64,000 nt of DNA from Adineta ricciae (Eukaryota > Rotifera > Eurotatoria > Adinetida > Adinetidae). Below are positions 1 to 64,000 of the stretch, piece after piece. Positions within the stretch are counted from its first letter, which is position 1, and each line of letters opens with the position of its first letter. The position numbers were made by a program, and so were the translations under genes. The stretch covers positions 372,001 through 436,000 of the forward strand of contig CAJNOJ010000009.1 in the NCBI GenBank assembly GCA_905250025.1. Reading direction: 5' to 3'. The notes under the pieces are model-generated. The model did no database searches. It saw only the letters and a program-made list of their open reading frames with translations, and was not told the DNA's origin.

Positions 1-203
1 AGCGCTCTGAAACTCGATTGGCTAAAAAAATAACCAATCAGAAGGCGAGTTTTTTACGAAATCTACCGTCGTACTTGACTCTGTAGAAAACTTGAGATCA
101 TTTGATTCTTCATCTTGTTGAACAAAATTGAATACTCAAAAATTCTTTCAATTAAAAAATCAATTATACCAAAGTACAACTCTTTCATTATAGATAAAAT
201 TAC

Positions 204-3200
204 ATGAAAGAGGAAGTCATGTCCGAAGAAGAACCTTCAACTTCGAATTTATTTCTCAATGAATTCCAAGATGTTTCAGCGTATAAAGATGTAAGTGATT
301 GCCTGTCGACTGAAAGCAAATGAAGAGATTATCTTTCTCGTTTAGTCTGCCTGTGCCAACGTCGTGAAATTGATTCGCTCTTCGAACGATTTATCTCGTG
401 CGAATGATCACGATTTTCTCATGAGTTTTGCACCACTTCGTCGCCGCATGGACACAGTCGCCGACAAAATCTTGCAAAAGTATGATGAAGACGTTCACAT
501 TCACATCCATATCTTTTTCTTCCTTAGTATGAGTAAAATATTGAAACAACAGAACTTACGTCGAGATTTGGGTATTACATCTTGGAAGGAAGCTGATCAT
601 GATGAAAAACTCGAGAAATTGATCGACATCAATGATGTTCTGTTTGAACGAATTGTAAAGCATCATTTTTTCACCAAATGAAGTTCTTTCAATTGATTTT
701 TGTTTAGTCTTCATCGCTTGACGAAGTAGCAGGATTGAAGAAAACGTCGACCGAAGTGAAATCGTTAAAACCATCAGTTCGAAACGTTCATGCAACATGG
801 AATAAAGAAGTAAAAAAGCATAGGAAAGCCTTTCATCAGTATTCACTCCGTCTTTAGACTGGATTCGTCTTACAAAACAATGTGTTTCCATCAAATCAAC
901 ATCACAAACAACGTTCGAATACATTCGCATCGAATCATCAGCAAACAAAGAATATTCCCAAACCTCAATTGAAATTTTCGGATAAAGTTGACAACAGTCT
1001 CTATGTGCCATTCATCACTAAACTTCGGATAAAACCGAATGCGAAAACACCCTTACCAAGTAAGATCAGATTTTCCCACTAACTATTTGTAATTAGCTAT
1101 TCTTTTTTTAAGTGGCTTTATCACAATTCGATCCTCAGACATTCAATGTGCTTCGAGTCGACGAACATCCTGAACTGTAAGCTTTTTCTCAATAGAAAAC
1201 GATTGATGAGTTTGTTTTCTTGTGTGTATCAGATTAGTTCATCCATATTTTGATGAAATCGAGACATTCGAACCAGATGAAAGTGTCCTCAAACAAGTTG
1301 AACCTCAGGTAAGAATCCCTCGATTGCATTTTCGTAGGAAAACAACGACTTGTTCGTTTAGAAACCACAACCAATAGAAGAGACGAAATACTTGTTTGTT
1401 GACACGCCGGATACGCTCAAAATTATGATGGATCACATCGAGCAACAGACTGAATTAGCAATTGATCTCGAAGTACCGATGTCTACTTATTCGAATGAAA
1501 TTTCACCCTTCGTTTCCACTTTAGCATCATTCGTATCGCTCATATCAAGGTTTCACTTGCTTATTACAAATATCTTCACGTACTGAAGATTTTCTGGTTG
1601 ATACACTTGCCTTACGTGATGAATTACACATTCTAAACAACGTTTTCACCAATCCGAATGTGTTGAAAGTAAACTTCTATTGATAAACCTCTCGAATAAT
1701 ACTGTTCAATCATAGGTTTTCCATGGTGCTGATTCGGATATTGAATGGTTACAAAAAGACTTCGGTGTTTACGTTGTCAATATGTTCGATACTCATCAAG
1801 CCGCACGAGAATTAAACTTTCAATCGTTCTCACTTGCGTATCTATTGAAATTCTATTGCGAAATCGATGCGAACAAACAATTTCAGTTAGCTGATTGGAG
1901 AATAAGGTTGGCAGGGTGTGAATCTCTTTCCTAGAAATAGTCATCTTTCTTTCATAGACCTTTACCCGAAGAGTACTGTCGCTATGCTCGAGAAGATACG
2001 CATTATCTTCTTTACATTTATGATTTATTACGAAATCGTTTGTTGGAAAAATCGACGCAATTGCTCAAATCAGTCTATGAAAAATCGAAGATTGTTTGTC
2101 AAAAGGTAATGAGTCGATTTTGTATTTCATATCGTTTGATGAGCGTTTGCAATCTTTTTAGCTATATAAAAAACCATTCTTCGATGAAAATGCCTATCAA
2201 AATATTTATATTAAGTCGCGAAAGACATTCAATGTTCGGCAATTAGCAGCATTGAAATCTCTTTACTTTTGGCGTGATAATATCGCGCGAGAACAAGATG
2301 AATCGACTGGGTATGAACAATTAGTTTTCTATTCATGATGTGTTCATATGTTTATCTCATAGATACGTATTACCCAACCATATGTTACTTCAAATCTCAG
2401 AAATTCTTCCGAGGTTTGTCATTCTCTTGTATAACACCTTAGATTAAATTTACTTCCATTTGTTTTTAGAGAACCACAAGGTATACGTGCTTGTTGCAAT
2501 CCAGTTCCAATACTTGTTCAACATAATCTACACGACATCCATCAGATCATTCTGCTTGCTCGAGATATACCTTTAAATGAAGTAGAGATTTTTCGGGAAA
2601 ACAAGAAGCTGTTTCAGCAACTTTTATCTATTCGCAGGAACAAAGAGAACAGCACATTGCACCATTGACTTTACCTGTACTATACGATCCAGAAAATGTT
2701 CTGAATTGTCCACATGATACATCGCATCAAACTGAGCAACAACAAAATATATCGAATATTAATTCAACAAAGAAAACTCATTCCAACGGTAAATTTATTA
2801 ACGAACTAGGAACATTCGTAAATATTTTGCTTCTCTTTCAAGACTTATCGTCGATTCTTGATGATACATTTCTCGAAGAATCAACAAAACGCGATGCACT
2901 AAATCTATCATCATTATTAATTCAAATTAAGAAACAGATGTTACCAATGGCAAAATCTCGATCGAACACATCGGCGAATTTGTTTGATGTGGTACATCAT
3001 CTTGCAAAGATGAATTAAATTCGAACTAATCAACATTTTTTCATTTAGTATATGCCTTCACCATATCGAACAGCTTCATTAGATAATACAAAACCATTAT
3101 GGCAAATCTACTATCCTGATCGAGATTTGTCAAGTATGCGACAATGTTAGATATAGAATCTCATCTGACTAAGCTGTCTTTTTTAGTTAATGGAAAATCA

Positions 3201-3839
3201 GTTCAACATGATAATAACAATCAAAATGGCACGAGTATTAGTAAAGAAAAGTCTAGTGACGACATCGAAATGATCATGCTTAGTAAACAGGTAAGAGAGA
3301 GAAGAGAAGTTCGATAAGACAGACAGTTGTTTGTTTCAGTCAACAGCAAAGCGAAAGCGCAAAGCTGCTGGCGATGAAAAAGTGAACAATAAGTCGAAAA
3401 ATAAGCGATATCGACGTGGTAATGTTGCTGATGAAGTACCATCGACGATTCTCCTCGACAAAGATGATGATGAGGACGATGATCAAATTGAAGAAGAAGA
3501 AGAACCAGGCGAAATATCTGATGAGATCAATGAACGAAAGCATCAAACATCATTTCAACCGTTCAATTATGACAATGAAATCCTTTCAACTAGTAAGTGA
3601 AGCCAGAAATTAGTTATAATCAATGTCTGTTTTGTTTTCATTGAAGAAAAATTCAAGAAACCTGCGGATGATGAAGATATCTACGAACCAAATCGTCCTA
3701 CAAAGTCTACAAAAGCAAGAGTAAACTATACCACATATCCCTTCTTTTCATCATAATATTTTCCATCTAGACACCAAAGCGGCCCGGTGTTCAACAAACC
3801 AACAAGTCTCTGTCCTATCCATTTCCAAAGAAGACTTGA
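204..3839 (+). CDS. EXOSC10: Exosome component 10 / Rrp6-like 3'-5' exoribonuclease (multi-exon)
   Basis: Nuclear RNA exosome catalytic subunit that trims and degrades rRNA, snoRNA and aberrant nuclear RNAs. Splicing about 20 short GT-AG introns gives roughly 860 residues, close to the family length. Order seen: N-terminal PMC2NT-type region (to about 1.08 kb), DEDD-Y exonuclease domain, HRDC domain (about 2.16-2.58 kb), then a tail with a lysine/arginine-rich patch and a long acidic run. Catalytic motifs are visible: DLE joined to HHSYRSYQG across the intron 1473-1524, [10 protein letters not shown] after 1716, and [14 protein letters not shown] after 1958. Example exons: 204-290, 346-479, 528-654, 708-809, 858-1059, 1362-1472, 1525-1668, 1716-1906, 1958-2105, 2162-2310, 2470-2581, 2638-2788. 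The ATG at 204 is in frame with a second ATG at 219; an acceptor-like TTATAG ends at 193. The start is therefore good to within five codons. Exons beyond 2.8 kb are less certain in detail. It converges on the gene at 4178. Confidence 0.93.
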
Positions 3840-4146
3840 TGTTACCTATTGTTTCTCTTTCATGTTTCGTTGTTTACTAAACAAAAAGCAGGTCGACTGC
3901 ATGGGATGCGATTTCTAGATATCTCCATGATCTAATCGATGTACTAGATATGAAATAACACCTCTGCTATTTCTAGATGTATGTATTTGATGGTCTTTCT
4001 AATCATCTCCGCTGGCAATTCTAGCGTCGATAGTTAACCTTTAAAGTGCCAGATATAACTGTAAATATTTTTTTGCGAGGTTATATTCAAACAACGTAAT
4101 CATCATTCACATGTAACGAACTCTTGCGACGAGAGATTCGTATAAT

Positions 4147-4152
4147 TTTATT
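4147..4152 (-). terminator. Polyadenylation signal for the 4178-5038 gene
   Basis: AATAAA on the minus strand 25 nt beyond the stop codon. Confidence 0.5.
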
Positions 4153-4177
4153 TTGAATATCTTCTTCCATTGTGATG

Positions 4178-5038
4178 TTAATCGAACGACGGCATTTGCC
4201 TGAATGGAAAGGAATCATTACGTGACTTCAGTTCCAAAACTGATTGAGCAGCTGCAATTATCAAAGTAAGCATCATTGAAATAATCAGAATGAATAGGAA
4301 GAAGAATAGCATTCGCCCGAGACGCATCTTGATTTGTGCGCGTTGATACTGAAGACTTTCTTGATTGACTTTAGTTTTCGATAAATCGATTAGCATCTCA
4401 CTTATAGCTGGTGGACAGAACTTGGCTGCTGCTTGCTGTGCATTTCCACGGCTAATAGCGAAAATAAACTGTCGCGTCGGAATCGAAAACGATAGATTAT
4501 CAATATCGACATGGATCATCTGTTGAGATGGAATACGTTTTAAGAATATCAGTCGACTACGGCCACTTATATCAAGAATGACACTGCTGGGTACAATGTG
4601 TGGAATAATTTTAGTCTGTTCGTTTGACATTAGTTCAGGCTCTTCGTTATTCGCTTGTCCTGATTGTTTATTGATTAGAGCAACTAGTAGAACTAGTTGT
4701 GCGCGCATGCTCTTTGGTTTATAAGCCGAACTAAGAGCCAAAATATCTGGTAAACGTTGTCGTACAATTGTCCATTTTGATACGACAGTTTCGTGTTCGT
4801 CAGCTTCGGTATTATCATAAAAAGAAAGTGTTGCTTGGGCACGACGACGACGTAATTTTACTGCATATTTCCGTTCAGTAACAGTTGATACACAATCCAC
4901 GAATGACTGTAAAGATATTTGATCGAACATTTTCATTCTGTAGTGAAATTTTTTACGTCTACTTACTGGAGAAAATGTAGAAACGTGTTGACGTCTATGT
5001 TGGTCACGGTAGGACTGCTTGAAGACATTCGTATACAT
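4178..5038 (-). CDS. Unknown C-terminally membrane-anchored protein
   Basis: I do not recognise this protein. The unspliced frame is 286 codons, but residues 25-44 are coded by a perfect 60-nt intron (4907-4966, GTAAGT donor and CTTTACAG acceptor) that is a multiple of three and stop-free. The spliced product, join(4178..4906,4967..5038), is therefore probably 266 residues. The body is soluble-looking with a basic patch (KLRRRRAQ). One hydrophobic helix near the C-terminus (MLFFFLFILIISMMLTLIIAA) is followed by about 25 residues, the layout of a tail-anchored or type II/IV membrane protein; no signal peptide is visible. A minus-strand AATAAA lies at 4147-4152, just past the stop. It converges on EXOSC10. 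That it is a coding gene is fairly secure; function unknown. Confidence 0.72.
   Translation of the reverse strand: MYTNVFKQSYRDQHRRQHVSTFSPVSRRKKFHYRMKMFDQISLQSFVDCVSTVTERKYAVKLRRRRAQATLSFYDNTEADEHETVVSKWTIVRQRLPDILALSSAYKPKSMRAQLVLLVALINKQSGQANNEEPELMSNEQTKIIPHIVPSSVILDISGRSRLIFLKRIPSQQMIHVDIDNLSFSIPTRQFIFAISRGNAQQAAAKFCPPAISEMLIDLSKTKVNQESLQYQRAQIKMRLGRMLFFFLFILIISMMLTLIIAAAQSVLELKSRNDSFPFRQMPSFD
4907..4966 (-). other. In-frame 60-nt intron inside the 4178-5038 reading frame
   Basis: Minus-strand GTAAGT donor and a pyrimidine-rich CTTTACAG acceptor bracket exactly 60 nt without a stop codon. The size matches other introns in the window. If retained it adds 20 residues (VSRRKKF... to ...QISLQ) without a frameshift. 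Confidence 0.75.
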
Positions 5039-7302
5039 GTTATGTACTTGCAGATGTTATTGAGAGTATGAATGTGAAGTAAAAGATACAATAACGATGT
5101 TAGCAGTGCAATTGGTATATAATGACATATCTAACCTTTTTGTGCATATGAAAGCGTAGGTAGTGCATCATCGATGTTCTTCTCTCATGGAATACTGAAG
5201 TTGTCCATGGACAAGTTACTTTTGTGTGTAAATATCATTGTCGAAGGAACATGACCTCATCGAAGAAACAAATCATTAGGACATATCTCTATCCGATAAA
5301 ACCTTCTGGCGAAATTCATTTTCTATTCAACAATGTGATATGTAGGAGATGATCAATATTGAATGTATGAAATCTAATCTGGATTTTTGTTTCGAGATGT
5401 GTTTTGAAATCCTACGAAGAGATTGATTTCACTAGTCAACATTTGATTTATTTTTAGTCGCAAACGAATTTAATTTCATTGTCTAATTGAGTAACGTCAC
5501 TGATGACGATGTTCCGATATGCGATGTCTTTCAGGTGAACTCATAATTTGTGTTTTTGTCAGGAAGTCGATATGATTGCTCGGCGTCATTGAAAGTGCAT
5601 GGTTTAGATTTTATCTATGGTATGTACTTTAGTTGGTGATGTCAGGAAAAAGTACATTTTACTTGGAACAATTTACTTCCAGTATTGTCCAGACGAGATC
5701 TCGATAAATCCAAGTAGCAGTAAAAGGAGACTCCAATGTCCGAGATGTTCACAAAATCTATGGCGATCAAATATCGAAGACATTTGTAATTCGTTAGACT
5801 CACCTTTCTGGTTACTATTTTTATCTCATATATTTATCAGAAATCATGTTCTTATTTCGAAGACGAATTTCTCTACACTGATTTACCTTTAATCCTATGC
5901 ACCCAGAATAGTGCTCACTTCTTGGTAGACATGCTGACACGTTGATTATCATTCTAAATATCATAAGTTGAATGGATGAGCACGCGTAGAAATATGAATT
6001 AAGCGAAGGCAAAAAAGTATGTCATGGATCAAGTTGGTAGTGAATGTAAAAGTAATTCTATTGCTAGACAAACTTGAATGTCACACGCTATCATATATCA
6101 TTAAAAGATACTAATTATGCTACGTGCTTCCAAAATGAATCATAATCTGCGCATCATTTCCCTTCGGATGGTGTTCGAGACTGTGAGATGAAACCATTCA
6201 TTTCTTTGTTACCTTTGATAATAGCGCAAACATTTGCTGTCGATCAACTCCCAGCAGTAAAGTTTACAGACATGTTGCATTAATATCGTTCCTTTTGTAT
6301 CTAATCTGTTGAGATTCGGTAATTCCACGTTGATTCTAAATTACATTTATATGTACATAACTTTCTTTGTGGAACAAATTGATCTATGAGGACATTGACA
6401 TGCTGTGTGAACTCAAGAAACCCCGTTTGTTGCTCTCACTGCTATTAGCAAACTACGCAGTCTTCAACTAATATCGAACAGTGTACGATCAAGGCTTTCC
6501 TTTCTACTTAGTTGCTAATTACTTCTCAAACAACTGTGAATAAAAGAGAAAAAAGAAATGTAATATGGCATTGAACTGAAAACGAAACAATGCGCTAAGA
6601 ATAGTCTTTTCTTCTTTACAAAGGACCGTAATTTCTTCGACAAAGATTGAAAAGAAATTGATTGGAAATGAAAATTTTTTCACTATTATTTATTGATCGC
6701 ATTCTGTATGTATGCGCACTGTTATCTATCACGTCTTGTAATCAGTCAAACAGCACGTTCTTTAAGGACAGCAAAAAAAACAACAAAAAAAGGAAAATCA
6801 ATCTATCCAACTACCTCTACAAAAGAATTTGCTTTCCATGTCGAGAATGATTGATAGTTGGAGAACAAAACCCGTTACATGTAATAGATTGTTCGTACGG
6901 AATTTGGAACAAGTACTTTCCTTCGATTGAATATCCATTTATGTATATATATATTCTTGCTTGCAAATAAAAACTAAGATGCTCTTTTTTTCCATAAATA
7001 ACTTTCACTTGAAAGTGCATTATACACGCGAGTAAAACAGAACAAAGATCGATGATGAAGAAGAAGCAGGAAATTCAAAGAAAAACATCAAACACGAGAT
7101 TTTCGCAAGAAGAAGAAAACAAACTGAATGAAGTGATTTCATACACTGAAAAAAAAGGATGAGATTGACTGTTGTCATATGCTAGATATGTTGGCACGGG
7201 GTATTAACCAATTATCACCACGCAAATGAATAGACATTCTGACGCAAGAGAAATATCAAACCGACCGGCGGTTTGGCTTTTCGTTTTGCATTCTGATTAG
7301 TT
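5039..7302. other. Non-coding spacer
   Basis: AT-rich DNA with no convincing gene. The longest plus frame (ATG at 5617, about 91 codons) has a CPRC motif but no splice partners, upstream promoter or recognisable domain. I see no RNA gene or mobile element. Confidence 0.5.
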
Positions 7303-8103
7303 TTACGTCCGTCCAGATCTATCATCGTCATCGTCGGAATTTATGCCTTGAGATGCATAAGTCGATTGTACTGTTCGTTTTTTCTTCTTCTTCTTCAATC
7401 GAGTATTACTGTTTTTTTTGGCTGCAGCTGAAGATGCTGCCGTTACTGAGCCGTTGCCATTTTGATTCGATGAATTAGCATCGGAATTTTGCGATGGTAA
7501 CGGATCGGACAAGTCATTTGGTAATGAGCTAACCGTACTACCTCCATTATTATCGCATTCACGTAATTGTTCAAGAGTAATAATATTGTAATGCGAGTCG
7601 AAAACTGCGGGTGTGAGATCATTCGATGCACGAACAATGCGTATAGCATGGACTTTATCACGTAAAGAATTTGTTGATGCATCATTTGAATTACGTGTAC
7701 GACAACCAAAACAACTAGTTAATGTTATCCAAAGACTTGACGTTTGATTTGAATGAATTTTCGGATGTGTCATATTGTCAGTATTAGCTAAGAGTTGGCT
7801 ATTGTGACTGATGAGTTGTGGAGATGTTAGTGTACTTGTAGGGTGTGAATAAGTCTGATCGAGGCGAGTATGATTTAGCGAATGATTCACGGTACCGCCG
7901 CCGCCGCCACCACCACCGTGGTGATGGTGTGAGGGACTAGTAGGTGGAACGTCAGTTATAGGAAATTCGTATTCCATTTTCGATGAAGTTTCACTGCGTA
8001 TTAGTCGAGCAACATTAGGTGATTGTTGATGAAACGCTGATTGATTTGTGAGTCCGGCAATAACGCCCATTTCGGACGATTGAGACGATTCTGCAGTGCC
8101 CAT
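7303..8103 (-). CDS. Unknown low-complexity protein, putative N-myristoylation
   Basis: Single-exon coding region of 266 residues. It begins MGTAESS, which fits the N-myristoylation consensus (Gly2, Ser6). It is rich in Ser, Asn, Gly and His, with a His4 run followed by eight Gly, a central patch with closely spaced cysteines (TSCFGCRTRNSND) followed by RDKVHAIRIVRASNDLTP, a lysine block (KKKKKKR) and an acidic C-terminal run. The conserved-looking core is about residues 125-190; the rest looks disordered. The ATG is preceded by an acceptor TCTCTATTTAG ending nine bases upstream, so the message has a spliced (or trans-spliced) leader. Strong donors further upstream on the same strand (about 8521, 12015 and 12920) are candidate 5' exons. 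A membrane-associated adaptor is possible but unproven; no domain is recognised. Confidence 0.7.
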   Translation of the reverse strand: MGTAESSQSSEMGVIAGLTNQSAFHQQSPNVARLIRSETSSKMEYEFPITDVPPTSPSHHHHGGGGGGGGTVNHSLNHTRLDQTYSHPTSTLTSPQLISHNSQLLANTDNMTHPKIHSNQTSSLWITLTSCFGCRTRNSNDASTNSLRDKVHAIRIVRASNDLTPAVFDSHYNIITLEQLRECDNNGGSTVSSLPNDLSDPLPSQNSDANSSNQNGNGSVTAASSAAAKKNSNTRLKKKKKKRTVQSTYASQGINSDDDDDRSGRT

Positions 8104-11100
8104 CTTGACATCCTAAATAGAGAGAAAGAAAAGACAGCTTCATCGATTGTTTCGATTAGAAAAAACCAACACATAAGACAAAAGAAAGAGAGAGAAAAGA
8201 ATGCCATATCCAGACATGGAAATAACACTCGCTTGATTTCTTTAACAAATGAAAGCGAAATTATTTTTACATCGTTTTGCATTTTTTCCCTCAATTACTA
8301 AATCTTCCATATAAATTAATATTGATTTTTTTTTCTCTCCAGTAGCTTAATCCACATATGCACATGAAGTCAAAACAAATAATGATTGATGAATTTCTGG
8401 TATTTTATTAAATATAATCTCTAGTCGACTGAACTTTTCCTTGAGTCGACTGGTGCATCCGTCGACCGATGAACTATTTCTTTTTCGTCAAATCAATAAG
8501 AACCTCAAGAGTTCACTTACATGACGGTTGGGCACCGTTTAGCATTGTGACTAGATGTAAAGGTAACTGAATCTCTATCATGACAACATGACGACAGTAC
8601 GTCGATAAAGAAATAAAAAAAAAGAAGAAGAAGAAGAAAGATATTTTTTCTCATTCATTCACTTATTTCTTCATTTCTTCTTCTCCCTTTCTCCCGTTCG
8701 CTCAAGCGGATTCCCGTCGGCTAGAATACTACAACTTGGTCGTCTAGATTCTTCAGCATCATTTTCCTTCATTTCTCTTTACCTATTCTGCAATACGAGC
8801 AAGCTGTGTTGTGCGTGGAAACACCTCACATCACAGCGTTCCGATGGCGAAAATGCAGAGACAGAAGAAGAAGAAGAAGAGAAAAAAGAAAAGAAAAATA
8901 GAAGCAAGAGAGTGAACATCCGGAGCAGCGTGCAAGAGAAATTCTGTTCAACATAACACTAATAGGAAAAGAGAACTAGAAGGAAGCCTTAGAAGGCCCG
9001 CCCATTTTTAGCTCTCGCCCTCTCCCGCTTTTCATCTATACAAAAACTCGTTCTGCTCTGCAATGTGTTTGTCTATTAGATTGTTATCTCAAAGATAAAT
9101 ATTACATCTCTATTTCGTGATCTATACTAGATATTTTCTTTGCCAATATCAACGAATCGAAAAACTTACCATGATCTTGTTCTTTTCATATAATATAAGA
9201 TGTTTTTGTCTACCTAAGCATCCCGAGATACTTTCAAAGAAACGATTTCCCATAGAAAAAGCATCTAAATGCGCATGATATTGCTGTCAAAACGATGGTT
9301 CTACGATTTCTCTGCTTGACACATTTGCTGGAAGATGCGAATAGGAAAAAGAAAAAGCCCATCAAGGATTAATCGGTGCTGTTACAACGAACGCTGCTTC
9401 TTTTCCTTCTCTTTTTTGTTGCTATTATTATTATTATTATTTTTATTATTATTACTATTATTTCAGTTCTTAGCACCCGTCGGCGTGCGACCATCGTTTA
9501 TCCGGATCTGTTTGTCGATCGAACATCGCTAATTGGAACGTGTAATAGTTCAACATACTTATCAACTCGAAGCAATAAAAGAAAGACACAAATTAGATTC
9601 GCCTATTAACAAAGATAACAGACTTAGAATTGGAAATCATGCAAGAGAAATACAAAAGAAGAAGAAGAAAAAGAAAAAAGACACGATGAAGGAAAGAAAG
9701 TTATCGAACTTGCGCGAAACCTTTCAATCGAAGAACCTTATTGAGAAATTCTTCTGTTCGAGATCGTGTATCCAAATCGACATATTTGTCGTCAGTTTTT
9801 TGTCAATGTTGACAGGAGGAAGAGATCATCAAGAACATCAACAGACATACACACATCGAGAGATTATATCGCAAAAGATTGTTTCTCACAAGATCATACC
9901 ACATCTGCTTTATAATTTGCTTCAATCACACAGACATTTTCATTCAGTTTGCTTTGTCTAACTCGGTGGCGCACGAATATTTATCGATTAACAAGCTCCT
10001 ATCCTGCTTCTAAACATCTCATGCTTGAACCTAATCTAACTTTTTCCATTTATTGTAATTAAAATATCGAAATAGATGATAATGAATCTACATGGAATAG
10101 GAAAACACGAAGTATATGAGAAGTAACAGGACACATTCATGCTAAATTGATTACCAAAAAAGGGATTTCTTAGTTTTTCTTAGCGCGAACCATTTCAAAA
10201 GGAGAACATGAATGTTTTCCCCATACTTTCATTCAAGTAGAAGAATATCTATTTTTATATACAATATGACGAAATGCTATAGACTTAATATGCATGCAAG
10301 AGAAACGTCAACTTACTTTAGTTAAAAGACAGACCGAAAGGAGTGAATAGTTTTGGATCTGTAAGTTTTTGTTTCTACTGAGTTACGTAATGTTGAGCTA
10401 GTCAAATACATCGATTGGGCAACGATGTCGATAGCGGAGATATACAAGATTATCAATACAATTAGGAAACGTTTGTAAACAAGAAGAAAAACAATGTTCG
10501 AGATTCTTTGATCAAGCTGCTTTTGTCGTCGATTTCTTTTTAATGGATGATCTACAAACGTTATTGTGTATGAATAAACGATTCTCTGCCTAGATGAATA
10601 AATAGCAAAAGTAGCAAATTTTTGCCATCTCTCTCTCTGTCTATATATATATATATGTTTGAATAGTGGAGCGCCTGCTCATCAATCCACTTTCATTGGA
10701 ACGGCAACGAGCGAGTGGCTCGTCAGACGAGATCTTGTGCTATTCGTGTGTTTGTGTGCACGCATGTTCTTTTTCTCGCTTGCTCGGCTTTCAATACAAA
10801 ATAAAGGAGCAAAAAATGACACGACATTTTCTTCAGATTTTCCTTCCCTCTCATTTCCAACAACGATGCACTAGAACTAATTGGGCTACTGTTGCTGTTA
10901 TTATTCTTCTTCTTCGTTTTTCTGCCCTGAGAAAGTCAATATTGATGATTATTCTGTTTTCCAATTTGTAATCGCAGATCGATATTCATTTTTTGGACAT
11001 GTTGATTAATTGTTTCAATATCGTTGCAAACAATAAGAAGATAAACAAACGAAACGATGGACAAGGACACGAAGATAAAGAAGAAATAGCAAGCATGTCT

Positions 11101-14100
11101 TGCACATAAAAGAAAACTTTAACATATGTTAACAGACAAATATGAGAATATACGATTCAATCGATAAGTTTTCGCATAACAAACTCGAGTTCTCTGCAAA
11201 GAAGTATCACTGACGAACACACCTCAATCTCTTCTCAAATTTTTCACTTTGATTTTCTCTGAATTTCAAATGTGGTGGAAAAAACATGAGGATTAACAAA
11301 TCAATACTAAGAAGAAAAGTTCTTTTATAAATAGACGAACAGTTAGAAAACCTAATCTCTCGTTACAACCATTACATACGCGTATAACTTTATTTATTTT
11401 TCTTGACTTCTCTTCACTCAAATCTCATTTAGTTCATCGTCGAACTCCTATTGAATTCGAACATTGTCATCGAATGATTCCTGAGAAGATGCATTTGCAC
11501 AACAAAGAATAAATGACACTATGGATATTTATAATTATTGATGAAAACAGTACATTAATGTGACATGTCATATATTCTTCATCTTAGTGAAACTCGACAG
11601 TTACATTTTGCACATCTCTTTTCTAAATCACATGATTCATTAAGAAAAAAGATTGTTCAACTAAAGCGAAACAATTTTCAGTTAGCACAAGGTTTTTCTA
11701 CTTATACAATTGGTGACACTTTATCATACCTGATGAAACTCGTCTTGTCAAATAATTTAATTAATCAAGGAAATTTTCCATTGGCTAATTTTCAATAAAC
11801 ATTTTTATTTCTGGTCGAATGAGTCTGATTACTAGAGAAACGCGTTATGATATTGTCATCAACGGAGAAACTTTCCTAATTTGTACATCTCAATTACCAG
11901 CAGATCGGGTCATAAACAAAAAGTTCTAATGAAGACAGCAAAGAAGATCTAGCTATAACATAATGATCATGATCATAACGGCAGCAGAGAAAGCTTTCAC
12001 GTGAAACAACTTACTTGATTACTATCATGGTCGATCATGTTCTTTGAGTATGTTAGGTAGAAAGTAAGACGAAAGATTTAAGACTCAATTTCCATTGAGG
12101 ATGATATTCGTCGTCATTGTTTAGCATGATTTGCTGATTTAGTTTTGTCATTGTCGAAAGTGATTGAGATAGAGACTTAGATGCTGGGAACAAGCGACAT
12201 ATGAGAACGAGAGAAAGTGAAAAAATGAGTGGGATAAGAATGATAAAGAAGGACAAAATAAGTATACTTATATAAATGAAGAAGAAAGTGAAAAGGATGG
12301 ATGGATTCAATGACCATATGTTTGTGTATCTTTCTTCTACAAGACTAAAAATATATGCGCGAGACAGAGAGAGAGAGGGAGAAGGAGAAAAATCTTTCTT
12401 TTTTCAACAAAAGACTAAGATCGTGTTCAATAATAACGATGATGCGAGAAGAAAAAGACTATGCTTTCAAGTTCATCAACGACTATTACTTGCAGATAAA
12501 TTTCTAAGTAAAAAGCTTTACAATTTTCTTTTCTTTTCTTTCTTTTTTCTTCTCTGGAGCAGCAACTGCTAACACAATTTCTCTGAGTGCCACATAAGTA
12601 TAGAAAATAGATCGATAGTGAATATCTTGCTTGTGAACTAAACCGACTCACAAAAAAAACTTGTCTATTGATAGGACACCAAAAATAGCAAAAAGCATGT
12701 CTTCGCTGAGAAAAAAGAAAATGTTGCTTAGCCGGAAGCAATCTATTTTGCTTACCAATACTAATCGTATCTATGGGGAGTCGATAGCCTATTGAAAACA
12801 ATTAACGTGATGCATCAGAGACACGTAAACAAAAATTTCTTAGCTAACTAATGACGTATTTGAGGAAGAAAGACGATCCGTGCAATTACGACTCATATTC
12901 TTCAATTTAAAGGTACTTACAAATTTCGCCATGCTTCGACATCGCTGCTAAGACAAAGCTGCATGAATGAGATTTTGCCGGCAGATAACACGATATTTTC
13001 GTTGTCCAGATAGATTCTCCAGGAACAAAATACAATCTCGTCGACAAAAAGGTCATTGAATTTGTAAACAAACTAATATGTGTACAAAGGTATTATCGAT
13101 GCAGAATAATTATATTCGACAGCCAACAAAGACAACATTGTTGCTGGGCCTTTCTGCTTTATTCATCATTATCGATATGATTTACATTCAGTCATTTATC
13201 AAAAAATTATTAAATCTAGACATGCAATACGATACTTAGCTATTTCATCGTTCTTTCGAAACATATGATGATTGAAAGAGGCGAACCAGTCAGCGAATAG
13301 ATGAGTTCGTGACTAGTGCCATCGGGGGATTCGACGAGTTGATCTGGTGAAATGGGATGATTTCAGTCGAGAGAAATGCAATTGATTTAATAATGTAATG
13401 TATGATACTGACAATTTAATCAGAGAAGCATTTCTACTTGCACAATTCTTTCACTTGAATGAACATGTCTGAGAAGGGAATGCATGCACTAACGATGCTA
13501 AATTTAGCATTTGCAAAAGTAACTAGAAGACGGAGGAACCGACAGAATGATCACATGTGAAGAGGTTTCGTTTTTTTCGAAACAATAACAACACCCGATA
13601 TGATTTAGTGCGGAAAGAAAAGATCACTTCGGTGTTTGATTATATCCGCCGAAACTGTAGCATTAGAATGAAAAATGATCGACCGTAGCAGACAAATTAC
13701 CTATAAATAGGATATTCGTTGGGTACAGACAGTTTATATGAACAGAACATGCCTTTGCGACACAGCTTTGTTTTTTCTTTCGTATACTTTCAATGATTAT
13801 TTGTCAATCAATATTTTTCAAGAAAAAAAGAAAAGCAAGCAGATTAGGAAGTTGTTTCCTTTAATTTCCTCATTTCCTTGTTGATGTCTCCTATTGCATT
13901 TACTCTCATCAGAGGCAAATGTCATTCTAGTTTCTTCAAGACAAAGAACTTATCAGAAAAGACACTCGCAATGAATGCTTTCTCGAAGATGGATGAGTCA
14001 AAGTCTCTTTTTGAAAAAAAAGAACAACAATTCCATCAATTGAATAGTAATTATAGTAGAAATATTACGATAATCGTACAAGAATTATTGTTGTTTGCTA

Positions 14101-14240
14101 TGATTAATGACATTTAACTGTCAGGGATTAGATAAGAATGCTAACCACAAGAAGGAATGTCGACAAGCAAGCATCTCAAGAGACAAAATCGATTAGTATT
14201 CATTAGAATTTGCTTATACCTCGTTGTTGGCTGGTACACT
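8104..14240. other. Long, mostly non-coding region with candidate 5' exons
   Basis: AT-rich DNA with purine and pyrimidine tracts, TTATTA runs (about 9421-9465) and GAA runs (about 8620-8640, 8865-8895). Minus-strand GTAAGT donors at about 8521, 10314, 12015 and 12920 suggest non-coding or short coding leader exons for the gene at 7303-8103. Frames at 11565-11798 and 13878-14117 (+) are open but show no domain. Confidence 0.45.
12921..12932 (-). CDS. Candidate first coding exon (MAKF) with consensus donor
   Basis: On the minus strand an ATG at 12932 opens ATGGCGAAATTT, followed at once by a consensus donor GTAAGTACC. Splicing to the acceptor ending at 8113 keeps frame and would give MAKFDVK followed by the 7303-8103 protein. 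This would mask the myristoylation glycine, giving two N-terminal forms. Frame agreement has a one-in-three chance of being accidental. Confidence 0.25.
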
Positions 14241-14837
14241 ATGTTTAAGAGTGAATTGCTGCTCGTTATTTTGTGTGTTGTCGTCGGAGAAATCGCTTCG
14301 AACGAACATGAACTGATTTACAATGAAGATTTTGTTTACTATGATGAATGTCGTGTTACAGTTTCACCAAGAAATTATCTTCATCCCGTACGCGCCTACA
14401 CTCAAGTACAAAAGCCATGCAATGGAACGTTACTTTGGACGTATCCGAATTTACAATTAACATTGACCGTTGTGAATCTCGAAAACGATTCATTTACGAT
14501 TTGCTTCGAGAAGAAGTCTCTTGATGATAAACTAGTTCGCTCAATTCAAGGTTTCGACGCACATACCAATCAAACACATCCTATGCGCGAATTGCAGGTG
14601 AACTCAGGGCTATTGCTTTGTTCAAATAGTCAAGGAAATCGTGTCTCAGTTGTGATTGAAGCACAACCGCTGTATGCTGGAGTACATCTACGTTACGCGA
14701 TGTTTAATGAACGTCATCCATGGACAGCAGGTCCTTTTCCTGGTTGGGAACGATCGGAAAAATATTTATATGGACCATTAGAACAGGTGCCAATCAAACA
14801 GAAGAAAGTGCGACGTAATCGAAAAAAACTTCATTAA
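14241..14837 (+). CDS. Secreted protein, probably meteorin-like
   Basis: A 198-residue single-exon product. The ATG at 14241 gives a clean signal peptide (MFKSELLLVILCVVVGEIAS); an in-frame ATG at 14157 would add 28 residues including a second hydrophobic stretch, so I prefer 14241. The mature part has the order Cys, then VQKPCNGTLLWTYP, then a beta-like stretch ending FTICF, then LLLCSNSQG followed by VVIEA. This recalls the meteorin/METRNL core (Cys-Gly, W-x-YP, Cys, QGxxxVxA), a family of secreted neurotrophic/metabolic factors. The vertebrate C-terminal cysteine-rich part is missing; instead there is a proline/tryptophan segment and a very basic tail (KQKKVRRNRKK) that might be a cleavage or matrix-binding site. 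Family assignment is by eye and tentative; secretion is likely. Confidence 0.6.
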   Translation: MFKSELLLVILCVVVGEIASNEHELIYNEDFVYYDECRVTVSPRNYLHPVRAYTQVQKPCNGTLLWTYPNLQLTLTVVNLENDSFTICFEKKSLDDKLVRSIQGFDAHTNQTHPMRELQVNSGLLLCSNSQGNRVSVVIEAQPLYAGVHLRYAMFNERHPWTAGPFPGWERSEKYLYGPLEQVPIKQKKVRRNRKKLH

Positions 14838-15352
14838 ATTGATGACAAAAATCATGAGTTTTGTTCGTTTGAAATTGCTTATCCTCACATTAGACCTGCC
14901 TAATTTTCTCCCCGGGCGAAATGAATTTTTACACTTTTTTTTCTACTCACACCAATAAGCTATTATTAGAACAGCAAGATTTGCACGGTAGGTTTGCATG
15001 CATATTCGACTAAAAATAAAACTTGATCATTTCGCGTCGTCTACTACCGACATCATTCATTCATTTTACTATTTGCTGGGCATTTATTTATATGATAGGG
15101 CACATGTTTTGCAACGCCGTAATAATGACGAAGTTTCTGACTCGAAGAGAAGGAACGCTGCCGTTCTTCGATTTGAAATTTGTGATCTGAGTCTGATGTA
15201 AATCTGACGACATTTTATCTGATATATTTCTGACACTTTAGATAAATAAACGAAAGAAATGTGATAAAGCAACTAGCAGAACAAAGTGTTTCTTCTCTCT
15301 GCTTGTTGAGTAAAACTAGATAAGAAAAAAAGAGGACACATCTGCGTTATTC

Positions 15353-16940
15353 ATGGCTAGTTCAAACTGGATCTCGGGCATTGTCGTCTGTACATTGATT
15401 GCTTCTTGTCTTTTTGTTGTTGCGGGCATTATTGGCATAGTCCTTGGACCACATATTCTGCAAAGTCAAGTCGAGAAACAATTACCACTAACAGCGGACT
15501 CCGATCAACTTGATTCATGGTCAACACCACCGGTTCCAATCTATTTACAGTTTTGGTTATGGGAATGTGTCAATGTTGGCGAAGTTCTTCGCGGTGCCAA
15601 ACCGTACGTTGTTCAACGAGGTCCGTTTACTTATTTGGAGCATCGAACGAAGACCGGTGTGTATTTCAACGATAACTATACAGTGACCTATCGCCAACCG
15701 ATTTCTTATACATTCGTGCCCGAGAAGTCGGCTCTTCCAGAAACGACTCGCATAACTATGGTCAACACCCCAATTGTAACGATTGTGGCACTACTTCGTA
15801 ACCAATCAGCTAAAACGCAAGAAATTTTTAACATTGTCAAGAACTTTTTTAATGAAACGTTGTTTATTGACCATACAGCACGTGAATGGATTTGGGGTTA
15901 TGAAGATCCTCTCTTGAAAGCAGCAAAATCACTACCAATTATCAAAGATCTAGTTCCCGATGATCATTTTGGATATTTCTACGGATCGAATGCTACAGAC
16001 GATGGCCTGTACACAGTTTTCACAGGTAGAATACAATAATTTCGAATTCTAGCATGAACGATGACAGCTATTTCTTCGGACTAGGTGAAGATCATATTAA
16101 TCAATTGAATAATATCAATAAATGGAATGGTAAATTAGTTTGTTTGCATCGTTCTAGTCCATGCGTATTCTTTTAGGTATTTCATCTTTACCCTATTGGC
16201 GAACACCTTGGGGGAATCAAATAAATGGTACTGATGGTTCATGGTTTCCTCCACTGATCGGCAAAGATCTCCAATCAATACGTCTTTACTTATATTCAAC
16301 AGATATTTGCCGTTCACTTTACGCCAAATTCGAAAAGCATTCATCTGTCTTAGATATTCCAACAGAACTCTTTTCGATTCCTGCTGAGATATTCTTAAAT
16401 TCCACTTTAAATCCCGATAATATTGCATTTGGTACTACAGATTCCGGTGTACTTGACGTGAGTGTATGCCGACAAGGTGCTCCTATCTATATTTCCTTAC
16501 CACATCTACTCTATGCTGCTGATCGATATCAAAGTCGACTTGAAGGTATTGAACCTGACGCACCAATTCATCGAACAATATTCGAAGTTGAACCACACAC
16601 AGGACTTGTATTAAGTGCACAAAAACGTTTGCAAATAAACGTCTTCCTCCAACCGGAACACTTCATTGACGATTTTAAATATATCTCCGAAGTTGTTTTA
16701 CCAGCCATATGGATCAATGAATCGACAACGATCGACCAAAAGTCAGCTGATGATCTAAATAATCAAGTTCTACGATTTTTCACCATTGTTCGATGGGTTT
16801 CCATTGTCTTAATTCCGATTGGTATAGTTATCTTCATTGTGACGATAGTTTTATTTAAGAAACATCGTTCACGAGAAGAATCAACACCATTGCTATTTGC
16901 TGAAGCGAATAATACTATTGCGTCCGATCATGACCATTAA
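15353..16940 (+). CDS. CD36/scavenger receptor class B family protein
   Basis: Cell-surface or lysosomal receptor for lipids and lipoprotein ligands (CD36, SCARB1, LIMP-2, insect SNMP/croquemort). Exons 15353-16025, 16085-16129 and 16177-16940 encode 493 residues, the normal family length. Topology is typical: N-terminal membrane helix (about residues 8-30), large glycosylated ectodomain with many N-x-S/T sites, C-terminal helix (about 455-478) and a short tail with a dileucine-like TPLLF. Family motifs: KPYVVQRGPFTY, INGTDGSWFPP, DICRSLYAKFE, GVLDVSVCRQGAPIYISLPH, EVEPHTGLVL. The TPLL motif suggests endosomal/lysosomal sorting (inference). A poly(A) signal follows at 16998. Confidence 0.96.
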
Positions 16941-16997
16941 AATATTCTTTTATTTATTTTCGCGTTCACTTTTTCTTTGGATATTTTCTATTTTTGC

Positions 16998-17003
16998 AAT
17001 AAA
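16998..17003 (+). terminator. Polyadenylation signal for the CD36-family gene
   Basis: AATAAA 57 nt after the stop codon at 16940. Confidence 0.55.
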
Positions 17004-17009
17004 ATAAAT

Positions 17010-18265
17010 TGAACTTCGCAGTGGAATGAATGAAAATTCAAGTTAGTCATAGAAGTGTCGCTTTTTCACTCACAAATTATGAAATAAGCAAGAAAATATA
17101 GTACATGCTTCTATTTTCTCTACTGGTCCTTAATAGTCAGCTAATGTATACGAATCGTGCTGCAACCCGATGCTTTCGTAATGGGCAATGAGTTAGGATA
17201 ATGACGAGTGAAATCAATATGAAAAATATATCTCATAATATCAAGTACAACGATGAACATCGTCAAACCACTAATAGCTATGATTGCAAACGATCTGGCT
17301 ACGGATTGTTTGATTCGAATCAACGTTGCAATATGTCCATAATATAGGCCTGAACGATTGCTGGATAGGCACATACATCTGTAACTCGATTATACTGGCT
17401 GATAAATGCCCCCGATTAAAACGAGATCTGTTCAAACAGAAAACTATTCTGACGGAAAAAGGTAGATCCTTCTATTTTCACAGCATTCATGGCGATAGTA
17501 ATGTTTTCACCAACTTTCTCATTACTAAACAGTGTGAGTACAAATCTGAATGTATTGATAGTTGAGATCGTTGTTTTGCATAGTTATTGGACATACATCA
17601 TTATTCTTTAATAGTTAGATTATTTTCGCGAAACAAAACAAAACAATGACAACAACATTCTTCTATTTGAACACTGTATTTCATTTTTACACGAGAATTA
17701 CGAAGAAACAAGTCCAAGCAAGAATGAATGTTTGTTCTTGTTCACAGAACACTTTTCTGTTTGTTGCCAATACGTTCTTGTCTAAAGCTCGAAACTTCAT
17801 GCCGCTGATGTCTGCTTAGAGAGTTGCAAACAAGTATTTGACTAGATGCGCAAAAAACAAGAAATATGAACAAACGCACAAACGAATTCTGACGGAGTAA
17901 AGAAGAAGAAGAAGAAGAGAAAAGATATTCGAATAAACGGACGACAAATAAAAATAGAGCACCAACATCATACAAACACACACGCGTACACAAAAGAAAA
18001 AAAAACAGAGAAATTAATTCTGATGATAGAATTTTATATACACAATGATCTATATTACGAACATTCTCGCGAAAGTTTGCCGTGAACAAAGCAGATTGAG
18101 ATTCATCGATGATTGAAGAACATTCACCTACACATCATCGCCATGCTAAAATCAAAACCAAGAATAATGAGAATGTCAAGTCAGACGCAACAACCAAAAA
18201 TCAAGCATCAATGATTAGAAAGCGTTAGAATAGTTCACGCCTACACCAATCTAGTGTAGAATACC
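17010..18265. other. Spacer between convergent genes
   Basis: No supported gene. A minus frame at 17141-17374 contains one hydrophobic stretch, and a neighbouring minus frame (about 17415-17570) is also open, but no consistent splicing joins them. The stretch 17880-18010 is purine-rich with GAA repeats. Confidence 0.4.
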
Positions 18266-21200
18266 TCAAACAGCACTAGGTTTCGTCTTCTTTTTCGACT
18301 AAAGGAAATTCTTCTCAATAGCGATTCAAGTTCAGTAAGAAAAATCGTTTACCTTCTTGGAAGAATGACCATTTGAGTAACCATTTTGCTCGGAATTATT
18401 CTCTGCATTATTGGAATTTATCATTGGTGCGGATTGATGATCACTAAGAGAAATAAAATACAAAACATATGTAATGAAAATTCATGCGAGTAAGAAATAA
18501 TAGCAAAGGAAAAAATGAGCTGAGACATACAATGAACAAAATGATTTAGACTGAAGAACGATAGAGAAACATTTGCGTTTGTTTCTTTTTCAAATCTCAC
18601 GTTAACTCCGATCACCGACAAATATTTATCATGCAATTATAAACATCATATAGAATGTGGGTCAAAATTCAAGAGAACCTACGTCCGGCTATTTTTTGCC
18701 ATACTATAAAAAGGATTGACTTTTCTTCGAGTTGAACAAAAACAAGCAAATGTATTGCTGGTCGATTACTTACGAATCAGTTGTTTTGTTTTTGCCACCA
18801 AGTCGATAGACTCGTAACAGAACACAGATCACAACGAAGATAACGGCAAATAAAATAATACCCAAAATGATACCAACAATAACCCATTTGCTTGGCTGAT
18901 TTCGTCGATAGTTTTGTATCAAAGGGTTCATGGTGGCTGTGATACTGCCTATGAATTAGGAAAGGAAAACAACAATGAGCATAACAGTGGTAATTAGGCA
19001 AGGATGTCATACCACTTCTGGCGCTCAGTGTTGTAATACGGAGTTTTTGTTCGGCTGCACCAGCTTCATTGTATAACTTAACAAGAACTATGTAGCTAGT
19101 CGTTGGTTTTAAATTAGGAATTTCATATTCGGAAATAGAAGCGTCAATTGGAACTGGTGTGCTGAATGGTCCGTCAGGTTCAAAACTGTTGTCATTTTTA
19201 GCCTAGTAAGAAGAGATTTGTTAGAAAATAGGTTTTGGTTTCGAACAGTGACTATTTACTTTAGCATAGAGGACTTCAGCACGAATGATTGGAGCTCCAC
19301 CATCGGATTCGATCGTCCATTTAATTAAACAACTGCGATCACTGAAACAAGTTTCGTTCTTATTTTCATCTGTTTTCGTGATTTTAAAATCTGGAATTTG
19401 TCTGTCCAATGTGCGGAACGTTGTCGAGCTACTTTGTTGGCCTGTACCAGCACGAGATTTCGCATAGATTGTAAAACGATAAGTGGTACTTGGCTTGATT
19501 TTCTCTATTTTCAATATTTGACCCGATTGTTGAGGATCATCGGAAACAGATTGCGCTAAAACAATTGAAACACATAATATCAAAAACCTGTCTGATCGAT
19601 TTCATCTGCTTGATGAGCACTCGATATTTATCAGGACGACTCTTACCTGGAATAACTAATGTTTGGCCTTGATCATCTGTCTTATCAGCTAGACCGTATT
19701 TAATCACGTATTCCATTAGTGGAAGACCACCGGCTTCTGGTGGTTGAAGAACAATTTCGACGCCATTGGTTAATGGTTTGACTTCGGATACTCGAACTTT
19801 TTTCGGTGGTTCGGCACGTTGAAGTGTAAATGAATGTCGACCGACACGCGGATTCAATGCTCGGCATTCGAAACTGATACCAAAATCCTGTTCGATCGGT
19901 GTATACTAGACACAAAATAAATGATCGATCCCTTTGATTTTTATTCAAACTCAGACGAAAAGGAGCCTACCGAAAGAACACTTTCAAACAATGTTGATCC
20001 AAGTTGTTTAGTTGTTATATCATTTACACCGTTATCAACATCGACAGCTAGTGTCCGTCCTTCCCGCTCTTCAACAGTTCGAACCATTTTGATCCATTGT
20101 ATTTGTGGCGGTGGATAGGATTCGAATTGACAACGCATGACGACTCGATAGTTAGGAATTGTTGAGACAGTTTGAATATTTGGCCCAACAAAAACCGGTT
20201 GAACTACAATGGAAGATCTCAATATTTCTAGACAGGAATTTGTTGTGTACTTACATTGAATATAAAGACTAGCAATTGAATAGGAACTGTCAGCAAGATT
20301 TTTCGCTACGCATGAATAATTGCCGAAATGTTCTCGACGGACAGGATTGAAACGTAGTTCGATCAGTTTATCTCTTTCCAAGTGTGTCTTATCAACGTAT
20401 ATGCCATTAGTAGATTGAATTGGTGTACTATTCAAATATTGCCATTCCAATGAGAGACTTTCTGATGAACCACGTTCAACACGACATTGAAAAGAGATTT
20501 GTTGAGGATGATGATCATCGAGGTTAATTTCGATAGGTGCCATGGGCGCTAACCGTGGTGGAACTAAACAAAAGCAAAGGAAACTAAATCTCGTTCTAAC
20601 AAAGACTCAACACTTACCAATCACATTCAAATTATATTCAGCTCGAAGACCTTTTGGATCGTATTCATTATAAGCATGACACGAATACTTTCCATTGTCA
20701 GTTTCGTCCACGTAGTTAATCGTCAATTGATTGCCTCGTACAACAAATTTAGGTACTTCACTCGCACCAACAGGTGAATCCTAAATTTAAACAAATTCAC
20801 ATTAGTTTACTTCTTTTTCCGCATAGGAAAATGAGCAAACAAAAGAATCTGTCTAATCACGCGTCGGGGGGCGGTACAATGGCACACACATATATAAATA
20901 TATATATATAGGTATATATATACGCACACACATACACACACGTGCATTGAGCCAGTCAGAAAATACACACAAAAATATCTACTGTAAGCATCATGCTGAT
21001 AGGATAACCTTTTGTTTTGGTCGATTGATGTACGTCCGCCCCCTTTCTTTTTTTTGTTGTCTTTCACTCACATGCTGTTTTTCGTCTGTTGTCAAAATAT
21101 TCGATATGAAATTATAAAATACCATAGTTCGATCTCGTGGAGTCGTCTCTATGTCGTTTCTCTGAATGCATATAGGTGAGAGTGAGAGATACAAAAGTCA

Positions 21201-22948
21201 ATGATTTGAAATAATAGGATTAGTTTGTAAGAAAAATTCTAATAACAGTGAAATAACTGATATTGTGCTCTACAGATTAGGTCACACACAAGAAATATGT
21301 CTGTCTTCGTGTTACCGAATTGGCTAAAACATTGATCTGAATGGAAAAAATAATAAAAGGGAAGAAGTTTATAAAACAAAGTAATAATCAAAGCAAAAAC
21401 TGATAAATTCACTACAAAATATAAAATAATAATAATAATAATAATAAAGAAACAGACATGCATACATCACGATCACTCAAATTAAAGAACTATCATGCTG
21501 ATAGATATCGAGATATCTCTTGAATTTTATTTATAATCTCTATATCTTACTTTGACAGGTCTCAATTCATCTGCCTATAGATCAATGAGGAGATTATTGT
21601 TGTTTTCATTATTTTCGTGAGGTGAACATTTGCAATCGTAGTTCGATTTTTCAGTCAAAAGAAACTTACCGATCCGTAATACCAGGCAAATTTTGGCGGC
21701 GGTAAACCAGTTGCATCACACACTAACGTAGCGGTTTTCTTTTCAATAGCACATGGAGTAGCACACGTGATACGAGGCTGAGTAACGGATTCTGTGAAAC
21801 AAAAGAATTATCAACGAATGTTTGGATTAGTAAAGAAACCTTACTTGAAATCACAACAGTTATCGGAAAATCCCGTGATTCGCCAGTTTCAAGTACATCA
21901 GCGCGACACCAGAATGTGTCATTGTCGGACATTTCTACTCGATTAATTCGTAGACCATCATTGACACGCGTGTAATACGGTCCATCTAGTAATAATAGAG
22001 GTCATTTTTACATCATTCTAATGCAATAGTTTCTTTTTCAAACCGTACCAACACGAGTTTTGTCTTGTCCTTTAAACCAAGACACTTCAGCTGCGGGACT
22101 TGCTAGGACTTGGCATTTAATTTTGACAGCTTCTCCAAGAGCAGCATATTGAACAGAATCACCATGAAATGTAATTGGAACTGAAGCCAAAGAGGAAGGA
22201 AAAAAAAGAAACGAATGAACTCAATAATTTCTTTGTCGTATTCAATCAACCTTTGATATTTAATTGGAAGGATTTGCGACTTTGTCGACCATTACTGTCC
22301 GTACCCACACATTCCCATGTACCTATTGAAAAGAAAAGATGAGAAAGAAGCAGAATTATTAACTGAGAATGTTCAAATCTTTCATGCAGACGAATGCCGG
22401 AACGAGTTATGTTGCTATTTCCTGTCTTACACCTATTAACAGTATCCGAATTAAATTGAAGTGAGGGTCAAGCAAATAGTTCAAGAGAAAGTAACAATCT
22501 AAGAGTCTTAGAGATTCAAAGAGAAGAAATTGGAACGTGACGATTTCATTCATGGAATTACAGAAAGTACGGAAATTGTTCGATCAATTATATTCTATGT
22601 GATCTCCTCTTCTCGCCGCTAAAGAATAAGAATTCTTAAAGGATAAATACCTTGATCGTCGGTTGTTAAATTTCGAATACGTAATCGGATTTCATTAGAT
22701 TGTCGTTCAATTGTAACACTAAAACGACGAATGAGAATCGATCGTTGCTTTGAAGATGAGTGTCTTCCTTTAGTTTTATTACCGATCGTGCTCATTTTCA
22801 GGTATATCTCTCTGTTGTGGTGATTTCCAGCCAACCACTCGACTGTTCGATTGACCAGTACATGAAGCAACAAAAGATCTGTATTGATCTCTGGTCAATG
22901 ATGTTTCAGCGGGCTTTATAATCAATTGTCCCTGAGTTTGTATTGAAA
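18266..22948 (-). CDS. NCAM/Fasciclin II-type Ig-FN3 cell adhesion molecule (signal exon not found)
   Basis: Homophilic adhesion receptor type used in axon guidance and synapse formation. Fifteen exons join in frame (about 816 residues without the signal exon): 22783-22948, 22651-22718, 22251-22322, 22049-22180, 21845-21985, 21670-21791, 20618-20780, 20255-20563, 19971-20203, 19647-19905, 19260-19555, 19013-19202, 18774-18948, 18353-18443, 18266-18298. Architecture: five Ig domains (each with Cys...Trp...Cys; Ig2 has NDGLRINRVEMSDNDTFWC, Ig3 DNGKYSC, Ig4 FGNYSC), two FN3 domains, one membrane helix (WVIVGIILGIILFAVIFVVI) and a short polar tail ending PSAV, a class I PDZ-ligand pattern. The 5-Ig/2-FN3/TM order is the NCAM/FasII layout. 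The first coding exon with signal peptide must lie upstream of 22948; a hydrophobic start-like frame at 25115-25026 (-) has no fitting donor. One intron donor is GTTGAT (22249-22250). Confidence 0.92.
20882..20942. repeat. Compound (CA)n/(TA)n microsatellite
   Basis: Alternating purine-pyrimidine tract of CA and TA units inside an intron of the adhesion-molecule gene. Confidence 0.9.
21425..21447. repeat. (AAT)n microsatellite
   Basis: Eight AAT-type units in a row, intronic. Confidence 0.9.
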
Positions 22949-25699
22949 CTATAAAAAAGAAAACAAGCAAATCAAACTTCGCAGTTCTTCATTATTGATC
23001 GTTTTCTTTTCTTTTGTTCTTCGATTGAATAGTTAAATACAAAATGAAAAATGAAACTAATCATACGGATGAAAGGTCAAAAAACAACACAGGTCTATAA
23101 AGATGTCTCCTAATGACAAAATGATCGAACTGCCATCAGGTGTCGTCGTATTTCAAGAGAATAATGAGGATTCATCAATCTGACTATTATTATTTCAACT
23201 GNTGAGTTCGGTCAAGAGAAGAATTTGTGAAAGTGATCTAACATACACACACACATGCTGATGAAGAGAGAAAAAAGAGAATCTTGATTGATGTCCATTC
23301 ATATGGCTATCTCTAAAATACATACTCATGTCTTATTTTCTTTTGATAAGTGAAGAATGGCAATTATATGATGGTGTAAATCTCTGAAGACACTATCTTC
23401 AATTGTACACTGTGCTAATCCAATGACCGATCATAGCATGAACACCCCACTGACTAGTAAGGGCGGTGGAATCGAAATAATATTTGCATAACGTGATCGA
23501 CTTGTCGTCTGGTGCCACTCATTGAAATTCTCATGTCAGTTTTTTTTCCCTCTCTTTTTTCTTGCTCTAGCTTATACACACACACACACACTCTCTCTCT
23601 CTCTCATCCACTCACGCGTTCTAATTCAATACAGTTTATGTTTGTCCAGTTCAAATATTTCTTTTGCTTTCTTTACACACCTTTTGTCTTCATCTCAAAT
23701 AGACGGACATAATCAAGATTCGTTGCGATAAAATGAAGTGTACCAAGAGACCCAGATGATTTCAATAATGATGATATGATGAATTTCTGACTAGTTAGAT
23801 GAGAGAGAGCGGGAGAAACAGATGAGATGTGATTGATGACAAAGCAAGATGGCTAAGATCAAAACAATGAATGAATGAATGAATGAACATGCGAATGAAT
23901 ACATACCCACAGAGTAAGACAAGAAAATACGAGGACATTCTGTTTATTCATCTAAACAATATACATACATCGATTAGAGCGATGGCAAATCGGGAGGATG
24001 TTTCATTTAGATTATGTTGTTGTTCTTTCCTGGAGACATTGTGTTTTCTTCATTTCGCCTAATCCATTAAAAAGAGAAAGAACACATCCGTATTCTGTTT
24101 TTGACATTGGATATGCTATATCTCAATGTGCACGGAAACAGGAGTCGAAACATGTGCAAAGTGTTGTATGTTCAATCAAGCAACAGCAGTAATGCTTGCT
24201 CTCCAGTATGAATTGATCGAAATTAATCTGGCAGTTACTCTCATCATGATCATGATCATCAACACGAGTTGGCCCGTCATGAACAAACTCATTGCCGCAG
24301 GTGTTAAAATAAGGATATAATGAAAAGAAGAGGGAGGAGGGCGTCATCATCAGTTGATCAATGCATATATACATACTTGAGTTTGAACAACTGACCGGTG
24401 GTCACTATTCTCAAATCACATACATTAAATTATCTTCAGGCAAGAAGACGAGGAAAAAAAGGAATATTCATTAAAATGTAAGTGAAAAATGGATACTTTT
24501 ACTTCATCTTCGGCTTTTCACTTGATAATTTAATCAGCTAAAAAATAGGTTGTACTCTTTTCTTTTGTAATAGCTTTCCGATGGATTTAATTTCAAGAAA
24601 AACACTTCGATTGATAAGCCTTTTGTGTAGACATGCGAGTGTGTATGTGTGTACGCAAATAGAAATCTTATGAACGATGCTATCAGTTTTATCTATTTGT
24701 CAACATATATCGATGTCTTGTGCTTCGATTACTACGAGAAAGGTCAAAGAACGATGTTCATCATTAGTAATGACTGCCTCGAATGAAGAGTATTTGCTCA
24801 GAAAAGAAAGAAGCAAAGACACATATATGATCAGATTGTTGATCAGTAGAAAGAATCTATTCATCTTCAGTAAATAATGAACTCGGATGCAAAAGATGAA
24901 AAAAACAGAAGGTGATAATTTTCATATTGAATTTTAATCTCATTTGACCAAGATGATCTGATTAAGATATTATAATAAATGTCAAAATGTGAGAGATTCA
25001 ACGAATTAGATTTGCTTGATCTGCTTCATTTCGATGAACTTGAACTACTTTTCAAATCGGTAGACCCGACATAGAATAACAAAAAAAAAGATGTCAGACA
25101 TACATAAATTTTCATCTCAATAAACCGATCAATATGAACGATATGGTGCTGGTTGAACTCATTTTTGATGTTCACTTGTAAAGAGAAAAAGCATTCCGAT
25201 GCTACTGCGAATGATCTCATTAGAAGACAATGTCAAATATTAGAACAATGCCGTTTTCTTCCTAATCAAGATAACATTTTTGCTTCATATATCAAAATCA
25301 TAACATAGCCTTTCTTCTTGTTATATCTTCATCTTTGCTTTGATATACAGACTGATTTGTCAAAAGTTTCTCATCTCTATCGTAAGCATTGTTACATAAG
25401 CGAAAGATCATTACTGGCATTAATGATTTTCCAGCCTGACTCACTCTATTTTTGGCTGTTGGTTTCAATGGGAAAAAACCCAGCCTGAGTGTTTTTATCA
25501 CTGTTTGCAAGGAGAACACGAAATACGTCACTGGGTTTTTTCTGTTTGCTTCTCAGCGAGTAACTCGATTACCGCACGTGATGTGTATGACATTTTAATC
25601 TTTTTTCCTTCTATTACTCAGAAAGGTAAAAAATGGCCAAGCTGTTAATACACTAGTTTTACGCGATTGGATGTTTCCCTAGAAAGGTAGTGAGTGTAG
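22949..25699. other. Spacer or first intron upstream of the adhesion-molecule gene
   Basis: Should contain the missing signal-peptide exon of the minus-strand adhesion molecule and the region before the TRAF promoter. I see a (CA)n(CT)n microsatellite at 23574-23605, one undetermined base at 23202, GAATGAAT repeats (about 23870-23890) and no supported gene. Confidence 0.45.
23574..23605. repeat. (CA)n(CT)n microsatellite
   Basis: Run of CA units passing directly into CT units. Confidence 0.9.
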
Positions 25700-25707
25700 T
25701 ATATAAG
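25700..25707 (+). promoter_or_regulatory. TATA box of the TRAF-like gene
   Basis: TATATAAG lies 56 nt before the ATG at 25756, placing the expected transcription start near 25730 and giving a very short 5' leader. Confidence 0.55.
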
Positions 25708-25755
25708 GTACTCTTTATTCTAGTTTGTAATCATTTCGAGTAGAATTTGCAAGTA

Positions 25756-27566
25756 ATGCCTCCTGTACCTAGCGAAACAGCAGGTTTTCAACCAAGTAAC
25801 GATGAGTCTATGTCTAACAAACTGGAATCTCTTCGTGAGAGCTCGGCTAAACGTGTGATGTCAGATATTGATCTAGACGTAAGTTGACTTTTCATACTTT
25901 TCCTATATTGTAGCCAGTAATTCATAGCGAAAATAGCTAGAGATCAGCAGAAATATGGTAGAAAAATTAAGCTTTGCGATAAAAAAGATCTCGTAGATAC
26001 CATAAAAAATGCTTCCAAAGCTCTCAGTTAAAGGGAAAATTTTGTCATTTCGTCATAGTAAATCTTCTTGAAATTTCTACGAGATATTGAGTAAAGCGTG
26101 ATGCAAATGATAGTAAGGTTATTCTCAAACAAAGGTTTTTATTTGGATATGGTTTCTTGCCCATGCATCAATACATAGGAATTATACCTCAAACAAAAAG
26201 AGAATTCTCTTGAAAAGCGGTTGAAGATGTCGCGAACGTTAAGCCCGCTTGTGATGCGATAGATAGGTTTGTCTATAAGATCGACTAGTCATGGAGTATC
26301 TTGGAAAATGTCCAGAGTGTTATTGGGAAAATTTTCAGTAGAATGAAAAAGCATAATCTATATAAAGAGCATAGATGTGTAAGGAAAGGAAGTGAATAAA
26401 CACATAACAATATCATCGCTATGATTCGTCTTCAGGTGAACTGTCGTTATTCACAATGAATCAATCAAATATCTATAGAGTAGACTAAGAAATTCTTTTT
26501 TCGATTTTAGTCTGATACTGACAAAAAAGCAATCAAACGAGAATGTCGCACGACGAATGCAACTGTATTGATACCATGTCCACTTGTAGCGCATGGCTGC
26601 TTACGTGAGGTAGCTTACGACGAGCTCGATGCACATTATTTAAGTTCAATTCATCAAGAATGTATAGCGAAAGCAATTGAGACACAAGCAAAAAAATCTA
26701 ATACTGTACCTGAATGTGTTGATTTGTTGACTGATGCTGTTTCGTGTCTACATAATGAAAATATTCAAGTTCAAAATACTGCTATAGAACTGAACCATGC
26801 GGTGACTGTATTCGGTAATCAAATTCAATCGTTAAAAAGTTCTATTGAAGAAACAAATCAATTTATGAGTGCTTCGCAAACGCAGCAGAGTTTACTACAA
26901 ACGGAAATGGAAACCATGAAAGAGAAGATAAACGAACTGAGTACTCAAGTATGCAACGATGGAACATTTATCTGGAAAATTACCGATGTTGCACAAAAAA
27001 TTAGTGATGCTATTGCTGAACGACAAACAAGTATCTACTCTCCTCCGTTCTACTCATCGAGTAATGGTTATAAAATGTGTATGAGATTGTACGTGAACGG
27101 TGATGGTCAAGCACGACGAACTCATCTTTCGCTATTCTTCGTACTACTTCGTGGTGAATATGATGCCATTTTGGATTGGCCATTCTCGTATAAAGTCACT
27201 TTTTGTCTCTTTAATCAACAAGACAAACGACATTTGATTGACTCGTTTCGACCGGATCCAAAATCAAATAGTTTCCAACGGCCAAGAACTGGGATGAATA
27301 TTGCTTCTGGCATTCCTCGCTTCTGTCCGTTGACGTCGATTCATCAGGCCAATAGTCCATACGTACGTGATGATTGCATGTTCATTCGATGTATAATCGA
27401 TTTTGGTAACATGGCGAAAACAATGATTCCTTATGTGTGCAGTCTCAATCCTGGTCTTCCAGTGAATGTACAACGATCTTTATTGCAAGCAGAAGCCGCA
27501 CGGCGCAATGAGGAAATACCGGTCACTTCGGCAGAAGAAGAAATTTCTGCGAAGAAAACAATATAA
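25756..27566 (+). CDS. TRAF-like protein: partial zinc finger, coiled coil, MATH/TRAF domain; no RING
   Basis: Two exons (25756-25878 and 26511-27566) join in phase 0 and encode 392 residues. Order: polar N-terminus, one TRAF-type zinc-finger remnant (CPLVAHGC with following His and Cys), a coiled coil (about residues 105-180), and a C-terminal MATH domain (FIWKITDVAQKI, SPPFYSSSNGYKMCMRLYVNGDG, THLSLFFVLLRGEYDAILDWPF, FCPLTSI, VRDDCMFIRCIIDF). TRAF MATH domains trimerise and bind receptor tails or MATH/BTB-type partners. Loss of the RING suggests a non-catalytic adaptor or dominant-negative-like TRAF (inference). The 632-nt intron is long for this genome. A TATA box lies upstream and AATAAA at 27705. 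Confidence 0.9.
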
Positions 27567-27704
27567 AGAACGGCATTGAAGGAAGATTTTATCAAAAGAG
27601 AAAGGCGAGTCAGATACGGAATTTCTTTTGTCCATAACTTTAATCAAACCATACTTGATGTGTACGTTTATTTTCGTTTTCAACCTTATTACAGATACGT
27701 ACTT

Positions 27705-27710
27705 AATAAA
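27705..27710 (+). terminator. Polyadenylation signal for the TRAF-like gene
   Basis: AATAAA 139 nt after the stop codon. Confidence 0.45.
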
Positions 27711-28094
27711 GATATACAGAGAATTCATAGGATTTGTTTCGTTGTTAAATCTAACATTGTACTATCTACAATGAGAAATCATCAGCATGGTAAGGATATA
27801 TGTTACATTCGCAAGCACAGCTGCAACTTATGTGCGACCTTCAACCAGTTAAATACATTGAAATCGGCAATATATTGATCTTAAATTATTCACCATCGGA
27901 TGAAATCGCTTCTTCAAACGAGCAACAATGACAAAGTTTTCGATGTTTCTAAATATTGATTTTAATCTTTTTGCATCACCTTGTTTAAAATAAAAGAACT
28001 GTTACAAAACACACCCACACAGATATACATATACTAATAATTGATCTCTGTATATATAAATATATATCGAAAAAAGAAATTCTCAACAAAGCGA
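27711..28094. other. Spacer between convergent genes
   Basis: AT-rich with short TA runs near 28020-28070; nothing else seen. Confidence 0.5.
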
Positions 28095-29301
28095 TCATGT
28101 TAATGAAATACTACTAACATCAGCTAAGTTCTTCATTAGCGGTAAAAATGATGAGCATGGTTGATACAGTTCTAATACATGTTGTCGACTGATAGCTAAC
28201 CATCGATTATCAGGACTCATGGCGAAAGATCGAATGAAATTATCCTGATTTGGAAAAAGTGCTAGTCTTGTAACTTGTCCATTTGCCGAGATTAAACAAT
28301 GGCCGATATTTACACAAGGAGTACACGTTTTGGCAAACCATTGTCCATTGTTATGTAAGTTCACTGGATACAAAATATTTTCATTGGTATCCATGTGAAT
28401 ACGATGGAGAAGTTGTTCGCTGTTTAAATTAACCAAATCGACCATTTGCTTCTTGCCGATTGAGATAGCAAGGGCAAGAATTTTGTTTGAATTTAATCGA
28501 ATAATTGTCACTGACAGATTTTCAATATTGGAATACGGACGAGGTGGTTCGACGAGAGACACCTTTGAAAGAGAATAACGACGAAGGTCGCAGCCGAATG
28601 AACGATTTATTAATAAATCGTCGCCGTCAACAGCCATATAGGATTTTCGAGGTCCTTCAGCAATAAACTATCGAACCGAAAAAAAGAGATTTCTCGAACT
28701 GATTTTTCTTGATTAGAATCTTACTTGAATTTGATGAATAGGAATTGGTTGTAATTGCTTCGTACCAGTTTTATATAGTTGATCAGCAGTCAGAAGAAGA
28801 AAAGCATTGAGTGTTGCCGACCAAGCGATCTCTTGAACATCTGCGCAGTTTAGTGGTAGAAGACATGTTTCAATATCCATGGTTTCTATATGAATCAATC
28901 GAAGTTGTCGGCCATCAAGTAGAAGAACGTGTGTTCGTGAAACATCAAGAATTAGACAAGATGTATCTATTTTAAATCGTTTGATCAAATAATGGTCATG
29001 TTCATCTAGTGTTTTTTCCAAACATAACGCCGTAAATGGAATTGGTAACGAAGATAACGACAGACATGTCTAAAGAATAATTATTGAATGAGCGAGACAT
29101 AAGAATGTCGTTTACTTTCTTAGTTGAAATCGATAATTTCGATGATGATAATGATTTGTTGCCAATTGGTGTTTGCTGATCGGCGATTTGTGCACGATGA
29201 ATAGAAATCTTACTTTTTAATACAATCGAACTTCCACTTGCAGTGATTTTCTTCACTGGTGATTCACGAGGAGATGATGTATGTGAATGTTTACAACCCA
29301 T
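28095..29301 (-). CDS. Unknown, putatively myristoylated protein with propeller-like repeats
   Basis: Three exons (29116-29301, 28725-29069, 28095-28667) join in phase 0 to 367 residues. The start MGCKHS is a strong myristoylation consensus with Cys3 available for palmitoylation, so plasma-membrane attachment is likely (inference). After a basic, Ser-rich linker of about 65 residues the chain shows repeated beta-type stretches of the WD40/YVTN-propeller kind: RTHVLLLDGRQLRLIHIET, EIAWSATLNAFLLLTADQLY, RSFAMSPDNRWLAISRQHVLELY. No canonical WD dipeptides are present, so the propeller reading is tentative. I know no named orthologue. It lies head-to-tail with the DDE-type gene, 381 bp away. Confidence 0.78.
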
Positions 29302-29682
29302 TGAATTTCAACGTATTCTTGTCGAAAAACGATAATTCGAATAGACAGTCCAAGTCAGAACTGATAGTAATCTCGAAGATGAACAGAATAAGAAAATCGA
29401 TTCGATACTGTATGTGTATATATAGAACTGTATGTAAACCCTGGATATAACTGTGAATCACAGTGGATAACGGGTACAATTCAAACATTTATTTTCCTAT
29501 AACATTGAAAGTTTTCCATACTGAATTTCTAGAGATAGTTACATAGTGTAGTAGTTTTCGATGAAAAAGAAAAAAACAGAACTTAAATTAGTACGACGAA
29601 GGGAAACCCATCTAAGTATCTGATACATAAGACTACAGAAAGAAGAATACACAGGCACGCACGGATGCACACGGATTAGATT
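29302..29682. other. Spacer between two minus-strand genes
   Basis: No gene, inverted repeat or target-site-duplication-like sequence noticed here; it is the 3' flank of the transposase-like gene. Confidence 0.45.
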
Positions 29683-32600
29683 CTAACGCATCTGTTTCTT
29701 TTTCTCTGCTTCTTTTCGCGCTTGTTCTTTGAGTTCGAGTTCTTCGAAGTCCGATTTTAACCAATCGAGCATATCCGAAAAAAGCACCACGCCATTCGAT
29801 GAAGGATCAGACACAGCTGGTAATGGCCGTTGACTGCTGAGCATTTCACTATCGTCTTCTTCTTCTTCTTCTTCTTCAAGTTTAATCTCCGCTTCATCCG
29901 GAAACATGTCATCGTCATACTCGAGACAGTTCGATGCATATTGTTGTTGATGAATTTTATAGTGATTCTTCATTCGATAAGCGGACGGAATATACTGTTT
30001 GCAAATCGAGCAAACGCGTCGTTTCAGTTCTTTACGTACACTGGCACAGCAATAATCGAATGGGATGATATCGTTTTGAGCACTTTGCATCACGACACCA
30101 TGAAATTGAATACGTTGAATCAATGAGCCATAGAAGACACCTTTTTGATAATCTCGATCAGCCATAGCTATACCGCGTGGTGTTCGCTCGAATGGAACTG
30201 GCGCGGGCAGAAAACGATGTGGAAATACTTGAATGTAGTTTGTTCGCCATGGACCACAACATGCGATGGAGTTACAACGAACGATTTGAATTGTGTACTG
30301 AGTTTGAAGAACATGTGTCGCGCACCAATACCTAACAGATCGAATGATTTCATTGCAATCAATCGAAAGACGGTAGTTGTCTTACTCATCAATGTCATAT
30401 TTCGGACCATCCCGTGACAATTCACCATTGGATGCTATATGTGACGATCGAGCTCTTTCCTGATAGTATTCATCGCTTTGATGCACTCGACGTTCAATGG
30501 GCTCTTCGGATTCTTCCTCATAGCAAACACTAAAAACAAACAACAACTATCATTTTAACAGAGATTTCTACTATAAAAAGTCTCACCGGTCTAAAATATG
30601 ATTCATCACTAGATTCACGTCAATCGATCGTAATTCATCTTGAGTGGATGCCGGCGGATCTATATATTCAGCAACAACGGGATATTCATCGATAATGGAT
30701 CCCCGCCAAACTTCTGCAAGAACTTCGCCAGCTTTTTTGAAATTTATTCGTTCTAGGTCGGGATTGACAGTGACACCTGAATCGTTTAAATGTGTACCGA
30801 AATGATCGTGAGGCAGAATAAGACCAGCTAAATCATGCGAAAGTGGTGCCATACGTCGTTCGACAACGTTATACGCCGATTGACCTGGTGCATGTGTCAG
30901 CACGAATAGTGCATCAAGGTTATATTTACGAAATTTTCGTATCGAAGCAACGAGTGTTTTAGGGAAACGTGGATTTTCATCAGGACCACCGTCGACAGTT
31001 ATAATAACTAGTGGCTTCACTTGTCCGGTATAATCACGTGCTGCTTTTTCAAATTCTTTCAGTCCGACGAGACGATCGAAATCACATGCATGACTATTGG
31101 CATCACTTCGGTCATGTTTGGCGGAACGAACTGCAATATAAGTTGGACCAGAGTAGCCAACATCATTATTTTCCGTCATCATGCAAGCGGCATAAACACT
31201 AAACAAAGACACGAAGAACTAAACCGTTATCTTCGTCATCAATGGTAGTTCTACCTAGGAGTTAACTGATGACGAGGAGCAACAGTCCAGTCGTGATCAG
31301 GCAAACGAACACGGTAATCCAAATGCATTAACATGGGAGCTTGTATTTTCGCGGCGGGCAAACCGATTGGTACTTTACATTTGTCATCTTGTGATAAGAA
31401 GAATACGACATCATTACCAAATATACCAGCTAAATCTTTGATATATCGAATGGTTGCTGTGGCAAAATGTCCATCTGAAATGAAAAGAAAATGCGATGAT
31501 ATTCGTTCAAGTTTGTGTTCAAACCTTCATGTTTGCTGTGTTCGTCATTTTGAGCTTTACGAAGGCGTACCGGGACGGTTCGGACATGTTTTTTACCATC
31601 AATGGAATTTGAACGATGCGGCAGTAATCTTAGAAGAAAAGAAACTTCGACACTTATGCGATAGAGTAGGACTTTTTCTTACCGATAGTAAAGTGTCGAT
31701 CGTTTGATGTCATAGCCACGTTCTTTGATTTTCTCTCGTAGATCGTCTAATGTTAAACACGGCCGAATGGTCTGCGAACGTCGGTTGTCGTCTGCAGCTC
31801 CACCAACCTTTGCAATCTCCTCGATAATCTGTAGTAAATCTGGACATTCTTCTTCAATTGGTGGTCGACCAATGATGGGCCGATAAATCTTGTTCAATTC
31901 AGCTGCAAGTTCAGGGTTTTTCTCACATAATGCTTCGATTTTACGCTAGAAAAAATAACGTACGTGAACCGGAATACTTGCACAGCGCACGTTCTGTTAC
32001 CTTTTTAATTTCACGGGCACGCTTTTTAGCTGTCTGTTCAGCTTTCAAACGTTTCAAGTCATTTGTCTTTTTCTTCTGTTCAACTAACAGTTTCTTCAAT
32101 TGTTTTTCTTGTTCACTTGTAGCCATACCCATATTTTTCACTTGGACTAGTTGAATAATACGCTCATTTATTTCATGAATTTCTTTCGAGACTTTTTCTT
32201 GAGCTGGTGCGCGTGTTTTTTTCGCGAGAATTTCAGCAGCTGTACGAATCTTTTCCGGTTTCTTTTTTGTTTGACTGTCTACTGGTTGATCTGCTGAGAT
32301 TGCTTGATCTGAGGTTTGCTCTTCAGTTCCGTTGATGATTTCATTTTCGATATCAGATGATCGTGCTCGCTTCTGACGTTTTTTCGTCGGACGACCATTA
32401 CTTTCTTGCTCACCATTGGTTTCAGCTTTCTTTTTTCGTCCGCGAGTTTTCTTCGGTGGACCGGTTTCCGAACGAGTCAAGCCACAAGCACTACTAGAGT
32501 TAAATTTTGCGAGATACTCTTCAATTTTTTCTTTCACGAGTACTTCATTTGTTTTGATTTCGTTCCATTCAGTTTGAGCAGCTGTGTGGGATAACTGAAA

Positions 32601-32741
32601 GATAGTGAGTGTATATAGAGTCATGTGTGAGCAAGAAAAGGATTTAAAACATACGCATCGTGACATTTCAGAATGGCCTTTCATGTAAGCATCAACGAAC
32701 TCGCGATACAAACAGTACCGAGGAGTTTTATGGGACGGCAT
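29683..32741 (-). CDS. DDE-type transposase-derived protein with C-terminal zinc finger (intact, 8 exons)
   Basis: Eight exons (32655-32741, 32001-32594, 31683-31945, 31525-31628, 31255-31474, 30587-31198, 30386-30529, 29683-30331) join without a stop into 890 residues. Order: N-terminal domain with WNEIK; basic AT-hook-like patches (TRGRKKK, NGRPTKKRQKR); coiled coil (about 160-227); helix-turn-helix region (TLDDLREKIKERGYDIKRS, about 290-312); a DDE-like core with D379/D380 (FFLSQDDK), D492 (VIITVDGGPDENPRF) and E536 (APGQSAYNVVERR), spaced about 112 and 43 residues; a Cys-rich patch (C694, C699, C700); a C2H2 finger (C782, C785, H798, H802); an acidic tail. From memory, similar unnamed proteins occur in cnidarians, molluscs and other invertebrates. 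No terminal inverted repeats seen. Many introns and an intact frame favour a host gene, but an active element cannot be excluded. Confidence 0.85.
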
Positions 32742-33737
32742 TTGACGAGACTAGTGAGTTAATTTAAAGTGTAGGTATGAACGTAAGATTTTTTTATGTA
32801 TGTTTAAGTATTGGTAAAAGTAAGAATGAAGGAGAAAATAGATATACTCAGAGAAGAAAAAGAAAAAGGACGTCGCAAACCGTTCGTGACCGCTCAATGA
32901 CCTCCTCCCTTCATCATTTAATGCACGTCCTATTACTAACCGCTATTTTCAACCAACCAAATATAAACGGACGGCCTATATAACACGCTCGTGTTCTATT
33001 TTCTATGTAAGAGGGCAAAGAAAAGAGTAATTATCTATTGACCGACGTCCCGGGCAACCATGTATCAATTCATTCTTGTTTCACCCGTGACCATTCGTCC
33101 TTTTTGAATGAATTGATTCCGTCAAAAAACGATTCCATGTATTTGTACCATTTCTCCCGATTCCTATTGTGGACACAAAATTGATCCGAAAGTTCTTCGT
33201 CTCATTGTATCCAATGTAGATACTTTATATGTACAAAATATCGGCATTTCAAACAAATTTTTTGTTACACGAAATAATCCATGCATCACCGTTCTCATAT
33301 TAACATTTTGTTAAAGCAAAGAACACTTATGAGTCGTACGAAAATAGTTGTTATAACGACCTCCTTCCCCATTATAAAAAAACTTTCGAAATTTCACACG
33401 AGTGTTCGAGTTCTCCAAGAACATTATATCGTTTATTGATCTAAATCGTGATCGTATTGACATTTGTAATTCAATTATACAATTAGATTTCTTATCTATT
33501 TGAGAATACATCCGAAATGATCGATTCATCTGAAATGATGTTAGAGGAAAAGAACGTTCAATAGTCAGACTAATATTGTTACTCAATTAATGGTTCGTGA
33601 TGATGTTTAGAAGCGAATCCTATTTTCGGAGAGAATCAATAGAGCATATGCGTAAATCTCTTTACGAATGTGCACTACCAACAAAAGTGGATACATTTAT
33701 TCATTTCTCAATGGAAGAAAATTAGTAATGAAAAATT
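32742..33737. other. Spacer, 5' flank of the DDE-type gene
   Basis: No supported gene. An acceptor-like CACTAG lies just before the ATG at 32741 with no obvious cis donor. The region is AT-rich, with a Lys/Arg-coding plus-strand frame near 32830-32890 that looks accidental. Confidence 0.4.
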
Positions 33738-34322
33738 TCATGTTGGCTTTAGACACAGTTTCTCACATTGCTTTTGCCTAAAAAACCGATTCGTTGATCC
33801 GCCACAGCCTGAATACGTAAATGGCACACATTGCCGATGATTAGCATCGTAAGTAAAACGTTTTATCGATCGTTTACATGAACCCTTCACAGCCATCGGT
33901 GTGTGACATTCGAATTTATCTATGAGAACAAAAGACAAACTGATTCTATGATGGATATTCATCTAGTCAACAAGTTGCATACACGGTCGTGATGGTTTTG
34001 GCAGAAGACATGTTTGTTTTGTTGCACACTGAGGAAATATACGAAATGTTTCATTTGCCGTTCGACATAAACGTGTAAAATTATTTGAGGGTAAGATTTT
34101 CGGCATACATTGATCCAATGTGAATGTTTCCTTCAAATGAGCCGGAACACACACGTGCCACAAGGCTGCGAGGCCATCAATTCCTTCATACGATATGCAG
34201 ACACCACCTATGATCGGACAACATCCACACGGACCGACAATTTGAGCATTTCGTTGACATTGAGTATTATCAATGAATCGAATCGAAAACAAGATGCATA
34301 GTACACCGAGTAATGTTTGCAT
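33738..34322 (-). CDS. Secreted cysteine-rich protein with C-terminal Kunitz domain
   Basis: Two exons (33983-34322 and 33738-33919; donor GTATGC) encode 173 residues. The ATG at 34322 gives a signal peptide (MQTLLGVLCILFSIRF). The mature N-terminal half is Cys-rich, with PCGCCPIIGGVC resembling the GCGCCxxC core of IGFBP-type domains. The C-terminal half is a canonical Kunitz/BPTI domain: FEC, GSCKRSIKRFTYDANHRQC, PFTYSGCGGSTNRF, QCEKLC, with all six cysteines. Kunitz domains usually inhibit serine proteases. The expected P1 position just after the second Kunitz cysteine is Lys (GSCKR), which would suit a trypsin-like target (inference). Confidence 0.88.
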
Positions 34323-35194
34323 GTTTACAACACAAAAATACACATCTATCTCGATGATTTATTATTGAATCTCTCTACGTGATAAGATAAAAAAAGAAAG
34401 AATCTATTTCATTTAAATGGCAAATGATTTGTTTGCGAGTTCACTTCGATATGTGAAGAATAACAACGTCATAGAATAAGTACATCAGCCTTCGGATCAA
34501 GTCAGTGCAACGATTACTTTAATAAGAAAGGAATGTAAACAAACATATTCCCAATCAATTTAGTCACAGACAATCTTGTTATGATTTGTATTCATCATCA
34601 ATTTGTGAAGGACACTTTCTTGGGAAATCACAAAACTTGTTTCTGTCCTCGCGCTTGCAGAATAATTTGATCACATGTTCGTGTTTTCCTCAAAATACAT
34701 TATATTTTTCTTTTTGTTCTTCATCAATATGGAAACAAAAAGTGAAAAATAAAATCAAACACTCACGCATAAAACGTTTACAAACAAAAGAAGAAGAAGA
34801 AGAGAGAGAGAAACGTTTTGACATCATCAGTGTATGAAATCGAAATAGACAGTCAAAACAAGAGAGAGAGAGAATACATGGAAACTGAGAAAACCACAAT
34901 TGTCGTAGCTAATACTAAAACTTGTTTCTATTAGATTCGCGTATCCATAGATATACGTCCACTGTTATCATTTCGAGTATCTTACAGGACAATTTTGGCT
35001 AGTTCGTTAATCAAGAAAAAACAAAGAAATATATCACAGTAGAAAAAAGACACATGTAGAGAGCAGATCTTCTTGGATACTCAACGTGACTAGCATCTCT
35101 TGCATAGACAGATGAAATCTCTTAACCTATACCAAAGAACAGATGATGTGTGCGTGTGATTTTTCCTGAGAGGAAATTCTCTACGTAATTAATG
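34323..35194. other. Spacer
   Basis: AT-rich, with GA-rich stretches at 34785-34815 and 34860-34875. No gene seen. Confidence 0.45.
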
Positions 35195-37078
35195 CTACAC
35201 AAATATACCACCATCGGTATCTTGTGCACGTTTGAAAGCATCCCATAATGCGACCATAATTTCTCCCATAACAACATCGTTTGTATTCATTGCAATAAGA
35301 CGTAGAACAAGTACACCGTCGTGTCGGAGATACTTGTTCGAAAAGGTATTGAATAGTTTGCGATCGAATGTTTCACGTGTTATCCGATTCATGATTTTCA
35401 GGTACTTTTTGAGGAAATGTTCACGATTGAACGGTAGGATTTGTTGCCATATACACATGACAAAACCGTATGAAGATAAAATAGAAACGATGACGAGCCA
35501 AAACCAAATGAATATGAAGATTTTCTCGTTAAATAAATTCACAGGAAGCACGCACTAAAAACCGAACAAAAAAAGCGCTAATGAATGAAAAGACTCGATC
35601 GTTTCCTATTCAATCACGTACTTGTATCGTGTGTTTATGTATATGGTCAGCCATTGTACGAATTTCGAAGTCACACATCGTTACGCGAGGAAATCGTGCT
35701 GAACGACAGCATTCACGACCTGATAACAGGTTCCTTAAGACTTCAATTCCATAACCATGATAATTCGAACCCATAAAGATCTATCGAAAGAGACAAAGCA
35801 CGTCAAAATAAGACATTTTTCTCTTATCGACTGAGATGGCTTACGTTCAGTAGGAATAATTGTCCAATAACATTGGTAATGTACAAAACTTTGACGAATA
35901 AGTAGACAAAAGTGAGGTAGTTTCCTTGAGCACGGCCAATAATAAAAACTGGACAATACCGACGAAGTACACGTTTGAACTGGGAGAAGAATCCTGTGCC
36001 CATTTCACGTTGAATTTCTAGAGCACGATCAATATGTTTAGCTATATATCTGAGTGTTCGATCGCGAATATCGGGATTTAACTGTTCCATGCTATGCAAC
36101 GTTTTAACTAGATTAGCTATATCAAAACCTGTCTTTGTGGCAAGTGCATGCCATAGTACGGAGGGAATGTAGAAGAGCACTGACATAAGTAATAGAATAA
36201 ACGGGATCCATTGGTAATAAGCTAAAATGAAAGGAAAATATTTTCAATGAGACGAATCACTATGAAAACGAAAGAAAGACAAACCAATGTGTTTTGGACG
36301 TTCATCATGCCTGGCTGGCAATGTGCTCTCAAAGGGTACATAATATGTATTAGATATCCAACAGATATAATTGGCATATTCAACATGAGAACCTAAAAGA
36401 GAAAGTATACAAAAGTCATGTTTGTCACGTCGATCATGAAATAGAGACTCCGCTCGCATTCTAGGTCATTTCAGTGTAGTGAATTGTTTTGATCTTTGCT
36501 TTGACTAATTTCACTTCTTTGTCATATTTAACCTTTTCATTCGTTGTCGGATGCTTTGAATGCTTCCTCAAACTCAAGTGCAGTAGAAATGTCAGAAATT
36601 GTTAATCGTAGCAAATCAAACTTCAGCGCTAGTCAAAATCTAATCTTTATCCGATCGTCTGCACATTAACAACTGCTTCAATTCACAATTGATTAGTTTA
36701 GTCCAACAGCTTGTTCAGAGAGACATAGTGCGAAGAGAAAGCCGCAACTATTCTCTTCCTTTCATTGTTAAACTACGAGAGAAATGATAATCAATTATTC
36801 ATCCGTCTTGCATGACGCCTTAAAGAGCTTTTATTCGTTAGAATGCGGAGATTTTTCTTTTATTTAAAAGAAACATACACAGGATACTTACCGGTAAATT
36901 GTGCAGGAGCAAAACAAGCAATAGGATCACCAACATATTGTTTGGTAGATACGACAACAGTAAATAACATTAGTAAAACGACAGAGAATCGTCGGGACAA
37001 TCGATCGTATAAATCGTCATCGTTGTGAAACTTGAATTGGCGAACTTTGGCGATGGCATCGAGAAAACCCGCTACCAT
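35195..37078 (-). CDS. Innexin (gap-junction channel subunit)
   Basis: Six exons (36892-37078, 36285-36392, 35845-36221, 35622-35780, 35195-35554 plus the joins between them) give 396 residues in frame: 36892-37078, 36285-36392, 35845-36221, 35622-35780 and 35195-35554 are the five coding segments I can place. Innexins build invertebrate gap junctions and hemichannels. Signature features: N-terminal YDRLSRRFSVVLL helix, KQYVGDPIACFAPAQFTG, two extracellular cysteines in each loop region, AYYQWIPFILLLMSVLFYIP (the YYQW hallmark), FLGSNYHGYG-like IFMGSNYHGYGIEVLR, and CVLPVNLFNEKIFIFIWFW. Four membrane helices are present. An acceptor-like CATTAG immediately precedes the ATG at 37078. The 499-nt second intron is long for this gene. 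Confidence 0.95.
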
Positions 37079-38357
37079 ACTAATGACAAAGGAGAAAAAA
37101 AAACACAAATCGATTATTATAATATAACCGTAAACTCACTGATCCACATAGTCAGTGTATTGATGCACGTGCCCGAAAACCTCAGTCAGCATTATTAGAT
37201 ATAGGAAAATGTCTCCTTCGTCATTAGTGTGTTTGTCTCAGAATGATAGAGTAAAAAAATCATTTATTAGCATCGTTACTGAATAAATGATTCGAGAGTA
37301 CTGCGCCAAATTTGTTCCTCTCAAAGCATATTCACATAATAGAGAGAAAGATGAAATTCGATAATGATCATTATTCTCATTCGATATGATTTGCCTTTAT
37401 TACATTCTCTCTCTCTCTCTCTCTTGACTCTTCTTGTCTATCCTACTTCCAATCTCATGTGACTCATGACATCCAAGTGTGGTTCGTGCCTTTTCCACAA
37501 TCAGTATGAAGACATACTGCGGGAGTGCTACATCAATAGCGATATCACAGCAAAAAAAACACACTTAATGTTTTTCTAACATGGATTCCTCCTGTGATCT
37601 GATTATGTATGTACATATTAGAAAACTGTTATCTGTAAGAAGATTAAAGCCATTAGCAAGTGTAAAAAGAGTCCATTAGTTGACTGAGTCAGCAAGAAGA
37701 GGAGCGAAGTACAATGATGAAGTTTTACCGTATTTGTTGCCGATGAGGATGATGATGATCAGCTAACATTGCGTTGGAAGATTAGGAGACTATTTCTACT
37801 GAACCATATTCTATCTCATAGCACTCATTAGAAATCGGCAAATGTGAGTGCGTGATGATTGCATTTTTTCTCCGTCGTCGTCTTTCTTCTCTTTCTTAAA
37901 TTGGTTAACATTTCAGAAAAAATTTATCACGCTTTCTTTCCAAACATGCGAAAGAATCTGGTGAAAGGGAAAAAAACGATGACCACAATTTGGTTTTTTT
38001 TCTTACCTATGCAAGTATTCGACAATATCAAATATGCAAAACTACTTAAAAATCTCATACAAATTTTATTAATTCATATTGATAGCGAGGAAAAAGCGCC
38101 TCGAAACTAAAGCTAAATGTTCTACTAGAAATAAGTAAGCGAGTATGCACCTGTTGTTAGCCATTTCTTTCAAACCAAGATGACTGACAATCACTTCTGC
38201 GACATGTATTGTCGTACAAGAAAATCAGTGTCCTGACGGAAACATCAATCGATTTCTTCTTTTCTTTCTTTTTTTTTTGTATTAAAAGAACTAAGTAAGT
38301 TAATTTGACGAGGTAAACAGAAATGGGAACGGGCGCGACTTTCTAGCATTCACTTAC
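37079..38357. other. Spacer upstream of the innexin gene
   Basis: AT-rich with a (TC)n tract at 37405-37423. It may contain the 3' exon(s) of the minus-strand gene fragment whose last clear donor is at 38356-38357. Two acceptor candidates (about 37635 and 38110) give short frames, but I cannot choose between them. Confidence 0.4.
37405..37423. repeat. (TC)n microsatellite
   Basis: Nine to ten TC units. Confidence 0.85.
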
Positions 38358-41300
38358 CTTTGTGTCTAACTAAGTGAATAGTTCTATTTGCAGGCGAAAT
38401 ATATTCATCAATAGACGATCTTCTTACTGCTCTAACCTTGCTTGAAAAACAAAAAGAATAGCTAATTTTTGTTCTGTCTCTCTCTCTCTCTCTCACTCTC
38501 GCTTTCACTGTATGTCTCCGCCTAATTTTCCCGATCAATGATGATTTATCTCTTTTTTCTATGCATACGACATATACTATTGCTCATTTCCTACTTCGAT
38601 CAAATCAATAACTTTTTTCATCAATCCATTGGTGAAGATCAGTTTCATTTCTCTTCTTCTTCTTCTGCTTCTTTTTTCTATAGAGTCAGCAAATTCTTAA
38701 TTTCACACCTTTCGCTCGTTGCTTCTTGTGTCTATAGAATTTATTCACATCGAAACCAAGTGTAATTATCTTGTTCTTTTCAGCGACTCGCATTTATTTT
38801 ATCCGTCAATAGAAAAAAGGCCGAGTCCTTTTCCTACATCCCATTGTCCCAGTGCTATCTTTCGATTTGTTTCTCAACGAAGGGCAAAAGAAACAATGAG
38901 CTTTCCTCTCCGTGCATAAAACACTAGAAAACTACACATGGACCAACTGCTATCATGGGAAATATTAGGCGATTAGTAGCAGTTGGACGCATGCTGTTCG
39001 ATTATACCTAACATATGTGTAACATTTACTAAAACAAGCATCGGCTCCTGATGTGACATGAACTTTCAGCAGAGAGATCAATAAGTAGAAATTGATAGAA
39101 TGTCTTGTACCTGTGGAAACGATAGAGCATGATGAATGGATGTGATGCGTTGAGTTAATAACTGTAGAACATGATTGACAATGCAATTCATCTATTTATT
39201 TGATATTTTCTTCCAAAATAAATAAATGAAAACAATTGAGTAAGAATCATCATGGTGTGAAAAGGAGAAGAGTGTGAATCTATCTTACACTAATAGCTTT
39301 TATCCGCCTATTTTCTCTCTGTCTTTCTATCTGTCTCGACTTTGTCGTCATTTTTCTCATCATCTTCTTTTTTTGCTATTAATTCTCGTGCTTTTGATAC
39401 GATCTGGCAAACATATAACCATGGATGTCTCATCAGTCGCCCACACGCTCCCCCTCCCCCACCCCCCCGCCGCCCGGGGCATGTCAGCTGTCCCACTCAC
39501 TAGTATTCGGNNNNNNNNNNTTGTCTTTCTTTTTCCTCGCTTTTTTCCGATCTGGGACACACATAACCCTGGAGTTCTCTTCCGTCGCCCCCCCCCCCCC
39601 CCCCGAATACACAACTCTGATTAAAGATGAAATCGTCCCTGTTAAACTACTTTAGAACTCTAGTGTTTGTATCTCTCATCTTCTCTGCCATACTCACCAT
39701 TTATTGACTATCGACAATCTCAGTTTCATTCTCGAAGTGAATCAATTCGATTGAATAGCCCGAAAATTGCAATGTCGACATAGGCTATACTCGATATTCT
39801 ATATAAATAGATTCTTCAACTAAGAATCACTCATCTATTGAATTATTTCAAGGTGGGGATTTTATTATTGAGGAGGAAAATCATTTAATTTTTTTCTTTT
39901 GTGATACATTCACACAGGAGATGTTGGCCTAATTTCAATAATTAATGAATCAGCTCGTTTCCCATATTCAAATATCGATGATCAGAAGAAGAAAGAGAAA
40001 AATACTTTATGACGATGAATTTCTACCAGTTCATTAAGCAAAAAATGAGTCGAGAGAGAGAGAGAGGGAGAGAGAGAACGAGAAAGTGTTTTTCTTTGTT
40101 TGGTTTCAGATTAAATTAAACTCTAAAATTGACTAGTAATCAATGAAAAGTCATGTAGGTAGCAAACACTTTTAGTAATGACACTGTCAGTTTCTTTTTT
40201 CACATATAATTACATTAGAAATTTTCTTTTTTGTTTCATAAACAAGAGCTTTCAGGGTATTAGAATATTCGTGTAAATGCCCGCCGCTCCGCTTACTTCT
40301 CTGGTAAACCTTGAGTTATCAAATAAAGCCTTTAACTATAAATAATCCCTAAGCTACGTACACTATTAGTGTTAAGTATATAAACAGACATGTATAAGTT
40401 TGTCTAGCCGAGAACGAATTTGGCCAATCTGTTCTTATCAATCAGAGTAAATAGCCGAAAGTTTGTCAATCAAATCCGTAGGAAACGACGAAACGAGTGC
40501 GTAGATTAAGATATTGCTCGATTTCTCTCAAGTGACTAAAGTGGTTTTCCTTACGGACGAGGTAAGTACTTTTCACATTTCTTGGCAAGAGAAACGTTGT
40601 TGCAGAAAAAAAATGTATACACAGTAGACAAATGAGACTACTCACACGGATGTTCGAGTCGAAAGCGAATGCATTTCGTCGGTTTTTTAATTGATTTGTT
40701 TGTATTGCACTTAACTTTAAGTTTCACATGTTACGAACATTGCCGGATTGATGCTAGTGTCGCTCCAACATCAGTCTATCTTTTTTCTCTATATGCAATA
40801 GTTTTCCTTTTTTCCTCTTCCTTTCTTAATCTTACTATCACTAGAATTTAATAACGATGATGGCATCGACCGGTGTGTTGATGAATAGTTGGGTGTCTGT
40901 GTATAAGGAAAGTGATGTGTCAAACTTCATATACAACTCAGCACGTAGTTGTTCAAAACATCCCATGTTCGTGTAAGATATATATGTAGGATAGGAAGAG
41001 TAAATACATAAGCATCGTCTTTTCCATTGCCATCGAACATCTCAATCCCGCTAAGAAAACAGTGCCGTATTAGATTTTCTCTATTTTTTTTTCTTTCTTC
41101 TTCTTTTTTTTTGTTCTTACACGTTATATGTCGTCACTTTTCTATTACTATAGCTCCTGTTGTTGCTCGATGTCGAAGAAAGTAGTAATCGCACAGACCA
41201 CTCGTTTTCTCCATTCATTTCATTGTGCATTCTTGCACTTCTCCTCTTCTTCTTCTTCCTCTTCCCATGCTTATATACACATAGTTGCATTCACAATCGA

Positions 41301-41717
41301 ATATAATAGTTTAACAAAAAAAAAACCTAGAAAAGAACTCGAGAAAGGAGAAAAAAGGGAAATGATGACGAAGGTTAGACATAGTGCAGAAGCTTTGCTA
41401 CCGGATCTATGAGCAATGTATCTATAATTGACTTACCTGTCACCTCCGCTGATAAACTCGCCAACTTTGAGATCGTGCAGTTTACTTGGTCGAAGTTCAA
41501 GATCAAAATGTTCGATACGATCGGGTTCTTCGTGGCCTCGTTTTCCAACAGAACCACTTAATTGTTTGGTCCGGAGATTGGAGATACTAGTTAAGCTAAA
41601 ATATAGCCGAAAGAGAAATAGAATAAGATGATGATTATTATTGAAAAATCAAAAATTAATCTTTTGTTTTTCTTACCGCTGAATTTCAGCCCGTTTTTGG
41701 CGAGGAGCCTTGTTCAT
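38358..41717 (-). CDS. Partial gene: three linked exons of an unknown basic protein
   Basis: Three segments join in phase on the minus strand: 41677-41717 (ATG at 41717, donor GTAAGA), 41437-41595 (donor GTAAGT) and 38358-38440 (donor GTAAGT). They read MNKAPRQKRAEIQR, then a stretch including KQLSGSVGKRGHEEPDR, FDLELRPSKLHDLKVGEF and ISGGD, then SKVRAVRRSSIDEYISPANR ending HLVRHK. The upstream acceptor at 41723-41724 leaves five bases before the ATG, so this may be the true start after a leader exon. RRSS is a basophilic-kinase-like site. Composition and splice sites are those of real coding sequence. The 2,996-nt intron spans the assembly gap at 39511-39520, so the third exon could belong elsewhere. 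No domain recognised; the 3' end was not found. Confidence 0.55.
39511..39520. other. Assembly gap (10 N) with error-rich, duplicated flanks
   Basis: Ten N are flanked on the left by a C/G-rich block (39440-39510) and on the right by a second, mutated copy of the same text. Left reads GATCTGG...ACATATAACCATGGATGTC; right reads GATCTGGGACACACATAACC and ends in a run of about 17 C. The coding frames through it are artefacts. Confidence 0.9.
40376..40561 (+). promoter_or_regulatory. Candidate plus-strand promoter with 5' leader exon
   Basis: TATATAAAC at about 40377-40385 is followed by a sequence ending GACGAG with a consensus donor GTAAGTAC from 40562. There is no long frame, so it would be a non-coding first exon. 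The plus-strand coding-like patch at 43.3-43.75 kb is the nearest candidate body. Confidence 0.3.
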
Positions 41718-41722
41718 GAGCT

Positions 41723-42063
41723 CTAAATAAACAAGTTAGAAAAACAACAATCGTCATTAGTCTACGACAAATTTGGGACATCCTCTACAATTCCAGCACT
41801 AATGATATGTGAACACACACGAATAAAAAACGAGAGAAATTGGGAGAAGACAAACTGCATTATTTTGGCATTCTGCCGGAAAAAAGGATAATCATATGTT
41901 TCTACACATCAGAAAACAGTATACAGTCGAATGCTTCATAGTCCTTGGTATTAATCTTTAGATACTAAATAATAATGATAATTTCTGAGTTTTTTTTTCT
42001 TTCACTTCACTGAATAGCTTTCAATCATCTTAAAAATAATGTACCTCAAAATGAGAATGCAAA

Positions 42064-42094
<31 letters not shown>

Positions 42095-43320
42095 GAAGAA
42101 AAGAAATTGTAGAACAAAAAATTCTAGCTTATAGTAATTCAATCTCAGCTCAGAAAGAAAACTAGCCGGAAGACGATTAGCGAGTTGATTCAGTCTAGAT
42201 CAGAAATATCGATCAATTCATGGGTACCTAACGAGTGTATGTCGTTGGACAAGTCTCACTCCTATCATTAAATTTCTCCTCTTCATTTCTTGCTGATCAT
42301 TAAGTCTAAACACGGATTTATAATTGATCGCGCGTTTTCTTTTCCTTTACCTTATAGCAACGGATCGTTATGTCGTTTGCCTGACTTCTTTTTTCTATTT
42401 CGATTCGAAATCTCGCATTGGTCAATGTGAGAATATGTTGCGCTTTATAAGTTACATTTGATGTTGGTAAAGTGTTCTAGCAATCGATTTCGAGTAGCAT
42501 TTTTTGATTGACGACGATAGATACCGATTGAATTAAACTAGAGACCATTGGCATGAAACAAGGATCTCGTTTTATGTCGTCATGAGCCGTGAATGACAGT
42601 TTGAGTGGGTCGCAAACACTTCGCTTTCCATTTTCACACTCTCAAAGCTCTTTTTCATCATCGTCGCGTTTTCTTCATAGTGCTTCATCATATTTTTTAT
42701 TTTGACCGATTGAATCAAGAAAGGAGTACGAAGAGGAAAATAACGGGAGAGAAAGGTACTTTTCAATAGTAAAATGACGAACAATTGTGCAGCTAGAAAT
42801 AACAATAACAACATTTTATACAATATCTTGTTCTTTTCTTCCTCTCCCCTTTACGATTCAGATTCTTGTTTAATGAACGATGTGGTTTTTCTTCATTCTT
42901 TTCTTTCTTTCTCGGTTTTTTTCCCTAATCTAATCGCTAACTACTGCCGTTGCTGTGTCTACTACTATTTCTTCTATTGTAGTTTCCTCTTACTTCTAGC
43001 GCCCTTCGTCTTCACGTTATGACTACCGCAGTATACAAATACAAATATAAATATATATATTTATATATAACGATATGTGTGTGAATGTGCAAGAATCGTG
43101 TTAGTAGCACACATTGCACAAGAAAGGCATAGTCCCAGAAAAAGAAAGAAAAGAAAATAATGGACTTGAATGTGTGCATACTAACATGCTTCGAAATTTT
43201 AATACGCTTGACAAAATCTGAAATCTTTTCATATTTCTTTTCTGAGGTTCTTTCTTACAATTCCACAGCGGTGTATTACATGTTTATGGCTTGTAATACC
43301 TCGTTCGAAACGCAATGTTA
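41723..43320. other. Non-coding region
   Basis: AT-rich, with an (AT)n tract at 42068-42094. No gene seen. Confidence 0.45.
42068..42094. repeat. (AT)n microsatellite
   Basis: Thirteen to fourteen AT units. Confidence 0.9.
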
Positions 43321-43740
43321 CCAATTAATAATCAATTGCATTATGATTTTAATCGATATGGAAGTAGATCTTTAGACGAAGATGGACAGTCTACGTACCT
43401 TTTGTAAAGATCTTTAGGCGAAGAAAGAATAACAATTTCATATCGAACTCATGTTGACTTCCTCGTCGTTCGACCAGCGATCAATAACGAAGACGATCAG
43501 GTGGATGCAGATTAATCAGACAACATGCGAACGAATTCGATGAATTTCTTTGAGGATCACTTAATAAAAATTGCGATTGCTCGTCCATATGAGCCAAGTT
43601 GGATTAACAAGTTTGTTTATTATGATTATAATTATGATTATTATTGTTGTAGCGGTTGTTGTCCGATGTCGAAAAGAGAAGAGAAAGGACGAAGAAGAAA
43701 AATGACAAAGAATACGAGGATAGTCTAAATAATCTACAAG
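43321..43740 (+). pseudogene. Coding-like remnant, possibly of a membrane protein
   Basis: One frame reads, across two stop codons, segments resembling coding sequence: NNQLHYDFNRYGSRSLDEDG, GEERITISYRTHVDFLVVRP followed by AINNEDDQ, then PYEPSWINK. A shifted frame gives a hydrophobic Ile/Val helix followed by RCRKEKRKDEEE, and a third frame continues KNDKEYEDSLNNLQ up to a GTTTGA. Base composition at 43440-43510 is visibly richer in G+C than its surroundings, like true exons here. Stops and frame changes suggest a decayed gene or sequence errors. The hydrophobic part overlaps a (GATTAT)-type repeat, so the membrane reading may be accidental. Confidence 0.3.
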
Positions 43741-43782
43741 GTTTGATCATATCATATCAGAGAAGGATAAAACTGAAGCGCA

Positions 43783-43812
43783 TTATGATTATGATTATGA
43801 TTATGATTATTA
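43783..43812. repeat. (ATTATG)n short tandem repeat
   Basis: About five units of ATTATG. Confidence 0.85.
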
Positions 43813-44101
43813 TCATCAACAGCATCTTCATACGTTTCGGCGTTCATTTTTTCCACATAGGGCTCTCTCTCTTTCTCTCTTCTTCTTCTTTTTTCTTTGG
43901 TACGTTCTCTTGTTGTTAGCGTGTCTATGCAGCAACATGGGCGCGTTTTTCTATCGTCGAGTTCGTCAACGAGAGAACGCACAATCAGTAGATAGACGCT
44001 AGAAAAACTCCAGAAAAAAAAGAGGAGAAAAAGTGTTGTTTGGATAAAAATCTCAAAAAAAAGAACGATGACGTCGTTGACTTTGCTAGTTCTTGCGCTC
44101 A

Positions 44102-44141
44102 TATACACACACACATATATATATATATATATAAATATATA
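44102..44141. repeat. (CA)n(TA)n microsatellite
   Basis: CA units running into TA units. Confidence 0.85.
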
Positions 44142-45252
44142 AATGAAAACTAAGAAGGAGTCTCATTTCTTGTAATGTTATGGTTCTCCATCAACCATTC
44201 ATCATCATCTTAAGAAGAACGAGTTCAATCTATCACATATTGTCGTTTCCTTCCGGATTTGATCTAACTAGATCACCATTTCTTCTCTAACATCACCATC
44301 ATTTTTCTTCTTTCGACAATGTCTTCGTCGTACAGATAGTATTGAACCATCTTGAGCATTTGGTTTTCTATTGACAAATACAACTTGATTGTTTATCTGT
44401 TATATATATATGTGTGTGTGTGCGCGTGTGTGACTAAATAGAATGGAAGTTGAACAATACAACAAAAGCTGATTGCTTGAAGCCTGATTAAAGAGAGATT
44501 ATTACATCTTCCTAGTGGTATGAACGGGTTTGAATGCAATTGTTAATCCGGATAGTGTGCTTGCCAATAAACACATAATATAAATATTGCCGGGAAGAAA
44601 ACCTTTTGGTTGTCTCGAATGGAGGGGAAGAAACGGAATGTTCAATTCTTGCTAATTATTCTTGTTATCGTCTCTATAATTTAGTCAAATCTTATTTGTC
44701 TGAAATCAACGATGTTGCTAAATTTATAGTTTTGCCATCTGAGAGATAGAAGAAGAAAGAAAAACGGAAATCGTGTAACAACAGTAATAGAAGGGAGAAA
44801 AAAAACGAGAGAAAAAGTATACTGCTTCAATGTGTGCGACTATGCCGGAAACTAAATCATTAAGCTACCATCAATAAATGCTCTTGTGAAGATTACGTGC
44901 GAAACATCTCAGCATATATCCATATACTTCAACAATGAGACGAGAACTGTGAACAAGATCATGCCAGGTCTTCAAGGTTACAGATTGATGACAAAAAGAT
45001 TATGTGTCATTCTCAAAGGAATACAAAAACAGCGCGCTCCATCTGACGCATAATATAATGATTGAACTCGATGTGAATTAAAAAACACGTATATTTCTAG
45101 TTCTTCTCGCACGTCGCAGAGTGCAAGATTGAACAAGTGTTGACTGTCCTTGAGTTTTAAGTACTTAACAAAAGTTTTATTTGTATAAATATGAATGGAG
45201 AAAGATATATTTGCTTCTAGTTTATTTTTATTTACAATCAATGACTAAATGT

Positions 45253-45277
45253 GTGTATATATATATATATATATATC
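45253..45277. repeat. (TA)n microsatellite
   Basis: About eleven TA units after GTGTG. Confidence 0.85.
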
Positions 45278-47617
45278 ATTGACAGATCTCGTACGTCAGA
45301 GGATGTTTTCTCGGCAATGTCTATTTGTTCAAACAAGTGGGGAAAAAAGACAATCGCATGAGCTCGATTCACAGTTTGTAATGCAAAAGCTCATGAAATT
45401 CGAATCTCGCGCGCAAATGAAGTGCGAATTTTACAGGTCATTTCCATTAACAAGTTTAGAACAATCAAACATAAATAGCTAAGCATGCACATCATGAACA
45501 GAACGATCAAGTTTTTGTTCAAGTTTCATTACGACGAACAAAGCCTTCGGGTAAATATAAAGGTTGGTAACTAGACAGAGTTGATTGCCACGCATGCACA
45601 CATAGAAATGTACGTTCACTCACATATGCCCGTCATTTGTGGGGTCCTTTTTTTCTTCTTCTTTGTAAGAAGATTTATATTCAAAAAGAAAAACTTCTGA
45701 ACGACGACTTGCTAGCTTGTTTAATCTGTCAAAGCTACTTTCTATTGACATCACAAGTATATATATATATACATATATTTATAGTAAATGAGAGAAGGAA
45801 AAAAGAAAAATTTTCGCGCGACTATTTGTCAGTAATGCAAGGCATATGACAATCATAGAAGTATTAACTAAATTACCCGCATACAAGTCGCGTCTGACAG
45901 AAAAAGTTAAGTCGAAAGTTAATTGAATCAGACATATATCGATATTTATATACAAAGAAAAGAAAAAGGCAAGAGATGATTTTCTTTCTTATATGAATTG
46001 AAAAAAAAAGTAATTTCAACCGATTGAATCCGAGCTGGAACAAGTTACATATATGATTAACTATCAATAAATCATTTCTGATGACTTGAAAAGACATTCT
46101 TTCTGTGACAGGAGCTTGTTATGTTAACAATTCGTCATCAAGAGAGTGGGAGACAGAGAGAGAGAACATCTTGTTGATGATGTCGAGTTTTGTGACGACA
46201 AGGCAAACGAATTTCGAAAGGGAACCGTGAAGATAGTTAGTTAATTGTATCAATAGCGAACACTGGTAGTTTGCATAAGGTCTTTGCCACTATTGCGCGT
46301 ACCCTTTACTGGTATGAGAATGTTCGATATGGCAGTCCGATTTACATGGAATATTAAGGTTAGAGCGAGAAAAAAGGTCATCGTTGCTTTCTGACAACTC
46401 CAATATGGTATTCTATTTATGCTGTCAGGTTAATGTGGATGTAGACAATTGAGATACGCCATATTTCATTGATCTTGGTGAGAGAGGAAAAGTTTTCGCT
46501 CTCTCTTAAGAAGAGATTTTGCTCGAAAGTAAAATAGAAACCTTAATCATACGATAGAGAAGTTGTTAGGACAAAAGAGATTTACTTTGCTGTAAAGTTT
46601 CATATTAGTAGAATAACATCGTGTGGGAAATTCAAGGAGAGAGAAGAGAAAGAACGAGCAGTTTGAATAAAAAGTTCATCAATAACTCGAAGCAGTCAGG
46701 CGCAAATAGCCTGCCAGATACAAGACGCCATGTTCGAACATATTGGACAAAAGCTGTTAGAGAATTCTATTTGATTCCTTCTGATTTCAGATTTACTTAA
46801 CTAAACAGCTACCTGAAAGCACATCGAAACAAATTCCTTTGTTGCTAAGCCATGTTAATCATCAGAAAGCGATTAGAATATAAAGCACTAATCGAGCGAT
46901 GTGAATGTCGTTTCTTGTTAGAACAAAGATAAAAGCCGAAGCATGAATGACCGGCGATCTTCGTTTTTTCTTCTACTTGATTTTCAATTTTGCTCTATCC
47001 GCTATACCTGTGGATAGAGAAGAAGGCGGGAAAAGAATTTTTACCTTACAATGTGTCTGATGTCAACACGTAGAAAGGGTATTAGATTAATAGAAAAAAA
47101 AACCGGAAGTTTCTCTTGAAAGATTTTGCACATGGTTGATTTGGATAGAAGTTTTTTCAAGGATAATTAAAATAGGAGTGAATGAAACATATCCGAAAGA
47201 ATTTAGTTGATAATTATGAAAGTGCCATGAACAAATAAAGAAACGTCATCTGAACCGAGCGCTCGCCTTTCAACTATGTTAATAATAGAGATCATTTGAA
47301 ATGATTTATTTAGAAACCAATTGAAATAAAAGCGAAGATAGAAAGAAAAACCGTTCGACTTATACCTTGCCTAACCGCACGATAATTGTCAATTCATGCC
47401 CGGTACTTTATTCGGTTTAATGAAATTATATTGCCTTTCATTCTCTTTTGTATCGAAGAATTGACACAGAAATAATTTGTCTGAAAAAGAAGCTCGACAC
47501 CTCGAGTTCTGCATGTATAGTCGACCATTATGTAGATTATCTTGTTAATTCCCTCCTCCCACTTCTTCTTTTCCCCATCCTATCTCTTTTTCTTTTTCTC
47601 TTTTTCGAATAAAAGAC

Positions 47618-47626
47618 TATATAAAA
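47618..47626 (+). promoter_or_regulatory. TATA-like element
   Basis: TATATAAAA in a GA-context typical of a core promoter. The first downstream ATG (47688) opens only a 31-codon frame. No transcript can be assigned. Confidence 0.25.
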
Positions 47627-47789
47627 GAGCTTTCATCCCGTGTCAATCGAATTGTTGGTTACTTACTCTTTGTATACAGGACCATCGATGGTAAAAGTGA
47701 ATTATTGCGAGATGCATGTCGAAATCGATATGCATCAAGTCAAAGGAAAGTTAGTTGAAAAATATGATGATAATAGGGGTTGATGACGA

Positions 47790-48633
47790 CAATTGTGTAT
47801 TATATATATATATATATACGTATATAAGATTGTGATGACGATGATGAAATAGTAATAGTAGGAGAAGGAAGAGAAGGAGAAGGAGGCGAGGACGAAGACG
47901 AAGAGACTATGATGATAGTAGTAGGACTTGTTTGAATTGTTGATTGCTCAATTTCGTATTGGTGCGTATTTCCTGTTGTTGAAGTCTCGTTCTCGTGTTA
48001 GTAGTCGATCGATGATGATGTTGGCGGCATCGGTTTTTCTCATCGTCGTCGCTCTCAATCATCTGTGCAGTCGGTCTGCGGTTGTTATTATGATTTGTTG
48101 TTTGAAAGATAGAGCGAGACAAAGACCCAGCAAAAAAAGAAAGAATAGAAAGAAAGAAAGAAATTGTTGAAAGAAGGAAAAAGAAAGAGAGAAAAGAAAG
48201 TGTGTGTGGTTATCCCATGGAAAGTGGTAGTCGAAGAACAAGCGACAAGATGAGCTTCTTTTCTATCACATACGATAATTCATATACGAAAGTATAAACA
48301 TTTTTCTATCTTATATTCTCTCTTTCTTTTTGATACTACCTTTATGTTGACGATGGAGAAAAGAAAAGAGAAAATCATGACAATGAAGACCACAGATAAC
48401 ATCACTTTCTTCCTTCTGGCATTTGAGTCATTGTTCTTTTTGATTCTCTATCAGCCATTATCAAACAAGCAGAAACAAAAAAAGCAAGGAAATCATGTCT
48501 TCTTTTGTTCCCTCTTTGTTATCATCGCTTTAGTTAATTGTTTACTAAAATCCTCAGCTCTTCCTTCTTGACTTTTCTGACCAAACACCCATTGATTGCG
48601 TGATGAAATCTATTCCCTCTTTGCCTGTCCCCC

Positions 48634-48664
<31 letters not shown>

Positions 48665-50028
48665 ACATTTTCATCATAGTATCACGCAACAGAAGGCTTT
48701 GTTCTAATGATCGTCCTGCCTTTTTCCTTGGCTTTTTCTTTTGCTCTTATATACTTTCTCAATCCTCATTATATCTTGTACTCTCGTTGTTTCTCGTCAT
48801 CGAATTGAGACGGATGATGACGACGGAAAACAACAATCACTCATCCAACGCGATCATCTGAACAAGACTCGTACATGTACGTTGTCGCTAAGTGGATTCT
48901 TTCAACGGCAACTGCTAGAAACGAGTAGAGAAAGAAAGAAACTACTAATAAAAAGAAAACAGATCAATATTGTTAGCGAGGAAAGAAATGATTTCACTAT
49001 TCATACATTAATATTAAAATCTAATAACCCTTTTCTTTTGTATTCATCTGGAAAAAGGAAAAAATAGCGAAGGTGATGATGATGATTATCGTTATTTGCC
49101 ATACTTTTGATTAATCGAGCTTATTCGAACGAACAAATATCATTCAGAACAGTATTATCAACAAATGCATCAATTAAGTGCCTACAAAGGAAACTGATCA
49201 GCATCAGTACGATAAGCAAAATCGTTTGTACATAGAAAATCAGCGAGGATTCGTCCGTATCTTATAGATATTTGAAATTGCGGAGTTTTCCTACTTCTAA
49301 CTTCAAAATATAGCCGATTTCTCTCGTCTATTCAATCATATGGCGAAGAGAGAGAGAGAGATGATCGCTCCTGATATTTTCTTCTCATTATTCACTTAGA
49401 TCTCTCCTCGACAGAAAATTACTAATTCTCAACAAATTTTTTGTTTAAATCTACAATTATCTTTATTTTCATAGCCTTTCTTTATCTAATAATAATCTGT
49501 TATCTCTATTATCATATACATGTAGACTCTATTTGAGAATATGAAAGATCAACATACCTCCCGGATCATTATGCTCTCTCAGACAAAAGCAATAAGTGAT
49601 ATTATTCCTTTTACTAACCATTCATTATATATATATATATATATATCAGCCTAGATATGCTTGTTCAGTAATGTACAATCAATTGAAAATGTCAACAACA
49701 AAATGTTTTCTACTGCCGTTCTCTATCTCTTTCTCTTTCTACGTCGATGCATGCATATATCTACTCTTTCTTCTTCTTGCTATATACCCAAATGTACAAA
49801 GAACATAAGTTATCAGGATAAGAGCGGAAGCCCATCAGGGTGCTAGCTACCGAAAGGACAGTACATCAGATGATCATCTACAACATTACACGCATCATTT
49901 CTACCGAGAGTGCATGGATTATTTCCGATGCATCATATATGGTTACATGAATGTGTATTTTTAAACAATATGCTAGTTTGGAATATCGAATACAAAAACA
50001 CCGGTATTTACAGAAAAAGAAAAATATA
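47790..50028. other. Non-coding region with microsatellites
   Basis: TA tracts at about 47800-47825 and 49625-49648, a (TC)n tract at 48638-48664, and GAA/GAC-rich DNA around 47860-47910. Open frames here look accidental. Confidence 0.45.
48638..48664. repeat. (TC)n microsatellite
   Basis: Thirteen TC units. Confidence 0.9.
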
Positions 50029-51248
50029 TCAGTTCGGTTGTTGTGATAGTAGCTGTTTTCGAGCTTGTTGTCGTTTTTCAAACCATAGCATTCCATCATT
50101 ATGATTGTCGTCTTCTTCACTTTCTGAATCTGATGATTGGATTGACTTTGAAGATGGATTAATTTGATTAGTTGATAGTTGTTCATCTTGAGCTTTCGCT
50201 TGTTGAGGAGCATTGGAATTACGCAAATCAATGTAAATTGTTTTGCGCTGAAAGGAAATTAAGATAACTTAATTAGCAGGCAAGTTTTATTTACAAGGAC
50301 TACAAGGTTTATCCATAATTTATTTAAAACGACCTGATCACTCTCGAAAATGAAGCATTTTCTCATCTAACCCTTCAATGTACTGAGTATCTTAGAAATA
50401 ATGAAGCAGGTCAATTTGTGTTAGAGAGTCTTACTTCAGATTGAGGAATTCTAATTCGTTTTCCATGACGATCGATGTTTTCATGCGATGCTGCGTATAT
50501 CGCTGATTCGATGTCTTCGAATGAATCGACTTCTTTTGTTGAACGAGATTGTTCAGCTGAATTGAATTTGTTTGCTTGTTGGGCAAGACGTTCGAGAATT
50601 TGCCGGTCATCGCGGCTCTTTGAAGTTGTTTGTTGTTGAGATGATGGATGATGATTCACTATGGATGACAAAGACAAAAAAATTCAAATTAAAGTAAAGA
50701 AATATATCCATAATCTTATGTTCTACTTGGTCGCGGACGATGAAATGTTTGTGTCAGTGTAGTATGCTCAGGGTGGCTCGTTGAAGAGGGCAACTTATCA
50801 AAATCAATTGTATTGAAGATGTCCATCGATAGAAATGATGGCTTTGGTGGTGAAGCTTGATTTTCCACCGAATCGTCAACAGTATTAGGAGAAACGCACA
50901 TTTGGAATTCAACGGTTGGTGGTTGTTGAGGTGTCTCAACCCTTGGCTGTGCAATTGTAAATTGAATGGGATGGTTGTTTGACAATGATTCCAGAAGAGC
51001 ATCGGTATTGTCAAGGAGATTCGAATCGAGAATCTGTAAATACAAATATAACGCCAATGTTTCCATGACCGTAGCATTACCTCTTCGTTTATATGAACTA
51101 CAGGAATATCGTTGTCATTTTCATCGTCGTCATTATCGTCAAAGTTGACGCTTGGCAATTGAGATTGAACTTCTGAAAAGATTCGTTGAATTTGTGCTGA
51201 AGTGTTCGCTGGACCAGCTAACGGCTTCTCGTTTTTCGCAGGCGACAT
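50029..51248 (-). CDS. Unknown acidic, mostly disordered protein
   Basis: Four exons (51081-51248, 50727-51033, 50435-50658, 50029-50247) join in frame to 305 residues. The ATG at 51248 is the first in frame. Features: an acidic block (FDDNDDDENDNDIP), Gln/Pro/Ser-rich middle, a polar helix-like stretch (RQILERLAQQANKFNSAEQS), a motif around HGKRIRIPQSE joined to RKTIYIDLRN, an acidic SDSESEEDDNHND run and a C-terminal WFEKRQQARKQLLSQQ helix. The composition suggests a nuclear or cytoskeletal scaffold, but I do not recognise the family. It is divergent from the SLC5-type gene, sharing an 858-bp upstream region. Confidence 0.75.
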
Positions 51249-52106
51249 TGCTACTCTCTACGCAATTGCGTCGATTCGGTACTCACATGAACTTTGAATG
51301 TAAATATGAAGAATTATATCATCAATTTTTTGCTCTCGCCATTTTCAATGCATGAACTATAGTAGTGACCACAAAACATGCACGAAATGCTAAAAGGAGT
51401 CTTTTCCTTATATATGCAAGTATTAACTGATTAGTATTTGTTGTTTATTAATTCACATTCAATTGATCTCGTTAAAAAAAAGTCTTTGGCCATGTGAGGT
51501 CACTAGTTGTCGTACTTCAGCAATAGAATTCTTGCTAAACCATGAGACTGAAGTACTACTCGTATGGAGATAGTTCGTTGTGTAATAGGGAAATGTGCAG
51601 AGATTGCGATGACATAAGACTAATTAACAAGTGTGACAATGATCATTCATTTTCTAATCGATGTAATTAGTATATTTACATCCTTCAAATGACAATACAC
51701 CGCTCAGTTACAACACATCGATCTTTTTTAAGTCTTTGCCTGGAGGTATTCGATTTTCATAGCGAAAGTGAACGTGTCAAACATCATACAAATATGCAAG
51801 CGATGACCTCGTTAGACGAAAATGTACTTTATCTTTATTCCATGATGAAAAATAGCTTCGCATATTCGTTTTTCTTTCTCTTCTTGTATGCTATATCGTA
51901 TTTGTAGTATTTCTTCACACTCTTGAAGGACACTATGTGATTCATTGGTAATACGTATGTGAATTGATTTCTTCTGTCAATAGAAAATTTATTTGTCGTT
52001 CTAATGGGAACAAGATAAGTATCTGGGAATAGGTCCTTTCTTTATTATCGACTCATCTGAAAGAGAATAGATAAAAGAAAAACGAAGTCATGATGAATTT
52101 TTCCAG
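51249..52106. other. Divergent intergenic region
   Basis: Shared 5' region of the acidic-protein gene (-) and the SLC5-type gene (+). No TATA of note; TTCCAG abuts the SLC5 start codon. Confidence 0.45.
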
Positions 52107-54717
52107 ATGCATCTCGGTTGGATTGATTACGGAGTACTGGTCTTACTTTTAAGTTTGTGATTCGAGACTAAAGATATGTATTGATGTGTTCTATGGGAGA
52201 TTTGTACAGGTTTGTCGGTGTGCATTGGCGTTTACCAAGGATGTTTTCGGTCCAAACAATTGACAACACACGAATTTTTAATTGCTGATGGAAGTATGAA
52301 GGTAACTAGATGTCAGGATGCATTCATTAACTTGCTTTCTCTTGAGATTTTACCAACCGCGATGAGTTTATTAGCAAGTCTTATGTCCGCAGCAACCCTA
52401 CTGGGAATTCCTTCAGAAATTTATTCATATGGAACCATGTACCTCTACTGGGGCAAGTCGATCAAGGCCAAAAAACAAGCATGTTCATTGTTGTTCTTAT
52501 ATAGTCTTTGCCTATTTCGTTGGAACGTATCTAACTGCGAATTTATTCATTCCGTTATTTCGTCAAATAGGAAATTTAAGTATCTATGCAGTATGTAGAC
52601 AAAGATTTCATTGATTTTGTATGATATGTTTTACATATGCTTCTTTTTTCTCTTTAGTATCTTGAACATCGTTTCTCTTTAACAATCCGCATTGTAGTCA
52701 CTCTGACGTATATATTTGTTACCGTAACGGATTTGTAGATAGATAAAGCTTTTGCTAACGCCGAGAAAAATTACGTGATTTAGATATTCTACATAGCTAT
52801 CGTCTTATACGGGCCAAGTTTAGCATTGAGTCAGGTAACTGGTTTACATATTTGGCTAGCAGTCGGCTCATGTGGATTGATTTGCACGATATATACAAGT
52901 ATTGTAAGTATAGAATTTGCTAGTGTGCAATGCGTCGAATGAGTTCGATTGTTTAAGGGCGGAATGAAAGCCGTTATATGGACCGATGTTACTCAGACAA
53001 TTATGATGTTTCTTGGTGTCATTTTATCGATGATTATTGGTAGGGAAAATCTGATTGTTGTTTAAAATGAATTTCTTTGACCGATAGGTTTTCGCAATAG
53101 TGGAGGAATTAGTAATGTATTTAAGACTGTAGCTGACGGCAATCGAATACAATTATCAACGTATGTATTTGAAATGCCGAACTACTTTTCATGCATAAAA
53201 GAACAATTAGAATATCAATTGATCCATCTATTCGATATACTATCTGGAGCATTATTATTGGCGGCAGTTTAAATGCCACCGCTGTGTACTCATGTTTACA
53301 AACACAAGCACAACGTTATCTTTGTGTGAAAAGCACACGAGCAGCACAAAAGTATGTATTCTCATTTTATGAAAGAGACCGATGTTATACATCTATTGCA
53401 TATTGAAGAGTAGCATGGGTTAATTTGGTCATGTGCATAATAATGATGTTACTGTGTGTATCAGTAGGATGTCTTCTGTATGCGAAGTACAGTGAATGTG
53501 ATCCTCTTCGAGCAAGATTGATTTCAAAGCCTGATCAAGTAAATCGATTGAGGAAAGTGTTGAATGAATACGAGGTTTGAGTTCGTAGTTGTATCCGTTA
53601 TTTGTAATTGAAACTCTGGGTCGATTTCCTGGTTTGACTGGTTTGTTTATCGCATCGGTATTGAGCGCTTCATTGAGTACAATATCCAGTGGAGTGAATA
53701 GCGTCGTTACAGTGTTTCTAGAAGATATTTATAAACGTGTGGTAAAAACAAATCCTATGTCTGATCGAAAACAAGCATTGGTTTCGAAACTATTGTGTAA
53801 ATATCATTCATTTGCCTATCATGATATGATCTATTATCGGTAATTTATTTCGTTTAGCACTTTTTATCGGTTTGCTCATAGTCTTCCTCGCATTTGCTGC
53901 GTCTCGTTTAGGTGATAATATTATCGTGGTAATGCTCAAAATAGTTCTATCGCATTTTCCTCGATTCTTTAATCTTTTTTAGATAGTTTTTCAAATTTCG
54001 GGCTCGTTCGCAGCACCAATCTTGGGCGTTTTCCTCGTCGGATTATTTCTACCACGAGTGAAAAGTCGAGTATAATTCTTTTGTGATGAATTCTCACGCT
54101 AAGCTATCCGATGATCTGTATCCATATTTAGAGTGTGTTGATTGCTTTTGTTTGCTGTTTAATTTTCCAGGCCTGGGTGCTTCTCGGTGCAACTCTAACT
54201 GTTAAACCACGAGTAGGAGAAGGTGGCCGATTGCCAATATCCGTTGACAAATGTGTGTCAAAGATCAATATTAGCCAATCAATGGCAACAGAACAAAGGT
54301 AATTTACTTTCATTCATGAAATTAGTCAATAGTATTTGATTATTTATGTAGCCCAAATATTTTCACGCCACTCTACTCGATCTCTGTTATGTGGTATTCG
54401 TTCAATGGCGTAATTATTGTTATTCTCCTAGGTTTATTAGGATCGTTCGTTTTCGGTAGGATTTCGGAGATGGTCGAATAGTAAAATTCTCGATTCTTTT
54501 TTTGCGCATCTAGATGCCAAGGATACGAAGATAGTAGACAAATCGTTATTGAGATCGTGGAACGATTTATTTGTCTGTTTCCGGAAAGATGAAGTATTTA
54601 CCTGCACTGACGAATATTAATTAATTAAATTCTTACTCTTGATTAATTTAGGAATTGACAACATTGCAAGCAAATGAAATCGAAATGGACACTATAGAAA
54701 AAGAGCCAATGTTCTAG
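52107..54717 (+). CDS. SLC5-family sodium-coupled transporter (SMVT/SMCT/NIS-like)
   Basis: Sodium:solute symporter of the branch that carries iodide, monocarboxylates or vitamins (SLC5A5/6/8/12). Seventeen short exons join in frame to about 574 residues with about 13 membrane helices. Motifs: WIDYGVLVLLLSLSVCIGVY (first helix), AMSLLASLMSAATLLGIPSE, YGTMYLYWVFAYFVGTYLTA, IGGMKAVIWTDVTQTIMMF, GRFPGLTGLFIASVLSASLS followed by TISSGVNSVV (the sodium-symporter signature region), and GSFAAPILGVFLVGLFLPR. The start MHLGWIDYG at 52107 directly follows TTCCAG, an acceptor-like site. The intron 52453-52504 uses a GC-AG donor (GCAAGT); without removing it the frame breaks. The tail (EIEMDTIEKEPMF) is acidic. 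Substrate cannot be told from sequence. Confidence 0.92.
52453..52504 (+). other. GC-AG intron
   Basis: The donor is GCAAGT and the acceptor TATATAG. Removing the 52 nt joins TAC TGG G to TC TTT GCC and restores the conserved YWVFAYFVG helix; no GT donor nearby does so. Confidence 0.8.
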
Positions 54718-54859
54718 ATGAGATAGAATTTCGCTGTCAACAATTTTTTTGTATAGCCAAAACATCTGGCACTATTTAACACATTTAAGAATCTTCGATT
54801 GATCGGATGTATTAATTTACTAATATATATTCCTTACAGATTCAAATGAAAACACATGT

Positions 54860-55438
54860 TCAAGTGTAAACATTCAAGAGGTCAACTCCTTTCCAACGTT
54901 GTAACGTATTCGTTTTTCTCGCCGAATCCATCTCGTCAGATAAGACCATCGTTGATCGATGATTCATTTGCTTGATTTGCGTATGAATATCGATCGAACT
55001 GGTATATTGCTTACTGGTGTTGATTGTTGTTGATCTCGATTCCATATGAAAATCTTCGTTGTCATCGAAATTGAGTGAATCACAGCTAACATTAAATAAA
55101 GAAAGATTTGACTGAGCTGTTTGCATGAATAACAAACAGCCATCTGTGTCATAGATCAGATGTTCTTCATAATGATTGGGAATATTAGTCATCGATGCAA
55201 ATATTGATAATTGACTGTGTAAATTCTGTTTAAAAAAAATGAAAATTCAGTATGAAATTTGTCACCAGCAGAAAAGTATTCAGTACCTGTGACAACAAAT
55301 GGTCTTTATAAGACAATTCTAAATCACAAGAGAAGAAACCATTGTACAACTAATGTTCGTTAGTTATTCGCACTTACTTTTTTTCAAAAACTCTGGTAAA
55401 TGTTGATAAACAACATGCATGATTCGTGATGTCTCCAT
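54860..55438 (-). CDS. Unknown 152-residue protein
   Basis: Three exons (55378-55438, 55287-55318, 54860-55225) join in frame. The N-terminus METSRIMHVVYQHLPEFLKK looks helical. The middle (NHYEEHLIYDTDGCLLFMQT followed by AQSNLSLF) has alternating hydrophobic residues like a small beta-sheet fold of the roadblock/longin type, but I cannot assign it. The C-terminal 70 residues are Ser/Thr-rich and likely disordered. Exon 2 is only 32 nt. No membrane segment or signal peptide. Confidence 0.65.
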
Positions 55439-55680
55439 GATCAAATGAAACGCGTTTCTATTCTTTCAATCGATCAATTTCTCTTTCTCTTATTTTTATT
55501 TGCACATTCTAGCCAATCAGCTAGTAATTGAACGCTGAAAAATGATCTGTCTCGATGCTGGTCATGGCACATTCTCGCAGCAGGATAACATCGATCATCA
55601 ACGTTTGAATTTTCTCATTTCCGCCTTATCAAAATGCGAAGAGAGAGAGAATACGAACAAGTAGAATGAAAGAAAGGTCA

Positions 55681-55686
55681 TTTATT
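55681..55686 (-). terminator. Polyadenylation signal for the GPCR gene
   Basis: AATAAA on the minus strand about 100 nt past the stop codon at 55785. Confidence 0.45.
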
Positions 55687-55784
55687 ACATCTGTTCGAAA
55701 ATTAGATGTGTGAATGAAATCACAAATCAAAGGCGTTCGTTGATAGGTGCTGATTACAAACAGATAGAAAAAGCAAAACATTTC

Positions 55785-56905
55785 CTAATGACCAACCATT
55801 GTTTCGATTTGATCCGTTGCATCAAATTGATCTGCATAGGAATGTTTGAGAAAGTATTCATTAAGCCATTGTTTTAATGGATCACAGAGAACCATGCAGA
55901 TAACAAGTGGAAGAAAGATACAACGAAAATTGTAAACGAACAGCATTGTTTGAAGATAGTTTATTTGTGTCTGTGTGTTGTCGTAGTCGCTATAATCGAA
56001 ACTCATATGTAAAAGTCGTAAAACTAATTCAAATAGAAGAACACTTGACGCAAGTGACAAATAAAACTTTGTGTTCACACTCAAGGATCCTAATGATGAA
56101 CGTTGTCGAGCACGAGGTAAATAGCATTCAGATATCAACATCCATACGAAAACCAGAGCAATTAGTGCGAATATGACGTATTCGAACCGATATTGTATAA
56201 TGTAGAAGGAGATGATTTCTCCATAAGTTCCAATATTCATTAGACGATAACAATATTGAAATGTTAGGATACTTTCGGACGAGTTGTAATTACTACTGTC
56301 TGCAATGCGACCAGATGTTGCATTATTGCTCGATGAAGTGTTTTCAACAAATTTTATCACTTCATACAGACGAACGGAAAGTACTGAGCAAATAGTCAAA
56401 ATGATCGAGAGAAGGAATATTCTTCGGAAGAGTGAATGATGTCGATTCGTTGGAAATATTGTTTTCGTTAGACATTTCGTAAAAATTCGCTCGATACTAA
56501 ACAATAATGTTAAATAAAGCCCGAATGGTTTGGCAAATGTAGAGATGTAAACAAGAAAACGACACATATGAATGGATAAATTCGGTTCACCTGAACCAGA
56601 AAGCATGTACGGTTGAATCAGAGTACAACACATATTTGCTAGGCACACTAAACAGATCATCAAAAACAGCTCGGTGCGTTTGCTTTGAACTGATGATGGG
56701 GCGAGTATAAATAAGATTGGCAGTATGAAAGACACCATGACTCCAATACACCATGTTTGAAAATAGTTACGAAAGAAAATAATGGAATTCAATCGATCGA
56801 TTAAGCTATAACCGGAATGGTAGGCTTTCTAGAAAGACAATTAATTAATTAAGAAAAGAATGAGTTCTATGGCTTTTGTGCACTTACTGCTGCAATCCAA
56901 TCCAT
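55785..56905 (-). CDS. Orphan seven-transmembrane receptor, rhodopsin-like
   Basis: Two exons, 56888-56905 (MDWIAA) and 55785-56828, give 353 residues. Seven hydrophobic helices are evident. The third begins with a Cys (HMCRFLVYIS) that can pair with a second-loop Cys (FQYCYRL), and ends SIERIF in place of the usual DRY. The extended second loop carries several N-x-S/T sites. Helix 7 (TMLFVYNFRCIFLPLVICMV) lacks NPxxY; CDPLKQW continues as helix 8. Such variants are common in lineage-expanded peptide/chemosensory receptors of protostomes. Ligand unknown. Confidence 0.88.
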
Positions 56906-57111
56906 GATGAATAGATAGGTACTTTTCAACGTTGCGTTTGTAAATGAAAGAATAGATAAAAAACTTGATGATTATTTTAATTGAAAAGAAACTTGAGAAA
57001 GCTATGTGAAAAAGAAAGCTTGTCTACTGTTTGTTATGTAATGAATCGGACGAAGTTAAAAGTGCTTTTGAGAGCACGTTCACTTTCGTAATTGTAGAAC
57101 TAAATAACATG

Positions 57112-57117
57112 TTTATT
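57112..57117 (-). terminator. Polyadenylation signal for the UNC93-like gene
   Basis: Minus-strand AATAAA 62 nt beyond the stop codon at 57179. Confidence 0.45.
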
Positions 57118-57178
57118 AATATGAATGTAAAATAAGAAATCGTGTACAAGAAAGAAAGTTCTTTTTTTGTTTTCTTTT

Positions 57179-59205
57179 TCAGAATGAGGTAACGATAGTA
57201 GATTGTACTGGATCGGTAGGAGATATTTGTGGTTTTTCGTCTTGCACTTTTTTCTTTTTCCGTTTTTCCCTGATATAAATAATCACGTAACATATCATCG
57301 AGATTGTTAGCACACATAGAAGAATAGCATGCGCATATTTAATACGGATTCGAGGAGTGTAAACATAGGCGATAACGTAGCCAAGTGATTCCCATAGGCG
57401 AAAATTTGAAAATGCCGATTCATGTTCAGTAAACAAAACTCCATAGGCTGCATTGGCTGAACATCGCGAAAAAAGTAAGTTATGATAGTGCAAATCTCAA
57501 ATTTCTTTACTTTGCGTTTGCCAACATCCGTCTGCAATACCCCAGAAGCCAGCGAGAACGAAAAGTACCCACAGTTGATTCTCGTGTGGTGTCCAAAGAA
57601 GCATTGTTATAATCAACGCGTAGCTTATAACAGCAGCAAGCGCCAGACAGTACACACGATCGAGACGTTTCGCAATATGACCAAAGCTGAAACTACTGAC
57701 TGCATTACATACGCCGAAAACTATCATGACAAGGCCAACATATTTGATTCCAGCAGCACAAGTTATAAAACCCTAAAATATCAAAATAAAACGAGGATTT
57801 ACTCGAGGAAATGGATTATGAGACTTTTGTAAATTGAGCAACGATATAAGTTTGTTCAAAACCCGACCACAAAGTGAATGGTATTAGTAAAATTTGATTG
57901 ACATGTTTTAAATGTTTAAATGTCGAAGCCATATGACGAACTGAATTCTTTAATGACGCTTTGACTCCACCTAACATTCGTAAAATTTATAATTTTCTAT
58001 CAATTCATTCACCAGTGGATGACTCAAATAGTAACTCACCTTTCGAATCCGTTTTAGTCCGTCTCTGATCAAGCAGAAAAGCGACAAGGAGAATACTAGC
58101 TACTGCCAAGCCGATATAAATATAGCAAAGTGTAAAAACCTGCAACAATCAAACGTACAAAAACAACATCACTCTTTTGCTTGCTCAGAAAAACTTAGAT
58201 GAGTTCATACCAATTTTCTGGGTACAGGAGTGCTTTCAGCACCATGAAACTCTTTTTCTAAGAATTCTGCTCCACATTGATATCCATTTTCTGTCAAATT
58301 TGTGATGTTCGTCCAATTATTCGGCACAGATCTTTGAACGGCATCATTGTTTGCTTCTTCATTTTGAACGGAAGGTTTTGTCGTAGGCTGCAATACTAGG
58401 TAACTGATAAGATTACCCCATATTTGACCTTGTCACGAACGAAATCAAAGCAAAGATACATGACTCATGTGGTCATATTTTTTATCCTACTTGTTTGAAA
58501 ACAAGCAAAGAATATACCGAAAAATTGTGTCACACCGGTCGCCGGTTCTCTTCCTTTCAATTCAGCATTGAGCATACCGATCTGTGTTACATACGAACCT
58601 TCCGATGTCCACATTGGTGCACCAGCAAGACCTAAAAAAACTGACGCCGGATACATCAACGCTGGTACAGCATGTAAATTCGCTGCAATGAATGCCAAAT
58701 AACCAAATTGGCATATGACAATTGTCCATTTCATTCCGAAAATGCTCATCTAATGAACAACTTGTTCGGAAAGATACACAAAAATTCAATGATAGTTACC
58801 ATTGGATGAGGTAATAATGCCGAAGAAAATATAAGAAACGCATAAATTATAGCCATCGAGTTCATTCCAACATCGCCTTCAACGTTTAAACTCGACTGTA
58901 AGTTTGATATTCCTATTGCAATGATCGTACAAGGCACAAAAGGTAGATCTTTTTTCTCTTCAACTAATTAATTACCTTGAAATGCAGTGAATAAAAGCAC
59001 CCATGCTAAACAAATGACGAACAGATTCTTCCATATACGCCATTGCTTTACCGGCGGGGGTGGATCATCTTCTTTCTCGATTTCTTTAGCCCTAAAATAT
59101 CAAGAGAAAAATGCGAATGTATACTTCCATTTGCTTGTAAGATTACTCTTTTGGGGCATCATTATTCAAATAAACAGGTTCAGTAGCAATGTTCGGATCT
59201 ACCAT
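57179..59205 (-). CDS. UNC93A-like major-facilitator membrane protein
   Basis: Coding segments 59147-59205, 58976-59091, 58800-58912, 58491-58749, 58211-58428, 58040-58139, 57825-57970, 57511-57772 and 57179-57456 join in frame to 516 residues. UNC93 proteins have an MFS fold: C. elegans UNC-93 regulates a potassium channel, and vertebrate UNC93B1 traffics Toll-like receptors. Diagnostic stretches: ISNLQSSLNVEGDVG in the first helix loop, PASVFLGLAGAPMWTSEGSY, GVTQFFGIFFACFQTSQIWG followed by NLISYLVL, LIPFTLWSGFEQTYIVAQFT, and FWGIADGCWQTQTNAAYGVL. A glycosylated loop follows helix 5-6. One donor is GTCTCA (57823-57824), weak but required by the frame. The C-terminus is basic then polar. Confidence 0.93.
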
Positions 59206-61194
59206 TAATGGTCAATGTCGTTCGTTTCTTTTGAATATCTAATCGCACGTCTCACTTTTTCAATTGCAAATGAAAAGAAGAGAACAGAATTTCTCTACGA
59301 ATGTTATATATGGATTAACAAACCATTTTAATAAACGATGAAATCAAGCAGTGATTAGACACACATATATATGAATACGTTCGTTGGTTTTATTTACTAT
59401 TGATATGTTTACGTAGTGAATGGCCATGATTTCATGGACATGAGATAAATGATTCATAACTGTTATTATCACCAGTTTGGTTGTCTGTTGTATTTACAAT
59501 TGTATTGACAAGATTAGGTGTGAGAACGTTCGTGTTTTGTCACTTGTTTGTTTTCTTCTGACTGGATTAAGGAAACGAACGAAAATGCGAAAGATATTTC
59601 GTCTCGAAATTCATTTGAACACATGCGAGTTTTCAATTGATATGCTTTGGATGACAAACAAATAATAATCCTTTTTAAAACAAGATTAACAACAAGATAT
59701 TGATATATCACACGTACAGCATCTGAGAAAGAGACCAGACATGTAATTTTTCAGCCAATACAAACAAATGCAATAAACAGTCAGAAGATCTCTTACATCT
59801 TCGTGATGTTTTCGTAATCAAGCTAATCAAGATAGAATCGTATTTTGTATTGAAAAAGATGAACTTATCATCATTTTTAAGTTTATATTTTTAGATGAGG
59901 TTCGCGTAAGTGCAGAGATTTTATCCAACATTTTCGACATGCCGATCTTTTGATAAATGATTGAATTTGGGCTATTATTCTTCTCTGTCGATCGATGTAA
60001 TTCGATACTAATAAGGAGAAAACACTACAGGAACGTCGTATATATTTTCTTGTTATCAGAAAAAAGCACACAGTCTCAATGTACGATTGACGCATGTAGA
60101 ATATAATACGCCTTCTTTGATTTGCGTGCATTTGATATAAGACAACGAACAGTTCTCAGTTGTTTATATAACTTTAAAGTAAGTCAGTTGATTCTCGAAT
60201 CATCTCTGAAGAAATTTTATTTTGACATTGACTTTTTTCGTTTTTGTTTTGTTTTATTAAAAAACGAAGAAACTCATATTTCTTCAGCAGACTAATTTGA
60301 TTTCATATTTGTGAAACGTAATACGAACAAACCAGAGGAGATGCTTCATAGAAGAAGTCAGTTGAAAATGTTTGCTTGACAAAAATAGGTCGTAATTACC
60401 TAATATCTGATATCTATCACGTTGGTATGACAATCCTATCAATCATATAATTCATTAGAATTGACAGATCAGATGCTTTGCTTCTTCGTTAATACATGTA
60501 CATTGGCGGATCATCGAACTCACCTCTCACGGTTTTGTATCAATAGATACTATCGCATGAATATATAATTTTAACCAAGGTCGACTATTAAGCATGTAAA
60601 CACAACTTTCTTCTCCATACTTAGTCTATTACTAAATACTCTTATACATGTTTTGTCATTTCCGCATCAACGTTTGTCCTTGCGGATCGTTCTCTCAATT
60701 AGTCATCCGCAAAACGACTTATCCTTTACCTTCAGTCTTTCGCTTCCCTGCGGAAATTTTCATTAGAAAGTTCGAGGATCAAACATGAATATAGATTTCT
60801 GCAAATGAAATGAGGAGCGATGTTGCCATTCGAAGAGAGAATTCCTCGGGAAGCTTTCGTATATATATAAACATGCTTATTTTCAAATGGAACTCTTTTC
60901 ACTAATCGAATAGTTGTTGGTTTGTTTGAAGAACAGAAAGCGTTTTTTGCGGCATGTGATTTAGTTAACAAAAAAGCAAAAAACAAGCTTTTCAAGTGCT
61001 TTCTATTGATCGAACATGCTCCGAGATCTATTTATATGTATACGTGTATCTGTGAGTCATGTGATAGAAAGGTTAATATTTATACATAAAATATACCAGT
61101 GTAAACAAAAGCCATGTCATTTCTCTCGTTTTTTTTCTTCTCCTAGCTTGACAGCATACGAACGAATTCTTTAACTGAAGGCAAGCACAGATCT
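59206..61194. other. Non-coding region
   Basis: AT-rich; no gene, repeat array or RNA gene seen. It ends with an acceptor-like CTCCTAG (about 61146) and a short leader segment of the next gene. Confidence 0.45.
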
Positions 61195-61250
61195 GTAAGT
61201 ATCAGAAACTCGTTCTCAATGACTTTATGTTGCATTCTAGATATTCAGAC

Positions 61251-61493
61251 ATGTCGCGAGAAAATGTGAGTTTCAGTAAGCAAGTTTCTCAATTCTTGAC
61301 AAAATTCTTTTGGCATTTTAACAACGGAACACCGAGCTTTGTATATCAGAGTTCTGATCATCCAAAATCATCCATCAAAACGCGTAGCCATCCATCTACT
61401 CTGTCAACTTCCTCCCAACAAAACACGTCGATACGTGTTCATCACCAGACACGTCTTCGAGCGCCTACATTATCGTCTATTCAAGAAGAATAA
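61251..61493 (+). CDS. Small unknown protein, 80 residues, with 5'UTR intron
   Basis: ATG at 61251 opens MSRENVSFSKQVSQFLTKFF, followed by a Ser/Thr/His-rich, basic tail ending SSIQEE. It is supported as a gene by a well-formed 46-nt intron in the leader (61195-61240, GTAAGT donor and TGCATTCTAG acceptor) that ends ten bases before the ATG, and by AATAAA at 61681. The N-terminal 25 residues could be an amphipathic helix; the rest is probably disordered. No family recognised. Convergent with the EF-hand/PLAT gene. Confidence 0.55.
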   Translation: MSRENVSFSKQVSQFLTKFFWHFNNGTPSFVYQSSDHPKSSIKTRSHPSTLSTSSQQNTSIRVHHQTRLRAPTLSSIQEE

Positions 61494-61680
61494 ATTTCCA
61501 ACTAAATCAAACAGTACAATGTAAATACGTGCACAATTGACAAAAACAACAAGAACAGCAGCAGTCTTTCGATGACGTACATTTTAATGACAGAAAAAGA
61601 ACATTGACACTCTAGTCGTAGTTTTCTCATTTCCGCTGATTAACTGTAAATACACAAAGCGTTTTGGTTTTTCCATTTGA

Positions 61681-61686
61681 AATAAA
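61681..61686 (+). terminator. Polyadenylation signal for the 80-residue protein gene
   Basis: AATAAA 188 nt after the stop codon. Confidence 0.45.
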
Positions 61687-61926
61687 AGTTCACTATTTAT
61701 TGGCTTATGTAAAAAAGATGCACATGCTATTATGTTCTTGTTGTCTCATCTCTATTCACAATACGATATTTAAGATGAGAGTATCGAGCACTTTTTCGAA
61801 TAGAATCTTTTATTTTGAATTATGAGCCTTATTGCAGAGCTTGGGCGAGTACATTTATTGGCGAGACGTATAGAAAGAAATCAAAAATATATATATACGT
61901 ATATAGAAATGGAAAGCAAGTATGAA

Positions 61927-61932
61927 TTTATT
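61927..61932 (-). terminator. Polyadenylation signal for the EF-hand/PLAT gene
   Basis: Minus-strand AATAAA 45 nt beyond the stop codon at 61977. Confidence 0.5.
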
Positions 61933-61976
61933 CATTATATCATAGTTCGAGAAGAGAGTGTCCGAAATCGATTGGT

Positions 61977-62984
61977 CTATTGATCATAGCCGGGTGCTTG
62001 ATTTGGGACTAAATCAATTTTGGTTTTATTATCATGTTGATCAGCATCAAGCCAACGTTGAATAGGAAAATAAGTTGTCGTATTCAATGTTTCATTTGTC
62101 ACTGACAGATCGTCGACATACCACCCTTGCGATTTGTCACCTGTATGCCACAATGTTGCACCTTTGATTCGGCCGATAGCTGGCAGAAATTGTGTGAATA
62201 TATCGGTGTTTCCGTTTTCAAATAGATCTTTGTTTGTTTGAGAACATTGTAAATGAATGGAATCTGTACGGCCCTTTTCACCCTGTAAAATAAGATAGAC
62301 ATTGGCATCAGTACCGGCACCTCGGATGGAAGATGCCTTTTTACCATCAGCACCGGTTTTGATTGCTATCTTGTACTTTTCTTTTCCACGTAAATCTCCA
62401 TCCGAACAGTTCGGTTTTGGTACGCAGTGAAATGCTAAGAATTCATACAGATTTGGATCACTTTTTGCCCGTCGGACGAAATCCTTCTTTGAAATTTCAT
62501 TCTTTTCATCGAAACCTAAACGTTTCATAACCCATTCAATTGTCTGCTGACGTTTGTCCATTTCATCGCGATCATCAGGTGTATCTCGTGTCTCGATCAA
62601 ATTCAAAATCGCCATCAGCGCGTTTTGCAATTCTTTCCGTGTTAAATTCGCGTCCGCTTGATTCCGATTATAAGCTTTAAAAGCAAGTTCAAGCTTAGCC
62701 TTTTCATCTGTACCTTGACTAACAGTAACAACACGAAGGAATTCACGAAAATTCAACGCTTGATCACGATCATCATCAAATGCTGTGAATAACATCTGAG
62801 CATATGTATCCGCGTTTCGCGCTCGAGGATAGTATGAACGATATAAATTGATGTAACGATCTCTCGAGATGCCACCTGTTGGACATTCTTGTATAAACCG
62901 TTTGTGCCAATCTTGAATCGATAACTTACTTAGACCAGTTTCTTCAGCAAGTTGATTCAATTCTTTGGGAGTTAAGGACGACAT
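61977..62984 (-). CDS. EF-hand (neuronal calcium sensor-like) / PLAT domain fusion protein
   Basis: Uninterrupted 335-residue frame. Residues 1-185 resemble the NCS/recoverin fold: LSIQDWHKRFIQECPTGGIS (cryptic first EF-hand with the CPTG signature), one complete EF loop at 70-81 (D70, D72, D74, N78, E81), and degenerate loops near 105-117 and 158-169. Residues 204-320 form a PLAT/LH2 domain: YKIAIKTGADG, GAGTDANVYLILQGEKGRT, FENGNTDIFTQFLPAIGRIK, WHTGDKSQGWYVDDLSV, PIQRWLD. PLAT domains bind lipid or membrane proteins, often with calcium. The usual NCS N-terminal myristoylation glycine is missing (MSSLTP), so PLAT may supply the membrane contact (inference). Unlike its neighbours it has no intron. 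Confidence 0.9.
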   Translation of the reverse strand: MSSLTPKELNQLAEETGLSKLSIQDWHKRFIQECPTGGISRDRYINLYRSYYPRARNADTYAQMLFTAFDDDRDQALNFREFLRVVTVSQGTDEKAKLELAFKAYNRNQADANLTRKELQNALMAILNLIETRDTPDDRDEMDKRQQTIEWVMKRLGFDEKNEISKKDFVRRAKSDPNLYEFLAFHCVPKPNCSDGDLRGKEKYKIAIKTGADGKKASSIRGAGTDANVYLILQGEKGRTDSIHLQCSQTNKDLFENGNTDIFTQFLPAIGRIKGATLWHTGDKSQGWYVDDLSVTNETLNTTTYFPIQRWLDADQHDNKTKIDLVPNQAPGYDQ

Positions 62985-64000
62985 TTCTTACAGTTAAATA
63001 GAATACAAATGAAAATCTTTTTCGGTCTCCTCTTTCTCTGCCATTTCTCTCTCTCTCCTCCTTTTCTTCTTTCAATTTTCTATAGAGAACTCGACGGATG
63101 TAAAGAAAAGAAGAAAGAAAGCACTATGAAGAGTCGACGTATTCATTATCGTCATTTGATATTAGAAAAGAGAGAATTCTTGATTTAACAAAAGAATGAG
63201 CATGTGAAAGAACCACGAAGAAAAACTATGCTGTCGTTATAGCTACGTTCTCAATGTGTATTTGTGTATTTGATTGAGTCAAACTAAATCAAATTGTTTT
63301 CTTCTACTGTCAAATATAGCTCAAACAGAGAAACAACTTTCTCGGTGCACTTTTCTCACAGATATCGTTTAAATAATGAGAAATCATTCATGCACAATTC
63401 ATTTCACTTAAAAACGCGATTTCACATATATTTCCACCGAGAAAAAGAAGCTTTCCAAGCAGACGAACAGTATATATGTACTTTTGCATAGGTGTTCAAA
63501 TGTTTTGCTAAAACAAAGTAATTTAAGAATATTAGCTTTAGACAAGAGTCAATATTCAGTTAAAATTTAGTCTAAGATGACAGAGGAAGTTCTATTTCTT
63601 TCATTTCATGAAAGAAATGTTTCGTGATTCGGTTAAATATTAAATATGATCGTGAGTGTCATGCATAATTAATCTTTTCTGTAAGGATAGATCTATGATT
63701 TACAGAAACGTGAAAGTGATTTTATTAAATCGATTCGCTTGGGTACTATTTCCAGTGTAAAGACGCATTTTCTTCTTTTCAAAAGAAAATTTCAGTTTAT
63801 CAGGAAAGATAGCCTGACAAACAGGGTTTCTCGATCTGAATAGTGCATGATATGCCTGCGCATTTTCTCATCAAAGATTAACTTCAGAAAACATAAGAAG
63901 ATTTCGTCTTTCAATATCATCTGAGATCGCCTTCTCGGATAATCTTCTAGAACATGCTTTCATATGCATGGGTTTTTTTGACTTAGCAAAGAAGTGATAG
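62985..64000. other. Non-coding region at the window end
   Basis: AT-rich with pyrimidine and purine tracts near 63040-63110. A plus-strand frame at 63294-63491 has no support. Nothing else seen. Confidence 0.4.

Follow-up and report, generated by a model that had tools for sequence, protein, structure and literature searches.

A gene with seven introns and the acidic active-site residues of a DDE transposase raises the question of whether it is a mobile element, a member of a separate eukaryotic DDE superfamily or a gene that the host has put to its own use, and whether its product may still process DNA. The gene lies within the window, which is the whole 64,000-nucleotide stretch of Adineta ricciae DNA analysed here (C9:372001-436000, in an assembly of 130.5 Mb and 1033 contigs; contigs are given as C plus a number). 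The GC content of the window is ~36%. For Adineta ricciae, one genome paper gives 35.6% GC, a median intron of 55 and an assembly of 174.5 Mb (PMC5916493), and another gives an assembly of 135.6 Mb (PMC7943196). As a full explanation, we consider it likely that the window gene is a domesticated transposase of the ISAzo13/Zator type. That it is a host gene of such descent is very likely; given this descent, the residues preserved make retention of catalysis moderately probable, and any particular cellular role would be assigned with low confidence. The gene looks like a transposase put to host use because jumping seems to have stopped long ago, the protein is nearly unchanged under selection and the cutting residues are intact.

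Gene structure and paralogous loci

The start ATG lies at 32741 and the stop codon at 29685-29683 on the minus strand in the spliced translation. Splicing at seven GT-AG introns, with lengths of 60, 55, 54, 50, 56, 57 and 54 bases, reproduces exactly the eight exons and the open frame of 890 residues that an earlier note on this DNA had proposed (Table 1). The frame is far beyond chance because homologous spliced frames, with intron positions in common, occur at 12 loci of this genome including this one, and because the core has an omega (dN/dS) of 0.02 against the nearest copy. The region in exon 2 is coiled-coil-like in our reading, which was made from the alignment by eye, and exon 3 contains a putative helix-turn-helix region that is suggested by alignment with ISAzo13. 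A C-terminal C2H2 finger had also been described and is confirmed, with its four ligands kept in all 12 paralogues. The AT-hook-like module listed beside it fares differently: the motif RGR(K/P)KK occurs in only three of the 12 paralogues (the window gene, C30a and C204), and an AT-hook is ruled out as a trait of the whole family.

Table 1. Features of the window gene and of two neighbouring genes (positions within the window)
Feature	Position	Strand	Remarks
Neighbour gene exon	28095..28667	minus	Best other copy C30:39091, 57%, one internal stop; sole further match 27%
Whole gene, ATG to stop, 8 exons, 890 aa	29683..32741	minus	Spliced frame
Exon 1, aa 1-29	32655..32741	minus	Phase-0 intron behind it in 12/12 paralogue models
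Exon 2, aa 30-227	32001..32594	minus	Basic, variable stretch with AT-hook-like motif, then coiled-coil-like region
Exon 3, aa 228-315	31683..31945	minus	Helix-turn-helix-like region, aligns with ISAzo13
Exon 4, aa 315-350	31525..31628	minus	Spliced frame
Exon 5, aa 350-423	31255..31474	minus	Carries first putative catalytic Asp
Exon 6, aa 423-627	30587..31198	minus	Carries second Asp and Glu
Exon 7, aa 627-675	30386..30529	minus	Phase-2 intron ahead of it in 12/12 models
Exon 8, aa 675-890	29683..30331	minus	Cysteine-bearing C-terminal part, C2H2 finger, acidic tail
D379 codon	31386..31388	minus	Aligns with first catalytic Asp of ISAzo13 (VDTKKK); invariant 12/12
D492 codon (VDGGPDENP)	30991..30993	minus	Invariant in 12/12 paralogues
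E536 codon (NVVERR)	30859..30861	minus	Invariant in 12/12 paralogues
C2H2 zinc finger, C782-x2-C785-x12-H798-x3-H802	29950..30012	minus	Four ligands in 12/12
Neighbour gene, EF-hand and PLAT domains	61977..~62987	minus	Best other copy C30:50991, 68%; next match 26%

A genome search with the conserved part of the window protein recovered at least 12 loci and one distant relative on C188 (28% identity); locus counts from this search are lower bounds. The loci are distributed over C9 (the window gene), C30 (at 86 kb, here C30a, and at 140 kb), C1, C108, C47, C162 (two), C204, C273 and C534 (two). Spliced models were built for all 12 by a purpose-written splice-aware alignment. Introns at residue 29 (phase 0) and residue 627 (phase 2) are present in every model; those at 315 (phase 2), 350 (phase 1) and 675 (phase 2) are present in eight, and the one at 423 (phase 2) in seven. 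The remaining four loci (C204, C273 and the C534 pair) have introns at 229, 526 and 760, and the intron at 229 is perhaps the same as that at 227 in C9 and C30a. Other introns, each confined to a single group, sit in poorly aligned ends and are less certain. Stops seen in the first search become introns in the spliced models, and the idea that intron-poor copies are retrocopies or pseudogenes was rejected. Coding sequences are fully open at 10 of the 12 loci. One possible frameshift each in C273 and in the second C162 copy (C162b) may be real or may reflect assembly or alignment error.

The protein tree separates group A (C9 and C30a; support 98/100), group B (C204, C273 and both C534 loci; 88/100) and groups C-E, which comprise the remaining loci (84/81); six of its 10 inner branches reach the strict support mark. 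A group A member and a group C member lie 54 kb apart on C30. The two C162 members lie 58 kb apart on the same strand and are 94% identical across ~4.7 kb, with similarity that stops inside the 3' part of the gene. Nine of the 12 family loci are on contigs numbered 204 or lower, compared with four of 44 DDE_3 (mariner-type) matches among the matches listed; contig numbers seem to track contig size.

Relationship to ISAzo13, Zator and mariner transposases

Pfam profiles give only chance-like matches to the window protein (best E 0.04, below cut-off), and the profile of the bacterial ISAzo13 family, PF07592, gives no match to the 890 residues up to E 5. The sequence comparisons suggest that the family connects to the ISAzo13/Zator type only via a bridging relative, the C188 protein. 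A search of the genome with PF07592 returned one match, an exon on C188 with 25.4 bits against a cut-off of 26.9, and the same exon also matches the window protein. The C188 protein, which was joined by hand from three open stretches with approximate boundaries, reaches E 7.4e-8 and 32.2 bits against this profile, which is above the 26.9 cut-off. In profile comparisons, the six proteins of groups A and B hit C188 across 299 columns (E 1.4e-14). A query of the two groups plus C188 aligns with eight ISAzo13 proteins (E 6.5e-8, probability 94.6%) over 246 colinear columns that extend from the helix-turn-helix region to the Glu; here D379 falls on VDTKKK, and D492 and E536 fall on the second Asp and the Glu, respectively. 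The ISAzo13 match is weak when C188 is left out (E 0.0026 for groups A and B, 0.011 for all 12 paralogues), and C188 alone matches the ISAzo13 profile with E 0.00099 over 25 columns only. Because ISAzo13 and mariner profiles also resemble one another at the helix-turn-helix (E 4.2e-6), similarity there is not specific.

Controls were made against 49 single proteins. With C188 in the query, 10 ISAzo13 entries occupy ranks 1-10 (E 4.5e-5 to 0.033), and 39 control proteins (31 plasmid-borne and eight mariner) begin at E 0.04. These 10 entries represent eight distinct proteins because two of them, L040 and L041, repeat genes already present as L028 and L022. With the 12 paralogues as query and C188 omitted, nine of the 10 entries take ranks 1-9 (E 0.012-0.076) and the tenth falls outside the best 16 of 49. 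Forty column-shuffled ISAzo13 alignments give a best E of 0.085, and the reversed alignment gives 0.16. Eight mariner proteins encoded in the same genome gave at best E 0.0055, across 48 columns that lie outside the DDE part, and no mariner or IS630 similarity was found across the DDE domain (best E 0.04 for single mariners and 0.089 for IS630). The ISAzo13 proteins were fished from plasmid records with a bait sequence; six of the eight records are annotated as ISAzo13 family, and L024 and L027 were assigned by similarity only.

The C188 gene lies within a 7,047-bp stretch (C188:59575-66621, equal to 76-7122 of record L021) with GGGAG...CTCCC ends and inverted repeats of 92 bp at 84% and 55 bp at 89%. 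TTA occurs on both outer sides and is 3 bp long, as expected of Zator/ISAzo13. It is a possible target duplication, and a 3-bp match alone could be due to chance. The transposase gene occupies three open stretches and was found once in the genome; by eye, the C-terminal end of its product has a stretch with cysteines and a finger resembling C2H2, for which Pfam zf-C2H2_3 stays below cut-off (E 0.025). From these features C188 looks like a Zator element. In two papers, Zator is paired with ISAzo13 and both have 3-bp target duplications (PMC10045372, PMC5718144).

If the family were a eukaryotic DDE superfamily of its own, with a likeness to ISAzo13/Zator confined to the active site, this would account for the absence of a Pfam match to the window protein, for the weakness of the direct profile match without C188 and for the C-terminal zinc-binding part, which was not seen by eye in ISAzo13 proteins. 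We regard it as quite unlikely, since the 246 colinear columns (E 6.5e-8) include the region ahead of the active site, the 10 ISAzo13 entries outrank the other 39 of the 49 proteins, and C188 both matches the family over 299 columns and passes the PF07592 cut-off. The suggestion in the earlier note of an unusual, unnamed DDE superfamily is less likely, as the family links to the known ISAzo13/Zator type, if only through C188. Like ISAzo13, the window protein would have a helix-turn-helix followed by D, D and E, with 43 residues between D492 and E536 compared with 42 in ISAzo13 L022 (counted by hand). Unlike ISAzo13 proteins, it lacks a PF07592 match, carries further regions at its N-terminus (long and coiled-coil-like) and its C-terminus (zinc-binding), and is encoded by a gene with introns, at which the search for inverted repeats found none. 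The likeness to Zator, judged from the published description, comes through C188 with its PF07592-type protein, inverted repeats and possible 3-bp duplication, whereas the window gene, at which no terminal inverted repeats were found, does not look like a transposon.

No relatives were found in viral contigs (queries: exon 6, the paralogue alignment A1 and the C188 exon), in bacterial and archaeal genomes (alignment A1) or on plasmids (exon 6 and the C188 exon), and a comparison of the 589-aa conserved part with PDB sequences gave no match up to E 10. These results are silent on spread among animals because the collections are not animal genomes. Unnamed animal proteins of similar look presumably exist, in cnidarians among others.

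Terminal repeats, selection and genomic surroundings

A test for inverted repeats, blind to very short ones and positive on C188, was negative for the window gene with a 2.5-kb flank on each side and for each of the 12 loci in flanks of 1.3-2.5 kb. This result agrees with the earlier impression that terminal inverted repeats are lacking. Three weak inverted pairs (18-20 nt, 75-79%) span the window gene (region 28600-34200; 25 of 30 pairs of at least 12 bases) and were rejected as transposon ends because they are chance-like.

Selection on the window gene is purifying. Compared with C30a, the core has dN 0.040, dS 1.94 and omega 0.021, and omega is 0.019 for the C-terminal part, 0.087 for the N-terminal part and 0.054 for the whole frame; these omega values are approximate because dS is saturated. 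Five other paralogue pairs have whole-frame omega of 0.127-0.167 (the C162 pair was omitted for its frameshift). The only pairs with >90% DNA identity are C1/C108, the C162 pair and the C534 pair, and in each the similarity runs into at least one flank; they are therefore copies of segments. Values of dS are 0.133 for C1/C108 and 0.110 for the C534 pair. Mean Ks values published for Adineta ricciae are 0.14 for homologues and 1.27 for ohnologues (PMC5916493); the dS of both pairs is like the former, and the other kind of copy, with dS well over 1, fits the latter. The copy number of at least 12 loci comes without recent dispersed copies.

DNA similarity between the window gene and C30a is confined to the gene (6.0 and 7.5 kb were compared), and translated stretches of the window outside the gene have no match in the 1.3-2.5-kb flanks of the other loci, including C30a, which speaks against a duplicated block. 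Conserved surroundings within this genome were found on a larger scale: two of three tested neighbours have their best second copy on the contig of the closest paralogue (Table 1), at 39 and 51 kb of C30 with C30a at 86 kb, in an order that differs from that of the window. No second copy of the third gene, at 14145-14834, was found in the genome search. Because the second copies of two of the three neighbours are on C30, C9 and C30 look like an old pair of duplicated blocks with shuffled order. Ordinary animal genes also occur around the window gene, namely a CD36 family member (15320-16036), a TRAF-type MATH domain (26511-27563) and a Kunitz domain (33738-33962). Telomere-type TGTGGG repeats are no commoner than in a control.

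These observations bear on the possibility that the gene is a mobile, or only recently immobile, ISAzo13/Zator-type transposon with ends that were missed. Kinship with the apparent element C188 in the same genome, at least 12 dispersed loci and the blindness of the tests to very short inverted repeats are compatible with it. Its probability is nevertheless very small: old paralogues have intron positions in common, the inverted-repeat test was negative throughout the 12 loci (flanks of 1.3-2.5 kb), dS to the closest copy is near saturation, and second copies of two neighbours lie on the contig of that copy. The proposal of a domesticated gene is favoured by the same absence of detected inverted repeats, by the shared introns, the duplicated block and an omega of 0.02, and by the lack of recent dispersed copies.

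Active site and possible use in the host

The active site had been described as an ordered triad of D379/D380-D492-E536. D379, D492 and E536 stand, whereas D380 does not: position 380 is D in only six of the 12 paralogues, R in three, N in two and T in one. D379, D492 and E536, together with the ligands C782, C785, H798 and H802, are invariant in the alignment of all 12. The triad acids are also present in the distant relative C188, and conservation of the triad among homologues therefore held throughout the copies of this genome. In six paralogues most of the GGPDENP behind D492 has changed, with D492 itself kept. Preservation of the triad while adjacent residues change would be the pattern expected of selection for catalysis; the residues may instead be kept for a structural need. 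Conservation is highest in residues 676-810 (61 of 135 positions invariant), followed by the DDE part at 371-545 (53 of 175), and falls to 16 of 89 in residues 161-249 and one of 100 in residues 61-160. A fold prediction of exon 6 alone, rather than of the full protein, has a mean pLDDT of 41, too low for the model to serve as evidence on an RNase H fold.

The chief alternative is domestication for DNA binding only. The product would then be a catalytically idle regulator or chromatin protein that acts through its helix-turn-helix and zinc-binding parts, and the triad would serve to stabilise the fold. In favour of this reading are the stronger conservation of the C-terminal part relative to the DDE part and the break-up of VDGGPDENP in half of the paralogues. 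The three acids are kept in all 12 copies, including the six with changed adjacent residues, and the DDE-bearing core has an omega of 0.021 between the window gene and C30a, both of which speak against it. We hold it to be possible, with less than even chances.

For the preferred reading, a domesticated ISAzo13/Zator-type transposase, the following history is proposed. An ISAzo13/Zator-type DDE transposase gene would have become fixed as a host gene before the duplication behind the paired blocks of this genome; with introns that it already had or acquired, it would have increased to at least 12 loci. The protein is predicted to be nuclear, to use its helix-turn-helix and C-terminal zinc finger for DNA binding and to associate with itself through the coiled-coil-like region. 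A metal-dependent DDE site may have been kept that is able to nick or join DNA and that may now be used on host DNA or against related elements, no longer moving its own gene. Roles in DNA repair, in the control of related elements and in gene regulation are compatible with the evidence, which does not choose between them. A stronger version, in which the whole family consists of active DNA-cutting host enzymes, with an ISAzo13/Zator transposase turned nuclease or DNA-joining factor, is improbable. If true, it would imply action in, for example, DNA rearrangement, break handling or control of related elements, and paralogue groups that diverged in target with the active site kept, in a rotifer that is probably asexual and desiccation-tolerant.

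Domesticated DDE transposases are a known kind, of which RAG1 and the piggyBac-derived genes are examples, and domesticated transposases are a source of new DNA-processing enzymes in animals. The window gene resembles these and the pogo-derived genes (PMC7386202) as a fixed, selected host gene that comes from a cut-and-paste transposase. It is unlike domesticated DDE transposases generally in its apparent origin from the ISAzo13/Zator side, in its family of at least 12 loci and in a triad that is intact in the 12 examined. No tamed Zator or ISAzo13 gene is announced in the literature titles and abstract openings that were covered, a coverage outside which most subscription papers fall. Pfam does not recognise this family, which has expanded to at least 12 loci and has all of its catalytic residues preserved. 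Its presence in one genome with C188, an apparent true element, provides a natural pair for understanding what domestication changed. The C188 element has two more open frames on the minus strand (L021 445-816 and 1315-1728, 123 and 137 aa), neither with a Pfam match above cut-off, and its end sequence occurs again at C755:23839-23930, where it is 80% identical.
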